Assembly: GCA_022425945.1 (NCBI GenBank)
Contig: JAKMEK010000058.1
Location: 1-54,408, forward strand
Direction of reading: 5' to 3'
DNA: 54,408 nt
From: Flavobacteriaceae bacterium
Lineage (GTDB): Bacteria > Bacteroidota > Bacteroidia > Flavobacteriales > Flavobacteriaceae
The notes under the pieces are model-generated. The model was not told the origin of the DNA and searched no databases. It saw only the letters and a program-made list of their open reading frames with translations. How positions within the stretch are numbered: the stretch's first letter is position 1; every line of letters begins with the position of its first letter. Position numbers and translations under genes: made by a program. Shown here in pieces: positions 1 through 54,408 of this stretch.

Positions 1-1758
1 GAATTCATTCTCTTTCTCAACGGATCAGTACTGATTATTCGCTCGTTTTCAGATAAATTAATTTTTGTTGCTTTAGCCTTGTGCTGTATCACTCTATTCC
101 GTGGATATACTATGTTACTGCGTTTTACCACTTTCATCGATATTGGGAAAATAGCTTCAGGACTATTGCTTGCATTAGCTATTTATTCTATTTACATAAA
201 GGCAGATACGAGAGGACATTACAACTACTTGTTACTTTTATTTTATTTTTCATTATCATTATTATCCGTCTATCGACTAATTATTAGACTGCTTTATGCA
301 AGAGTAATTAAAGAAGATAAATTGATCAACACGCTTTTGTTTGGGGCAGGATCTAATGGCTTGCGTACCAAGCGGGCTTTAGATGACAGCAACGCCGTAA
401 ACGTGATTGGTTTTATCGATGATGACCCTGCTAAAATTGGCCGCAGTATCGAAGGCTTAAGTGTGGTCAGTATAGGCGAGAAATTAGAGCGATTAATCGA
501 TAACAAGCAAGTACAGCAAATCATCATTACCTCTTCTAAGGTCAGTCAAAAGAAGAAAAACGAATTATTCCAATTTTTTAAAGTGAAAGGCGTACGCATA
601 TTTACCGTTCCTCCCCTAGATGACCTAGCGAGTAGTAAAGGAATTATCGGGAATTTGAGACCTGTTAAAATTGAAGATTTACTAAAAAGAGATCAGATAA
701 ATATCGATCAAGAAAAGAATAAGATTCAATACCAAAATAAGACAATTTTAGTGACTGGCGCTGCCGGTTCCATTGGAAGTGAAATTGTTCGACAATTGAT
801 CCAGTTTGCACCCAAAGAAATCATTTTATTCGATCAAGCAGAAACGCCCTTATTTGATTTGAAGAATGAATTGGTCAAGCGGAATAGTGCGGTTGTTTTT
901 CATTATTACTTACAAAGTGTTACCGATAAAGCTGCTTTGGAACAATGTTTTGATGCTTTTTCTATTGATGTGGTGTTCCATGCTGCTGCATACAAGCATG
1001 TCTTTATGACGGAGGCCATTCCAAAAGCTGCGATCATAAATAATATATTGGGGACTAAAAATGTTGTCGATGTAGCCATAGCAAACAAGGTGAGCCATTT
1101 GGTCCTGGTTTCTACCGATAAAGCGGTCAATCCGTCCAATGTCATGGGTGCTTCCAAACGTATTGCTGAAATATATGTAGCGGGTATTGCAGAAGAGACC
1201 GGCACTAAAATCATTACGACACGTTTTGGAAATGTATTGGGATCCAATGGGTCTGTCGTTCCTATTTTCAAAGAGCAAATAGCCAAAGGGGGCCCGGTCA
1301 CTGTTACAGATCCAGAAATAACACGTTATTTCATGACCATCACAGAGGCTTGTCAACTCGTGTTGGAAGCTGGCGCGACAGGTGATGGGGGAGAAATTTA
1401 TGTATTCGACATGGGAGAACCTGTTAAAATTGCCGACTTAGCCATTAGCATGATTCGACTTTCTGGCTTAATCGAAGGCCAAGACATAGAATTGATTTAC
1501 ACTGGACTACGTCCAGGAGAAAAATTGTACGAGGAATTGTTGACGGATAAAGAGAGCTTAAAGCCCTCCCACAATGAACTTATTTTCATTGCTGAAAAAG
1601 AACATTTTTCTTCCCAACAGCAACAAGCCATACTTACACTCATCGAAGCTGGGACGAGGGGAGTGAAACCCGAAGAATTGGTGAAACAAATGAAAGTAAT
1701 AGTGCCCGAATTCATCTCCATGAACTCAAGCTATTCAGCATTGGATAAAGCAAATTAA
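1..1758 (+). CDS. Nucleotide-sugar 4,6-dehydratase, CapD/WbpM/PglF type (5' end outside window)
   Basis: The reading frame is open from base 1, so the gene begins upstream and about 585 codons are visible. Hydrophobic helices fill roughly residues 1-90. A first nucleotide-binding fold begins near residue 111 (LLFGAGSNG). The catalytic SDR domain follows, with TGAAGSIG at 252-259. A short STDK segment lies at 371-374, and the usual Tyr of the SDR YxxxK pair is replaced by Met (M382, K386). That replacement is typical of membrane UDP-GlcNAc 4,6-dehydratases of the WbpM/PglF/CapD family. The expected role is to make a 4-keto-6-deoxy sugar nucleotide at the inner membrane for capsule, O-antigen or glycoprotein sugars. 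The family is usually 600-650 residues, so only a short N-terminal piece is missing. The exact product cannot be decided from sequence. Its stop codon overlaps that of the convergent lipoprotein gene. Confidence 0.9.
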   Translation, partial: EFILFLNGSVLIIRSFSDKLIFVALALCCITLFRGYTMLLRFTTFIDIGKIASGLLLALAIYSIYIKADTRGHYNYLLLLFYFSLSLLSVYRLIIRLLYARVIKEDKLINTLLFGAGSNGLRTKRALDDSNAVNVIGFIDDDPAKIGRSIEGLSVVSIGEKLERLIDNKQVQQIIITSSKVSQKKKNELFQFFKVKGVRIFTVPPLDDLASSKGIIGNLRPVKIEDLLKRDQINIDQEKNKIQYQNKTILVTGAAGSIGSEIVRQLIQFAPKEIILFDQAETPLFDLKNELVKRNSAVVFHYYLQSVTDKAALEQCFDAFSIDVVFHAAAYKHVFMTEAIPKAAIINNILGTKNVVDVAIANKVSHLVLVSTDKAVNPSNVMGASKRIAEIYVAGIAEETGTKIITTRFGNVLGSNGSVVPIFKEQIAKGGPVTVTDPEITRYFMTITEACQLVLEAGATGDGGEIYVFDMGEPVKIADLAISMIRLSGLIEGQDIELIYTGLRPGEKLYEELLTDKESLKPSHNELIFIAEKEHFSSQQQQAILTLIEAGTRGVKPEELVKQMKVIVPEFISMNSSYSALDKAN

Positions 1759-2762
1759 TTCTCGTTAGCAGGAATAATTTTTATATTCCTTACGCATACA
1801 TTAAATGGATAACGTTCAACACCTTGAGTGTTTAACTCCGAAGGATACTTGGTGAAGCTAATGCGAAAATCTGGAATCAATGGTAAAGGGATAATTACTT
1901 GTCGAAATTCGGTCACATCCAAGCTACTATCCGACCAAAGTTCAGTGGGTTCAATCGTGAAACTCGAACTCCCACTTAAAACAGGAGTATATCCCAGCGC
2001 GATTCTTTTTCTTTCCTCGTTAGTGGCAGGTAAGATTAGGAAATCCATTTTATATTCAAAAACCAGATTTTTTGGCCTAGTACCAAAATTAGAGAATCCT
2101 TTTGTTAATTGGGCAGGTTGCTCTTCAAATCCGGGAGAGGATTGATAATATCCAATCATAGAGTTTTCGCAGCTTGCAAAAGTACTCGTTGAAGTTACAG
2201 AGCTGAACCATCCCTCTTGTGGATTTTCCCAACCACTGGTTAGTGTTGTGTTTTGAGAGCGTACCTGTAGGTCATCGATGTACTCATAGCTGACAAATTT
2301 TTTTTTTGAGTTAACATCAAAGTCGGTTGAATTCGCAACAGCGTGGGTAACATCGTAGCGCCCAAAACCTTCTGGGTATTCAATTAAAACTGCAATGTCT
2401 CCGGCAGATTCAGGATCATCGAGACTTCCTTGGATGATGGTTGTTCCACTTACAGTGGTAGATGAGCCTACCCCACTACTTGGATAGCCTCCTTCGAAAA
2501 CCCACTTGAAAATATCAAAATTTTGAGCCGTGGTTACGTAGGAAACACGAAAAGTAGTTGAACTCATGTTGCTCTCGGAAAAGGCGAATTGATGCTTAGA
2601 AGACAAGAAAGTTGCCCTAACTTCACCACTGCGACCATTAGGATCATCTGTTGGAAGAATGACTTCGTTTTGATTGACTTCATTCACTCTTTGGGGAACA
2701 AATTCTTTGGCACACGATGTGAACAAAAGACAGAGCACAAAAAAGGAAAAAACTAATCGCAT
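1755..2762 (-). CDS. Hypothetical lipoprotein with PKD-like segment
   Basis: This 335-residue protein starts with a lipoprotein signal peptide (LLFTSC, lipid-accepting Cys17) and is probably anchored in a cell-envelope membrane. Around residues 80-150 a stretch with W-x-F-x-GG-x-PS, followed by G-x-YDVTHAVAN, matches the pattern of a PKD-type beta-sandwich. The rest is beta-rich with many Ser and Thr and contains no catalytic motif that I recognise. It is a single gene transcribed toward the dehydratase, and the two stop codons overlap in the bases TTAA. A good promoter lies 17 bp upstream of the start. It may be a surface or glycan-binding protein, but this is inference. Confidence 0.75.
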   Translation of the reverse strand: MRLVFSFFVLCLLFTSCAKEFVPQRVNEVNQNEVILPTDDPNGRSGEVRATFLSSKHQFAFSESNMSSTTFRVSYVTTAQNFDIFKWVFEGGYPSSGVGSSTTVSGTTIIQGSLDDPESAGDIAVLIEYPEGFGRYDVTHAVANSTDFDVNSKKKFVSYEYIDDLQVRSQNTTLTSGWENPQEGWFSSVTSTSTFASCENSMIGYYQSSPGFEEQPAQLTKGFSNFGTRPKNLVFEYKMDFLILPATNEERKRIALGYTPVLSGSSSFTIEPTELWSDSSLDVTEFRQVIIPLPLIPDFRISFTKYPSELNTQGVERYPFNVCVRNIKIIPANEN

Positions 2763-2778
2763 AAATCAAAATAGTAAT

Positions 2779-2813
2779 CAAAGATAGGGAAAAACACTAT
2801 TGAATTGATCAAA
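2779..2813 (-). promoter_or_regulatory. Bacteroidota-type promoter of the PKD-like lipoprotein
   Basis: On the minus strand a TTTG box (2810-2813) is followed after 23 bp by TATCTTTG (2779-2786), an exact TAnnTTTG -7 element. The start codon lies 16 bases further on. The spacer is at the long end of the accepted range. Confidence 0.55.
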
Positions 2814-2881
2814 GCGATTACTTTAACACCTTCAAAATAAAAGAAGAACGTAAAAAATACTACTGCCTTTGGGCAAAAGGA

Positions 2882-2912
2882 TTTGTATACTGACTAAAAT
2901 TGAGTACATTTG
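2882..2912 (+). promoter_or_regulatory. Promoter of rplU-rpmA
   Basis: TTTG at 2882-2885, a 19-bp spacer and TACATTTG at 2905-2912 match the sigma-ABfr consensus fully. The rplU ATG is 19 bases after the -7 box. An apparent in-frame start at 2869 lies upstream of this promoter and was rejected. Confidence 0.8.
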
Positions 2913-2931
2913 CAGTCCAAAATTCAATATA

Positions 2932-3450
2932 ATGTATGCAATCGTAGAGATAGCAGGGCAGCAATTTAAAGTTGCGAAAGACCAAAAAGTGTATGTTCAC
3001 CGTTTAGCACAGGAAGAAGGAAGCAAGGTTTCTTTTGACCAAGTGTATCTTTTAGATGACGGAAAGAGTGTTACTTTAGGCGCCCCAGCTATAACTGGCG
3101 CTTCGGTAGAAGCAAAAGTGGTGAAACACCTAAAAGGAGACAAAGTAATTGTTTTCAAAAAGAAAAGAAGAAAAGGATACCGTGTAAAGAACGGTCACCG
3201 TCAATCGTTAACTGAGATTCTTATCGAAGGAATTTCTGCTAAAGGAGGAGCCAAGAAAGCGGCCCCTAAAGCCAAAGCAGAAGCAGCTCCTAAGAAAGCT
3301 GCGGCAGCACCTGCAAAGGAAGCACCAAAAGCCCAAGAAGACCTGAGCGGAAAAACGGTAGCTGAATTGAAAGATTTAGCCAAAGCAAAAGGAATTACAG
3401 GGATTTCTTCCATGAAGAAAGCTGATTTAATTGCTGCTTTACAAGCATAA
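2932..3450 (+). CDS. rplU: Large-subunit ribosomal protein L21 with C-terminal extension
   Basis: Residues 1-103 are a standard bL21 (MYAIVEIAGQQ at the start; KKKRRKGYRVKNGHRQ near 77-91), which binds 23S rRNA in the 50S subunit. Unusually, an Ala/Lys/Pro-rich linker (about 104-135) and a helical C-terminal module (about 137-172, with TVAELKDLAKAKGI and KKADLIAAL) follow. That module resembles the small Rho-N/SAP-like fold. The total of 172 residues compares with about 103 in most bacteria. The start at 2932 is chosen because it fits the family and lies just after the promoter. rpmA follows after 19 bp, in the usual L21-L27 operon. Confidence 0.97.
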   Translation: MYAIVEIAGQQFKVAKDQKVYVHRLAQEEGSKVSFDQVYLLDDGKSVTLGAPAITGASVEAKVVKHLKGDKVIVFKKKRRKGYRVKNGHRQSLTEILIEGISAKGGAKKAAPKAKAEAAPKKAAAAPAKEAPKAQEDLSGKTVAELKDLAKAKGITGISSMKKADLIAALQA

Positions 3451-3469
3451 CTATTTAAAATAAACGACC

Positions 3470-3730
3470 ATGGCACATAAAAAAGGAGTAGGTAGTTCGA
3501 AGAACGGTAGAGAATCGGAATCGAAACGACTTGGCGTCAAAATTTTTGGAGGACAAGCAGCTCGCGCTGGGAACATTATCGTTCGTCAACGTGGAACAGC
3601 TCACAATCCAGGAGAGAATGTTTACATTGGAAAAGACCACACTTTACACGCTAAAGTTGATGGATTAGTTCAATTTGCGAAAAAGAAAGACAACAAATCA
3701 TTTGTATCTGTTGTGCCTTTTGAAGCATAA
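3470..3730 (+). CDS. rpmA: Large-subunit ribosomal protein L27
   Basis: This 86-residue bL27 begins [16 protein letters not shown], the hallmark of the family. Its N-terminal tail reaches toward the peptidyl-transferase centre in the 50S subunit. The start fits the uncleaved form; there is no N-terminal extension of the kind seen in Firmicutes. It is the second and last gene of the rplU operon and is followed by a strong terminator. Confidence 0.98.
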
Positions 3731-3746
3731 AACATCGCTTACCAAT

Positions 3747-3777
3747 AAAAAAACCCGCTCATCGAGCGGGTTTTTTT
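3747..3777 (+). terminator. Intrinsic terminator after rpmA, possibly bidirectional
   Basis: CCCGCTC (3754-3760), the loop ATC and GAGCGGG (3764-3770) form a 7-bp GC-rich stem flanked by seven A and seven T. It can serve rpmA on the plus strand and also the convergent hydrolase gene on the minus strand. Confidence 0.92.
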
Positions 3778-3799
3778 ATGGACTAAATTTACTGAGGCA

Positions 3800-5005
3800 T
3801 TAATTTTTTAGAGCAGCATACACATGTCGATTAAGCGCAATGACATATTCTTTTGTGTTGGGAAGCTTTTGCGTCATAAAAATAGCGATGAGGTCCTCAG
3901 CCGGGTCAATGAAAAAATGTGTCTTAAAAAAGCCTCCCCAATAGATTTGTCCGCTGCTGGCAGGACTGGGGTCTTTTTCGGTGTCAACCAGTACACCAAA
4001 CCCCAATCCAAACCCACGGGACGGCCCAAGTAAAGTCCCCACATGGTTTTTTTGCATCAGGGCAACGGTCTCGGCTTCCAATACTTGCTTCCCATTGAGA
4101 GAACCCTGATTTAAAATCATTTTACAAAATTGTAAGTAATCATTCATGGAAGAGAACAGACCATAGGTTCCACCATAAACCGTGTTCCCTTGCGTAGGAG
4201 CCTGCATTGGACTCGTAATTAAAGCTCCTTCTTCATTTTGAAGATGTACTTTCATTACAGCTTTAGCTGTTTTGTCGGTCAAATTGTAGCCTGTTTCGTT
4301 CATTCCTAAAGGAGTGAAAACATGTTCCCTCAAATAGGTGTTGATGGGCTGCCCAGATACTTTTTGTACAATCAATGCCAATACATCAGTAGCAGCACTG
4401 TAATACCATTGTTCTCCTGGTTGTCCAATGAGTGGAACTTGCAATAAGACATTCACTCGATCTTCTAGCTTTTCGTAGACTGCCGGATCAAATAAATCGT
4501 TGTACATCAGTTTGAACAATTCTTTATCGAATGTATTTTCTTCCAAACCGTGCGAAAGTCCAGCGGTGTGGGTCAGCAATTGCTGAATGCTAATGTTGGA
4601 TTTTCTTTTAGAAGTAGCACCATTCACTCCTGTTGAAAGATCATTGATGACTTCAAGTTGATTCAAGCCGGGAAGATAAGTTGCGGCATCTTCGTCTAGG
4701 CGAAGACGTCCCTGTTCAACCAATTGCATGATGGCTACACTCATAATGGGCTTGGTCATCGATTGTAAGAAGTAGACGCTGTTCTCCCTGAGTGGAGTTT
4801 GTTTATCTAAATCTTGGTAACCGAGTGTGCTTCTCCAAGCTATTTCATCTTGATGGTAAACCAAGACCTCTGCTCCAGCAATTTTCCCTCCCGTGATTTC
4901 TTTTTTTAGGAAGTCTTCAAAATCAGTTAGTTTTTCGGTCTTTAGTAGGCCTTGTGCAACAACAGTTTGGAGTCCTAGTACAAGGAGTAAGAAGAGAATT
5001 CGCAT
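3800..5005 (-). CDS. Serine hydrolase, beta-lactamase/DD-peptidase family (class C-like)
   Basis: This 401-residue secreted enzyme has a signal peptide (about residues 1-18, ending VVAQ). The nucleophile motif SMTK has Ser82 and Lys85, and a Tyr-based second motif is seen in WYYSAATDV. A late WGGFFKTHFF segment takes the place of the KTG/HxG motif. The pattern is that of Beta-lactamase domain (PF00144) proteins, which include esterases, D-aminopeptidases and penicillin-binding-like enzymes; the true substrate cannot be read from sequence. The start at 5005 was preferred over an upstream in-frame start because it gives a proper signal peptide. It lies downstream of ahcY in the same direction but is separated from it by a terminator. 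Confidence 0.88.
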   Translation of the reverse strand: MRILFLLLVLGLQTVVAQGLLKTEKLTDFEDFLKKEITGGKIAGAEVLVYHQDEIAWRSTLGYQDLDKQTPLRENSVYFLQSMTKPIMSVAIMQLVEQGRLRLDEDAATYLPGLNQLEVINDLSTGVNGATSKRKSNISIQQLLTHTAGLSHGLEENTFDKELFKLMYNDLFDPAVYEKLEDRVNVLLQVPLIGQPGEQWYYSAATDVLALIVQKVSGQPINTYLREHVFTPLGMNETGYNLTDKTAKAVMKVHLQNEEGALITSPMQAPTQGNTVYGGTYGLFSSMNDYLQFCKMILNQGSLNGKQVLEAETVALMQKNHVGTLLGPSRGFGLGFGVLVDTEKDPSPASSGQIYWGGFFKTHFFIDPAEDLIAIFMTQKLPNTKEYVIALNRHVYAALKN

Positions 5006-5032
5006 GATTTTTTTAGTAAGATAAGAAATAAA

Positions 5033-5058
5033 AAAAGCCGAGTAAAAACTCGGCTTTG
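5033..5058 (-). terminator. Intrinsic terminator of ahcY
   Basis: AGCCGAGT (5036-5043) and ACTCGGCT (5048-5055) pair around a 4-base loop. On the minus strand the stem is followed by a run of T, just downstream of the ahcY stop at 5079. Confidence 0.88.
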
Positions 5059-5078
5059 AAAATAGTAATAAGATTGAA

Positions 5079-6398
5079 CTAGTAACGGTAGTATTCGGGC
5101 TTATAAGGTCCTTCAACACCTACACCAATATAATCTGCTTGGTCTTTAGAGAGCTCTTCTAATTCTACACCAAGGTGAGAAAGGTGAAGTGCAGCTACTT
5201 TTTCGTCTAGGTGCTTTGGCAGCATATAGACTTCGTTACCGTATTTCTCAGGACTCGTCCACAATTCGATCTGGGCTAGCGTTTGGTTGGTAAATGAATT
5301 ACTCATAACAAAACTTGGGTGTCCAGTGGCACAGCCCAAATTCACTAAACGGCCTTCAGCCAAGATGATCAATTCCTTTCCATCTTCAAGCGTGTACTTG
5401 TCAACTTGTGGTTTGATTTCTACTTTGGATGCACCATAGTTTTCATTCATCCATGCCATGTCAATTTCATTGTCAAAATGACCAATATTGGCCACAATGG
5501 CCTTGTCTTTCATTTGCAAGAAATGCTCGCCAGTAAGAATATTTTTATTTCCGGTAGCTGTCACAACAATATCCATATTGCTGATGACGCTATTAATACG
5601 TTTTACTTCATAACCGTCCATGGCAGCCTGAAGTGCACAAATCGGGTCAATTTCGGTAACGGTTACAATGGCTCCAGCTCCGCTAAAAGAAGCAGCTGTT
5701 CCTTTTCCAACATCACCATAACCAGCAACCAAAACGCGTTTTCCAGCCAACATAACGTCGGTTGCACGACGGATAGCATCTACTGCACTTTCCTTACAAC
5801 CGTATTTGTTGTCAAATTTAGATTTTGTTACAGAGTCATTTACATTGATGGCAGGCAAGGGGAGTGTCCCATTGCTCATGCGCTCGTATAAACGGTGAAC
5901 ACCGGTGGTTGTTTCTTCAGAAAGTCCATTGATGTTCTCAACCAACTCAGGAAAACGATCGAGCACCATATTGGTTAAATCGCCACCATCGTCGAGGATC
6001 ATATTGAGGGGCTCACGCTTTTCACCAAAGAAAAGAGTTTGTTCAATGCACCAATCAAATTCTTCTTCATTCATTCCTTTCCACGCATAAACCGGGATAC
6101 CGGCAGCAGCGATCGCGGCAGCGGCATGGTCTTGAGTAGAAAAAATATTACATGAACTCCAAGTAACATCGGCGCCAAGGGCAACCAGGGTTTCAATAAG
6201 GACAGCAGTTTGGATGGTCATGTGCAAGCAGCCTGCAATGCGTGCTCCTGCTAGGGGTTGTTCTTCCCCATATTCTTCACGTAGTGACATTAAACCGGGC
6301 ATTTCAGCTTCGGCCAATTCAATTTCTTTCCGTCCCCAGTCTGCAAGACTAATGTCTTTTACTTTATAGGGTAGGGCAGCAGTTTTCTCGTTCATCAT
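5079..6398 (-). CDS. ahcY: S-adenosylhomocysteinase
   Basis: This 439-residue cytoplasmic enzyme hydrolyses S-adenosylhomocysteine to adenosine and homocysteine and clears the product of methyltransferases. It shows the family signatures throughout: the NAD-binding GYGDVGKG motif near the middle, DDGGDLT, the conserved SVTKSKFDN segment, and a C-terminus ending KPEYYRY. Two adjacent ATG codons (6396-6398 and 6393-6395) fit the start, and the longer upstream in-frame start would lie inside the promoter. It is transcribed alone and closed by a terminator. Confidence 0.97.
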
Positions 6399-6417
6399 AG
6401 GTTTGTTAACTTTACGG

Positions 6418-6425
6418 CAAAAGTA
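6418..6425 (-). promoter_or_regulatory. -7 box of ahcY
   Basis: TACTTTTG on the minus strand, 19 bases before the ahcY start, matches TAnnTTTG. No convincing -33 TTTG is seen at the expected distance. The box lies between the divergent starts of ahcY and the phosphopantetheinyl transferase gene. Confidence 0.5.
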
Positions 6426-6447
6426 CATACTTTCTTTCGAAAAGCCT

Positions 6448-7080
6448 ATGCCAATAATCGATGATTTTTTCTCGCCTACTTCCTGTCAGCTAGCACTTTG
6501 GAATATTGACGAATCTACAGATGAGTTGGAGCGAAACACCTCCCTCAGCAGTGGGCAAAGACATGAACTTTCCCTGCGTAAGACAGAAGGAGCTAAGAAA
6601 GGTTTTTTGGCCGTACGTTTGGCGCTTAAAAGCCTCGGAATCTCGCTCAATGACCTATCCTTTAATGCAAAGGGTGAGCCTCAACTCTCCAATGCCTTTT
6701 GTTCGTTGTCTCATTGCAAGGATTATGCGATAGCCGTAGTGGGCGACGCACCCCTTGGAATAGATGTCGAAAGCTACCGTGAGCAAATTGTTCGGATTGC
6801 TCCAAAATTTGTTCACTTGAATGAACAAAACTTTATTTCATCGGATAAAGCGATTCCGCAATTGACCCGTCTATGGACAGCAAAAGAGGCCATATACAAG
6901 GCCATGTGCCATCCTGGGCTTGCGCTGGCAACTCAAATAGAAGTAGCTCCTTTTACGCTTTCGGATACAAGCGGTAGTGCAGCGGTTTATTTGGCAGATA
7001 AACAGCTTTCCTTTTCCTTGCAATTCAGTACTTTTAATGAACACGAATTTACACTAGCGCAATTAACTCCAAACCAATGA
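6448..7080 (+). CDS. 4'-phosphopantetheinyl transferase superfamily protein
   Basis: This 210-residue enzyme carries the superfamily signature: G-I-D-V-E (Asp106, Glu108, Mg2+ binding) and W-T-A-K-E-A-I-Y-K (Trp143, Lys146, Glu147, Lys151). The length and layout fit the Sfp/AcpT group, which transfers the phosphopantetheine arm of CoA to a carrier-protein serine. No carrier protein or synthase gene is nearby. The start at 6448 was chosen because earlier in-frame starts overlap the divergent ahcY region. Its stop overlaps the next ATG (ATGA), so it is translationally coupled to the thiamine-related genes that follow; any functional link to thiamine is unknown. Confidence 0.88.
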
Positions 7081-7337
7081 ATGTATCCATTGAAATAACC
7101 CTTGCTCCTTTGCAAGAAAACTACGAGGAACCCATTAAGGCATTCATTCGAACGCTTCGCAATTCGAACTTTGTGGTACAAGAAAACCCCCTGAGTACAC
7201 AAGTATATGGGGAACTTCAACCCTTAATGGCGTTTTTAACCACGACCATTGAAACGAGCTTTGATTCCTTGGCCGCCGGGATGATTCATTTAAAAATTGT
7301 CAAAAGCAACCGCAGCGATTATGTCCCCTTTAGTTGA
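7077..7337 (+). CDS. Thiamine-binding protein of the MTH1187/YqgV (DUF77) family
   Basis: This 86-residue protein has the order expected of the family: a beta strand at the start ([12 protein letters not shown]), a helix, then NPLSTQVYGEL and a final beta strand (AGMIHLKIVKSNR). Members form small ferredoxin-like tetramers, and some bind thiamine. The call rests on pattern and on context, since the next genes are a PnuC-type transporter, a kinase-like gene and a TPP-riboswitch receptor. It overlaps the upstream gene by 4 bases and the downstream gene by 17 bases. Sequence similarity alone is modest, so a general unknown small protein remains possible. Confidence 0.65.
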   Translation: MNVSIEITLAPLQENYEEPIKAFIRTLRNSNFVVQENPLSTQVYGELQPLMAFLTTTIETSFDSLAAGMIHLKIVKSNRSDYVPFS

Positions 7338-7935
7338 TTTTCTTTTTGGCCAATACAGCACTTATGCTCCTTTGGACATAGCAATTGAGATCACGGCTGT
7401 TTTACTTGGATTAGCCAGTGTCTGGTATGCCAAACAAAACAAGGTTGCGGTTTATCCAACCGGGATGATTTCTACCGCACTCTTTGTGTATCTTTTGTTG
7501 AAATGGGGCCTTATAGGGGATATGTTGATCAATGCTTATTACTTCATCATGAGCATCTACGGCTGGTATTTTTGGATACAAAAAAGGGAAGGAGAAACCC
7601 TACACCCAATCTCGCGTATTACGCGAAGGGAAGTAGCCCTTAGTGTATTTCTTTTCCTCCTTAGCCTTGGTTTTGTCTATAAGATTTATCAGTTGTTTGC
7701 CTTATGGAACGGTTGGACGGCCTATGTAGACACCTTTACCACCGCCATCTTTTTTGTAGGCATGTGGCTGATGGCAAGAAGAAAGATTGAACATTGGTTG
7801 TTTTGGATTGTTGGGGACATTATTTCGGTTCCTTTGTATTTCCACAAAGGCTTGACCTTGACCAGTCTTCAGTACATTATTTTTACATTAATAGCCTTCT
7901 ATGGTTATCGCTCATGGAAAAAAGCACTCAATTGA
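7321..7935 (+). CDS. pnuT: PnuC-family vitamin transporter, probably for thiamine (PnuT)
   Basis: This 204-residue integral membrane protein has about seven hydrophobic helices. It carries the PnuC family features VYPTGMISTALFVYLL and YYFIMSIYGWYFW. PnuC proteins are SWEET-like facilitators in which the vitamin is trapped by phosphorylation inside the cell. PnuC proteins near TPP riboswitches in Bacteroidota are assigned to thiamine, which fits here because the thiamine receptor lies 740 bp downstream. Nicotinamide riboside remains an alternative, since the adjacent kinase is NadR-like. The start at 7321 gives a normal N-terminus. The gene overlaps its neighbours by 17 and 22 bases, so tight coupling is likely. 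Confidence 0.85.
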   Translation: MSPLVDFLFGQYSTYAPLDIAIEITAVLLGLASVWYAKQNKVAVYPTGMISTALFVYLLLKWGLIGDMLINAYYFIMSIYGWYFWIQKREGETLHPISRITRREVALSVFLFLLSLGFVYKIYQLFALWNGWTAYVDTFTTAIFFVGMWLMARRKIEHWLFWIVGDIISVPLYFHKGLTLTSLQYIIFTLIAFYGYRSWKKALN

Positions 7936-8486
7936 AAGCAGTCAATGGTTTAAAAATTGTCGTGTATGGGCCAGAAAGCACCGGTAAAACGACCTTGACC
8001 AAAGCCCTAGCCACACATTATCAATCAGAATGGGTGCCCGAATTTGCCCGTACTTTTTTACAGGAAAAATGGGACAAACAGCAACAAGTTTGCTCCTTAG
8101 ACGATTTAATTACCATCGCCCATGGTCAATTGAAGGAAGAGCGAAAGGCCGTAAACAAAACAAACGACCTCGTGTTTTGTGACACCAATATCTTGGTTAC
8201 TAAGGTATGGTCAGAAACACATTTCGAGGGCTATTGTGCTCCAGAAATAGAAGCGCTTTTTAAAAAAGCAGAGGTCGATCTCTACCTACTCACCAACATT
8301 GATGTGCCTTGGGAAAAAGATGATTTGCGCGATCGACCAGAAAACCGTGCACAAATGTTCGCCTATTTCAAACAGCAATTGGACCAGTATAAACTTCCCT
8401 ATTGTATTCTTGAAGGGAACGAACAAAAACGACTGCAAAAAGCCATTGAAGTGGTCGATGAATTACGGAAAAATAGTCGCGCTTAA
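7914..8486 (+). CDS. NadR-like P-loop kinase/ATPase
   Basis: This 190-residue protein has a Walker A motif GPESTGKTT (residues 19-27), followed by a segment (WVPEFARTFL) and a late DLRDRPENR loop that are typical of the ribosylnicotinamide kinase domain of NadR. The adenylyltransferase domain of full NadR is absent. It overlaps the transporter gene by 22 bases, so it very likely phosphorylates what the transporter brings in. In this neighbourhood the substrate could be thiamine rather than nicotinamide riboside; that is inference. The start at 7914 is the first ATG that gives only the kinase fold. Confidence 0.8.
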   Translation: MEKSTQLKAVNGLKIVVYGPESTGKTTLTKALATHYQSEWVPEFARTFLQEKWDKQQQVCSLDDLITIAHGQLKEERKAVNKTNDLVFCDTNILVTKVWSETHFEGYCAPEIEALFKKAEVDLYLLTNIDVPWEKDDLRDRPENRAQMFAYFKQQLDQYKLPYCILEGNEQKRLQKAIEVVDELRKNSRA

Positions 8487-8500
8487 AATGGCAAAGTAAA

Positions 8501-8531
8501 TTTGCCATAATGCAAATTATATGTAGTTTTG
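8501..8531 (+). promoter_or_regulatory. Promoter of the thiamine receptor transcript
   Basis: TTTG (8501-8504), a 19-bp spacer and TAGTTTTG (8524-8531) match the sigma-ABfr consensus exactly. Transcription would start just before the riboswitch aptamer. Confidence 0.82.
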
Positions 8532-8540
8532 CGCATGCTC

Positions 8541-8615
8541 AAAAGGGGTGCTCTAAATAAAGAGCTGAGATCATACCCTATGAACCTGGGCGGGTAATGC
8601 CGCCAAGGGAAGTAG
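8541..8615 (+). promoter_or_regulatory. TPP riboswitch (THI element)
   Basis: The conserved THI-box blocks are present in order: GGGGTGCT, AGCTGAGA, ATACCC, TGAACCTG, a short variable arm and GGGTAATGCCG, ending in AAGGGA. This is the TPP-sensing aptamer. It sits between a consensus promoter and the TonB receptor start 60 bases later. No clear terminator hairpin follows, so control is probably at translation initiation, although that is inference. The three upstream transporter and kinase genes are not under this element. Confidence 0.95.
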
Positions 8616-8674
8616 ATTGTTTATTTATTTTATTAACCAGAATAGTTACCCCATTATTCGTAAAACAAGTTCGA

Positions 8675-10864
8675 ATGAGAATAACTGTTTTTATCTGTAG
8701 TTGTGTCCTTGGATTAACATCCATTAACGCACAAGAGCAACAAGCGAAAGATTCGCTTGCTACCACCACCATTTCCTTGGAAGAGGTCAGTGTCGCTGGA
8801 CTCCGTGCCAGTAAAGATCAACCGCTAAGTTTTTCTGAAGTAACCAAGGAAGACCTAAAGGCCCGTAATTTAGGGCAAGACTTGCCCATTTTATTGAATT
8901 TCCTTCCTTCAGTGGTCACCACCTCTGACGCCGGAGCAGGAATTGGCTACACCGGGATACGTGTACGAGGAAGCGATGCCACGCGCGTAAATGTAACCAT
9001 CAACGGAATTCCCTACAACGATGCAGAATCACAAGGAACCTTTTGGGTGAATATGCCTGATTTTGCCTCTTCTGTGGAGAGCATTCAATTACAACGCGGG
9101 GTGGGAACATCAACCAATGGATCCAGTGCTTTCGGGGCAAGTTTAAATGTATTGACCAATGCAGCTTCGCAAGAAGCTTATGCACAAATTTCCAATTCAA
9201 TCGGTAGCTTTGGGACAGTTCGACACAGCCTTAAGTTTTCTACAGGTCTACTCAATGACAAAATCGAAATTGCGGGTCGTTTGGGGTCCATTGAATCCGA
9301 TGGATACATTGATCGTGCATCCTCTAACTTAAAATCCTATTTCTTACAGGGGGTTTATCAAGAGGGGAATACGCTCATCAAAGCCTTGGTTTTTGGAGGA
9401 CATGAAATCACTTACCAATCGTGGTTTGGGGTTGATCCATCTACCTTAGAAAATGACCGCACCTATAATTTTGCAGGAGAAATCTATGACGATAATGGTA
9501 ACCTAAGCGGGTATTATGACAATCAAGTTGACAACTACAAACAAGACCATTATCAATTACATTGGAATCAGCGCTATCACAACAATTGGTCTTCTTCTGT
9601 AGGGTTAAATTATACCTATGGACGTGGGTTTTATGAGGAGTATGAAAATAGCCTCAGTTTATCCGATTTGAGATTGGATGCGCTAAGTGTAGGAAGTACA
9701 AGCATTGGCGAAACAGCTGGGGTCATTCAAAAGTGGTTGGACAACGACTTTTATGTGCTAACTACTAATCTGCGTCATCAAGGGGCACAGACCGATTTGG
9801 TTTTTGGCACGTTGATGAGCAACTACCAAGGCGATCATTTTGGGAATTTGGTTTGGGCCCGCTATGCGAGCAATGCGCAACCCAAGCACGAATTTTACCG
9901 CAATAAAGGAGAGAAGAAAGAATTTTCTCTTTTTGGAAAAATCACCCATCAACTAAGCGATTCTTTTACGGCTTATGCCGACCTTCAATACCGCCGAGTA
10001 GATTACACGGCACTGGGAAGTCTCAACGAATTAGGAAGCATCGATATCGCAGATGACTTTAACTTTTTCAACCCTAAGCTAGGACTTACGTTCCATGCAG
10101 ACGAAAACACTCAACTATACGCCTCTTATGCCAAAGCACAGCGCGAGCCCAATCGTTCAGACTACGAAAATGGTAGCCCGCGTCCTGAGGTACTCAACGA
10201 TTTTGAACTCGGCTATCGTTCTGCTGGTGAAGGTCTAAAGTGGAGTGCCAACCTCTATTATATGGGGTATAAAGACCAATTGGTATTGACCGGAGAATTA
10301 GATGATGTGGGCGCGCCCATTCGTCAAAATGTGGGAGACAGCTACCGTTTGGGACTTGAAATTGAAGGGTCAATCGCCCTGACTAATCAATTGCTGTGGC
10401 AACCTAACCTTAGTTTGAGTCGAAATAAAAACCGCGATTTTAAGTTTCAGCGCGACGGACAATTGCAGAATCTAGGGGATACCAATATTTCCTATTCTCC
10501 ATCCATCATTGGAGGAAGTAATTTAGTTTATGCGCCCAGCACGCAATTACAAATAGGACTATTGTCCAAGTATGTAGGGGAACAATACCTTGGAAACATC
10601 GACGCGGATCTATCCAAGTTAGACGCCTATTTTATCAATGACCTCAACATCCGATATGCCGTTGGCCCACTGGGCTGGGTGAAAGCGATTGATTTTTCGT
10701 TGTTAGTCAACAACCTCTTCAATGAGAAGTTTACTTCTAACGGTTATTTTTATACCTATGACGACACTTGGTCCGACCCAAGTCAAGCTACGACCATAGA
10801 AGGAGTTGGCTACTACCCACAGGCAGGCACCAACTTTTTATTAGGAGCAAGCTTTAGATTTTAA
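8675..10864 (+). CDS. TonB-dependent outer-membrane receptor, probably for thiamine
   Basis: This 729-residue protein has a signal peptide (residues 1-20, ending INAQ). A plug domain spans about residues 35-160 (GYTGIRVRGSDATRVNVTING, then GVGTSTNGSSAFGASLNV). The rest is a long beta-barrel that ends in an aromatic residue (SFRF). It imports a ligand across the outer membrane using TonB energy. The TPP riboswitch directly upstream argues for thiamine or a phosphate ester of it. The start at 8675 is the one giving the signal peptide; a longer frame would begin inside the riboswitch. No carboxypeptidase-like N-terminal domain or SusD partner is present, so it is not a polysaccharide-utilisation receptor. 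Confidence 0.93.
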   Translation: MRITVFICSCVLGLTSINAQEQQAKDSLATTTISLEEVSVAGLRASKDQPLSFSEVTKEDLKARNLGQDLPILLNFLPSVVTTSDAGAGIGYTGIRVRGSDATRVNVTINGIPYNDAESQGTFWVNMPDFASSVESIQLQRGVGTSTNGSSAFGASLNVLTNAASQEAYAQISNSIGSFGTVRHSLKFSTGLLNDKIEIAGRLGSIESDGYIDRASSNLKSYFLQGVYQEGNTLIKALVFGGHEITYQSWFGVDPSTLENDRTYNFAGEIYDDNGNLSGYYDNQVDNYKQDHYQLHWNQRYHNNWSSSVGLNYTYGRGFYEEYENSLSLSDLRLDALSVGSTSIGETAGVIQKWLDNDFYVLTTNLRHQGAQTDLVFGTLMSNYQGDHFGNLVWARYASNAQPKHEFYRNKGEKKEFSLFGKITHQLSDSFTAYADLQYRRVDYTALGSLNELGSIDIADDFNFFNPKLGLTFHADENTQLYASYAKAQREPNRSDYENGSPRPEVLNDFELGYRSAGEGLKWSANLYYMGYKDQLVLTGELDDVGAPIRQNVGDSYRLGLEIEGSIALTNQLLWQPNLSLSRNKNRDFKFQRDGQLQNLGDTNISYSPSIIGGSNLVYAPSTQLQIGLLSKYVGEQYLGNIDADLSKLDAYFINDLNIRYAVGPLGWVKAIDFSLLVNNLFNEKFTSNGYFYTYDDTWSDPSQATTIEGVGYYPQAGTNFLLGASFRF

Positions 10865-10876
10865 GCAATAAAATGT

Positions 10877-10916
10877 AACGTGCATGCTGTAATTCTTCAG
10901 GGTGCACGTTTTTTTT
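10877..10916 (+). terminator. Intrinsic terminator of the thiamine receptor gene
   Basis: AACGTGCA (10877-10884) and TGCACGTT (10903-10910) form an 8-bp stem with an 18-base loop, followed by T6. It overlaps the 3' end of the convergent lipoprotein gene by two bases. Confidence 0.85.
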
Positions 10917-11373
10917 AGTTCGAAATGACCAAACTGTTTCCGCGAACATCTACCCGATACATGATCAGGGAATAGATCTCGGTTGCTCCTTCGGGAGGAT
11001 TGAGCAATTGCCCGGTTGCCATACTATACCGATAATCTTCACAAGCACATTCTGCCAAAACGCCAACCAATTGGGTTTGCGAGCAACTCGAGGGTAAATG
11101 ATTGGGACAACTGGCTTCCCAAGCCATATAACTACTACCATTGAGGTTAAACAAATGAATGCCTTTGTGTCCCGCATTGGGCAACAAAAGGGAACCCCCA
11201 GCAAAACGCAGATTGTCGTATTGGGGAAGGCTGAGGTTGATGGGTAACGAAAACGTTAGGTCGGGGAGATAGGGATTTCGCTCCAAATCATTTTTCCCAC
11301 ACGACAGGACAAGGAAGAGTCCAACGAGGAACAGTTGTTTCTTTCGGAATGATAATGAGGCAATCCTATTCAT
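10915..11373 (-). CDS. Lipoprotein with a degenerate Rieske-like fold
   Basis: This 152-residue protein has a lipoprotein signal (VLSC, Cys25). The C-terminal half looks like a Rieske domain: a CPNH segment (Cys89, His92), then CACEDYRYSMATGQ (Cys109-Ala-Cys111-Glu112), which lines up with the usual CPCHGS-x-F-x-TG. The second His ligand is Glu, and the first motif has one extra residue, so a normal [2Fe-2S] centre is unlikely. It may be a structural relative or bind a different metal. The start at 11373 was chosen for the signal peptide. It is divergent from greA with a short shared intergenic region. Confidence 0.7.
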   Translation of the reverse strand: MNRIASLSFRKKQLFLVGLFLVLSCGKNDLERNPYLPDLTFSLPINLSLPQYDNLRFAGGSLLLPNAGHKGIHLFNLNGSSYMAWEASCPNHLPSSCSQTQLVGVLAECACEDYRYSMATGQLLNPPEGATEIYSLIMYRVDVRGNSLVISN

Positions 11374-11378
11374 TTTTA

Positions 11379-11386
11379 TATCTTTG
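11379..11386 (+). promoter_or_regulatory. -7 box of greA
   Basis: TATCTTTG matches TAnnTTTG, 54 bases before the greA start. In the resulting leader a weak hairpin (ACCCTT 11392-11397 with AAGGGT 11409-11414) is followed by T5. No good -33 box was seen. Confidence 0.5.
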
Positions 11387-11440
11387 TGTTTACCCTTTCT
11401 CAAAATTGAAGGGTTTTTATGTTATTTAAACGAAAAGATC

Positions 11441-11917
11441 ATGAGTAAAGTATCTTATTATACCGAAGAAGGGTTAAAAAAATTGAGAGACGAGCTCAAC
11501 CATTTGAAAGATGTTGAACGCCCCAAAGCCTCAAACGCCATTGCGGAAGCCCGCGACAAGGGTGATTTGAGTGAAAACGCAGAATACGATGCCGCCAAAG
11601 AAGCTCAAGGTTTGTTAGAACTTCGGATTTCAAAAATGGAAGAAACCCTATCCAATGCTCGTATTATCGACGAAACGGCACTTGACAATTCTAAGGTGTT
11701 AGTCCTTTCAACGGTGGAGGTAAAAAACAAAGCCAATGGCATGCAAATGACCTATACCTTGGTGGCCCAAAGCGAAGCCGACCTAGCCTCGGGTAAAATT
11801 TCTGTTGATTCTCCTATTGGGAAAGGCATGTTAGGGAAAAAAGTAGGTGAAATTGCCGAAATTCAAGTGCCGAATGGAATCATTCAATTGGAAATCATTT
11901 CCATCAGCCGTACCTAA
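11441..11917 (+). CDS. greA: Transcription elongation factor GreA
   Basis: This 158-residue protein has the two GreA parts: an N-terminal coiled coil with the acidic tip region (AEARDKGDLSENAEYDAAKEAQ, about residues 36-57, described by its key DLSENAEY) and a C-terminal FKBP-like domain (SPIGKGMLGKKVGE). It enters the RNA polymerase secondary channel and stimulates cleavage of backtracked RNA. The start at 11441 gives the usual MSKVSYYTEEGL N-terminus. The HIT gene starts at the very next base after its stop, so they form an operon. Confidence 0.97.
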   Translation: MSKVSYYTEEGLKKLRDELNHLKDVERPKASNAIAEARDKGDLSENAEYDAAKEAQGLLELRISKMEETLSNARIIDETALDNSKVLVLSTVEVKNKANGMQMTYTLVAQSEADLASGKISVDSPIGKGMLGKKVGEIAEIQVPNGIIQLEIISISRT

Positions 11918-12307
11918 ATGTCCAGTATATTCAATAAAATCATCGCGGGTGAAATTCCGTGTTACCGTGTAGCAGAAGACGAGAAGCATCTAGCTTTTTT
12001 AGACATAAACCCCAATGCAGAGGGGCACACGCTTTGTATTCCCAAAAAAGAAGTCGATCGTTTGTTCGATTTACCTGAGGAAGACTACGCTGCACTGCTA
12101 CACTTTTCCCGAAAAGTAGCGCTCGCCCTTAAAAAAACCATTCCCTGTGATCGCGTTGGCCTCACCGTCATTGGCTTGGAAGTTCCCCATGCACACGTCC
12201 ATTTAATCCCTTTGAATACGATGGCCGATGCAACCTTTGCTAAGAAGGTGCAAATCCAACCCCAAGCCATGCAAGTTTTGGCCGAAAAGATTGCGGCGAA
12301 TACATAA
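11918..12307 (+). CDS. HIT-family nucleotide hydrolase (Hint-like)
   Basis: This 129-residue cytoplasmic protein contains the histidine triad HAHVHLIP (His91, His93, His95). Such proteins hydrolyse phosphoramidate or adenylated nucleotides; the physiological substrate is usually unknown. The N-terminal SIFNKIIAGEIPCYRV is typical of the Hint group, although the two metal-binding Cys of some members are not obvious. The start follows the greA stop with no gap. An AATT repeat array begins right after its stop codon. Confidence 0.95.
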   Translation: MSSIFNKIIAGEIPCYRVAEDEKHLAFLDINPNAEGHTLCIPKKEVDRLFDLPEEDYAALLHFSRKVALALKKTIPCDRVGLTVIGLEVPHAHVHLIPLNTMADATFAKKVQIQPQAMQVLAEKIAANT

Positions 12308-12572
12308 GAATTAGGAATTAAAAATTAGGAATTAAGAATTAATTTCATTCCTAATTGAACTCTTCTTAATTATCAATTGAACACTTCCTAATTACCTCAC
12401 TGCGTTCAGCCAGTCGCTTCACTCGTCTCTTAATTTCCAATTCATAATTGTTAATTGCAACGCTATGCTCAGCCAGTCGTCTTCGCCTTTGGCAGATCCT
12501 CTTGTCCCAATTGCCTCGCTTCGCTCAGCCAGTTCGCCAACTGCGTTGGCTCGTGTCCTAATTCCTAATTCC
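12308..12572. repeat. AATT-bounded hairpin repeat array, locus 1
   Basis: The left end is made of short AATTAGGA/AATTAAGA-like units and the right end of their reverse complements (TCCTAATT). Between them lie three GC-rich cores bounded by AATT: 12390-12431 (diverged), 12453-12508 (56 bp, with GCC-TTT-GGC) and 12509-12559 (51 bp, with GCCAAC-TGC-GTTGGC). All share CAGCCAGT. The 51-bp unit is identical to the one at 13822. The array starts at the base after the HIT stop and runs through the stop codon of the convergent kinase. Confidence 0.85.
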
Positions 12573-13733
12573 TCTGTCTTTTTTCTGCAATACTATTTCA
12601 AAGGTCGTTCCTTTTCCCAGCTTACTTTCTTTCACCCAAATGGAGCCCTTGTGGTATTCGTGTATGATGCGATGAGCCAGTGAGAGTCCCAAGCCCCAAC
12701 CTCTAGATTTGGTTGTAAAGCCTGGTTGAAAAATTTTCTTAAGGTGTTTGGGAGCAATACCGCTTCCTTCATCTTTGACCAACAAGCGAATATCGTGTTC
12801 ATGTTCGATGAGTTGAATTTGTATTTGCCCGATTCCTTTCATGGAGTCCAATCCATTTTTGACTAAATTTTCCAATGTCCAGCTCAATAGGGAGTCGTTG
12901 AGCGGTAGAAGAATTTCCTTTTCTGGGAGATCGACTGCCCATTGGATTTGTTTCCCGGTACGTTTTTGGAGGTAAGCAATGGTTTCTCGGGCAATGTGGA
13001 CGATATCTTTTTGGAGTAATTCAGGCAAGGAGCCCACTTTTGAAAAACGTTCTGTAATTACTTCTAAGCGTTCAATGTCTTTTTGCATCTCTTCAATTGA
13101 GGCGGGGGCAATGTTTTGCTCCTTAAGTAAGTCTATCCACCCCATGAGTGAACTCAGCGGTGTGCCAATTTGGTGGGCGGTTTCCTTCGCCATACCGGCC
13201 CATAAACGATTTTGTTCTGCAGCCTTATTGGTTTGAAAGAAAAAGTAAAGCAGGCCTCCAAACAGCAATATGATGAGTAGTAGGGCTAGGGGATAATACT
13301 GCAATTTTACCAGCAAGAGCGAATCTCCGTAATACAAATTCTGATTAATGATGTCTTTATATACAATGGGAATGGGGGCATTTTGTTTTTTAAGCTTAGC
13401 TAGGGATGCATACAATGCCAAAGAATCGGGATCGTCCTCTGAATTCCATTCAATGTTTCTGAAGTCAATTATTTTCCCTTCTTCATTGACCTGAATCATG
13501 GGGGTAATTCCAATTTTCTGCAAAACATCAAAGGTAAGTGTGCCATAATCTCGGCTCAAATCATTGCTCTCCACCAATTCTTTTTGTGCGGTGGCCCAGA
13601 GTTCCATCTTGGTGCGCTCCTCATTTTTCAACACTTGAAACAACACATTTGTGTTCCACAAAATGAGACTTACAATGCCAAAAGCTCCCAAGAGCCCCCA
13701 GTTTTTCCACAAAGATTTAAAGGATCGAAACAC
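12558..13733 (-). CDS. Membrane sensor histidine kinase without adjacent response regulator
   Basis: This 391-residue kinase has two membrane helices (about 13-34 and 147-166) around a sensor loop of about 110 residues. The dimerisation/H-box is AKETAHQIGTPLSSL (His187). The ATPase domain shows the N box (LENLVKNGLDSM), DEGSGI and GWGLGLSLAH. It should autophosphorylate on His187 and pass the phosphate to a regulator, but none is encoded next to it. The start codon is GTG at 13733, 41 bases after a TAACTTTG box. The last three codons and the TAG stop are formed by the AATTAGG repeat sequence, so the original C-terminus may have been altered. Confidence 0.92.
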   Translation of the reverse strand: MFRSFKSLWKNWGLLGAFGIVSLILWNTNVLFQVLKNEERTKMELWATAQKELVESNDLSRDYGTLTFDVLQKIGITPMIQVNEEGKIIDFRNIEWNSEDDPDSLALYASLAKLKKQNAPIPIVYKDIINQNLYYGDSLLLVKLQYYPLALLLIILLFGGLLYFFFQTNKAAEQNRLWAGMAKETAHQIGTPLSSLMGWIDLLKEQNIAPASIEEMQKDIERLEVITERFSKVGSLPELLQKDIVHIARETIAYLQKRTGKQIQWAVDLPEKEILLPLNDSLLSWTLENLVKNGLDSMKGIGQIQIQLIEHEHDIRLLVKDEGSGIAPKHLKKIFQPGFTTKSRGWGLGLSLAHRIIHEYHKGSIWVKESKLGKGTTFEIVLQKKDRGIRN

Positions 13734-13773
13734 TACGTTTTACTTAACGTCTCAAGTTACCGAATATTATTGA

Positions 13774-13781
13774 CAAAGTTA
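13774..13781 (-). promoter_or_regulatory. -7 box of the sensor kinase gene
   Basis: TAACTTTG on the minus strand is an exact TAnnTTTG element, 41 bases upstream of the GTG start. A TTTG lies only 13 bp further upstream, too close to be a standard -33 box. Confidence 0.45.
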
Positions 13782-13821
13782 AAAAGCCCATTGCCAAACG
13801 GATGCTCGTCCTCTCACTCTC

Positions 13822-13923
13822 AATTGCCTCGCTTCGCTCAGCCAGTTCGCCAACTGCGTTGGCTCGTGTCCTAATTGCCTCGCTACGCTCAGCCAGTTCG
13901 CCAACTGCGTTGGCTCGTGTCCT
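13822..13923. repeat. Tandem pair of 51-bp repeats, locus 2
   Basis: Two head-to-tail 51-bp units (13822-13872 and 13873-13923) differ by one base (CGCTTCGC against CGCTACGC). The first is identical to 12509-12559. Each can form the hairpins CAGTT-CGCC-AACTG or GCCAAC-TGC-GTTGGC, which exclude one another. Translating the pair gives a repetitive Ser/Ala/Leu-rich peptide, which is not a gene. The pair sits between the divergent kinase and DUF3127 genes. Confidence 0.92.
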
Positions 13924-13964
13924 AATTCTTCCCTTTTTCTTTCGTATTTCCCTCTTGGTTTATG

Positions 13965-13972
13965 TACTTTTG
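13965..13972 (+). promoter_or_regulatory. -7 box of the DUF3127 gene
   Basis: TACTTTTG matches TAnnTTTG and lies 18 bases before the ATG at 13991. The -33 region is weak. Confidence 0.5.
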
Positions 13973-13990
13973 GGGTTTAAATTTATAGTC

Positions 13991-14368
13991 ATGGAAGTAG
14001 CAGGAAAAATTAAATGGTTGGACGAAACCAAAACCTACGGATCAAACGGATTTCGCAAACGCGAAGTGGTTGTTACCACAGAAGAGCAATACCCACAGCA
14101 TATTTTGGTGGAATTTGTTCAGGATAAATGTGATTTACTCAACAGTTTTCAGCTGGGACAAAGTGTTAAGATTGGGATTAATCTTCGTGGTCGTGAGTGG
14201 GTAAACCCACAAGGGGAAACCAAGTACTTTAACTCTGTACAAGGCTGGCGAATAGAAGCTGCTGCTGGCAATGCGGGTCCGGCTGACATGCCGCCCATGC
14301 CCCCTGCCTCTGCATTTGAAGCTGCTCCAGACAACAACAACGAAGTAGAAGACGATCTACCATTCTAA
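13991..14368 (+). CDS. DUF3127 protein with SSB-like acidic C-terminal tip
   Basis: This 125-residue cytoplasmic protein starts MEVAGKIKWLDET and is beta-rich over the first 95 residues (VKIGINLRGREW, then YFNSVQGWRIE), which fits the DUF3127 family. A flexible Ala/Pro/Met-rich linker follows, and the protein ends EVEDDLPF. That ending closely resembles the DDDIPF tip with which SSB recruits DNA repair and replication proteins. An OB-like fold and a nucleic-acid role are therefore plausible, but this is inference. The start is set by the -7 box and the family N-terminus; a longer frame runs back through the tandem repeats and was rejected. Confidence 0.82.
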   Translation: MEVAGKIKWLDETKTYGSNGFRKREVVVTTEEQYPQHILVEFVQDKCDLLNSFQLGQSVKIGINLRGREWVNPQGETKYFNSVQGWRIEAAAGNAGPADMPPMPPASAFEAAPDNNNEVEDDLPF

Positions 14369-14453
14369 AGGCTAGCCGCTAAGCCGATAAGCAAAGGTCA
14401 ATCGCTCTTTTCTAATTGAATCATTCTTAAATAGATAATTATTCAAAGAGTTA

Positions 14454-14484
14454 TTGTCATTCAAAAATTATTGTCTTACATTTG
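14454..14484 (+). promoter_or_regulatory. Promoter of rplM-rpsI
   Basis: TTG (14454-14456), a 20-bp spacer and TACATTTG (14477-14484) match the consensus. The GTG start of rplM is 43 bases after the -7 box. The stretch between 14369 and 14453 shows only a small GGCT/AGCC hairpin. Confidence 0.72.
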
Positions 14485-14527
14485 CAGCCCCTTAATGGGA
14501 GAAAAATACTAGATAAAACAATTTATT

Positions 14528-14983
14528 GTGGATACATTAAGTTATAAAACCATCTCGGCCAATGCCAACACTGTTGATAAACAATGGTTAGTTGTAGACG
14601 TTGCCGGCATGCCTTTAGGAAGAATGGCCTCTGAAGTTGCGAAACTTATTCGAGGAAAGCACAAACCCAATTACACTCCTCACGTTGACTGTGGAGATAA
14701 TGTAATCGTCATCAATGCGGAGCAAATCCAGTTGAGCGGGGAGAAGTGGAAACAAAAAATCTATTTGCGTCACACAGGTTATCCTGGTGGACAACGTGCC
14801 TTGAGCGCTGAGCAATTATATGCTAAGAGCCCATCGCGTTTGGTAGAAAACGCAGTTCGCGGAATGTTGCCTAAGAACAAATTAGGTGCTGTTCTTTTCA
14901 GAAACTTAAAAGTATTTAATGGATCGGAGCACAGTCATGCTGGATTAAACCCGACCACCATTCAACTTAATAAATTCAACTAA
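14528..14983 (+). CDS. rplM: Large-subunit ribosomal protein L13
   Basis: This 151-residue uL13 shows the family patterns [16 protein letters not shown] near the start and [18 protein letters not shown] in the middle. It is an early-binding 50S protein. The start codon is GTG; no ATG is available at a suitable position. Its stop overlaps the ATG of rpsI by one base (TAATG), the classic L13-S9 coupling. Confidence 0.97.
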
Positions 14984-15369
14984 TGGACGTAATTCACACC
15001 ATCGGTCGTCGTAAGACATCTGTCGCACGTATCTTCTTATCAGAAGGAAAAGGAGAAATTACCGTAAACAAAAAAGGGTACGAAACTTATTTTCCAACTT
15101 CTACCTTACAATACAAAATCCAACAGCCTTTTGCCTTAACAGAAACCCAAGGAAATTATGACCTTAAAGTTACTGTAACAGGTGGAGGAATCAACGGACA
15201 AGCAGAAGCCGTTCGTTTAGCCATCTCACGCGCACTTTGCCAAATCGACGAAGAAAATCGTTTGGTGTTAAAACCAGAAGGTTTGTTGACACGTGATCCA
15301 CGTATGGTAGAGCGTAAGAAATTCGGACAGAAGAAAGCCCGTAAGAAATTCCAATTCTCGAAACGTTAA
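14983..15369 (+). CDS. rpsI: Small-subunit ribosomal protein S9
   Basis: This 128-residue uS9 has the typical N-terminus ([11 protein letters not shown]) and a basic C-terminal tail ending FQFSKR, which reaches the P-site tRNA in the 30S subunit. It is translationally coupled to rplM by a one-base overlap. A structured gap of 155 bp separates it from rpsB. Confidence 0.98.
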
Positions 15370-15378
15370 TATTTTTTG

Positions 15379-15490
15379 CTTCTTTTCGCAAAAAGAAGTT
15401 GTTCATATATTTTTTAACCCGTTGCCCACTCAGCTCGCTGAGATTAGTTTAGCATCTAAATTGTCAAGGCCCGTTTTTTCGGCCACTTGA
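15379..15490 (+). promoter_or_regulatory. Structured leader upstream of rpsB
   Basis: Four short hairpins follow one another: CTTCTTTT/AAAAGAAG (15379-15398), CTCAG/CTGAG (15429-15442), TTTAG/CTAAA (15448-15460) and TCAAG/CTTGA enclosing GCCCG-T6-CGGC (15464-15490). The first could act as a weak terminator for rpsI. The others lie in what would be the rpsB leader and may be an autoregulatory S2-binding site; that is inference. Confidence 0.4.
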
Positions 15491-15524
15491 TGATTGCTAA
15501 CTACGGAACGTAAACTAACCAAAA

Positions 15525-16334
15525 ATGGCAAACACAGACGTAAAAGACCTGCTCAACGCAGGCGTACACTTCGGTCACTTGACCCGCAAATGGAATCCTA
15601 ACATGGCGCCCTATATCTATATGGAGCGTAACGGAATCCACATCATCAACTTGTACAAAACTGCAGCTAAAGTAGACGAAGCGGCAGAAGCAATGAAGAA
15701 AATCGCTGCTTCTGGACGTAAAATCCTTTTTGTTGCGACCAAGAAACAAGCCAAAGACATCGTATCAACCAAAGCTGCTGAGGCAAAAATGCCATACATC
15801 ACAGAGCGTTGGCCCGGTGGAATGTTGACCAACTTTGTCACCATTCGTAAGGCGGTGAAGAAAATGGCTGCCATCGATCGCATGAAGAAAGACGGTACCT
15901 TTGAAACACTTTCGAAAAAAGAAAAATTACAAGTAAGCCGTTTACGCGCAAAATTGGAAAAGAACTTAGGTTCAATCACCGAAATGACACGTTTACCTGG
16001 AGCTTTATTTGTTGTTGACATCAAGCGCGAGCACATTGCGATCAAAGAAGCACAGAAATTGAAAATTCCAATTTTTGCCATGGTTGACACCAACTCTGAT
16101 CCACGCGATGTAGACTATGTTATTCCATCCAATGATGATGCATCTAAATCAATTGACAAAATTTTAAGCATCGTTACTTCTGCAGTAAGCGAGGGTTTAA
16201 CTAATCGTCAGTCAGAGAAAGATGCTGAAAATAAAGGACAAGAAGCAGCCCCTGCTGCTCCAGCCGCTGAGGCCGCTGCACCAGTAGTAGAAGCCGCTCC
16301 AGCAAAAGAAGGAGACGCACCTGCTGAGGCATAA
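15525..16334 (+). CDS. rpsB: Small-subunit ribosomal protein S2 with Ala/Glu/Pro-rich tail
   Basis: This 269-residue uS2 has the core family features (AGVHFGHLTRKWNPNM, FVATKKQAKD, ERWPGGMLTN, NSDPRDVDYVIPSNDD). It joins the 30S subunit late. From about residue 228 the protein continues as a low-complexity Ala, Pro and Glu tail, which is longer than in many bacteria and resembles the linker on L21 in this genome. rpsB-tsf is the usual pair, with 92 bp between the genes. Confidence 0.98.
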   Translation: MANTDVKDLLNAGVHFGHLTRKWNPNMAPYIYMERNGIHIINLYKTAAKVDEAAEAMKKIAASGRKILFVATKKQAKDIVSTKAAEAKMPYITERWPGGMLTNFVTIRKAVKKMAAIDRMKKDGTFETLSKKEKLQVSRLRAKLEKNLGSITEMTRLPGALFVVDIKREHIAIKEAQKLKIPIFAMVDTNSDPRDVDYVIPSNDDASKSIDKILSIVTSAVSEGLTNRQSEKDAENKGQEAAPAAPAAEAAAPVVEAAPAKEGDAPAEA

Positions 16335-16426
16335 GCCAAAAACAATAGTAACAACCTTAAGCAAAGCTAGGGAATAGCTTTTACGCAAAGCCATTTCCTA
16401 GTTTTCTACTTTATAATCAATATATT

Positions 16427-17248
16427 ATGAAAATTACTGCATCAGAAGTAAATAAATTACGTCAGGCCACAGGAGCTGGTATGATGGACTGTAAAAAAGC
16501 CTTAGTTGAAGCAGAAGGAGACTTCGACAAAGCGGTTGAGAATTTACGTAAGAAAGGACAAAAAGTGGCAGCCAATCGTGCTGACCGCGATTCAGCTGAA
16601 GGAGCTGTTTTAGCCAAAGTAAACGCAGACAATACTGCAGGAGTAGTGGTTTCTGTAAACTGTGAAACGGACTTTGTTGCTAAAAATGATAGCTACCTAG
16701 CTTTAGCCAACCAAATTTTAGACATTGCTTTAGACAAAGCTAGTTTAGAAGAGCTTTTGGCGGCTGATTTTGGAGGAATGAGTATCGCTGACAAATTAAC
16801 AGAGCAAACAGGTGTGATTGGAGAGAAAATTGAAATCGGTGGTTTCAAACGTATCGAAGGTCCTTTTGTTGGGCACTACATCCACGCCGGAAACAGAATC
16901 GCTACCTTGGTCGGTCTCTCTGCCGCGGTAGATGGTGCAGGCGAAGCGGCTAAAAATGTTGCCATGCAAGCTGCAGCAATGAACCCAATCGCTTTGAACG
17001 AAGACGGCGTTGACGCTTCAGTCATTGAAAAAGAAATCGAAATTGCCAAAGACCAATTGCGTCAAGAAGGCAAGCCAGAAGCAATGTTAGACAATATTGC
17101 CAAAGGAAAAATCAAGCGTTTCTTTAAAGACAACACCTTGGTCAACCAAGACTACATCAAAGACAGTAAACAATCGGTGACACAATACGTACAGTCGGTT
17201 GATGCTTCTTTAGAAGTAACTGCCTTTGCGCGTTTAGCACTCGACTAA
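16427..17248 (+). CDS. tsf: Translation elongation factor Ts
   Basis: This 273-residue EF-Ts contains the TGAGMMDCKKAL signature in its N-terminal UBA-like domain and the core domain signature (NCETDFVAKND, then HYIHAGNRIATLVGL). It exchanges GDP on EF-Tu. The gap from rpsB contains an imperfect hairpin (CTAGG near 16368 with CCTAG near 16397), which might set the S2 to Ts ratio. A clear terminator follows the gene. Confidence 0.98.
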   Translation: MKITASEVNKLRQATGAGMMDCKKALVEAEGDFDKAVENLRKKGQKVAANRADRDSAEGAVLAKVNADNTAGVVVSVNCETDFVAKNDSYLALANQILDIALDKASLEELLAADFGGMSIADKLTEQTGVIGEKIEIGGFKRIEGPFVGHYIHAGNRIATLVGLSAAVDGAGEAAKNVAMQAAAMNPIALNEDGVDASVIEKEIEIAKDQLRQEGKPEAMLDNIAKGKIKRFFKDNTLVNQDYIKDSKQSVTQYVQSVDASLEVTAFARLALD

Positions 17249-17281
17249 ACCAACCCCACATATCGGACGATTCGTCCATTG

Positions 17282-17313
17282 AAAAAGCCTGTACAATTTG
17301 AACGGGCTTTTTT
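17282..17313 (+). terminator. Intrinsic terminator after tsf
   Basis: AAAAAGCCTGT (17282-17292) pairs with ACGGGCTTTTT (17302-17312) through one G-U pair around a 9-base loop, giving a stem that ends in a T run. It closes the ribosomal protein cluster. Confidence 0.88.
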
Positions 17314-17317
17314 GATT

Positions 17318-17490
17318 TAATTAAGAATCCAATTAACAATTACGAATTGGGAATCAACTTGGTTTCCATTTTTATCGCTCAATTTTCACCTTCATTTAAC
17401 CACTTACTCCAAACCGAACGTCAACCGAAGTCGTTTGGCACCAACTGCCTTGGCTCGTGTCCCAATTCCCAATTCCTAATTCCTAATTAA
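17318..17490. repeat. AATT-bounded hairpin repeat, locus 3
   Basis: AATT-containing short units (AATTAAGA, CAATTA, GAATTGGGAAT) start at about 17318. The right part has a diverged core, CCAA-CTGCC-TTGG followed by CTCGTGTCCCAATT, then the repeated CCTAATT units that end directly at the polA stop codon (17491). Bases 17360-17430 between the two parts show nothing recognisable. Confidence 0.7.
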
Positions 17491-20313
17491 CTAGTGTGCT
17501 TCCAGCCAATTATCGCCAATACCGACATCTACCACCAAAGGTACCTCAAGGGAAAAGGCATTTTCCATTTCGTGTTTGACCATTTCGGTGAGGGCATCTA
17601 CCTCTGTTTTGGGAACGTCAAAGACCAATTCATCGTGGACTTGTAGCAGCATTTTACTGGCCCAAGGTTCGTTTTTCATGCGTTTATGAATGTTGATCAT
17701 GGCTATTTTAATGACATCCGCAGCGCTTCCTTGGATGGGTGCGTTGACGGCGTTTCGCTCTGCAGCTCCGCGCACAATGGCGTTTTGCGAGTTGATGTCT
17801 TTGAGGTAGCGTCGGCGACCCAAGACAGTCTCGACATAGCCATTTTCTCGGGCAAAGTCCACCTGACTACTCATGTAGGCCTTGAGTTGCGGATAGGTCG
17901 CGTAATAGGCCTCGATAAGTTCTTTGGATTCGCTTCTACTGAGGTTGGTTTGTTGGCTTAGGCCAAAGGCGGAGACACCATAGACAATTCCAAAATTCAC
18001 CGTTTTGGCGTTGGAGCGTTGTTCACGGGTGACGGCCTCAAGGGGAACATCAAATACTTTGGCAGCAGTGGTTGCATGAATGTCTTCTCCTTTTTGGAAG
18101 GCTTCGACCATGGCCGGATCTTTGCTCAAGGCAGCGATGATGCGCAGTTCTATCTGGGAGTAATCGGCCGCGAGGAGAACGTGGTTTTCATCGCGGGGAA
18201 TAAAGGCTTTTCTGACCTGCTGCCCGCGCTCGGTTCGCACAGGGATATTCTGTAAGTTGGGTTGGTTAGAGCTAAGGCGTCCGGTCGCTGCTACCGCCTG
18301 ATTGTATACGGTATGTACTCTGTTGGTTTTGGGGTTGATTTCTTCTGGGAGTGCCGTTACATAGGTGCTTTGTAGTTTGTTGAGGGAACGCCAGTTCAGG
18401 ATATCATCGACAATGGGATGGTCTTTGGCCAAGGCACTCAACACATCTTCTGCAGTGGAGTATTGCCCCGTTTTGGTTTTCTTGGGCTTGTCGACCAGTT
18501 TCAGTTTTTCAAATAAAATGGGTCCCAATTGTTTGGGTGAAGCTAAATTGAATTCTTCTCCTGCCTGTTCGAAGACGCTTTTTTCAAGTCGTTCAATGTC
18601 GGTGGCTAGTTCACCCTCAAAATTCTTGAGGAAAGCAGTATTGAGGTTGATGCCTTCTTGTTCCATGGCTGATAGCACTTCCACCAAGGGTAATTCTACC
18701 TCTTGGAAGAGTTTTCCGTTTTCTGCGGCGGCCAGTTCTTGGTCAAAATAGTGTTTGAGCTGAAGGGTGATATCGGCATCTTCGACCGCATATTCGGTTT
18801 GCAAATCGAGGGGCACATCGCGCATAGAACCTTGGTTTTTTCCTTTCTTCCCGATGAGTTCCGTGATGGATTGCGGCTCGTAGTTGAGGTAGGAGCTGGC
18901 CAAAATGTCCATGCTATGACGGCGGTCGGGATTAATGAGGTAATGGGCGATCATGGTGTCGTAAAAGGGCCCAACGACCTGTAAAGAATAATTGGACAAT
19001 ACCTTGAGGTCGTACTTTAGGTTATGGCCAATTTTTTCAATCTTCGGATTTTCAAAGAAGGGACGAAATTGATCCACTACCGCTTGGGCAGCGCTTGGGT
19101 CTTCGGGTACATGGACATAGTAACCTGTTCCTACTTCCCAACTAAAGGCAATTCCTACCAAGTCGGCCTCGAGGGCTTTGAGGCTGGTGGTTTCTGTATC
19201 GAAGCAAACGGAGCTTTGCTGTTGTAGGTTATCCAACAAAATGCGCATGCCCATGGGGCTGTCCACAAACTGATAATGGTGTTTGCTGTTGGCTAGATTT
19301 TTCTTGCTACTTGGCATTACTTCGGACACATTTCCTGCGCCTGCGGCGAAAAGGTCCATTTGTCCGTCAAAGGTTGCGGCTGGTGCTGCTTTGGTTGCCT
19401 CAGCAGCTTTTGGAGCTGGACTGACGTCTTGGCCAAATATTCGCTGGATATTTTCCTTCATGCGGCGAAACTCCAAGGTATCAAAAACTTCCCCCACCGC
19501 AGGGAAATCTGGGTCGGTCAATTGATAGGCTTCTGCTTCAAAGTTGACGGGAACATCGAGGAGAATTTTTGCCAATTCTTTGGAAAGTAAGCCCAGATCT
19601 TTGTTGGCCTCCACCTTTTCTTTCATCTTTCCTTTGAGCTCATGGGTATTGGCCAAGAGGCCTTCCATGCTGCCGTAAGCTTTGAGGAATTTCTTAGCGG
19701 TTTTATCGCCCACTCCCGGGAGTCCGGGGATATTGTCTACCGCGTCTCCCATCATCCCTAAATAATCAATGACTTGTTCTGGACGCTCAATTTCAAATTT
19801 TGCCTGTACTTCAGGGATCCCCCAAATTTCGATGCCATTCCCCATTCGCGCTGGGCGGTACATGAAAATATTTTCCGACACCAGTTGCGCGAAGTCTTTG
19901 TCGGGCGTAACCATAAAGGTTTTAAAGCCTTCTTTCTCGGCTTGCTTGGCGAGGGTTCCAATGATGTCATCGGCTTCGAAGCCGGCCATTTCGACCACTG
20001 GGATATTCATTTTGTGGAGTATTTCCTGAATAAAAGGTACCGCAATTTTTATGGCTTCAGGCGTTTCATCCCGATTGGCTTTGTATTCGCCAAAGAGTTC
20101 GGTTCGTGAAACTGATCCGCCCTTGTCAAAACAAACGGCCAAATGATCTGGACGCTCTTTTTTGATGACATCCAAAAGGGAATTCATAAAACCGAAAATA
20201 GCAGAGGTATCCATTCCCTTGGAGTTAATGCGTGGGTTTTTGATGAAGGCATAATAACCACGAAAAATTAACGCAAATGCATCGAGTAAAAAGAGCCGTT
20301 TTTGTGCTGACAT
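17491..20313 (-). CDS. polA: DNA polymerase I
   Basis: This 940-residue enzyme has all three domains. The 5' nuclease spans about 1-290 (LFLLDAFALIFRGYYAF at the start, GDAVDNIPGLPGVGDKTA inside). The 3'-5' exonuclease spans about 370-540 and keeps its metal-binding FDTETT, so proofreading is probably active. The polymerase shows motif A (DYSQIELR), motif B (RSNAKTVNFGIVYG) and motif C (QVHDELVFDVP). It fills repair gaps and removes RNA primers. The start at 20313 fits the family; a longer frame of 20 residues would be read from the adjacent repeat array. Both ends of the gene adjoin repeat arrays. Confidence 0.97.
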   Translation of the reverse strand: MSAQKRLFLLDAFALIFRGYYAFIKNPRINSKGMDTSAIFGFMNSLLDVIKKERPDHLAVCFDKGGSVSRTELFGEYKANRDETPEAIKIAVPFIQEILHKMNIPVVEMAGFEADDIIGTLAKQAEKEGFKTFMVTPDKDFAQLVSENIFMYRPARMGNGIEIWGIPEVQAKFEIERPEQVIDYLGMMGDAVDNIPGLPGVGDKTAKKFLKAYGSMEGLLANTHELKGKMKEKVEANKDLGLLSKELAKILLDVPVNFEAEAYQLTDPDFPAVGEVFDTLEFRRMKENIQRIFGQDVSPAPKAAEATKAAPAATFDGQMDLFAAGAGNVSEVMPSSKKNLANSKHHYQFVDSPMGMRILLDNLQQQSSVCFDTETTSLKALEADLVGIAFSWEVGTGYYVHVPEDPSAAQAVVDQFRPFFENPKIEKIGHNLKYDLKVLSNYSLQVVGPFYDTMIAHYLINPDRRHSMDILASSYLNYEPQSITELIGKKGKNQGSMRDVPLDLQTEYAVEDADITLQLKHYFDQELAAAENGKLFQEVELPLVEVLSAMEQEGINLNTAFLKNFEGELATDIERLEKSVFEQAGEEFNLASPKQLGPILFEKLKLVDKPKKTKTGQYSTAEDVLSALAKDHPIVDDILNWRSLNKLQSTYVTALPEEINPKTNRVHTVYNQAVAATGRLSSNQPNLQNIPVRTERGQQVRKAFIPRDENHVLLAADYSQIELRIIAALSKDPAMVEAFQKGEDIHATTAAKVFDVPLEAVTREQRSNAKTVNFGIVYGVSAFGLSQQTNLSRSESKELIEAYYATYPQLKAYMSSQVDFARENGYVETVLGRRRYLKDINSQNAIVRGAAERNAVNAPIQGSAADVIKIAMINIHKRMKNEPWASKMLLQVHDELVFDVPKTEVDALTEMVKHEMENAFSLEVPLVVDVGIGDNWLEAH

Positions 20314-20339
20314 GGAAGCTTGTTTTAATGCTCTAATAT

Positions 20340-20698
20340 AGGGAATTGACAATTGACAATTGGGAATTCTCAATTGGGAATTAAGAATTAATAATTAATT
20401 TCATTTCTAATTAAACACTTCCTAATTCCCTCGCTGCGTTCAGCCAGTCGTCACCGCCTTTGGTGGATTCTCTTGTCCTAATTGAACACTTCCTAATTCC
20501 TAATTCTCAATTCTTAATTCCTAATTCCCAATCATTCCCTTCGGTCATTAGTTTACCCAATGGCCACGGTTGTTGAGTATCGTTGGCGTGGCTCACGAAG
20601 CATGTCACCTCGACAAGCTCGGTGTCCCAATTCCTAATTGAACACTTCCTAATTCTCAATTCCTAATTCACAATTCCCAATTCTTAATTCCTAATTAC
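20340..20698. repeat. AATT-bounded hairpin repeat array, locus 4 (polA-dxs intergenic)
   Basis: This array fills most of the 399-bp gap between the divergent polA and dxs starts. It holds runs of AATT-centred units, a 56-bp core at 20424-20479 with the hairpin CACC-GCCTTT-GGTG (closely related to 12453-12508, with changes on both sides of the stem), and a different, larger hairpin core at about 20540-20625 (GCCACG...CGTGGC) that ends in CTCGGTGTCCCAATT. The right end consists of TCCTAATT, TTCTTAATT and CTCAATT units and reaches the dxs -7 box. Confidence 0.85.
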
Positions 20699-20700
20699 CT

Positions 20701-20708
20701 TACCTTTG
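20701..20708 (+). promoter_or_regulatory. -7 box of dxs, four bases from the start codon
   Basis: TACCTTTG is an exact TAnnTTTG element, and the dxs ATG follows after CTGT. If it is used, the dxs message would be leaderless or nearly so. There is no TTTG at the -33 distance; that position lies in repeat sequence. Confidence 0.5.
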
Positions 20709-20712
20709 CTGT

Positions 20713-22485
20713 ATGACAAAGCCACTGTTAGCTGACATTTCTCATCCGCGGGATTTTCGTTCGTTTGACCCATTGCAATTGCAGCAGTTGGTCGATGAGT
20801 TACGTACAGAGATCATTCAGGTAGTTTCTGAACGCGAGGGACACTTGGGTGCCAGTTTGGGCGTGGTAGAATTGACCGTGGCTTTACACACTGTTTTTGA
20901 TACGCCCAACGATCGCTTGATTTGGGATGTTGGTCACCAAGCCTATGGGCATAAAATGCTCACCGGACGCCGGGCAGATTTTACCCGTTTACGTCAATGG
21001 AAGGGCTTGAACGGTTTTCCCAGTCGGGAGGAAAGTAGTTTTGATTCCTTTGGAACAGGACATTCTTCCACTTCTATATCGGCCGCCTTGGGAATGGCTC
21101 TCGCTGCTGAACAGCAGGGAGAAGACCGCCAACACATTGCAGTAATTGGCGATGCTTCCATCGCCAGCGGAATGGCTTTTGAAGCGCTTAACCACTTGGG
21201 GACTACCCAGGCCAATGTTTTGATTGTCTTGAACGATAATGCCATGGGAATTGATCCTAGTGTTGGTGCGCTCAAAGACGCCTTTGCACAAAATAGCAGT
21301 GAACAAAGCAGCCTTTTCGCGTCTTTAAACATTGCCTATACTGGCCCTTTCGACGGCCATGATTTGCCCCTGCTATTGAAAGTGTTCAAGGAACAAAAAA
21401 AGCAGAAAGGCCCACGCTTGATTCACCTTAGAACTGTCAAAGGGAAGGGCTTGGCCTCCGCCGAAAAAAATCAGATTGTTTTTCATGCTCCAGGAAAATT
21501 TGATCCCCTCACTGGAAAGTTAAATAAGCCCGCTAAGCAAGGGAAAACCAAGTTTCAGACCGTTGTTGGAAAAACCTTGATGGCGCTCTTTGCTGAGCAC
21601 GATCACCTCATGGCCATTAGTCCGGCCATGCCCACTGGGAGTGGATTGGTTGCGCTCATGGAGCGTTACCCTAATCGCTGCTTGGATGTTGGGATTGCAG
21701 AACAACACGCTGTTACGCTTGCTGCGGGAATGGCTACTCAAGGACTTTTGCCCTTTTGTGTGATTTACTCTACTTTTTTACAACGGGCCTACGATCAAGT
21801 CATCCACGATGTGGTGTTACAAAATCTACCCGTGGTGTTTTGCATTGATCGTGCTGGTTTGGTGGGTCATGACGGGGCAACCCATCAGGGGGTATTTGAT
21901 CTTGTGTTCTTGCAAACCTTGCCCCAGCTTACGCTGCTTGCCCCTCGTGATGAGGTGCAATTGCGACAGCAACTCTACACCCTGGCTGCGGTTCCGCCAA
22001 AAGGACCTGTGGCGATTCGCTACCCCAGAGGTTACGGAGGATTGACCGAATGGGAACTGCCTTTTGAATCCATTGATTATACCAAAGGGACCTGCCTCAA
22101 AGAAGGAAAAGGAACCGCTGTAATTTCGGTTGGGACCATGGCCGAAGAAGTTAGCGAAGCTCTCCAGCAGCTCGAAGCACCCATTGCACATTATGATTTG
22201 GGTTGTATTAAGCCCCTAGATGAAGCATTGCTGCACCGTGTTTTCACTCGTTTTACACAGGTATTAACGGTTGAAGAGGGAAGTTTAGTTGGTGGAGTAG
22301 GAAGTAGGCTTTTGAGCTGGGCAAATGACCATGGCTATTCCCTTAAAATAAAATCCCTTGGGGTGCCCGATGACTTCGTTTCTCACGGATCGCCAGCGGT
22401 CTTGAAGCAAAAATTGGGATTGGATGCTAGCGGAATTGCCGCAAGCATTCGAACTTTTTTAACCGAAGATGAAACATGCAATTAG
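20713..22485 (+). CDS. dxs: 1-deoxy-D-xylulose-5-phosphate synthase
   Basis: This 590-residue TPP-dependent enzyme condenses pyruvate and glyceraldehyde 3-phosphate in the first step of the MEP isoprenoid pathway. It shows the TPP-binding stretch from GDASIASGMAFEALNH to NDNAMGI, the transketolase-type DRAGLVGHDGATHQG segment, and the C-terminal transketolase domain. It is slightly shorter than the common 620-640 residues, mainly in the linker regions. It overlaps tadA by 10 bases. The product would feed the polyprenyl synthase and lycopene cyclase genes at 32-34 kb. Confidence 0.96.
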   Translation: MTKPLLADISHPRDFRSFDPLQLQQLVDELRTEIIQVVSEREGHLGASLGVVELTVALHTVFDTPNDRLIWDVGHQAYGHKMLTGRRADFTRLRQWKGLNGFPSREESSFDSFGTGHSSTSISAALGMALAAEQQGEDRQHIAVIGDASIASGMAFEALNHLGTTQANVLIVLNDNAMGIDPSVGALKDAFAQNSSEQSSLFASLNIAYTGPFDGHDLPLLLKVFKEQKKQKGPRLIHLRTVKGKGLASAEKNQIVFHAPGKFDPLTGKLNKPAKQGKTKFQTVVGKTLMALFAEHDHLMAISPAMPTGSGLVALMERYPNRCLDVGIAEQHAVTLAAGMATQGLLPFCVIYSTFLQRAYDQVIHDVVLQNLPVVFCIDRAGLVGHDGATHQGVFDLVFLQTLPQLTLLAPRDEVQLRQQLYTLAAVPPKGPVAIRYPRGYGGLTEWELPFESIDYTKGTCLKEGKGTAVISVGTMAEEVSEALQQLEAPIAHYDLGCIKPLDEALLHRVFTRFTQVLTVEEGSLVGGVGSRLLSWANDHGYSLKIKSLGVPDDFVSHGSPAVLKQKLGLDASGIAASIRTFLTEDETCN

Positions 22486-22910
22486 ACGACCACTATTTTA
22501 TGCGAAAAGCCTTGGTAGAGGCGGAAGCTGCTTTTGCAATGGACGAAGTTCCGGTAGGTGCTGTGGTGGTGATTAATCAACAAATTATTGCGCGAGCGCA
22601 CAATTTAACCGAACGTCTAAAGGATGTTACTGCCCATGCAGAAATGCAGGCCATCACTTCTGCTGCGAATTTTTTAGGAGGTAAATACCTCAAAGGCTGT
22701 ACCCTTTACGTTACCCTCGAACCCTGTGTAATGTGTATGGGGGCATTGTATTGGTCCCAACTGGATCGCATTGTTTTTGGCGCCTTTGATGAAAAAAGAG
22801 GATATCAAAGCAAGGGCCTTCAGCCCCATCCAAAAACCCTGGTTACGGGTGGTGTTATGGAAGCAGAAACCCGCGATCTTTTGCAGGCTTTCTTTCAAAA
22901 AAAGCGATAA
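22476..22910 (+). CDS. tadA: tRNA-specific adenosine deaminase (TadA-like)
   Basis: This 144-residue protein has the zinc deaminase signature HAE (His54, Glu56) and PCVMC (Cys84, Cys87), with DEVPVGAVVV near residue 23 and the TadA-type N-terminal helix. It converts adenosine to inosine at the wobble position of tRNA-Arg(ACG). A general nucleoside deaminase is the alternative, but the sequence fits TadA better. It overlaps dxs by 10 bases and is co-transcribed. Confidence 0.93.
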   Translation: MQLDDHYFMRKALVEAEAAFAMDEVPVGAVVVINQQIIARAHNLTERLKDVTAHAEMQAITSAANFLGGKYLKGCTLYVTLEPCVMCMGALYWSQLDRIVFGAFDEKRGYQSKGLQPHPKTLVTGGVMEAETRDLLQAFFQKKR

Positions 22911-22914
22911 AAAA

Positions 22915-22936
22915 AACACGCCTGTATAGGCGCGTT
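22915..22936 (-). terminator. Intrinsic terminator of the cold-shock gene
   Basis: Read on the minus strand, AACGCGCC pairs with GGCGTGTT (one G-U pair) around a 6-base loop, and a run of T follows. On the plus strand the same stem has an A-C mismatch, so it would serve tadA less well. Confidence 0.82.
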
Positions 22937-22963
22937 TCTCAATCAAAATAAGTTACTGTATAA

Positions 22964-23155
22964 TTAGAGACGTTGGACTTGTGCAGCGACCTTTCCTTTG
23001 TTACCGTCTTCTTCTACATATTCTACTTTGTCACCCTCATTGAGTTCTTCCCCATTGAGAGATGTTGCATGAACGAAAATATCTTCGCCCGTTTCGTCAT
23101 TGGTGATAAATCCATACCCCTTTGAACTGATAAAAAACTTTACTGTACCCGTCAT
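22964..23155 (-). CDS. Cold-shock domain protein
   Basis: This 63-residue protein is a single OB-fold cold-shock domain with RNP1 (KGYGFI) and RNP2 (DIFVHAT). It should bind single-stranded RNA or DNA and act as an RNA chaperone. It starts MTGTVKFF, typical of the family. The leader (23156-23232) contains an AAAGTTTG box that resembles, but does not match, the -7 consensus. It is a single gene closed by a terminator. Confidence 0.96.
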   Translation of the reverse strand: MTGTVKFFISSKGYGFITNDETGEDIFVHATSLNGEELNEGDKVEYVEEDGNKGKVAAQVQRL

Positions 23156-23232
23156 AACTTAAGTGTATTAAAGTATAAAGTTAAGCAAACTTTTAAATCG
23201 TCTTCCTTAGTGAGAAGATTTTTTCAACTGAA

Positions 23233-23514
23233 TTATTGATTTTCAGTATTTTGCGTCTTTTTTGTTTTCATTTTGTTAAAATTATCATCGGTAAGGGTGT
23301 AATCTGATAATTTTTTGTCTTTCCATCTGTATACCAGAAAGATAGGCAGATAGATGAACGTCAGCCCTAGCACAGCACTTCCGATCCATTTTTCACCTTC
23401 AACATAATCGACGGAACTTTTGTGGTAGAAACCATAGAAAAGCACAGCAACAAAACCCCAAAAAAGGATGTTTAAGAGATACCGCACTTTAGTCTGTTTT
23501 GGGTTGTAAAGCAA
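23233..23514 (-). CDS. Small membrane protein of unknown function
   Basis: This 93-residue protein has two predicted membrane helices (about 12-31 and 45-62) and a charged Lys/Asn-rich C-terminus. I do not recognise a family. Its first 26 bases overlap the end of aspS in the same direction, so it is probably translated from the aspS message. The overlap and the clear helices support a real gene. Confidence 0.7.
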
Positions 23515-25246
23515 TGCTTAATTCGTCCAATTGTTGTGCATCAATGGGAGAAGGGGCATCGATCATTAAATCGCGACCACTATTGTTTTTTGGAAAAGCA
23601 ATAAAATCGCGGATGGTTTCTTGTCCGCCAAGGATGGCGACCAAACGGTCGAGTCCAAGGGCAATGCCTCCATGCGGAGGAGCGCCATATTGGAATGCTT
23701 CCATTAAAAACCCAAATTGCGCCTTGGCTTCTTCTGGGCTAAACCCAAGGAGGTCAAACATTTTTTCTTGTGTAGCTGCGTCGTGGATTCGAATGGATCC
23801 TCCTCCAATTTCGTTCCCGTTGAGCACTAGGTCATACGCGTTGGCATTGACTGCTCCGGGCTCGCTTGCTAGCATGTCCATCTGTTCGGGCTTGGGTGCG
23901 GTGAAGGGATGGTGCATGGCGTGGTAGCGCTTGCTTTCCTCATCCCATTCCAATAAAGGAAAATCGACCACCCAAAGTGGCGCAAATTCGTTGGGATTAC
24001 GCAATCCAAGTTGCTCGGCCAATTCCATGCGGAGGGCAGACAATTGTGTTCGGGTTGCCTGCGTCCCGCCTGCCATGACCAAGATAAGGTCTCCGGGCTT
24101 GGCTTTGGTTGCCTCTGCCCATTGGGCAAGGTCTTCTTGTGAATAAAATTTGTCTACAGAAGATTTGTAACTCCCGTCTTCATTGCATTTTACCCAAACC
24201 AAGCCGTTGGCACCGATTTGTGGTCGCTTGACCCAATCGATAAGTTTATCGATTTGTTTACGCGTGTAGGATGCTGCTTCAGGCACGGCAATCCCCACCA
24301 CCAATTCTTGTTGGTCAAAGACATTAAAGCCTTTGTTTTTTGCTAAACTATCGAGTTCAGCGAACTCCATACCAAAGCGAATATCGGGTTTGTCGTTCCC
24401 GTATTTTTGCATGGCTTCGGCATAGGTCATACGCGGAAAAGTAGCTACATCTACTCCTTTTATTTCTTTGAGAAGATGCGTCAATAAGCCTTCAAATTGT
24501 TGCAAGATGTCTTCTTGCTCCACAAAGGTCATTTCACAGTCAATCTGTGTGAATTCGGGCTGACGGTCGGCACGTAGGTCTTCGTCTCGAAAGCATTTTA
24601 CAATTTGAAAATACTTGTCCATTCCCCCTACCATTAAGAGCTGCTTAAAGGTTTGTGGCGATTGGGGAAGGGCATAAAACTGTCCAGTATTCATGCGCGA
24701 AGGGACCACAAAATCGCGGGCGCCTTCTGGGGTAGATTTGATTAAATATGGGGTTTCTACATCGATGAAATCATGGGCAGAAAGGTAGTTACGAATGGCC
24801 AAACTCACCCTAGACCTAAAGACCAAATTCTCGCGTACAGGTTTTCTTCTGATGTCCAGATAGCGGTATTGCATGCGCAACTCTTCTCCACCGTCGGTTT
24901 CGTTTTCAATGGTAAAGGGCGGGGTTTTTGCGGCATTGAGTACGGTCAGTGCGGTCGCCAGAATTTCGATATCACCCGTAGACATATTGGGGTTTTTGGA
25001 TTCGCGTTCAATTACGGTTCCCTGTACTTGAATGACAAATTCTCTTCCTAGACTGCGCGCTTGGTCCATGACCTCTTTTGGTGTGCGTTCTTCGTCAAAA
25101 ATGATTTGCGTAAGGCCATAGCGATCGCGTAAATCGACCCATAGGACAAAGCCTTTGTCTCTAGTTTTTTGTACCCATCCTGAGAGGGTTACTTCTTCTC
25201 CGAGTTGTGCTAGGGTCAATGCCCCACAAGTGGTTGTTCTTAACAT
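23489..25246 (-). CDS. aspS: Aspartyl-tRNA synthetase
   Basis: This 585-residue class II synthetase charges tRNA-Asp. An N-terminal OB-fold anticodon-binding domain occupies about 1-105. Class II motif 2 is seen in [14 protein letters not shown] near 215, the bacterial insertion (GAD) domain in the middle, and motif 3 as [11 protein letters not shown] near the C-terminus. Whether it is discriminating or also charges tRNA-Asn cannot be told by eye. It has its own -7 box and is followed by an overlapping small membrane protein gene. Confidence 0.97.
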
Positions 25247-25263
25247 AGAAATTGAATTCTTCG

Positions 25264-25271
25264 CAAAGGTA
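25264..25271 (-). promoter_or_regulatory. -7 box of aspS
   Basis: TACCTTTG on the minus strand, 17 bases before the aspS ATG, matches TAnnTTTG. It lies just past the stop of the RND permease gene (25287), so aspS is likely separate from the efflux operon. The -33 region is weak. Confidence 0.5.
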
Positions 25272-25286
25272 TTAAGTTCTTTCTTC

Positions 25287-28200
25287 TTATTGGTTTCTCC
25301 AAGCGTTAATCCTCAATTTTAATCGGTAGACGAGGTAAAAACAAGCCGGTACGATAACGAGTGTGAGGAAGGTGGCAAAGCTCAACCCAAATATAACGGT
25401 CCAAGCCAAAGGTCCCCAGAAGATTACATTGTCTCCCCCAACATAGATGTTTGGATTCCAATTATTGAATAGGGTCAAGAAGTTGATGTTGAGTCCAGTT
25501 GCCAATGGAATTAGTCCCAAAATGGTCGTAATGGCCGTTAACAGTACCGGGCGTAAACGCGCAGCTCCACCTTGTACAATGGCTTCACGCGCTTCTAAGC
25601 GCGGCAGCATTTGTTCAAATGGAATGCCCAATTCTTCTTTTTTTCGGGCGATGAGGAGTTGGGTGTAATCGATCAATACCACTCCGTTATTCACCACAAT
25701 TCCGGAGAGCGATATGATTCCCATCATGGTCATCATGATAACGAATGGCATACCAAAACCACTAATACCATACAATACTCCAGTGAAACTGAGGAAGATG
25801 GAGAGCAGAATAATTAGGGGATTGGAGATGGAATTGAATTGTAACACCAAGAGAAAAAGAATCAATCCGAGTGCAGTACCCAAAGCGCCCAAGAGGAAGT
25901 TCATGTTTTTTTCTTGTTCCGCAACTTCACCCGTAAAGGCATAGTCTACACCTCGTGGAAATCCGTTGAAGCCTTCGATGCTTTCTTTGACATGATCAAC
26001 CACTTCGTTGGCATTGTAGCCCGCCAAAACCGCAGAGTATACGGTAACAACACGACGTAAGTCTTTGTGCTTGATTGCACTAAAAGAAGTAGCGTTGTCG
26101 ACCTTTACCATTGCACTGATGGGTACTTCTTTGATTCTTCCGGTAGCTTGATCACGGAACACGATGTATTGATCGAGTAAGGTGCTGGTGTCGTTTCGGT
26201 CTTCTTTTTCAAAGCGAACATTAATGTCGTAGTCTTCTCCGTTCTTTTTATAAATACCGGCTTTCTCTCCAAACAACGAGCGACGCAATTGTTGTCCAAT
26301 TTGTCCGGCAGCAACTCCAAGACTTCCTGATTTTCGTCGATCGATATTGACCACCAAACCGGGTTTACTCTTGTTAACGTCTACCTTAATTTGCTCGACC
26401 CCAAGAATACTTTCTTTGTTCAAGAAGGTTTTTAGGTTTTCAGCCACTTGAATTAATTCGTTGTAGTCTTCTCCACTTACTTCTATGTTGACAGGATAAC
26501 CCGCAGGAGGACCGGCGGCTTCTTTCTCCACAGAAATGGAAATTCCGGCAAACTTTCCTTTGAGGGCTTGTTGAATTTCTTGTCGCATGGTTTCACTTGA
26601 AAAGCCACGGCGGTATTTGAATTCTGCCATGGTCAAGGTGATTTTCGCCTTGTGGGGCATCTCTTGGTCACCTCCCTTATCGGTTTCTGGATTTTGTGCC
26701 CCTAGTCCAACCATGGCCACATTGGAGTCAATCATAAAGTTGGTGTCCCCATCCATGTATTTACTGTTGCCAATGATTTTTGCCACTTCGGCCTCGATTA
26801 GTTTTGAGGTTGCATTGGTTTTATCGATGGCGGTTCCTTCTGGATATTCTGCGTACACAAAAATTTGCTGGGGTTGGTTTTCTGGGAAAAACTCTACTTT
26901 GGGCGCTGCCAATCCTAAAATAATAAAGGAAGAAAATAAAAGACCAATGGTTCCAAACAAGAACACATAGGGTCTTCTGCCGGTTAAGGCATAGCGCAAT
27001 ACGTTGGAGTAGCGTGCTTCTAGCCGCACCAATGCAACATCTTGAAAATAGGTGGCCCAGCCTTTGATAAAGTATTTGTAGGCCCAAAACAAGACGGTCG
27101 TTAGCAGCATAATGGTTCCTAAGCCACGCAAAGTACCTTCGTTAAATATTAAGAGTGTGCCCAATCCTCCAAGAATGATTGTCATGCGCCACAAGCTTTT
27201 TTTGCTGAGTTCACGGTCTTCAATTTCCATGAATTTGGAAACCAACATGGAGTTAAAGAAAATAGCAACAATCAAGGAAGACCCTAATACGATGGATAGA
27301 GTGATGGGGAAAAAGATCATGAATTCCCCTATGGTTCCCGGCCAAAATCCGAGTGGGAGAAAGGCAGCAATGGTGGTGGCTGTTGAAATAATGATGGGAT
27401 AGGCAATTTCACCAATTCCTTTTTTGGCCGCTTCAATCGAAGACATGCCTTCTTTTTCCATCAGGCGAAAGGCGTTTTCCACAACCACAATACCGTTATC
27501 TACGAGCATACCAAGTCCCATAATGAGACCAAACAACACCATGGTGTTGATGGTTTGTCCTAAGAAACCAAGGATCATGAAAGACATGAACATGGACATG
27601 GGAATGGCAAATCCGACAAACAAGGCGTTGCGGAAGCCCAAGAAAAACATCAATACCGTGATGACGAGTAAGACCCCAAAAATGATGTTATTGGCCAAGT
27701 CGCTCACCAAGTTTTTTGTTGCATTGGATTGATCGTTGGAGATGTCTACTTCAATGGTGGTGGGGAAGTCATTTTTTTCTACATCAGCGACAACGGCTCT
27801 AATTTTCTCTACGGTTTGGATGAGGTTTTTACCGCTTCGCTTTTTGATGTCCAGCACCAGTGCTGTTTTTCCGTCAGAGCGTGCAAAAGAATTCTTCTCC
27901 TTTTCTTTGAACGAGATGTCTGCAATGTCGCCCATGTAAACTGTTCCGTTTTGGTTCTTCAACACAAACTTCTCTAGGTCTTCTGGACGTTCAATTTCAC
28001 CAATTACTCTCAAGTTTCGGCGCAAGCCGTTTCCTTCAACATTTCCCGCAGAAACAGTGTTGTTTCCTCTTCGAATCGCATTGATGACGTCGTCAAACGA
28101 GAGGGTGGCAGCATTCATTTTTAATAAATCAAGGGATACTTCTATTTCGAAGTCTTGCACCCCTCTAAGGGCTACCTCCTTGATCTCCGCCATTTGTTCA

Positions 28201-28733
28201 ATTTTGTCCTGTAGCAATTCGCCATAGACTTTCATTTCTGCAATGGGAAGATCACCGCTAAGCCCAATGTTTAGAATTGGTATTTCCTCAGACAAGCTAA
28301 ATTCGAAGGCCGTGGGCTCTACTTTTGCATTGTTAAAGGTGGGCCAATCGGCACTTGAGGTCACCGCATCAATTTTATCCTGTACTTTTAGTTTTGCACT
28401 TTCTTTGGAGATGGATTCGTCGAATTCAATTGTGATCAGTGAAAAATTCTCCAAAGAAGTCGATTCGATCCCAACCAAATTGGGTACTCCTTTGAGTTCT
28501 TCTTCTAGTGGGTCGGTGATTAAGCGCTCAATGTCTTCAGCAGTATTTCCCGGATAGAGGGAACTGACAAAGATTTCATTGGTATTAATTTCAGGATAAT
28601 TTTCGCGAGGGAGGGTGAGGTAGGAAGAAATTCCTAGGATAAAGAACAGCCCAATAATCACATAAATCACTGTACTGTGATCTATGGCCCAGGAGGAGAG
28701 TGAAAATTCTTTTAATTGTGATGATTTTTTCAT
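25287..28733 (-). CDS. RND efflux permease (AcrB/HAE type)
   Basis: This 1148-residue inner-membrane protein has the RND layout: a helix at the N-terminus (about 18-38), a large periplasmic loop, a helix bundle around 345-500, a second periplasmic loop (about 600-880) and a second helix bundle to the end. The fourth-helix motif is [15 protein letters not shown], with Asn in place of the second Asp of the AcrB proton-relay pair, a form common in Bacteroidota permeases. It is a proton-driven drug or metabolite exporter. It lies 12 bp downstream of its adaptor gene. The substrate cannot be read from sequence. Confidence 0.95.
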
Positions 28734-28745
28734 TTTTGGGACTGC

Positions 28746-29915
28746 TTAAGATTGGGTTACGTTTACCAATTGTTGGTCTTCTATGAGACGAATTCCGTCT
28801 TCAACCAATCGATCTCCGGCCTTGATGCCACTCAAGATTTCAGTGTAATTGTTGGAAGATTTACCTAGCGTAACAAAGGTTTTGATTGTTTTAAAGGTAT
28901 CTGCTTTTCCAGCCACAGCCTCTAGGGTGTAGACATAATAAGCACCAGTCTGATCCTCTAAGATGTTTTTGGAAGCTACCATAAGGGCAGCCTGATTTTG
29001 GTAATCGTTGATTCTCAATTGCACTGTCATGTTGGGTTTCAATTCCTGCCCCTCGTTTTGCAGGTTGATCTCGATACGAAAAGAACGGTTGTTTGGGTTG
29101 ATGAAATTTCCAACAGAGGTGATTTTTGCGTTCAAGGTTTTTCCAATGACGGGGATGTCCATCACTACTGGGGTGTTCATTGTGATATTGGGAAGGTGAG
29201 CCTCAGGAATAGAGGCGGTTACTTTCATGTCATCTAAGTTGATGATGCGAAGAACTGGTGTCATCCCTGGTCCCATATTGCTTCCTGCATCTGCAATGAT
29301 GTGATCAATAATGCCGTCAAAAGGAGCAACCAGTTTTGTTTTCGCAACCTGATCTTTCATTTGAGCAACACTTTTTTCTAAGCTTTTAAATTGTGTTTTG
29401 GCCTGGAGGTATTGGATTTCTGAACCAATTTTTTGTTCCCACAAACGACTTTGACGTTTGTAGGTGGTTTTGGCTAACTTCAATTGCAATTCCATTTGCT
29501 CCAGTTGATCAACCAATCCGCTGTCGGATAAGGTAGCCATAAGTTGACCCTTTTTAACCTTCTGTCCTTCGCTTACATGAATGCTTTTTAAAAGTCCAGG
29601 GATTTCGGGATAAACAACAATGTTTTTTTCTGTTTCAAGCGTTCCTTGAAAGTCTGCAAAATGCGTGTAAACAGTGGGTTGAATTGTTACTGCAGAAACC
29701 AAGAGAAATTGCTGTTGAGTGTCGATTTCTCCAATCGCATCATTCAATAGCGTCAATTCGTTTTGCATCGCATTGATGGTTTTTACCACCTCTGTTTTTT
29801 TGGTTTGAATTGCAGCTAAGTTACCACCTTCAATTAGTTCAGCTGTTGTTTGTTTGTCGGATGATCCACACTGTGCAAGTAAGATGCTTGTGAAAATGAG
29901 GAGTGTTTTTTTCAT
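28746..29915 (-). CDS. RND periplasmic adaptor lipoprotein (membrane fusion protein)
   Basis: This 389-residue protein has a lipoprotein signal peptide (LLAQC, Cys16). A coiled-coil hairpin and a lipoyl-like barrel (about 80-225: LLKSIHVSEGQKVKKGQ on one side and KLVAPFDGIIDHI on the other) and a beta-barrel domain follow. It links the inner-membrane permease to the outer-membrane channel. An unusual extra coiled coil lies at about residues 28-60, ahead of the standard domains. It is second to last in the efflux operon. Confidence 0.94.
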   Translation of the reverse strand: MKKTLLIFTSILLAQCGSSDKQTTAELIEGGNLAAIQTKKTEVVKTINAMQNELTLLNDAIGEIDTQQQFLLVSAVTIQPTVYTHFADFQGTLETEKNIVVYPEIPGLLKSIHVSEGQKVKKGQLMATLSDSGLVDQLEQMELQLKLAKTTYKRQSRLWEQKIGSEIQYLQAKTQFKSLEKSVAQMKDQVAKTKLVAPFDGIIDHIIADAGSNMGPGMTPVLRIINLDDMKVTASIPEAHLPNITMNTPVVMDIPVIGKTLNAKITSVGNFINPNNRSFRIEINLQNEGQELKPNMTVQLRINDYQNQAALMVASKNILEDQTGAYYVYTLEAVAGKADTFKTIKTFVTLGKSSNNYTEILSGIKAGDRLVEDGIRLIEDQQLVNVTQS

Positions 29916-29922
29916 GATGGAG

Positions 29923-31254
29923 TTATTGTACGTTGTTGATGATGGTGTCTAAATTTGTTTTGTCAAGGATGACTTGGCGCATACACTGTATGGTGTTCTG
30001 TTGGGCTCGGTATAATTGCAACTGTGCTTGACGAAGGTCGAAACTTCCTGAAAGTCCCTCGAAAAATTTGGTTGTATTCTTTTGCTCAATGCGTTGTGCA
30101 AGACTTAGGTTTTCGAGTGCAGTTGCATGCTCTTCTTTGGCCAGTGCAAAACTATTTAAGGCGTTTTGCCATTCGACAAAGACCTGTGCTTTAACCTCGA
30201 TGAGTTTGGTTTCTGATTGCAATACCGATAATTTTGCTTTTTGGGCACTGGCCGATCTTCCCAAAGAACTGAATACTGGAATGCGCATTCTAAAGCCAAA
30301 GGCGGCAGCCCCAAACCATTTTTGAGTAGATTCCGTAAAGGCAAATTCCTCATTGTTCCCCATATAGCTTCCGTTAAGGAAGGCGCTGAATGAAGGCAGT
30401 GCTTTTGCACGCTCTAGACGGTATAAAAACCCATTGGTGGTTACCTCATTTTCAGCCAAACGGATGTCGATGTTGTTATCGTAATTGCTTGCTGGCTTTT
30501 CTTCGAGTAGGTATAAGGCGGTAAGTTCCTCCAACGAATTGGACAGTTGGGGTTGCTCTGTAATCTCAATTCCCAAGAGCAATTTAAAAACATTGTCCGC
30601 CAGATCTGCCGATTTACGTGCATAGCGAATTTGTGAGTTTAAGCTAGAGAGGGTTAAGCGCAATTGTTCGACTGTTTCTTCTTCAGCGAATCCGTTTTTA
30701 AACAGTTGATGGGCTTCTTCTATGTTCTTCCCCAAGGCGATAGCGTTTTTTTCCAGCACGGCTAAGGATTCTCGTGCAACCAGCGCATTGACATAAGAAG
30801 TAATGATCGCCTTTTTGACTTCAATCTGGGTTTTTTCCAATACATTTTCGGCAGTTTCAATAAAGTGGCGAATGCCTTGTACACCAACAACATAAGTTCC
30901 GTCGAAAATGAGCTGATTGAGTTCTACCATTCCCATCGCGGTTTGTTGTGTGCCAAAAACCACCTCGGCAAATTCGCCTTCTTCTCCACCAAAAAACTGA
31001 GCAGGAATAAGGGAAACAGGTTGCTCTATATTGTTTTGATAGGCAAGATTGGCTTGAATTTGAGGAAACCCAATGGAAAGGGTTTTCCACTTTTCTTTGT
31101 GGGCTTTTTGGACCTCAATAGTGGCGCGCTTTAGGGTGCGGTTATAGTTCATTCCCCATTCGACTGCTTCGCTGAGCGAAAAGGCAGTCGGTAGGTCTTG
31201 TGCTGAGCCGAGAAGCCCAGTCAAGAGAAAGACGTAAAGCAGGTTTTTGTTCAT
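29923..31254 (-). CDS. TolC-family outer-membrane channel protein
   Basis: This 443-residue protein has a cleavable signal peptide (about 1-18) and two repeats of long amphipathic helices interrupted by beta strands, the outer-membrane efflux protein pattern. It forms the trimeric exit duct of the tripartite pump. It starts at the base after the TetR stop codon and ends 7 bp before the adaptor gene. Confidence 0.93.
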   Translation of the reverse strand: MNKNLLYVFLLTGLLGSAQDLPTAFSLSEAVEWGMNYNRTLKRATIEVQKAHKEKWKTLSIGFPQIQANLAYQNNIEQPVSLIPAQFFGGEEGEFAEVVFGTQQTAMGMVELNQLIFDGTYVVGVQGIRHFIETAENVLEKTQIEVKKAIITSYVNALVARESLAVLEKNAIALGKNIEEAHQLFKNGFAEEETVEQLRLTLSSLNSQIRYARKSADLADNVFKLLLGIEITEQPQLSNSLEELTALYLLEEKPASNYDNNIDIRLAENEVTTNGFLYRLERAKALPSFSAFLNGSYMGNNEEFAFTESTQKWFGAAAFGFRMRIPVFSSLGRSASAQKAKLSVLQSETKLIEVKAQVFVEWQNALNSFALAKEEHATALENLSLAQRIEQKNTTKFFEGLSGSFDLRQAQLQLYRAQQNTIQCMRQVILDKTNLDTIINNVQ

Positions 31255-31863
31255 TTATTTTTGTTCAGAGGTTGCAATAAATTTATTTAATATGGCTAGG
31301 CCTTTGGTCGTTACAATGGCTCGAGCGTGATATTCTAGGTAATTTTCAAAAAGTGTTTTGATGTCAAACTGTGCGACTGGGAAAATGTCGATATCCCGAA
31401 TGCCCCGCATGCCGTTCATGTATAAACGCGAAACAAAATCCACATTGATGTTGGGGCGAAAAAGACCGGTTTCTATTCCTAAATTCAAACTAGATTGTAC
31501 GAGTACACCCAAGCGGTTGTATTCCTCATCCTTGAGTTCAGCATTGATTTCAGGATAGTATTTTTGGAGCTGATAGGCTGGGGAAGAAGACTCGTTTTGG
31601 AGGTATTTTAGCACAGCCGACTTAACACTGTAAAGTTCTTCGATGGGGTGGGCCGCTTTTATTTTGATTTCTTCGATTTCGTTACAAACACGATCAAAGA
31701 CAAAATGAGCACTGTCTCGCACCAGTTGTTCCTTGTTCTCGAAATGGGTATAAAGTGTTTTTTTGGAAATGGCCATTGCGTCTGCAATGTCATCCATGGT
31801 CACACTTTTAAATCCCCTTTGAAGAAATAAAGCACTGCTTTTCTGTACAATAGCCCCTTTCAC
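31255..31863 (-). CDS. TetR/AcrR-family transcriptional regulator
   Basis: This 202-residue protein has an N-terminal helix-turn-helix (about 18-48: GFKSVTMDDIADAMAISKKTLYTHF, key residues DDIA, S-x-x-TLY-x-HF) and a variable ligand-binding C-terminal domain. It is the first gene of the efflux operon and probably represses it until a pump substrate binds. The start codon is GTG at 31863, placed 19 bases after a -7 box; it is preceded by AAAGAAA. A 15-bp imperfect palindrome over the promoter is a candidate operator. Confidence 0.93.
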   Translation of the reverse strand: MKGAIVQKSSALFLQRGFKSVTMDDIADAMAISKKTLYTHFENKEQLVRDSAHFVFDRVCNEIEEIKIKAAHPIEELYSVKSAVLKYLQNESSSPAYQLQKYYPEINAELKDEEYNRLGVLVQSSLNLGIETGLFRPNINVDFVSRLYMNGMRGIRDIDIFPVAQFDIKTLFENYLEYHARAIVTTKGLAILNKFIATSEQK

Positions 31864-31882
31864 TTTCTTTTTTTTTGTTGTG

Positions 31883-31914
31883 CAAAAATACGCATGGAAA
31901 CTATAAAAACCAAA
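31883..31914 (-). promoter_or_regulatory. Promoter of the TetR-RND efflux operon
   Basis: On the minus strand TTTG (31911-31914), a 20-bp spacer and TATTTTTG (31883-31890) match the consensus. The operon start is 19 bases further. Confidence 0.75.
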
Positions 31915-31921
31915 TTAGTTT
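31907..31921. promoter_or_regulatory. Candidate TetR operator
   Basis: AAACCAAATTAGTTT is a 15-bp palindrome with one mismatched pair and lies across the -33 box of the efflux operon promoter. This is where a TetR repressor would block RNA polymerase. The link is inference. Confidence 0.4.
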
Positions 31922-31964
31922 CCTCCGTTTTTACAAAGGGAACCAGCTGCCGTTTTTTTTTGGT

Positions 31965-31972
31965 TATTTTTG
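31965..31972 (+). promoter_or_regulatory. -7 box of the polyprenyl synthase gene
   Basis: TATTTTTG matches TAnnTTTG exactly. It covers the first possible TTG start at 31970, which makes the GTG at 31988 the better start. Confidence 0.5.
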
Positions 31973-31987
31973 TCAAAACTTTTTCCT

Positions 31988-32956
31988 GTGATTGCATCCT
32001 ATCAAAAGGCTTTTTTGGCCTACCTAGAAGAAAACTCGCCCAAAAAAGCGCCACATACTTTGTATGCCCCAGTAGAATATATTCTCGGTTTAGGAGGAAA
32101 GCGAATACGTCCGGTATTGGCCTTGCTGGCTGCAGACGCAGTGGGAGGGACATACGAAAAAGCCCTGCCTGCCGCCATGGCAGTTGAAGTATTTCACAAC
32201 TTTAGTTTGGTGCATGATGATATTATGGATGAGGCTCCGTTGCGAAGAGGAAAAGCTACGGTGCATGAAAAATGGAATGCCAACACAGGGATTTTATCGG
32301 GAGATGTGATGTTGGTGATGGCATATGAGTGTTTAAACGCCTATCCGGCACCACTTTTTACGGAGCTTACCCAATTGTTCAGTCGAACCGCTCGCGAGGT
32401 TTGTGAGGGACAGCAGTACGATATGGATTTTCCCTTACAAGAAAATGTTTCTCAGGAAGAATACATAGAAATGATTCGCTTAAAAACTGCAGTTTTGCTC
32501 GGGTGTTCCCTGCAAATGGGTGCTATGATTGGCGGATTAACGAAGGCCGAAAGTGAACCTTTTTATGCTTTTGGTATTCAACTTGGCCTTGCTTTTCAAT
32601 TGCAAGACGATTACCTAGACGCTTTTGGTGATCCGGCTACCTTTGGTAAACAGGTGGGTGGAGACATCATTGAAAACAAAAAAACATTGCTCTATTTACT
32701 GGCATTGGAGGCTGCAGAAGAACAACAGCGTTCCTCTCTCACAGACTGGTTTACCTCTACGCCAGCTGATCCTGCAGAGAAAATCGAAAAGGTGAAAGCG
32801 ATTTTTCGTGCGACGACGGCAGACACTGCCATTAAACACTTGATGGAATCCTACACCCAACAAGCCTTAAAAGAAGTAGAAAAGTTTAAGATTTCTCCGG
32901 AAAAGAAAGCAGCGTTTAAACGTTTTGCTATGGACTTGATGGAACGCAAGCTATAA
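31988..32956 (+). CDS. Polyprenyl (farnesyl/geranylgeranyl) diphosphate synthase
   Basis: This 322-residue (E)-prenyltransferase has both Asp-rich motifs: LVHDDIMDEAPLRRG (first, about residue 77) and FQLQDDYLDAFGD (second, about 205). GGKRIRPVL near 33-41 binds the allylic diphosphate. It extends isopentenyl diphosphate units. The product length (C15 or C20) cannot be fixed, but the convergent lycopene cyclase suggests GGPP for carotenoids. The start is uncertain: TTG at 31970 lies inside the -7 box, so GTG at 31988 is preferred; it gives a first stretch IASYQKAF like that of relatives. The stop overlaps the crtY stop. Confidence 0.92.
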   Translation: MIASYQKAFLAYLEENSPKKAPHTLYAPVEYILGLGGKRIRPVLALLAADAVGGTYEKALPAAMAVEVFHNFSLVHDDIMDEAPLRRGKATVHEKWNANTGILSGDVMLVMAYECLNAYPAPLFTELTQLFSRTAREVCEGQQYDMDFPLQENVSQEEYIEMIRLKTAVLLGCSLQMGAMIGGLTKAESEPFYAFGIQLGLAFQLQDDYLDAFGDPATFGKQVGGDIIENKKTLLYLLALEAAEEQQRSSLTDWFTSTPADPAEKIEKVKAIFRATTADTAIKHLMESYTQQALKEVEKFKISPEKKAAFKRFAMDLMERKL

Positions 32957-34108
32957 ACGAAAGAGTCTTCTTATCAGTGCGTAAACAAAACGTCCAACTG
33001 GAAAAGAACGCATGATGCTTAGGTCTTGCCACCAAGTTGTTTTCTCCTCAAGAAAAGCGAAAATTCGTTTGGGTGGATTGTGGCGAAACATTTGTTTAAA
33101 GAGTATACTTCCCTGAGCATTGTATTTTGACAAAACATCCAAAAACAAAAGGTCGTAAAATTTGAATTTTGATTTTTGTTTGAACTCACTCAGCGGTCTA
33201 TCTTTTTTAAGAAAGGCAATAAGTTCGTCTACTTTTTGAAGCGATTTTTGAAAGGTATAACCAGTACTTCCCTTTGTCCATCCGCCAGCAGTACCAATAT
33301 GCATCAGGTGAGCCGTGTTGTGTTGGCTGAAATCATAGGCTGTCATAGGGATACTCCCTTTTTCAACATCGGTAATGCTATAATTGCCCACTTTTTTTTG
33401 CATCAAATACTGGTGAATGGCTTCTTCGTATTCCTCCTTTTCTAGGAGATCTTTTGAAAAAAGCGTGTATTCAACCAGGGCTTCATGTTCTGAAAATGGG
33501 AGCACATACATAAAACGTGTTTGGTCTTTTTGCGGAAGGTCGAAATCCATGAATACGGCGGTTTTCGGATCAAATAGTGGCTGTTCGGTTTTAACAGACC
33601 AGCCAACAAAATGTTGTTGTAAAACAGGAAATCGATCTTGTTTTGTGTGGTGATCGATTGGGAGGCTTGAAAAAACGCGATCAGCGGTGTAGGTGGATGT
33701 AAGGGTACTGACTGTACAGTTTTGAGACTTGGGTTTTATGCTTGTAATTTCTTCCTGAAAGAAATGTAGCTGCTTCTTTTGTTTGAGTTTTGGATAGAGG
33801 GCTTTGTAAAAATCAATTCCGCGTATCATTTTGTATGTGTAGGGTGCAAGCTCGAATGCAGTGGTAAACCCCTTGGCTTTAAAAAGTGCTTTTTCCCATG
33901 AGTTTGAAACGATAGCATCCCATTGTCCCATTCCTTCCTCCCAAAAACACCAAGTCCGGTCATTGGTGTTTTTCTCTTCTTTTTCGATTAGTGCGATTTG
34001 AAGATGATCAAATGTTGGATCTTTGCACAGTGCATTTGCCAAAAGAAGGCCAGAAGCGCCTCCACCGCAGATGATGATATCGAAGTGTTTATTTTTTTCC
34101 ACTATCAT
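32951..34108 (-). CDS. crtY: Lycopene beta-cyclase
   Basis: This 385-residue flavoprotein has an N-terminal dinucleotide-binding motif (IIICGGGASG) and the lycopene-cyclase signature NDRTWCFWE. It cyclises both ends of lycopene to beta-carotene. ATG at 34108 directly follows a TATTTTTG box on the minus strand (34109-34116), so translation may instead begin at the in-frame GTG at 34102 on a leaderless message. The other carotenoid genes (crtB, crtI, crtZ) are not in the window. It is convergent with the polyprenyl synthase gene and overlaps it by 6 bases. Confidence 0.92.
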   Translation of the reverse strand: MIVEKNKHFDIIICGGGASGLLLANALCKDPTFDHLQIALIEKEEKNTNDRTWCFWEEGMGQWDAIVSNSWEKALFKAKGFTTAFELAPYTYKMIRGIDFYKALYPKLKQKKQLHFFQEEITSIKPKSQNCTVSTLTSTYTADRVFSSLPIDHHTKQDRFPVLQQHFVGWSVKTEQPLFDPKTAVFMDFDLPQKDQTRFMYVLPFSEHEALVEYTLFSKDLLEKEEYEEAIHQYLMQKKVGNYSITDVEKGSIPMTAYDFSQHNTAHLMHIGTAGGWTKGSTGYTFQKSLQKVDELIAFLKKDRPLSEFKQKSKFKFYDLLFLDVLSKYNAQGSILFKQMFRHNPPKRIFAFLEEKTTWWQDLSIMRSFPVGRFVYALIRRLFRL

Positions 34109-34116
34109 CAAAAATA
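34109..34116 (-). promoter_or_regulatory. -7 box abutting the crtY start
   Basis: TATTTTTG on the minus strand is immediately followed by the crtY ATG with no gap. It matches TAnnTTTG exactly. A -33 box was not found. Confidence 0.45.
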
Positions 34117-34159
34117 GGGAATTGGATTGGATAGCTGCTTTAATCGATTTAAAAATCCT

Positions 34160-34167
34160 TAATTTTG
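34160..34167 (+). promoter_or_regulatory. -7 box of the ZIP transporter gene
   Basis: TAATTTTG matches TAnnTTTG and lies 25 bases before the ATG. The -33 region has only a partial TTTA. Confidence 0.4.
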
Positions 34168-34192
34168 CAATTAATTTCAGCGTTAAAAAGAT

Positions 34193-35008
34193 ATGGAGGA
34201 GATTATTGCGTTTTTCGAAAGGACTGATCCGGTACTTGGAGCATTGTATGCTACACTTTTTACATGGGGTTTAACGGCCTTGGGGGCCTCTTTGGTTTTC
34301 TTTGTCAAAGAGCTGAATCGTGCTGTGCTCGACGGCCTTCTTGGTTTTACAGGTGGGGTTATGGTTGCTGCAAGTTTTTGGAGCCTCCTGGCCCCTGGAA
34401 TTGAAATGAGCCCTGGAGAAGGCTTTGTCAAAGTGATGCCTGCAGCCATAGGGTTCGGCTTAGGGGCTTTGTTTATTTTTGGCTTAGATAAAGTGCTTCC
34501 ACACATTCACATTAACTTTAAAGAGAGCGAGGGAATTAAAACGCCTTGGCATCGCACCACGCTTTTGGTCTTGGCCATTACCTTGCACAATATCCCAGAA
34601 GGATTGGCTGTAGGCGTGCTTTTCGGTGGGGTTGCTGCTGGGTTGCCCGAAGCTTCTATTGCCGGAGCAGTTGTACTTGCTTTGGGTATTGGTATTCAAA
34701 ATTTACCCGAGGGAATTGCGGTTTCTATGCCGCTGCGTAGACAAGGGGTAAGTCGTTTTAAAAGTTTTTGGTATGGCCAGCTTTCTGCGGTAGTAGAGCC
34801 CATTGCTGCGGTTGTCGGTGCAGTTGCTGTTACCTTTTTCACTCCTATTTTGCCTTATGCTTTAGCTTTTGCCGCCGGTGCTATGATCTTTGTTGTGGTA
34901 GAAGAGGTGATTCCAGAAACGCAACAAGACAAGTATACCGACATCGCTACGCTTGGGTTTATTGGTGGCTTTATCGTGATGATGTCTTTGGATGTTGCCT
35001 TAGGCTAG
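34193..35008 (+). CDS. ZIP-family divalent metal transporter (GufA type)
   Basis: This 271-residue membrane protein has about eight helices. The two metal-binding helices carry HNIPEG (132-137) and QNLPEG (169-174), the ZIP/GufA pattern. It should bring Zn2+ or a related metal (Fe2+, Mn2+) into the cytoplasm. The His-rich loop before the fourth helix is short (HIHINF). It is a single gene with its own -7 box; its TAG stop and the thiL TAG stop on the other strand share the palindrome CTAG. Confidence 0.93.
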   Translation: MEEIIAFFERTDPVLGALYATLFTWGLTALGASLVFFVKELNRAVLDGLLGFTGGVMVAASFWSLLAPGIEMSPGEGFVKVMPAAIGFGLGALFIFGLDKVLPHIHINFKESEGIKTPWHRTTLLVLAITLHNIPEGLAVGVLFGGVAAGLPEASIAGAVVLALGIGIQNLPEGIAVSMPLRRQGVSRFKSFWYGQLSAVVEPIAAVVGAVAVTFFTPILPYALAFAAGAMIFVVVEEVIPETQQDKYTDIATLGFIGGFIVMMSLDVALG

Positions 35009-36066
35009 TTCTCTTCTTCCTTTTCGCTTTGATGACTGGTCCAACCTTGTGCAGTCAATTCAATTTGCTGCCCTAAACCGGTCACTAAATTACAGCCAAC
35101 AGCTTTCTCGGTTACATGTCCAATGACAGAAAGTAAAGGGTGGTTTTTTATGGCGTCGAAATGACGTTGATCCACGGTGAACAACAATTCATAATCTTCT
35201 CCTCCATTCAATGCTGCGGTTGTGTTATTGATGCTCAGCTCTTTACAGATGCCCAAGACTTCTGGATCAATAGGGATTTTGTCTTCATAGATTTGACAAC
35301 CTACTTCTGAGGCCTTTGCCAAATGCAAAACTTCAGAAGACAAGCCGTCACTGATGTCAATCATTGCAGTCGGAACAATCTTTAATTCATCCAATAATTC
35401 AATGATGTCTTTTCTTGATTCGGGTTTTAGCTGACGCTCTACGGAATACGCATAGGTAGATAAATCGGGTTGTGATTGAGGGTTTACTTTGAAGACGGCT
35501 TTTTCTCTTTCCAGAATTTGAAGTCCCATATAGGCCCCTCCTAAATCTCCTGAAACGACGATCAGATCGTGTTCTTTTGCCCCCGATCGATAGGTGAGTT
35601 TCTCTTCTTTTGCGGTACCAATTGCCGTAACAGAAATGACTAAACCTGTTTTGGATGAGGTGGTGTCTCCACCAACTAAATCTACTTTGTAGCGCGAACA
35701 AGCATGTCTAACTCCCGAGTAGAGTTCTTCTACGGCCTCAACGGGGAAACGGTTCGAAATGGCAATGCTCACCGTGATTTGTGTCGGCATGGCGTTCATG
35801 GCAAAGATGTCCGATAAGTTGACCATGACCGCTTTATAGCCCAAGTGTTTTAGGGGCATATAGCTTAAGTCAAAATGGACGCCTTCCACTAAAAAGTCGG
35901 TAGAAACCACTGTTTTATCTGCATGGTCAAGAACTGCAGCATCATCTCCAATTCCTTTGATGGAAGTAGGGTGTTGGAGTGTAAAACTCGCTTTTATCTT
36001 CTCAATGAGTCCAAACTCTCCTAGATTGGCGATGGACGTAGTGGTGGGTTTTTTTTCTTCGAACAT
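35005..36066 (-). CDS. thiL: Thiamine-monophosphate kinase
   Basis: This 353-residue ATP-dependent kinase makes thiamine diphosphate from thiamine monophosphate. Family motifs are GIGDDAAVL (about 44-52), STDFLVEGVHFD, GGDTTSS and a late NGGEDYELLF. The start at 36066 follows a -7 box after four bases; a longer frame would include the promoter. It does not cluster with other thiamine genes here, but thiamine uptake genes are at 7-11 kb. Confidence 0.95.
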   Translation of the reverse strand: MFEEKKPTTTSIANLGEFGLIEKIKASFTLQHPTSIKGIGDDAAVLDHADKTVVSTDFLVEGVHFDLSYMPLKHLGYKAVMVNLSDIFAMNAMPTQITVSIAISNRFPVEAVEELYSGVRHACSRYKVDLVGGDTTSSKTGLVISVTAIGTAKEEKLTYRSGAKEHDLIVVSGDLGGAYMGLQILEREKAVFKVNPQSQPDLSTYAYSVERQLKPESRKDIIELLDELKIVPTAMIDISDGLSSEVLHLAKASEVGCQIYEDKIPIDPEVLGICKELSINNTTAALNGGEDYELLFTVDQRHFDAIKNHPLLSVIGHVTEKAVGCNLVTGLGQQIELTAQGWTSHQSEKEEEN

Positions 36067-36070
36067 ACTG

Positions 36071-36078
36071 CAAAAGTA
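36071..36078 (-). promoter_or_regulatory. -7 box of thiL, four bases from the start codon
   Basis: TACTTTTG on the minus strand is followed by CAGT and the thiL ATG. As with dxs, this predicts a leaderless or nearly leaderless message. No -33 box was found. Confidence 0.5.
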
Positions 36079-36115
36079 CATTCTTTTAACGATTTAGAAT
36101 TCTATAAAGTCCTCT

Positions 36116-36146
36116 TTTGGTAGGATATTTGATAAGACTATCTTTG
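36116..36146 (+). promoter_or_regulatory. Promoter of the choice-of-anchor B gene pair
   Basis: TTTG (36116-36119), a 19-bp spacer and TATCTTTG (36139-36146) match the consensus fully. The TTG start codon follows after 14 bases. Confidence 0.75.
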
Positions 36147-36160
36147 AAAAAACATCTGTC

Positions 36161-37447
36161 TTGAAAAAAGCCACAATATATTTAGTATCCCTCAGCATTT
36201 TTTTTGTGCAATGTACATTATTGGAAGATGAAGATCCGGTGATCGACATTCCTGTAGTCGTCATTCCTGATACGCCAACGCCTGCTCCCGCTGACCCTCC
36301 TGCGGTAGTTGAGGTGGTTGCCGATCTAGTCCCTTGTGACAATGGTTTTTCGGGGAGCTATCCTTGTAGTAATTATGACTTGCTCAATCGGGTAAGTCTT
36401 ACTGCTTTTCAGAGTGACTTCGCCAATGACAATTGGGGCTGGACAGATCCTGATTCTGGCAAAGAGTATGTACTCCAAGGCTTAGATGACGGAACGGCTT
36501 TTGTGGATGTTTCGTCGCCTGGAGCAGTACGTTACATTGGGAAATTACCTTCAGCTACAGAGGCCAGTACCTGGCGCGACATTAAGGTGTACAACAACCA
36601 CGCTTTTATTGTGAGTGAGGCCGCTGGACACGGTTTGCAGGTTTTTGACCTAAGGCGTTTAAGAAATCAGACATCATTTCAACAGTTCACAGCAGATGCC
36701 ACCTTGACTAGTTTTGGGCATGCACATAATATAGCCATCAATGAAACCAGCGGATATGCATATGTAATTGGTGCGGATCCCTACAATGGCGGCCCAATAT
36801 TTATCGATATTTCTTCACCCACTACCCCTGTGGTTATGGGAGGGTATGGCGGATCCTCTTATACGCATGATGCCCACATTGTTACTTATACAGGGCCTGA
36901 CCCAGATTACCAAGGGAGAGAAATTTTGTTTGGAAGTAATAGTGATGGCGGGGAAAACAATCAGGTGGTAATCGTAGATGTAACCGATAAATCTAATCCA
37001 CGCCTTATCTCAAATGCAACCTATAGCAATGGAGGATACACTCATCAAAATTGGATCGATGAAGCTCATCGATTTTTGTATGTTGGTGACGAACTGGATG
37101 AGCGGCGTTATGGAAATAGAACCAAAACCCTGGTTTTTGACCTTGAAGATTTGGACAATCCCTCTCTTCATTATTCTTATTTGGGGGTTACCTCGGCCAT
37201 TGATCACAACGGCTACACCAAAGGAAATTCCCTTTTTCTGGCCAATTATTCGGCTGGGTTTAGAGAAATCGATATTGAAAATATTGGGACAGAATCGATG
37301 ACAGAAATCGGCTTTTTTGACAGTTTCCCAGAGAACAACAACAACAGCTTTAGTGGAGTCTGGAATGTTTATCCTTTTTTTGAAAGTGGTCTGATAGCGA
37401 TCAGTGACAGTAGTCGCGGCTTGTTTCTTGTGCAACGATCAAATTGA
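36161..37447 (+). CDS. Choice-of-anchor B (LVIVD-repeat) family lipoprotein
   Basis: This 428-residue protein has a lipoprotein signal peptide (FFVQC, Cys18), an acidic Pro-rich stalk (about 20-55), and a beta-propeller made of repeats such as GTAFVDVSSPGAVRYIG, HGLQVFDLRRL and GPIFIDISSPTTP. That is the LVIVD-repeat, choice-of-anchor B pattern. It is an envelope protein, probably for binding rather than catalysis; function is unknown. The start codon is TTG, supported by the promoter and the signal peptide. The following lipoprotein gene starts 5 bases after the stop, so they form an operon. Confidence 0.85.
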   Translation: MKKATIYLVSLSIFFVQCTLLEDEDPVIDIPVVVIPDTPTPAPADPPAVVEVVADLVPCDNGFSGSYPCSNYDLLNRVSLTAFQSDFANDNWGWTDPDSGKEYVLQGLDDGTAFVDVSSPGAVRYIGKLPSATEASTWRDIKVYNNHAFIVSEAAGHGLQVFDLRRLRNQTSFQQFTADATLTSFGHAHNIAINETSGYAYVIGADPYNGGPIFIDISSPTTPVVMGGYGGSSYTHDAHIVTYTGPDPDYQGREILFGSNSDGGENNQVVIVDVTDKSNPRLISNATYSNGGYTHQNWIDEAHRFLYVGDELDERRYGNRTKTLVFDLEDLDNPSLHYSYLGVTSAIDHNGYTKGNSLFLANYSAGFREIDIENIGTESMTEIGFFDSFPENNNNSFSGVWNVYPFFESGLIAISDSSRGLFLVQRSN

Positions 37448-37452
37448 GTTCA

Positions 37453-38793
37453 ATGAAGCAGAGTATACTTTTTTTGAGTTGCTGCATCATTTTGATGGCT
37501 TGTGAGAAAACGTCCTCAATAAATACAGTTCCTCGATCGCCTTTACACAGCCTACAATGGGTTCAGCTTTTTGGGGGTAGCCAGGAGGACATAGCACATG
37601 ATGTTATTGCAACGCAAGACGGTGGCTTTGCTGTGATAGGAAATACCAAAAGCATTGACGGAGATGTCCAAGATAAAAGCGTTGAGGTTGCTGATATAAT
37701 AGTGCTGAAATATTCCTCAAACGCAGAACTCCAATGGGCCAAAACCTATGGTGGGTCTTTGGATGATCGTGGTCATTCATTGGTTCAAATGCCCGACGGT
37801 GGTTATGTTCTATTGGGCTATTCCATGAGCAGCGATATTGACGCATCAAATAATGAAGGACAACACGATAATTGGGTTATTCGCGTGGATGCACAAGGAA
37901 ATTTGCTCTGGGAAAAAAGCTTCGGTTTTTTGGGACATGACCATGCCTATTCGATCATTACTACCCAAGATGGCGGTTTGTTGTTCAATGGCTTCTTGGA
38001 CGTTACTTCTTCTGCTGGTTTGGGAAGTACAGCCAGAGGCGGAAGTCATGGTGTTGGAGAATTTTGGGTGCATAAAATTGATCCATTGGGAAACATTCAA
38101 TGGCGACGTTATTATGGCGGAACAAGCAACGATCGATCCTATGCTGCTGTGGAGACAGTGGCTGGAGATTTTGTGATTGTGGGTACCTCTGAAAGCACAG
38201 ATGTAGACATTAGTTCGCCAAGGGGAGATTATGATGTTTGGGTTATTAAAATAGCTGCCGACGGGAAGTTGTTGTGGGAACGCTCTTTTGGGGGAAGTGC
38301 CTACGAAGGTTCCAATGCTGTTTGGCTGGATCGCGAGCAGAACATTCATGTGCTCGGAAACACCTTTAGTGCAGATCACGATGTTTCTTCTCCGCTGGGG
38401 AGTTCAGATTTTTGGTTAATTTCTATCGATCAAGGTGGCCAACTGTTGACCGAAAACACCTTTGGAGGTTCTGATTTTGACTTAGGTCAAGATGTGTTGT
38501 TGGATCAAGACAATCAATTTTGGCTCACAGGCTATAGCCGAAGTAAAGACATTGATCTTTCTGAAAATCAGGGAGATAATGATATTGCATTGTTCCAGTT
38601 GGATCAAAATAAATTTCCAAAGCAACATTTTTCCTTGGGCGGAAGTGGCCTTGATCTTGCGCATGCAATGGTTGAATTGACACAGGGTGGTATTCTTGTA
38701 GTTGGGAGTACAGAAAGCACTGATGGACCTTTTGCGGGCAACCGTGGCGACAAGGATATTTTTTTAGCGCTTTGGGATGATGTTTTGGAATAG
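37453..38793 (+). CDS. Lipoprotein with repeated propeller-like units
   Basis: This 446-residue protein has a lipoprotein signal peptide (LMAC, Cys17). About seven units of 50-60 residues repeat the pattern FGGS-x2-D, then DGG-x4-G-x2-S-x-D-x-D, then D-x-W or DIxxL. This is a bladed beta-propeller pattern with regular Asp residues that could bind Ca2+. There is no catalytic motif. It is co-transcribed with the LVIVD-repeat lipoprotein; the two may act together at the cell surface, which is inference. ATG at 37453 is preferred over the TTG at 37444, which overlaps the previous gene. Confidence 0.78.
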   Translation: MKQSILFLSCCIILMACEKTSSINTVPRSPLHSLQWVQLFGGSQEDIAHDVIATQDGGFAVIGNTKSIDGDVQDKSVEVADIIVLKYSSNAELQWAKTYGGSLDDRGHSLVQMPDGGYVLLGYSMSSDIDASNNEGQHDNWVIRVDAQGNLLWEKSFGFLGHDHAYSIITTQDGGLLFNGFLDVTSSAGLGSTARGGSHGVGEFWVHKIDPLGNIQWRRYYGGTSNDRSYAAVETVAGDFVIVGTSESTDVDISSPRGDYDVWVIKIAADGKLLWERSFGGSAYEGSNAVWLDREQNIHVLGNTFSADHDVSSPLGSSDFWLISIDQGGQLLTENTFGGSDFDLGQDVLLDQDNQFWLTGYSRSKDIDLSENQGDNDIALFQLDQNKFPKQHFSLGGSGLDLAHAMVELTQGGILVVGSTESTDGPFAGNRGDKDIFLALWDDVLE

Positions 38794-38809
38794 CTCTATT
38801 GGCTTTATC

Positions 38810-38830
38810 TATGACTAAATCCTAGTCATA
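38810..38830. promoter_or_regulatory. Perfect 21-bp inverted repeat, candidate operator of the suf operon
   Basis: TATGACTA (38810-38817) and TAGTCATA (38823-38830) are perfect inverted repeats separated by five bases. The site lies where the -33 box of the suf promoter would be, so a bound protein would block it. The GACTA...TAGTC halves resemble IscR-type Rrf2 sites, but the spacing is two bases wider than in E. coli. No Rrf2 regulator gene is in the window. Confidence 0.55.
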
Positions 38831-38845
38831 CTAAGTGAAATGCCG

Positions 38846-38853
38846 TATATTTG
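38846..38853 (+). promoter_or_regulatory. -7 box of the suf operon
   Basis: TATATTTG matches TAnnTTTG, 29 bases before the sufA-type start. The usual TTTG -33 element is missing and the inverted repeat takes its place, which would fit a regulated promoter. Confidence 0.6.
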
Positions 38854-38882
38854 CGCTAAATTAAAAAAAGGAAGTTTCACCC

Positions 38883-39212
38883 ATGATTAAAGTTTCAGCT
38901 TCAGCGAAAGTAAAAGTCGCAAGTTTAATGCAAGAAGAGGGGTTCAATCCAACAACTGCTTTTGTACGTGTTGGTGTTAAAAGTGGCGGCTGCTCTGGGC
39001 TATCGTATGACTTGGATTTTGATGCTGATAAAAAAGAAGATGATCGTTTATTTGAAGATAATGATGTTCGCATCGTTGTGGATAAGAAAAGTTTACTCTA
39101 CTTGGTTGGAACTACATTAGAATATTCTGGAGGATTGAATGGTAAAGGTTTTGTGTTTAACAACCCCAACGCCAATCGAACCTGTGGATGTGGAGAAAGT
39201 TTTTCGCTCTAA
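38883..39212 (+). CDS. sufA: A-type iron-sulfur carrier (SufA/IscA/HesB)
   Basis: This 109-residue protein has the three conserved Cys of A-type carriers: Cys37 in GGCSGL, and Cys101 and Cys103 in the C-terminal TCGCG. It receives Fe-S clusters from SufBCD and passes them to apoproteins. It is the first gene of an operon of eight; sufB starts 9 bases after its stop. Confidence 0.95.
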   Translation: MIKVSASAKVKVASLMQEEGFNPTTAFVRVGVKSGGCSGLSYDLDFDADKKEDDRLFEDNDVRIVVDKKSLLYLVGTTLEYSGGLNGKGFVFNNPNANRTCGCGESFSL

Positions 39213-39221
39213 AAGGACGCT

Positions 39222-40667
39222 ATGGCATATACAGAAGAAGAATTAAAAAAAGAGCTCGAAACCAAAGAGTATGAATACGGTTTTTATACCGATATCGAAT
39301 CAGATACTTTTCCTGTCGGTTTAAATGAAGAGATTGTTCGGGCAATTTCAAAACGAAAAGAAGAGCCCGAATGGATGACGGAGTGGCGATTGCAAGCCTT
39401 TGCTTCTTGGAAGCAAATGGAAGAACCTGAGTGGGCCAATGTTAACTACGAGAAGCCCGATTTTCAGGCGATTTCGTATTACTCAGCTCCCAAAAAGAAA
39501 GACAAGTACGAAAGCCTTGATGAGGTGGATCCAGAATTATTGGATACATTCAACAAATTAGGTATTTCCCTCGACGAGCAGAAAAAATTGGCAGGCGTTG
39601 CCGTAGATATCGTGGTGGACTCTGTTTCCGTAGCAACTACTTTTCGCGATACGCTGGCCGAAAAGGGCATCATTTTTTGCTCCATTTCAGAGGCCATCAA
39701 AGACTATCCGGATCTTGTTAGAAAATATTTAGGGACCGTTATTCCTCCCAAAGACAATTTTTATGCGGCCTTGAATGCAGCTGTTTTTTCGGATGGCTCA
39801 TTTTGTTACATTCCCAAAGGCGTGCGTTGTCCGATGGAATTATCAACCTATTTTCGAATCAATCAGGCAGGAACAGGTCAGTTTGAACGTACCCTTGTCA
39901 TAGCAGACGAAGGGAGTTATGTTTCGTATTTAGAAGGTTGTACTGCGCCTTCGCGTGATGAAAATCAGTTGCACGCAGCTTGCGTAGAATTGATTGCCAT
40001 GGACGATGCAGAGATCAAATACTCAACTGTTCAGAACTGGTACCCCGGAAATAAAGAAGGAAAAGGTGGTGTGTACAACTTCGTTACCAAACGAGGTATT
40101 TGCCATACCAATGCAAAAATATCATGGACACAGGTCGAAACGGGTTCTGCCGTGACTTGGAAATATCCCTCTTGTATTTTAAAAGGGGATAATTCAATTG
40201 GAGAGTTTTATTCCATCGCCGTGACCAACAATTTCCAGCAAGCCGACACTGGAACAAAGATGGTTCATCTGGGAAAAAACACCCGTTCAACCATCATTTC
40301 AAAAGGTATTTCTGCTGGAAAATCACAGAACAGTTACCGTGGCCTTGTACAGGTTAATCCAAAAGCATCGAATGCACGAAACTTTTCTCAGTGTGATTCA
40401 TTGCTTATGGGAAATGAGTGTGGAGCACACACGTTCCCTTACATAGAAGCACGAAACAATTCTGCACAAATCGAGCACGAAGCAACAACAAGTAAAATTG
40501 GTGAAGACCAAATTTTTTATTGTAACCAGCGAGGAATCGATACCGAAAAAGCCATTGCACTAATTGTGAATGGATTTAGTAAGGAAGTCCTCAATAAGCT
40601 CCCCATGGAGTTCGCCGTAGAGGCCCAAAAATTATTAGAAATCTCCCTAGAAGGATCTGTAGGGTAA
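39222..40667 (+). CDS. sufB: Fe-S cluster assembly scaffold SufB
   Basis: This 481-residue protein is the scaffold subunit of the SufBC2D complex on which clusters form. It shows the SufB features [18 protein letters not shown], then [21 protein letters not shown], and the late [19 protein letters not shown]. The last third is the right-handed beta-helix shared with SufD. It is followed by sufC after 11 bases. Confidence 0.98.
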
Positions 40668-40678
40668 CCAACAACTAT

Positions 40679-41428
40679 ATGCTTACAATTAAAGATTTAC
40701 ACGCAAGTGTAGAAGACAAGGAAATCTTAAAAGGAATCAATCTTCAGGTAAACCCAGGAGAGGTACATGCCATCATGGGGCCAAACGGATCGGGAAAGAG
40801 TACACTTTCTACCGTTATTGCTGGGCACGAAGATTATGAAGTTAGCAAGGGATCCATTGTTTTTGATGGAGAAGATTTGGAAGAATTAGATGCTGAACAA
40901 CGCGCCCACAAAGGAGTGTTCTTATCGTTTCAATATCCTGTTGAAATCCCTGGAGTAACGGTCACCAACTTTATCAAAACGGCAATTAATGCCTCACGAA
41001 AAGCAAAGGGATTGGAAGATATGCCGGCTAAAGATATGCTGAAAAGTATTCGGGAGAAGGCCGCCATGTTAGAAATTGACTCGAAATTTTTATCGCGCTC
41101 GCTCAACGAAGGTTTTTCGGGAGGAGAAAAGAAACGTAATGAAATTTTCCAGTTGGCCATGTTAGAACCCAAATTAGCCATCTTAGATGAAACCGATTCT
41201 GGACTAGACATCGATGCCTTGAAAATTGTTGCCAATGGAGTTAACAAACTTAAAAGCAAAGACAACGCCGTTGTCGTAATCACCCACTACCAACGTTTGT
41301 TGGATTATATCGTACCAGACTTTGTTCATGTTTTGTACAACGGACGCATTGTAAAGTCGGGGACGAAGGAATTGGCTCACGAATTGGAAGCAAAAGGATA
41401 CGATTGGATCAAACAAGAGCTCGCTTAA
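40679..41428 (+). CDS. sufC: Fe-S assembly ATPase SufC
   Basis: This 249-residue ABC ATPase has Walker A GPNGSGKST, the signature FSGGEKKR and Walker B LAILDETDSGLD, the last in the form particular to SufC. It is soluble and drives shape changes of SufB-SufD. The sufD ATG begins one base after its stop. Confidence 0.98.
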   Translation: MLTIKDLHASVEDKEILKGINLQVNPGEVHAIMGPNGSGKSTLSTVIAGHEDYEVSKGSIVFDGEDLEELDAEQRAHKGVFLSFQYPVEIPGVTVTNFIKTAINASRKAKGLEDMPAKDMLKSIREKAAMLEIDSKFLSRSLNEGFSGGEKKRNEIFQLAMLEPKLAILDETDSGLDIDALKIVANGVNKLKSKDNAVVVITHYQRLLDYIVPDFVHVLYNGRIVKSGTKELAHELEAKGYDWIKQELA

Positions 41429-41429
41429 T

Positions 41430-42746
41430 ATGGATTTAAAAGAAAAAATGCTTTCTTCTTTCATGGCCTTGGAACAAGAACTCGACCTGAGTTCACCTGT
41501 ACATGACATACGTTCAACTAGCCTGAAAACATTTGAAGCGCTCGGTTTCCCATCCAAGAAAGACGAAGCCTGGAAGTATACTTCCTTGGCCAAATTGTTG
41601 AAGAATGATTACAGTATTTTCCCAAAGAAAGAAAGCTCTATCGAGCTCAAAGACGTCAAGAAATATTTTCTCTATGAGATCGATTCCTACAAAGTAGTCT
41701 TTATCGATGGAATTTACAGTCCTTTTTTATCTGATACGACCCACGACGGAATCGACGTTTGTTTGCTTTCTGCGGCTTTGACCAAACCAAAGTACAGAGA
41801 GGTTATTGAAAAATACTTTAATCAGGTAGCAGACAAAGAGGAGAGTTTAACGGCCTTGAATACGTCTTTTGCAAAAGAGGGCGCTTATGTATATGTGCCT
41901 AAATCTGTCGTTGCTGAAAAGCCCATTCAAATCATCCACTTCTCCACCGGAGAACAGGGCGATTTTTTATTGCAACCTCGTTCACTAGTTGTGGTAGAAG
42001 AAAACGCTCAAGTACAAATCATTGAACGTCATCAGAGCCTAGCTGCTCATGAAGTTTTGACCAACGCTGTAACAGAAATATTTGCGGCTAAAAGCGCCCT
42101 AGTAGATTACTATAAAATTCAGAATGATCGTCTCGATGCTTCATTGATTGACAACACCTATGTTGCGCAAGAAAGTGACAGTAATGTGAATGTACACACC
42201 TTTTCTTTTGGGGGGAAACTGACCAGAAACAACTTGAATTTCACCCAAAATGGAGAGCATATCGATTCTACCATGAAAGGAATAACCATCATTGGTGAGC
42301 AACAACACGTTGATCATTATACCTTGGTTAATCACGTGCAGCCCAATTGTGAGAGTCATCAAGATTACAAAGGAATCTATGCTGACAAATCGGTGGGTGT
42401 TTTTAACGGAAAAATTTACGTTGACAAGATTGCACAAAAAACCAATGCCTTTCAGCAAAACAACAACATCTTGTTGGATGATAAAGCGACCATCAATACT
42501 AAGCCGCAGTTAGAAATTTTTGCAGATGATGTAAAATGTTCGCACGGTTGTACGATTGGACAATTGGACGAAGATGCATTGTTTTATCTTCGTACACGTG
42601 GAATTCCAAAGCGTGAAGCCAAAGGCTTATTGACCTATGCTTTTGCGAATAATGTATTGGAAAGTGTTGCTATTCCATCACTTAAAACAAGAATCAATAA
42701 ATTGATTGCGAAGAAATTAGGAGTGAACTTAGGCCATGACTTATAA
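41430..42746 (+). CDS. sufD: Fe-S assembly protein SufD
   Basis: This 438-residue SufB paralogue supplies the other half of the SufBC2D core. The N-terminal region has the DEAWKYTSL motif, the central beta-helix includes QHVDHYTLVNHVQPNCESHQDYKG (key residues D, H, N, C), and the end has KCSHGCTIGQLDEDALFYLRTRGI. It overlaps sufS by 11 bases. Confidence 0.97.
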   Translation: MDLKEKMLSSFMALEQELDLSSPVHDIRSTSLKTFEALGFPSKKDEAWKYTSLAKLLKNDYSIFPKKESSIELKDVKKYFLYEIDSYKVVFIDGIYSPFLSDTTHDGIDVCLLSAALTKPKYREVIEKYFNQVADKEESLTALNTSFAKEGAYVYVPKSVVAEKPIQIIHFSTGEQGDFLLQPRSLVVVEENAQVQIIERHQSLAAHEVLTNAVTEIFAAKSALVDYYKIQNDRLDASLIDNTYVAQESDSNVNVHTFSFGGKLTRNNLNFTQNGEHIDSTMKGITIIGEQQHVDHYTLVNHVQPNCESHQDYKGIYADKSVGVFNGKIYVDKIAQKTNAFQQNNNILLDDKATINTKPQLEIFADDVKCSHGCTIGQLDEDALFYLRTRGIPKREAKGLLTYAFANNVLESVAIPSLKTRINKLIAKKLGVNLGHDL

Positions 42747-43962
42747 GGGAATCGATAGTGTAAAAATTCGAGCGGATTTTCCTATTTTATCACGGGAAGT
42801 CAACGGACAAGCTTTGGTTTATTTTGACAATGCTGCCACCTCACAAACGCCCCAACAGGTCATAGATGTCATTGTAGATTACTACAGTCGCTATAATGCT
42901 AATATACACCGTGGTGTTCACCGTCTAAGTCAAGAAGCAACAGATGCCTATGAGTTAGCTCGGCAAACAGTACAAGCACATTTTAATGCTGCAAAAGCAC
43001 ATGAAATCATACTGACCTCTGGAACGACTCACGCAATAAATATTGTTGCGTCGGGCTATGCTGCCTTGTTAAAAGAAGGTGATGAGCTTGTGGTTTCTGC
43101 CATGGAGCATCATTCCAATATTGTTCCTTGGCAAATGCTTTGCGAAAAGACAGGGGCGCTGTTAAAAGTCATTCCCATGACCCAAGAGGGAACCCTAGAC
43201 ATGGATGCCTATGATGCATTGTTGAATAAAAACACAAAGTTGGTGTTTGTTAACCATGTTTCCAATGCCCTAGGTACCGTGAATCCAATCGAGGAAATCA
43301 TTGGGAAAGCCCATGCCTTTGGTGCAAAAGTTTTGATTGATGGGGCTCAAGCTGCACCCCACATCAAAGCAGATGTCCAAGCCTTAGACATTGATTTTTA
43401 TGTCACCTCTGCCCATAAATTGTGCGGTCCAACGGGTGTTGGTATGCTTTATGGAAAAGAAGACTTGCTCAACGCTTTGCCACCTTATCAAGGAGGAGGA
43501 GAAATGATCGCTGAAGTCACCTTTGAAAAAACAACCTATGCCGATTTGCCCCATAAGTTTGAAGCAGGAACTCCAAATATAGCAGGTGGAATAGCTTTTG
43601 GTGCAGCACTTGATTACATGAACGCCATCGGCTTTGAGACCATTGCCGCTTTTGAAAATGAGCTGTTGACCTATGCCACAAATCAATTAGAAAAAATTGA
43701 GGGGATACAGATTTATGGTCAAGCACCCGAAAAAACTGCTGTAATTTCTTTCAATGTAAAAGGGATTCATCCCTATGATCTTGGAAGTATTTTAGATCAA
43801 ATGGGAATCGCCGTTCGAACTGGCCACCATTGTGCCCAGCCCATTATGGATTATTATCAAATCCCTGGAACTGTCCGGGCCTCTTTTTCTTTCTACAATA
43901 CCAAAGATGAAATTGATCGTATGCTGGTTGCCCTAGAGCGTGCCATTCAGATGTTGCAATAA
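42736..43962 (+). CDS. sufS: Cysteine desulfurase SufS
   Basis: This 408-residue PLP enzyme takes sulfur from cysteine for cluster assembly. The PLP lysine is Lys228 (SAHKLCGPTG) and the catalytic cysteine is Cys366 in RTGHHCAQP, in the short loop typical of group II enzymes (SufS), which need SufE. It overlaps the end of sufD by 11 bases, and sufE follows after 17. Confidence 0.97.
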   Translation: MTYKGIDSVKIRADFPILSREVNGQALVYFDNAATSQTPQQVIDVIVDYYSRYNANIHRGVHRLSQEATDAYELARQTVQAHFNAAKAHEIILTSGTTHAINIVASGYAALLKEGDELVVSAMEHHSNIVPWQMLCEKTGALLKVIPMTQEGTLDMDAYDALLNKNTKLVFVNHVSNALGTVNPIEEIIGKAHAFGAKVLIDGAQAAPHIKADVQALDIDFYVTSAHKLCGPTGVGMLYGKEDLLNALPPYQGGGEMIAEVTFEKTTYADLPHKFEAGTPNIAGGIAFGAALDYMNAIGFETIAAFENELLTYATNQLEKIEGIQIYGQAPEKTAVISFNVKGIHPYDLGSILDQMGIAVRTGHHCAQPIMDYYQIPGTVRASFSFYNTKDEIDRMLVALERAIQMLQ

Positions 43963-43979
43963 ATCGTACCTTTAGTCCT

Positions 43980-44402
43980 ATGACAATACAAGAAATACAA
44001 GACGAAATTGTTGAAGAATTCAACCTTTTTGAGGATTGGATGCAGCGTTATGAATACATGATTGAGCTTGGAAAATCCTTGCCGCTCATCGCGCCAGAGT
44101 TCAAGACCGAGGACAATATCATCAAAGGCTGTCAGTCCAAAGTATGGGTACATGCCGAATTAAAGAATAATCAATTGCTTTTTTCTGCCGATAGTGATGC
44201 CATCATTACCAAAGGAATTATCGCTATTTTGATTCGCGCATTCTCTAATCAACATCCCAAAGATATTCTAGATGCCGACACCAATTTCATTGATCAAATT
44301 GGCCTGAAAGAACACTTGTCGCCCACACGTGCGAATGGATTGGTTTCCATGATTAAGCAAATCAAATTATACGCTATAGCGTTTCAAACTCAACTCAATT
44401 AA
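43980..44402 (+). CDS. sufE: Sulfur-acceptor protein SufE
   Basis: This 140-residue protein accepts sulfur from SufS on Cys51 (IIKGCQSKVW) and passes it to SufB. Length and motif are standard. It sits between sufS and the DUF59 gene in the operon, one base from the latter. Confidence 0.96.
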   Translation: MTIQEIQDEIVEEFNLFEDWMQRYEYMIELGKSLPLIAPEFKTEDNIIKGCQSKVWVHAELKNNQLLFSADSDAIITKGIIAILIRAFSNQHPKDILDADTNFIDQIGLKEHLSPTRANGLVSMIKQIKLYAIAFQTQLN

Positions 44403-44403
44403 G

Positions 44404-44730
44404 ATGTCAGATAATACTATTGATACCAATGCCCTTGGAGAGAAAATCGTAACGGTTTTAAAAACGATCTATGATCCTGAAATCCCCGTAGACATTTATG
44501 AACTGGGGTTAATTTACGACGTCTTCGTCAATGAAGATCATGACGTGAAGGTATTGATGACCCTAACAACACCAAACTGCCCTGTGGCAGAGACACTTCC
44601 CGTTGAAGTGGAGGAGAAGGTTAAGTCCATCAACGAGGTAAAAGAGGCAGAGGTTGAAATCACTTTTGATCCTCCATGGACCCAAGATTTGATGAGCGAA
44701 GAAGCAAAGTTAGAATTGGGATTACTCTAA
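44404..44730 (+). CDS. DUF59/MIP18-family Fe-S maturation protein (SufT-like)
   Basis: This 108-residue protein has the DUF59 core DPEIPVDIYELGLIYDV (key D, P, E) and TTPNCPVAETLP with Cys59. Members (SufT, PaaD, CIA2/MIP18) help insert clusters into apoproteins. Its place after sufE, one base away, supports a SufT-type role. Confidence 0.92.
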   Translation: MSDNTIDTNALGEKIVTVLKTIYDPEIPVDIYELGLIYDVFVNEDHDVKVLMTLTTPNCPVAETLPVEVEEKVKSINEVKEAEVEITFDPPWTQDLMSEEAKLELGLL

Positions 44731-44731
44731 A

Positions 44732-45235
44732 ATGGCCGAAGAAATTGTCAATCGCGTTGCGAAAAGTCCACTCATAACCTTTGACCTTGAGGAGTTTTTC
44801 CCTGAAGGTCAACGCCTAAGGCTGGACATGAGCCAGTGGTTGGAACAAGGGTTTATCTTGCGCGAAAAAGAATTTCGCTTGGCCCTAAAATCGTTCGATT
44901 TCACTCCTTACAAAAATGCATATGTAGCGCTGGAGTGCAGCACTGATGCCTTACTTCCTGCATGGGCATCTCTTCTGGTTACTGCGCATCTTCAACCTTT
45001 TGCAAAGAAAGTGGTACTCGGTTCTTTAGTAGAACTAGAACAGCAGCTCTTTAGTGAGTTAATTGCTCAACTCGACACCTCTAAGTTTAAAGATAAGCCC
45101 ATTATCATTAAGGGATGTTCTGAAAAAAATATACCTGCCGCAGCTTTTGTTTCCCTCATTCAGAAGTTACAACCCCATGCGAAAAGCTTGTTTTATGGGG
45201 AAGCATGTTCTTCAGTACCTCTTTATAAAAAGTAG
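44732..45235 (+). CDS. DUF2480-family protein, last gene of the suf operon
   Basis: This 167-residue soluble protein has no catalytic motif that I recognise. Its start lies one base after the DUF59 stop, and it repeatedly accompanies suf genes in Bacteroidota as far as I recall, under the name DUF2480. A helper role in cluster assembly is a reasonable guess but unproven. The sequence shows an N-terminal acidic segment (LITFDLEEFFPEGQR), a segment rich in Ala/Leu (YVALECSTDALLPAWASLL), and two Cys near 129 and 160. Confidence 0.78.
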   Translation: MAEEIVNRVAKSPLITFDLEEFFPEGQRLRLDMSQWLEQGFILREKEFRLALKSFDFTPYKNAYVALECSTDALLPAWASLLVTAHLQPFAKKVVLGSLVELEQQLFSELIAQLDTSKFKDKPIIIKGCSEKNIPAAAFVSLIQKLQPHAKSLFYGEACSSVPLYKK

Positions 45236-45298
45236 ATTATAGTAGATATTTCATAGCATTAAATTTTTTAGTTTTAAGTTCCCCTTAAATCTAAGCTT

Positions 45299-45795
45299 AT
45301 GAAATTCAGCCACCTACTTGTGTTGTTGCTCTTTTCTTGTGCCAAAAACAGCCCTCCTCAGGAAACTCCTTTTACGTTTATTGGCAGCTGGAATTATGTC
45401 AATAAAAATTACCAATTTGAGGATTCTCCTCAACAGTTAACTACTGCTGGAGAAGGTTGTAATCCGATGATTCAATTTGAATTTACCGAAGATGAATTTT
45501 CACTTAAGCTCTTTCAAGACCGAGCTTGTACTGAAGAAGCGGAAGTAGTTTTGACCTATGCAATTGAACAAGAAAACGATAGTGTTTATCGATTTACGTC
45601 AGATCGTTTATTGCGGTCAAATTTTAACAAATGGAGTTTCACAATCTATCCGATTTACCCGTCATAGGGGGTGAAGTAGCATTGATTCGACGAACCAATG
45701 ACGAGTTTGTCACCTATTTGCCTTTACCAGATGATCCAACAGTCAATGGTAGAACATTTAGTTCGGTCTATATTCGCTATCGACGTGCGAACTAA
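45299..45795 (+). pseudogene. Small lipoprotein gene with a one-base frameshift
   Basis: The first part (45299-45667) encodes 122 residues with a lipoprotein signal (LLFSC, Cys14) and a beta-rich domain resembling lipocalin-like family proteins (FIGSWNYVNKNYQFED). After about residue 111 the frame goes out of register. The other frame continues from about 45631 as 54 residues (with GGEVALIRRTNDEF and FSSVYIRYRRAN) to a stop at 45793-45795, which reads as the natural end. Restoring one A in the run at 45629-45631 would give one protein of about 165 residues. It is either a disrupted gene or a sequencing error. Confidence 0.7.
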
Positions 45796-45840
45796 ACTTT
45801 TCAGAAAAGGTGGTATCTTGACACTATCAAAATCACACCT

Positions 45841-47136
45841 TTGACTGTAAACAAAAAAGTACTTATTTTAAGTTATTATTGGCCTCCTTCTGGGGGTTCT
45901 GGAGTACAGCGATGGATGTATTTTGCCAAGTATCTAAAGCAGTTAGGTTGGGAGCCCATTGTAATAACAGTAGACGAGTACCAAGCTGCTTATCCCGTAA
46001 TGGACCCGTCCTTATTGGAAGAAGTGAAAGACATTCAGGTGATTAAAACCTCTACACGAGAGCCGCTGCGGTTCTATTCTTTACTCGTGTCTGGAAATTC
46101 TCAATCGGGTATTCCACAAGCTGAGGTCAAGCGAAAAAACTTATTTGGGAAAGCCGCGGCCTATATCCGTGGAAATTATTTTATTCCCGATGCGCGAAAA
46201 GGCTGGATTCCCTATGCCGTAAAGGCTGCACAAAAAGTTATTCGCGAAGAAAACATTTCGCATTTAATTACTACTGGCCCCCCACATTCTACACATTTGG
46301 CTGGCTTGCAGTTGAAAAAACAATTTAGCTTGAATTGGTGGATAGATTTTAGGGATCCTTGGACAGATGTTTTTTACAACACTTCCTTCTACAGAACAGC
46401 TAAGGCAAAGCAAAAAGATGAAGCTTTTGAAAAAGAAGTACTTCATTTTTCGAATGGTGTCATCCTCACGGTTGGGGGTGAACTTCAAGCACAACTTCAG
46501 CAGAAAGCTCCAGACCAACGCTTTGTGGTTTTGCCCAATGGGTTTGATGCCGATTTAATGAAGGCTATTCCATTAGCACAACCCAAAGATGTTTTTCACA
46601 TTGTATATACTGGTATTTTAACCCATAATCAAAACTTTTCTGAGCTACTTCAGCTTTTGGGAGGAGTGTCTAAAAACCAACCTATTTTACTTTCCTTGGC
46701 TGGAAATATTTCGCACGAAATCATAGACGAAATCAAGCTTTGTGTTCCACAAGTTGAGGTGGTATACCATGGCTATCTTTCTCATCATGAAGCGGTACGT
46801 TTAATGAAGAAAGCGCATTTATTGCTCAATTTTATTTTTGCAGGTGCACAAACTCAAATGATTTCAGGAAAATTATTGGAGTATTTGGCCACATCTATTC
46901 CGGTTTTATCGATTGGGGACCCGCTTTCAGCGGCAGGGGAATTTCTCTCGCAAGGGACCGCAGCGGTAATGTTGAACGTAACAGATGCCAAAGAGATTCA
47001 GCGCTTCATCATCAAAACTGCTTCCGAAAAAGGAAGTTTGTTCAATAATTTTCCTGAACTGACACAATGGAGTAGAGAAAGTTTGACAAAGCGTTTGATC
47101 GATGACGTTTTATCTACTCAACAAAAGACGCATTAG
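45841..47136 (+). CDS. Glycosyltransferase, GT-B fold (GT4-like)
   Basis: This 431-residue protein has an N-terminal Rossmann-like start (KVLILSYYWPPSGGSGVQR), a middle FRDPWTD segment and a C-terminal donor domain (VLPNGFDA, then a SGKLLEYLATSIPVLSIG loop). This is the pattern of retaining GT-B enzymes that build envelope polysaccharides. The sugar is unknown. The start codon is taken as TTG at 45841, the only candidate near the conserved N-terminus; confidence in the start is lower. It is convergent with nadD with a 3-bp gap. Confidence 0.9.
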   Translation: MTVNKKVLILSYYWPPSGGSGVQRWMYFAKYLKQLGWEPIVITVDEYQAAYPVMDPSLLEEVKDIQVIKTSTREPLRFYSLLVSGNSQSGIPQAEVKRKNLFGKAAAYIRGNYFIPDARKGWIPYAVKAAQKVIREENISHLITTGPPHSTHLAGLQLKKQFSLNWWIDFRDPWTDVFYNTSFYRTAKAKQKDEAFEKEVLHFSNGVILTVGGELQAQLQQKAPDQRFVVLPNGFDADLMKAIPLAQPKDVFHIVYTGILTHNQNFSELLQLLGGVSKNQPILLSLAGNISHEIIDEIKLCVPQVEVVYHGYLSHHEAVRLMKKAHLLLNFIFAGAQTQMISGKLLEYLATSIPVLSIGDPLSAAGEFLSQGTAAVMLNVTDAKEIQRFIIKTASEKGSLFNNFPELTQWSRESLTKRLIDDVLSTQQKTH

Positions 47137-47139
47137 ATA

Positions 47140-47721
47140 CTATTTATAAAAATTCATCTGATCCAAATATTCCCAACATTTTGGAGGGAGTAGTGGCCGT
47201 ATATTCTTTCCTTCCTTGATCCATTTGCGAATGGCTGAAGAAGAAACTTGCATTTCGGGCGCCTCAACTAGTGTAATTTTCGGATGGTTTTGAAATTGCG
47301 GAGGGATAGCTTTTGCTTCCTTTCGCGGATAGACGTAGAGCGCATGGCGTTTTAGAATTACTTCATGGTTTTTCCATTTTTGAAAATGCGCAAGATTATC
47401 TTCTCCCATAAGTAATACAAACTGCTTGTCAGGATGCTTTTCCTCTAAATGAGCTAGGGAGTCTGTGGTGTAGTTTGGCGTAGATAGTCCAAATTCAATG
47501 TCAGAAGGATGCAGATTGGGATAATCTTGGGTAGCCCGGTAGACCAATTCCAAGCGATGGTGGTTGGGCAGCATGCTTTGCTTTTGTTTGAACGGACTTT
47601 TGGGGGTGATGACCAACCAAACTTGATCAAGATTGGTGTGTTCAACAAAATGATTCGCCAAGATGAGGTGCCCATTGTGAATGGGATTAAAACTTCCAAA
47701 AAACAAACCTATTTTTTGCAT
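47140..47721 (-). CDS. nadD: Nicotinate-nucleotide adenylyltransferase
   Basis: This 193-residue enzyme makes deamido-NAD from nicotinate mononucleotide and ATP. It has the nucleotidyltransferase signature GSFNPIHNGH (His15, His18) and the C-terminal SSSAIRKWI (ISSTxIR type). It is the last gene of a yicC-gmk-nadD run, 21 bases after gmk, an order common in this phylum. Confidence 0.95.
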   Translation of the reverse strand: MQKIGLFFGSFNPIHNGHLILANHFVEHTNLDQVWLVITPKSPFKQKQSMLPNHHRLELVYRATQDYPNLHPSDIEFGLSTPNYTTDSLAHLEEKHPDKQFVLLMGEDNLAHFQKWKNHEVILKRHALYVYPRKEAKAIPPQFQNHPKITLVEAPEMQVSSSAIRKWIKEGKNIRPLLPPKCWEYLDQMNFYK

Positions 47722-47742
47722 TAAGCAAAGGTAGGCAATTGT

Positions 47743-48312
47743 CTAGGAACGTAAGAATTGTTTTACCAGGCCTACCACTTCCCTTTTCGCCTTGGTTAAG
47801 TCATCGTTCACCAAAATCAGATCAAAGTCTTGTGAGTAGGTCAGTTCTGTAGCGGATTTATCGAGGCGTTGCTGAATTTTATCTTCGGTTTCAGTATTGC
47901 GTTCTCGCAAGCGTTTTTCCAGTTCTTCGAAAGAGGGTGGTTGAACAAAAATGGCAAGGGTTTCTTCGGGATACTCTGCCTTTACATTTAGACCTCCAAT
48001 GACATCAATATCAAAAAGAACATGTTTTCCTTCGGCCCATAGACGGTCTATTTCTGAACGTAGGGTACCATAAAAATTCCCTTCATAAACTTCTTCATAT
48101 TCTATAAAAGCATCTTCTTCTATTTTTTGACGAAAGGCTTCTTCTGATAAGAAATAATAGTCTTTACCGTCGACTTCTTCACCACGCGGTGCTCGAGAGG
48201 TGGCAGAAATAGAAAAGCCAAGGGGAAGACCTTGTTGTAATAAATGTTTTACCAGCGTTGTTTTACCACTGCCTGAAGGGGCAGAAAACACAAAAAGTTT
48301 ACCCGATTTCAT
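47743..48312 (-). CDS. gmk: Guanylate kinase
   Basis: This 189-residue enzyme phosphorylates GMP to GDP. The P-loop is SAPSGSGKTT (10-19), followed by TSRAPRGEEVDGKDYYF, which binds GMP, and a lid region. The gene lies 2 bases after yicC and 21 before nadD. Confidence 0.97.
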   Translation of the reverse strand: MKSGKLFVFSAPSGSGKTTLVKHLLQQGLPLGFSISATSRAPRGEEVDGKDYYFLSEEAFRQKIEEDAFIEYEEVYEGNFYGTLRSEIDRLWAEGKHVLFDIDVIGGLNVKAEYPEETLAIFVQPPSFEELEKRLRERNTETEDKIQQRLDKSATELTYSQDFDLILVNDDLTKAKREVVGLVKQFLRS

Positions 48313-48314
48313 TC

Positions 48315-49172
48315 TTATAAAACGTTGAGGAGTTGTTCTTTTATTTTTTCTAATTCATCTTTCATTTGCACCACAATTTTTTGCAAGCCAGCATGATTAG
48401 CCTTTGAGCCTATCGTATTGATTTCTCTTCCCATTTCCTGTGCAATAAAACCTAATTTTTTTCCATTGGCAGCATCTTGATCCATAATTTCATCAAAGTA
48501 TTCTAGATGATTGGCCAAGCGAACTTTTTCTTCTGTAATATCGTATTTTTCTAAATAATAAATCAATTCTTGTTCCAAACGGTTTTGATCTACCTCAAGC
48601 TTTAATTGTGCAAGCGAAGTGGTTAGCTTTTCAGTGACACGCTCTTTCCGTTCAGGATCTATAGCAATAACATCTTTTAAAAGCTGATCAATTGCTCCTA
48701 GTCGTAAGCTAAAATCTTTTTTTAAGGCAAGTCCTTCATCTTCTCTATGTTGGTTTACCTTTTCAAGGGTAGAGGTGAAGAGTGATAGTAGTGCTTCTTT
48801 TTCTTTTTCATCAATCGCTTCTTTTTCTGTTTTTAAAGCGTCGGGTAAACGAACGGCCATTTTAAGTAATTCGGTAGTGTCTCCCTGATGAATGTCGTTG
48901 AGTTGTGCCAAATAGTTTTGAATCACTTCTTTGTTTAAAATAGTGTTTGTTGCGCTCCCAGAATTGTCTACAAAAACTGAAACATCAATTTTCCCACGCA
49001 CTAATTTTTTGTTGATTTCCCCTCGCATGCTAGATTCCAATTCCCTGTAACTATGAGGAGTTCGGAAGTTAAGGTCAATATTTTTACTATTTAGTGTTCG
49101 TATTTCTACAGTGATTTTTTTGTTCGAAAATTGGGTTTCACCTTTCCCAAACCCAGTCATTGATAGGATCAT
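48315..49172 (-). CDS. yicC: YicC-family endoribonuclease
   Basis: This 285-residue protein starts with the family hallmark MILSMTGFGKGE and ends with the conserved helical region (KKLGFIAQEMGREINTIGSKA). YicC proteins cut RNA and influence small-RNA turnover. The neighbouring gmk and nadD are the usual partners. The upstream DUF1080 gene ends only 6 bases before it, so yicC may also be read from the sugar operon. Confidence 0.95.
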   Translation of the reverse strand: MILSMTGFGKGETQFSNKKITVEIRTLNSKNIDLNFRTPHSYRELESSMRGEINKKLVRGKIDVSVFVDNSGSATNTILNKEVIQNYLAQLNDIHQGDTTELLKMAVRLPDALKTEKEAIDEKEKEALLSLFTSTLEKVNQHREDEGLALKKDFSLRLGAIDQLLKDVIAIDPERKERVTEKLTTSLAQLKLEVDQNRLEQELIYYLEKYDITEEKVRLANHLEYFDEIMDQDAANGKKLGFIAQEMGREINTIGSKANHAGLQKIVVQMKDELEKIKEQLLNVL

Positions 49173-49178
49173 TCGTAA

Positions 49179-49934
49179 TTATAATTCTTTAATTTTTATG
49201 TTACGGAAAGCGACTTTATCTCCATGGTCTTGAAGGCCAATTTTCCCTGTTTTAAATTGCCCAAACTTGGGCGCATGTGTGTAATGCGGTAAACTTGTAT
49301 CACCAAATTTTGAGGCAGCAATCAATGCCTCCCATTCAGGCCCATGTACCGGGAATTGAATGATTTCAGTTCCATTTAAGATGACATTTCCTTTGTTGTT
49401 ATTGTGATCAACGGTCAGTACAACATGATTCCATTCGCCTGCAGGCTTACATACATCTGCGGTGGGTTGCACCATGTCGTAAAGAGCTCCCGCCTGATGG
49501 TATTTAGGATTTGCTAATGCATCGGGATGACGTTCATTGTCAAGAATTTGAATTTCAGGTCCGGTAAGGTATGGTTCGCCAAATTCTTCGCCTTCCTGTA
49601 CAGCCCAAAAAAGACCACTGTTTCCGGCTTCAGCAACTTTCCATTCAATGGACAAAATAAAACTAGTGAATTCACGATCAGTCACAATGTTTTTCCCGCC
49701 GTCACCATAATTTCTTTTTTTAGAAGGATCAAATACGAGTGTGTTATCGATAACACTCCATTCTTCCCCTAATGCTGAGCCATTGTACTGATGCCAGCCG
49801 TTCAGGGTTTCTCCATCAAAAAGGGAGATCCATTCATTGGCTACTGTTGTGTTTTTCTTCTCCTTGGGAGTGTTTCCTTGGCAAGAAAAGAGTAAAAGAC
49901 AGCTAAAAGCTATAATTGGTATAAGATTCTTCAT
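49179..49934 (-). CDS. DUF1080 lipoprotein (3-keto-disaccharide hydrolase domain)
   Basis: This 251-residue protein has a lipoprotein signal (LLFSC, Cys18), followed by the domain start SLFDGETLNGWHQYNG and a later NSGLFWAVQ. That is the DUF1080 (PF06439) jelly-roll, whose members include hydrolases acting on 3-keto-glycosides. It probably works in the periplasm. The neighbours (two sugar isomerase-like barrels, a Gfo/Idh/MocA oxidoreductase and an NHS-type transporter) fit such a pathway. It lies 10 bases downstream of the first isomerase-like gene. Confidence 0.9.
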   Translation of the reverse strand: MKNLIPIIAFSCLLLFSCQGNTPKEKKNTTVANEWISLFDGETLNGWHQYNGSALGEEWSVIDNTLVFDPSKKRNYGDGGKNIVTDREFTSFILSIEWKVAEAGNSGLFWAVQEGEEFGEPYLTGPEIQILDNERHPDALANPKYHQAGALYDMVQPTADVCKPAGEWNHVVLTVDHNNNKGNVILNGTEIIQFPVHGPEWEALIAASKFGDTSLPHYTHAPKFGQFKTGKIGLQDHGDKVAFRNIKIKEL

Positions 49935-49944
49935 AGGTGTTAAA

Positions 49945-50997
49945 TTATATGTTTAAAATTTTCCTTAAGTGTGCTTGATCTATGGTCCCTCCCGCAAAAT
50001 CATCAAAGGTTTTTTCTGTTGCTTCAATGATGTGTTTTGCAATGAAAGCGGCGCCTTCATTGGCTCCTTGTTCAGGACTTTTAATACAGCATTCCCATTC
50101 CATTACTGCCCAAACGTCACAGCCATATTCAGTAAGTTTAGTAAAAATAGTTTTAAAGTCAATTTGTCCGTCCCCTGGGGAACGATATCGGCCGGCGCGA
50201 TTGCGCCAATCGCCATAACCACCAAAGGCACCTTTTTTTCCATTTGGTTTAAATTCAGCATCCTTTACATGAAAGGCCTTGATGAATTCATGGTAATGAT
50301 CTATGTAAGTTATATAATCGAGTTGCTGTAAAACAAAATGACTGGGATCATACAAGATGTTTACGCGTTTATGATTCCCTGTTGCAGCAAGAAAACGTTC
50401 AAAGGTCTCTCCATCGTGTAGGTCTTCCCCTGGGTGAATTTCATAACACACATCCACGCCATTTTCGTCAAATGTATCGAGAATGGGAAGCCATCTATCA
50501 GCCAATTCTTTGAAGCCAAGCTCGACTAGACCATCGGGTTGCTGTGGCCAAGGATGAAAGTAGGGCCATAGCAATGAACCCGAAAAAGTTGCGTGCGTAT
50601 TGAGGCCAAGGCGTTGGCTAGTGATCGCTGCTTTTTTAACTTGATCGATTGCCCAAGTGGTTCTGGCTTTAGGGTTGTTCTTAACTGCATCAGGTGCAAA
50701 GTTATCAAACATTAAATCATAGGCTGGGTTAACAGCCACTAGCTGGCCTTGTAGATGGGTAGAAAGTTCTGTGATTTCTAGTCCATAAGCATTGATTTTA
50801 CCTTTGAGATCATCGCAATAAGTTTGACTTTCGGCTGCTGTGTCTAAATCGATTAACCATTTGTCTAGGGTAGGGAGTTGAATGCCTTTGTACCCCAAGT
50901 CAGCTGCCCATTTACACAAACCATCTAAGCTATTGAAAGGAGCTTTTTGGTCAATGAATTGAGCAAGAAAAACGGCAGGTCCTTTGATTGTTTTCAC
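49945..50997 (-). CDS. Sugar isomerase/epimerase-like TIM-barrel protein
   Basis: This 350-residue protein has a xylose-isomerase-like TIM barrel. The expected metal ligands appear in order in CYEIHPGED, NILYDPSHF, AFHVKDAEF and VMEWECC (Glu, Asp/His, His, Glu). It has no signal peptide and is probably cytoplasmic. The family includes hydroxypyruvate isomerase, IolE and 3-keto-sugar epimerases; the exact reaction cannot be told. The start is GTG at 50997, because no ATG fits. The next gene upstream, the oxidoreductase, ends 12 bases away. Confidence 0.88.
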   Translation of the reverse strand: MKTIKGPAVFLAQFIDQKAPFNSLDGLCKWAADLGYKGIQLPTLDKWLIDLDTAAESQTYCDDLKGKINAYGLEITELSTHLQGQLVAVNPAYDLMFDNFAPDAVKNNPKARTTWAIDQVKKAAITSQRLGLNTHATFSGSLLWPYFHPWPQQPDGLVELGFKELADRWLPILDTFDENGVDVCYEIHPGEDLHDGETFERFLAATGNHKRVNILYDPSHFVLQQLDYITYIDHYHEFIKAFHVKDAEFKPNGKKGAFGGYGDWRNRAGRYRSPGDGQIDFKTIFTKLTEYGCDVWAVMEWECCIKSPEQGANEGAAFIAKHIIEATEKTFDDFAGGTIDQAHLRKILNI

Positions 50998-51009
50998 GTA
51001 CTTATTTTT

Positions 51010-52143
51010 TTACAAGTTTACCCAAACGTTTCCGTTTTTGTGGGAATCAATTACTTTTTCAATGAAGAGCATTCCACGAACGCCTTCCTCTATATCTGGA
51101 TAGGCACCATGTATAAAATCTTCTCCTATTATTGCATTTGCTACTCCCATATAGATGTTTCCCATGGCATCAAAAAGACCTTCAGGATGACCAGGAGGTA
51201 GTTTGGTTCCTTCCAAAGAAAAAGCATGGAGGTAGTCATGTCCAGGTTTGAGCTGTTGAAGGGGTTGACCTTCTTGAAGAAAGTTCAGATAATTCGGATT
51301 TTCTTGTGCCCACTTTAGGCTTCCTTTCTCACCATAAATTTGAACGGTAAAATTGTTTTCTTCTGCTGTAGCAATTTGTGATACCCTAAGTACCCCTTTA
51401 CAATAATCAGAGAAACGCACTAAAATTGTTCCGTCAACATCCATTTCATTGTCGGGATAACGGTAATTCAAATCAGCCAATAATGTTTTTACACGCATGT
51501 TAGTTACATATTCTAGCATGTCAAATGCGTGAGTGCCGATATCTCCAATGCAACAACTAATTCCTCCTTTTTCGGGATCAAGTCGCCAGACAGATTTTCG
51601 TTGTTCTGAGTCATGAATAACAGGATTGATCCATCCCTGATAATATTGTAAATCAACTTTTTGAACCTTTCCAATGGCTCCCTCAGCAATCATTTGTTTC
51701 ATTTGACGTACCATTGGGTAGCCCGTGTAAGTATAGGTTACAGCAAAAACGACTTTTTGTTTATCTTGGATTGCTTGTAATTCTAGCGCTTCGGCATGCG
51801 TGGTTGTCAGGGGTTTTTCACAAATGATGTTAAAGCCATTTTCCAACAATTGCTTGGCCATTGGAAAATGCAAAAAGTTTGGTGTAAGGACAGAAACTAC
51901 TTGCATACGCTCTTCAGGAGGAAGGCTCAATTCCTGTGCAATGAGAAGATCCACATTGTCATAAACCCTATCGGGAGCAAGTCCGATTTTGGCTGCGAAT
52001 TGTTTGTTTTCAGTGGGATTTGGATTAAAACAACCGCCAACAATTTGATAGTAATCAAACATGTTCGCTGCAATGCGATGCACTACTCCTATAAGAGAAT
52101 CACCACCACCACCAAGGATTCCTAAACGTATTTTTTCACTCAC
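51010..52143 (-). CDS. Gfo/Idh/MocA-family oxidoreductase
   Basis: This 377-residue protein has an N-terminal Rossmann fold (LGILGGGGDSLIG) and the CEKPLTTT motif (the EKP lysine) of the family, with a C-terminal alpha/beta domain. It oxidises or reduces a sugar ring hydroxyl with NAD(P). It has no Tat signal, so it should be cytoplasmic. The start is GTG at 52143. The MFS gene ends one base upstream, so the cluster is co-transcribed. Confidence 0.93.
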   Translation of the reverse strand: MSEKIRLGILGGGGDSLIGVVHRIAANMFDYYQIVGGCFNPNPTENKQFAAKIGLAPDRVYDNVDLLIAQELSLPPEERMQVVSVLTPNFLHFPMAKQLLENGFNIICEKPLTTTHAEALELQAIQDKQKVVFAVTYTYTGYPMVRQMKQMIAEGAIGKVQKVDLQYYQGWINPVIHDSEQRKSVWRLDPEKGGISCCIGDIGTHAFDMLEYVTNMRVKTLLADLNYRYPDNEMDVDGTILVRFSDYCKGVLRVSQIATAEENNFTVQIYGEKGSLKWAQENPNYLNFLQEGQPLQQLKPGHDYLHAFSLEGTKLPPGHPEGLFDAMGNIYMGVANAIIGEDFIHGAYPDIEEGVRGMLFIEKVIDSHKNGNVWVNL

Positions 52144-52144
52144 C

Positions 52145-53377
52145 TTATGCTTCTTTTAATTCGATCTTTTCGTCCTTAAAGATAAGCATAAAAAGAATGA
52201 GTACACCCATGGCAAATCCTGCCGGAAGTAACCAAATTGTTTCCCAGTTGTGTGTTCCATTGTCCAGAAGATAGGTGTCTGAGACCTTACCAGCAACCCA
52301 GAATCCAATCAGCATCCCAATTCCATAAGTAGCTAAGGTAATCAGCCCTTGAGCAGCACTTTTCACTTTTTCTCCCGCTTTGAAATCAGTATAAATTTGC
52401 CCAGAAACAAAGAAAAAGTCGTAGCAAATTCCATGTAAGGCAATTCCGATAATGAGCATTAATGTGTATTCTCCAGCATCGCCATAGGCAAATAAAGTAT
52501 AGCGAATTGCCCAGGCAAACATACCGACTAGAATGGTTTTTTTAAAGCCGAATTTTTTAAAGAAAAAAGGAAGAAGTAACATAAACAGGACCTCACTAAT
52601 TTGTCCAAGAGTCATTTTCCCCGTTGGGTTTTCCATGCCCAATTCTACCAAAAAAGGATTGGCTTGTTGGTAATAAAAAGCCAAAGGAATGCAAATCAAA
52701 ATAGAGGTGATGAAGAACATTAGGAAATTTCGGTCTTTAAGTAATTTAAGCGCATCAAAACCGAGGAGATCGCCAATAGAAAGTTTTTCGCCACTCGTGT
52801 TTGAGGGAGGTGTTTTGGGTAAGCTAAAACTGAAGACACCTAGAATTCCAGAGGCAATGGCTACCATAATGAAAGTGTTTGCCAACGCTCCTTTGGCGAT
52901 CGCCTCTTGTGCATCCCAACGAAACCAATAACTGATGAAGAGTCCGGCCACGATCCAACCTAATGTTCCAAACACTCGGATGATGGAGAATTCTTTTGCC
53001 GGGTCTTTCATTTGATAAAAAGATACAGAATTGACCAAGGCAAGGGTGGGCATATAGACCAACATATATCCAAAAACAAAGGGATAGAAATCATTAAATT
53101 CTCCTGCTTGTGCCATAAAATACATCAACACTGCTCCGATGAGATGTAAGAACCCTAAAATACGTTCCGCATTAAAGAATCGATCAGCAATTAATCCAAT
53201 AAACACAGGGGCAATAATTGCTCCCCACGATTGGGTGGAAAAGGCCATGCCAATTTCTGCGCCGCTGGCGCCTAGATTGGTGCCTAAAAAAGTACCGAGT
53301 GTAACAAACCAGCCTCCCCAAATAAAGAATTGAAGAAACATCATTAAAGACAATTGTATTTTTGTTGTCGAATTCAT
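52145..53377 (-). CDS. MFS transporter, nucleoside:H+ symporter (NHS) type
   Basis: This 410-residue protein has 12 predicted membrane helices. The start (LSLMMFLQFFIWGGWFVTLG) and the FSIIRVFGTLGWI segment resemble NupG/XapB-like nucleoside symporters. In Bacteroidota such proteins often accompany oxidoreductases and sugar isomerases and may carry modified sugars instead. It lies one base from the oxidoreductase gene and 15 bases downstream of the secreted isomerase-like gene. Confidence 0.9.
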   Translation of the reverse strand: MNSTTKIQLSLMMFLQFFIWGGWFVTLGTFLGTNLGASGAEIGMAFSTQSWGAIIAPVFIGLIADRFFNAERILGFLHLIGAVLMYFMAQAGEFNDFYPFVFGYMLVYMPTLALVNSVSFYQMKDPAKEFSIIRVFGTLGWIVAGLFISYWFRWDAQEAIAKGALANTFIMVAIASGILGVFSFSLPKTPPSNTSGEKLSIGDLLGFDALKLLKDRNFLMFFITSILICIPLAFYYQQANPFLVELGMENPTGKMTLGQISEVLFMLLLPFFFKKFGFKKTILVGMFAWAIRYTLFAYGDAGEYTLMLIIGIALHGICYDFFFVSGQIYTDFKAGEKVKSAAQGLITLATYGIGMLIGFWVAGKVSDTYLLDNGTHNWETIWLLPAGFAMGVLILFMLIFKDEKIELKEA

Positions 53378-53392
53378 ATTAAATACTGTTGG

Positions 53393-54373
53393 TTATGCAG
53401 GTTGTTTCGCTTTCTCGATCAATAGGTTTTTGGTAGCTAATATTCCATCGATTTCATTCATTTTTTCTCCTTCATATTCTACACCAATAAAACCAGTATA
53501 TCCGCTTTTCTTTACTAGACTGAGCATGCGTGAATAATCGGTATTGATCTCATTGCCTTCCGCGTCAAAGTCATGCGATTTTGCACTTACGGCAAATGCT
53601 TTTGGAAGTAATTCTTCGACTCCTTTGTAACGATCGTACTCTCTTATGCATTTGGTGTCCCACCGTTCACCTCCTTCTCGTTCCAAACAAAAGTTTCCAA
53701 AGTCGGGTAAAGTGCCGCAGTTAGCAAGGTTTACCTGCTCGAGCATTTCCATGACCAATGCACTATTAGAGGAAAGATAACCGTGGTTTTCAACGAGAAT
53801 ATTCACATTAAAAGCGGCACCATATTCTCCTAGCTTACGCATGCTGTCTGCAGAGTAGTCTTTCCATTTTTCTTCATTATTTTCTCCAAATAAATTGATT
53901 CGGATGGAATGACAGTCCATTGCAGCGGCGGTTTCTATCCATGCTTTATGATTGTTTATAGCTGTTGTTCTCTCTAGCTTATTACTTACAGCAAGGTCTC
54001 CCTCTTCATCAATCATGATCAAAACATTTTCTATGTCGTGTTCTTTTGCTTTAGCATTGGAAGTTGCAATAAAATTTTTCAATGCTGCAGGCTTGTTTTT
54101 GCTCTTCATCACATCGGTGTAGAGCTGACTAACATATTCTACTCCTTCAAACCCAAGATCACTTGCTTTTGCAGCAAAGTCATAGGGGTTTAGTTTTCCG
54201 CCTTCGATCGCTTTGTGTAATGACCACTGTGCAAGTGATAATCTAAAGAAGGGGATATCTGTGGAGGAATAAGATAGGTAGGACATTTTATTATTGAATG
54301 TGGCAAAGGAGCCAAATGCTGTTGCACCCAACCCTAAAGTTAAACTATTTTGAATGAATTTTCTTCGTTTCAT
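53393..54373 (-). CDS. Exported sugar isomerase/epimerase-like TIM-barrel protein
   Basis: This 326-residue protein starts MKRRKFIQNSLTLGLGATAFG, a Tat-like signal (RRKFIQ). A xylose-isomerase-like barrel follows, with the ligand pattern ILVENHG, LPDFGNF, AKSHDF and FIGVEYEG. It should act in the periplasm, in contrast to its paralogue at 49945. It is the first visible gene of the sugar cluster; the 35 bases upstream in the window show no promoter, so the operon may begin earlier. Confidence 0.88.
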   Translation of the reverse strand: MKRRKFIQNSLTLGLGATAFGSFATFNNKMSYLSYSSTDIPFFRLSLAQWSLHKAIEGGKLNPYDFAAKASDLGFEGVEYVSQLYTDVMKSKNKPAALKNFIATSNAKAKEHDIENVLIMIDEEGDLAVSNKLERTTAINNHKAWIETAAAMDCHSIRINLFGENNEEKWKDYSADSMRKLGEYGAAFNVNILVENHGYLSSNSALVMEMLEQVNLANCGTLPDFGNFCLEREGGERWDTKCIREYDRYKGVEELLPKAFAVSAKSHDFDAEGNEINTDYSRMLSLVKKSGYTGFIGVEYEGEKMNEIDGILATKNLLIEKAKQPA

Positions 54374-54408
54374 AGGATACTAAGTTTTGATAATACCAAT
54401 GTAATGAT

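What the first reader, a model, noticed from the sequence alone, without database searches (positions are those of the whole stretch)
12308..20698. Family of AATT-bounded, hairpin-forming intergenic repeats at four loci
Four intergenic regions (12308-12572, 13822-13923, 17318-17490, 20340-20698) carry the same design: AATTAGGA-type units on the left, their reverse complements on the right, and GC-rich hairpin cores between AATT borders. Cores come in at least three kinds (51 bp, 56 bp and a larger GCCACG...CGTGGC type), and most share CAGCCAGT or CTCGTGTCC. The two 56-bp cores keep a hairpin while both arms change, which suggests selection on structure. Nothing like a transposase is nearby. 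They may be REP-like non-autonomous elements moved by a distant RAYT or another enzyme, or terminator/RNA-stability modules.
Basis: partly seen in the sequence, partly recalled or inferred. Interest (0 to 1): 0.75.

Follow-up and report, generated by a model that had tools for sequence, protein, structure and literature searches.

The report
Mobile islands with seven-base repeat arms
The four repeat clusters look like small DNA insertions whose ends are mirrored runs of a seven-base unit, built like insertions in other bacteria that carry a small gene, which points to a little-noticed kind of mobile DNA.

Summary
The repeats are real: 4 islands with AATT every 7 bases (19 hits genome-wide, reversed control 0) and, in islands 1, 3 and 4, inverted ends. 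Island 1 is an insertion: the flanking stop codons lie 1-9 bp apart in 12 genus relatives, 49 bp in one, 207 in G013, 250 here. G013 keeps the sites with other content.

The REP/RAYT reading is not supported: no Y1 transposase in this genome or G013, few copies, core hairpins no better than shuffles, no covariation. Islands 2 and 4 lie between divergent genes, so they are not terminators.

The unexpected link is to PF05635 (23S-rRNA intervening-sequence protein, IVP) genes. In Bacteroidota, inverted 7-bp arms flank 24 of 40 such loci against 8 of 200 control genes. On Nostocales plasmids, occupied/empty pairs show arms plus gene as one insert, and gene-less armed islands occur at the same or neighbouring junctions. 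G013's only IVP gene, truncated, lies at the orthologue of island 3.

Best reading: gene-less members of a mobile heptad-armed class. Movement by IVP is inferred.

The parts
12308..12572 (.). Island 1, between the stop codons of a HIT-family gene (+) and a histidine-kinase gene (-)
   Evidence: insertion by stop-to-stop gaps in 15 genus genomes; RNA fold z -3.6
12309..12340 (+). left arm of island 1, AATTAGG-type tandem 7-mers
12394..12431 (+). short core (about 38 bp), CCTCACTGCGTTCAGCCAGTCGCTTC type; similar copies at orthologous sites in G013
12457..12508 (+). 56-bp-type core, copy 1
12513..12559 (+). 51-bp-type core, copy 1
12559..12571 (+). right arm of island 1 (CCTAATT units), also supplies the stop codon of the histidine kinase
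13822..13927 (+). Island 2: two tandem 51-bp cores with AATT borders and no heptad arms, between divergent histidine-kinase and DUF3127 genes
   Evidence: similar borders with one different core in G013 (L023 8205-8275, read)
17318..17490 (.). Island 3, between tsf (+) and the stop codon of polA (-); the orthologous site in G013 holds a truncated PF05635 gene
   Evidence: RNA fold z -3.0
17330..17354 (+). left arm of island 3
   Evidence: I20
17441..17463 (+). partial 51-bp-type core
   Evidence: 91% over 17441-17474, arm included
17464..17488 (+). right arm of island 3, AATTCCC/AATTCCT units, next to the polA stop codon
20340..20698 (.). Island 4, between divergent polA and dxs
   Evidence: RNA fold z -6.1
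20344..20396 (+). left arm of island 4
   Evidence: (I1, 80% complementary over 51 nt)
20428..20479 (+). 56-bp-type core, copy 2; related copies at G000:C8 and G013:C1
20495..20526 (+). internal heptad run
20533..20628 (+). large core ending in CTCGACAAGCTCGGTGTCC
20651..20696 (+). right arm of island 4, CCTAATT-type units
   Evidence: (I1)

Best explanation
The four loci are gene-less members of a class of small intergenic insertions ('heptad-armed islands'): tandem units of about 7 bp on the left, the reverse complement of the same units on the right, and a variable cargo between. In other genomes the cargo is often a PF05635 (IVP/S23, four-helix-bundle) gene; here it is GC-rich repeat cores. 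An island enters at a gene junction, stays there for long times, and changes its cargo by recombination between copies and slippage in the arms. The transcribed arms pair into a long stem, as in 23S-rRNA intervening sequences, which could let RNase III trim the insert and make it harmless. Shown: 7-bp inverted arms (islands 1, 3, 4), insertion at island 1, same sites with different content in G013, arms plus gene as one insert and gene-less forms at the same or neighbouring junctions in Nostocales plasmids. Inferred: that the window islands descend from IVP-bearing ones, that island 2 (no arms) belongs by its shared cores, that IVP moves them in trans (it is not found in this genome), how cargo is exchanged, and the RNA-trimming step.
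For: Heptads: 19 hits vs 0 in the reversed control. Insertion: HIT-to-kinase stop gap 250 bp (G000), 207 (G013), 49 (G003), 1-9 in the 12 other genomes with both genes. Island 2: two 51-bp cores here, one short core in G013 between similar borders. Each of the 5 strict heptad islands of the window has an inverted partner on its inner side, z 3.7-15.6. G013 has one PF05635 match in 2.2 Mb, at the orthologue of island 3, its frame ending 44 bp from an AATT array. Of 16 exact AATTCCT arrays in the other genomes of a 395-genome phylum sample, 3 have an IVP frame in the fetched flanks, next to the array when read. PF05635 loci of the phylum, 40 non-redundant of 69 scored: inverted-arm z>3 in 24 of 40 (direct 6) vs 8 of 200 control small genes (direct 12); best lag 7 in 55 of 80 flanks vs 30 of 400. 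Nostocales and other cyanobacterial plasmids: inverted z>3 in 8 of 15, direct 2 of 15, lag 7 best in 21 of 30 flanks. Occupied/empty pairs at five junctions. Gene-less inserts with arms: L251 and L284 at a junction that also takes an IVP insert (inverted z 4.6 each), L285 at a neighbouring junction.
Against: No PF05635 gene in G000 (genome incomplete) and no IVP remnant in the window islands, so descent from IVP islands rests on shared architecture and one orthologous locus. Strong heptad arrays also occur alone: in 400 kb of G127, 9 strict lag-7 islands, none within 300 bp of 3 IVP frames and none with an inverted partner (0 of 18 sides with z>3); in 400 kb of G163, 1 island and 6 IVP frames, none together at the strict threshold. 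16 of 40 Bacteroidota and 7 of 15 plasmid IVP loci do not reach inverted z>3; in L233, L139, L129, L131 and L153 the direct similarity is far the stronger. 13 of 16 AATTCCT arrays have no IVP frame in the fetched flanks. Island 2 has no arms. Over whole halves, direct similarity exceeds inverted in islands 1, 2 and 4. No constant target duplication. L285 reaches only z 2.3. The z-values rest on shuffles of 3-base blocks, and the plasmid set had no control genes.
Confidence: 0.55

Rival explanations
1. The heptad arms are plain slippage products in tolerant intergenic DNA. REP-like cores and, elsewhere, IVP genes merely insert into such tracts.
For: Heptad arrays without IVP are common (9 strict ones in 400 kb of G127; 13 of 16 AATTCCT arrays without an IVP frame). 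PMC4692102 (passages read) reports heptamers as over-represented repeats and quotes polymerase slippage as an explanation.
Against: Insertion into a pre-existing tract predicts the same orientation on both sides; at IVP loci inverted dominates (24 vs 6 of 40; 8 vs 2 of 15). The empty sites read at five junctions show no heptad array (L248-L250, L252-L254, L256-L258). The HIT-kinase junction has 1-9 bp in 12 relatives.
Confidence: 0.25
2. REP/REPIN-type elements moved by a RAYT lost from, or missing in, this assembly.
For: Short, intergenic repeats of several types; the genome is 85.7% complete in 98 contigs; one genus member (G018) has a Y1 transposase.
Against: 0 PF01797 in G000 and in G013 (94% complete, 4 contigs), which carries related islands. 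Few copies. Core hairpins not better than shuffles.
Confidence: 0.08
3. Transcription terminators or mRNA-stabilising stem-loops kept by selection.
For: Islands 1 and 3 lie between convergent genes and fold better than shuffles as RNA.
Against: Islands 2 and 4 lie between divergent genes; 12 genus relatives have 1-9 bp at site 1; content differs at orthologous sites; no Rfam match up to E 1.
Confidence: 0.07
4. Ordinary MITEs of a DNA transposon with fixed terminal inverted repeats.
For: Inverted ends, small size, insertion between genes.
Against: Judged on IVP-bearing relatives: arm sequence differs from locus to locus while left and right of one locus match (median pairing score 20 within loci vs 13 for swapped pairs; two islands of plasmid pNe_5 carry GGGAGTA and GGGAACA arms). 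No constant target duplication.
Confidence: 0.05

Closest known systems
23S-rRNA intervening sequences (IVS) with IVP/S23 reading frame (Coxiella, Leptospira; PMC4990558: part 1 of 6 of the text and further passages read)
   Same: Insert bordered by complementary ends that form a stem-loop; some carry a PF05635-type (S23) frame; sporadic, thought horizontally moved; a mobility role of the ORF is quoted there from Ralph and McClelland 1993.
   Different: The window islands lie between protein genes, not in rRNA; their arms are tandem 7-mers; cargo here is GC-rich cores; RNase III excision untested.
Heptanucleotide repeats of Xanthomonas and Nostoc (PMC4692102, passages read)
   Same: Intergenic tandem 7-mers; places conserved between relatives while length and sequence vary.
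   Different: In the passages read they are treated as simple repeats and quadruplex formers, not as arms of an insert.
Small dispersed repeats inside heptamer tracts of cyanobacteria (Elhai et al. 2008; recalled, paper not held)
   Same: As recalled: short elements within heptad surroundings, as in L284/L285.
   Different: Not compared directly; other phylum.
REPINs and RAYTs (PMC3116915, passages read)
   Same: Short intergenic palindromic elements, possibly moved in trans.
   Different: No RAYT found here, few copies, no hairpin core better than shuffles.
TAACTGA heptamer repeats of Beggiatoaceae, Cyanobacteria and Bacteroidetes (PMC4679880, passages read)
   Same: Intergenic direct heptamer repeats in two of the same phyla; patchy distribution suggesting horizontal spread.
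   Different: Read there as possible regulator sites upstream of start codons; other sequence; the words S23 and helix bundle do not occur in that text.

Membership tests
REP/REPIN with RAYT | Y1 (RAYT) transposase in the genome | tested here: not met
   PF01797: 0 in G000 (85.7% complete), 0 in G013, 1 of 19 genus genomes
REP/REPIN with RAYT | High copy number | tested here: not met
   51-bp core 3 full + 1 partial; 13 matches to a core+heptad query in G000, 9 in G013, many of them heptads only
REP/REPIN with RAYT | Imperfect palindromic core | tested here: not met
   z of 7 cores between -1.55 and +0.33
REP/REPIN with RAYT | GTAG/CGTC tag at one end | not tested
   -
IVS/IVP element | Complementary ends forming a long stem | tested here: met
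   islands 1, 3, 4; not island 2
IVS/IVP element | PF05635 reading frame (not obligatory in rRNA IVSs, recalled) | tested here: not met
   0 in G000; truncated copy at the orthologue of island 3 in G013
IVS/IVP element | Location inside rRNA | tested here: not met
   between protein genes
IVS/IVP element | RNase III excision from the transcript | not testable with these tools
   -
Heptad-armed island (class proposed here) | Tandem units of about 7 bp in inverted arms | tested here: met
   islands 1, 3, 4; island 2 has AATT borders only
Heptad-armed island (class proposed here) | Insertion at a gene junction with an empty site in relatives | tested here: met
   island 1; islands 2-4 not resolved
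MITE | Constant terminal inverted repeats and target duplication | tested here: not met
   judged on IVP-bearing relatives: no constant duplication at five junctions, arms differ between loci
Intrinsic terminator | Lies downstream of a gene end | tested here: not met
   islands 2 and 4 lie between divergent gene starts; islands 1 and 3 do lie at gene ends

The most novel reading that the evidence does not exclude
PF05635 (IVP/S23, Avd-like) genes are the cargo of a widespread class of 'mRNA intervening sequences' in Bacteroidota and Cyanobacteriota: palindromic inserts with locus-specific heptad arms that drop into gene junctions and are neutralised by RNA trimming, copied with the help of the IVP protein, perhaps with a reverse transcriptase as Avd does in diversity-generating retroelements. 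The heptamer repeats long noted in cyanobacteria and Xanthomonas are in good part their arms and footprints, and the window islands are gene-less copies.
Probability: 0.3. Interest if true: 0.85.

Novelty: new variant of a known kind. Interest (0 to 1): 0.62.

Why it matters
IVP genes occur in 297 of 395 Bacteroidota genomes sampled (278 over the curated cut-off) and PMC4990558 says that proteins of this family have no known function; intergenic heptamer repeats are an old puzzle (PMC4692102, PMC4679880). The two are linked here in two phyla, with empty-site evidence that arms and gene arrive together, and with gene-less forms like those in the window. If right, this gives the IVP family a role as a mobile-element protein, explains part of the heptamer repeats, and predicts a testable RNA-trimming step. 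None of the titles and abstract starts listed by the ten answered library searches (one search found no paper, one search listed 3 of 39,214) showed such a connection; the library is partial and is searched by words only.

Tried and rejected
RAYT search in own genome and genus: none in G000 or G013. Exact scan of genome contigs for core end plus heptad (TCGTGTCCYAATTCNNAATT): 8 stretches, of which G013's contig is the genuine one; the other 7 show no run of three AATT heptads in the DNA held; that tool may leave out records near the window's genome. Rfam on 12-21 kb: nothing up to E 1. Covariation of the 56-bp core: not supported. Hairpins of single cores: not supported. IVP remnant in the window islands: none; best window frame E 2.8. 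Strict heptad-island scan of 400 kb each of G127, G163 and G013: heptad arrays occur without IVP; a follow-up shows that the 9 of G127 have no inverted partner. This counts against a one-to-one link. First swap control of arm pairing was contaminated by homologous loci (maximum 167, above the best observed 74), so it was redone on 40 non-redundant loci with shuffles and 200 control genes; the control genes were not cleared of IVP genes. The PF05635 loci came from the best-scoring listed places of the phylum search, mostly one per genome, not a random sample. L259, first taken for a gene-less insert, holds an annotated small gene and no heptads. Elhai 2008 is not held. The term 'S23 ribosomal' gave 0 papers.

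Full report
What is there. The window is one whole contig (C68) of a 1.83 Mb, 98-contig, 85.7% complete genome. The four islands sit between HIT and histidine-kinase genes (convergent), histidine kinase and DUF3127 (divergent), tsf and polA (convergent), and polA and dxs (divergent). AATT recurs every 7 bases; a four-unit pattern hits 19 times in the genome, 15 of these in the window, with 0 for the reversed control. Further AATT heptad places lie at C3:20313 and C8:26392, with weaker ones at C96 and C22. The 51-bp core is confined to this contig in its own genome.

The outer arms, not the cores, carry the structure. The outer 60 bp of islands 1, 3 and 4 match better inverted than direct (z 5.6, 7.6, 9.9 against 3.0, 4.0, 4.5), and each of the five strict heptad runs has an inverted partner on its inner side (z 3.7-15.6). 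Over whole halves direct similarity is stronger in islands 1, 2 and 4, since cores and inner runs recur in one direction. The islands as RNA fold better than shuffles (z -3.6, -3.0, -6.1 for islands 1, 3, 4). The GC-rich cores alone do not, and the claimed compensatory change is not supported. Island 2 is two tandem 51-bp cores without heptad arms.

They are insertions that stay put and change content. Of 19 genus genomes, 16 have the histidine kinase and 15 of these also show the HIT gene in the fetched DNA: the stop-to-stop gap is 250 bp in G000, 207 in G013, 49 in G003 and 1-9 in the other 12. G013 is 80-88% identical over the flanking blocks. It has AATT heptads and related cores at the orthologues of islands 1, 2 and 3, with other content: for instance one short core where G000 has two 51-bp cores, between similar borders; at the orthologue of island 4 it has a different insert with weaker AATT ends (read by eye). 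Heptad-like stretches are also visible at the polA-dxs junction of G017, G015 and G005 (by eye; G017 also).

The lead to IVP. Exact AATTCCT arrays occur in 16 of 395 phylum genomes, this one included. Of the 16 arrays in the other genomes, three have an IVP-like frame in the fetched flanks (L082, L083, L095), next to the array when read. In G013 the only PF05635 match (profile positions 53-105, E 2.4e-11) is at the orthologue of island 3, where it forms the end of a 246-codon frame and is followed by AATT heptads and a core. G000 has none, and 2 of 19 genus genomes have one (G013, G014).

Arms are a general property of IVP loci. PF05635 is found in 297 of 395 phylum genomes, 278 over the cut-off, up to 11 scored copies per genome. 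I took 70 loci from the best-scoring listed places (30, 40), dropped one cut by a contig end, and removed homologous loci, leaving 40. Inverted pairing of the two 200-bp flanks reaches z>3 in 24 of 40, direct in 6 of 40; for 200 control small genes from G127, G163 and G013 the numbers are 8 and 12 (Mann-Whitney p 1.7e-17 for inverted z). The best lag is 7 in 55 of 80 flanks against 30 of 400. The unit differs from locus to locus. Against a one-to-one link, a strict scan shows heptad arrays without IVP and IVP genes without strict arrays. The lone arrays of G127 differ from the window's, however: 0 of 18 sides have an inverted partner at z>3.

The same in cyanobacteria, with empty sites. A tblastn search of plasmids with a Bacteroidota IVP finds 32 records, at least 20 of them Nostocales by genus name. 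Of 25 listed I read 15: inverted z>3 in 8, direct in 2; lag 7 is best in 21 of 30 flanks (two of the loci, L240 and L242, are near-copies, and no control genes were used). Six of the proteins, five from plasmids, were checked and are PF05635. Related plasmids give empty sites (read): between integrase and a hypothetical gene, 3 bp in three plasmids against about 510 bp more with GGGTGTA arms plus IVP; between TraM and a hypothetical gene, 42-bp spacers against 486 and 479 bp with GGGAACA arms plus IVP; two junctions of one operon, used separately on plasmids pNsp_a and pNsp_c of one strain and empty on pNsp_b; and between ribonucleotide-reductase genes. No constant target duplication is seen (a TTCTA and an ATG repeat in two cases, none clear in the others). 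At the TraM junction one plasmid carries a 250-bp spacer with arms and no gene (L251), and another a gene-less insert with AATTCAA heptads around GC-rich palindromes (L284); L285 has AATTCGT/AATTACG runs at the next junction downstream of the integrase one, which has 2 bp in L252-L254. L284 and L285 have the design of the window islands; their inverted z is 4.6 and 2.3, L251's 4.6.

How it most likely works. Steps shown: insertion at junctions, inverted 7-bp arms, cargo either IVP gene or GC-rich cores, persistence of place with turnover of content. Steps inferred: the arms of one locus match each other rather than those of other loci (with the flaw told under Tried and rejected), which points to local copying or to selection for pairing in the transcript; by analogy with rRNA intervening sequences (PMC4990558, part 1 of 6 and passages read) the transcript stem could be cut by RNase III. 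The IVP fold is solved (PDB 2gsc, 2rld) and weakly resembles Avd of diversity-generating retroelements (PF22296 below its cut-off in 4 of 6 proteins; similarity also stated in PMC10053308, passages read), so help to a reverse transcriptase is a possible route of copying. None of this is tested.

Comparison and novelty. It is not a REP/RAYT system by three tested features, and not a set of terminators by location. It shares the stem and the protein family with IVSs but not the rRNA site; it shares heptads with cyanobacterial and Xanthomonas repeats. The combination, and the gene-less form at the same sites, is what seems new; that rests on ten answered library searches, of which I saw listings only, apart from the papers named above, and on a library that lacks most subscription papers.

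Noticed in passing
L103 (G361), L109 (G157), L082 (G481): By eye, IVP genes with heptad arms seem to lie inside large methyltransferase-like genes (restriction or BREX type, not searched) rather than between genes; a chance to see whether the insert is read through or trimmed.
   Followed up: no
L233, L236, L239: IVP genes sit inside CRISPR gene clusters of cyanobacterial plasmids: between cas6 and cas4 (two plasmids) and between Cmr2 and Cmr3 genes, as annotated.
   Followed up: partly
L023 12189-12926 (G013): A surface-protein-like reading frame runs into the C-terminal half of an IVP gene beside polA.
   Followed up: partly
window 12558-12575: The histidine kinase's last residues (RGIRN) and stop codon are supplied by the heptad arm.
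   Followed up: partly
L049 (G010) and L054, L055, L056, L059 (G018, G008, G006, G016), polA flanks: Other genus members carry different imperfect-palindrome families (TTTCTCCG...CGGAGA; CTCGATACAATTC...) near polA, seen by eye; the neighbourhood may be a lasting landing place.
   Followed up: no
L129 (G110): CTTCGACTCCGCTCAG-type REP-like cores on both sides of an IVP gene, together with TTAGCTG-type heptads.
   Followed up: no
L173-L192 (G127): Strong heptad arrays of several unit types (GGCTAAA, TGATAAC, AATTCCT, ATTACGA) without an IVP gene nearby and without inverted partners; their origin is not explained.
   Followed up: partly
PDB 2gsc (XCC0516) and PMC4692102: A solved IVP protein comes from Xanthomonas campestris, a species reported as rich in GGGAATC heptamers; whether its gene has such arms was not checked.
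   Followed up: no
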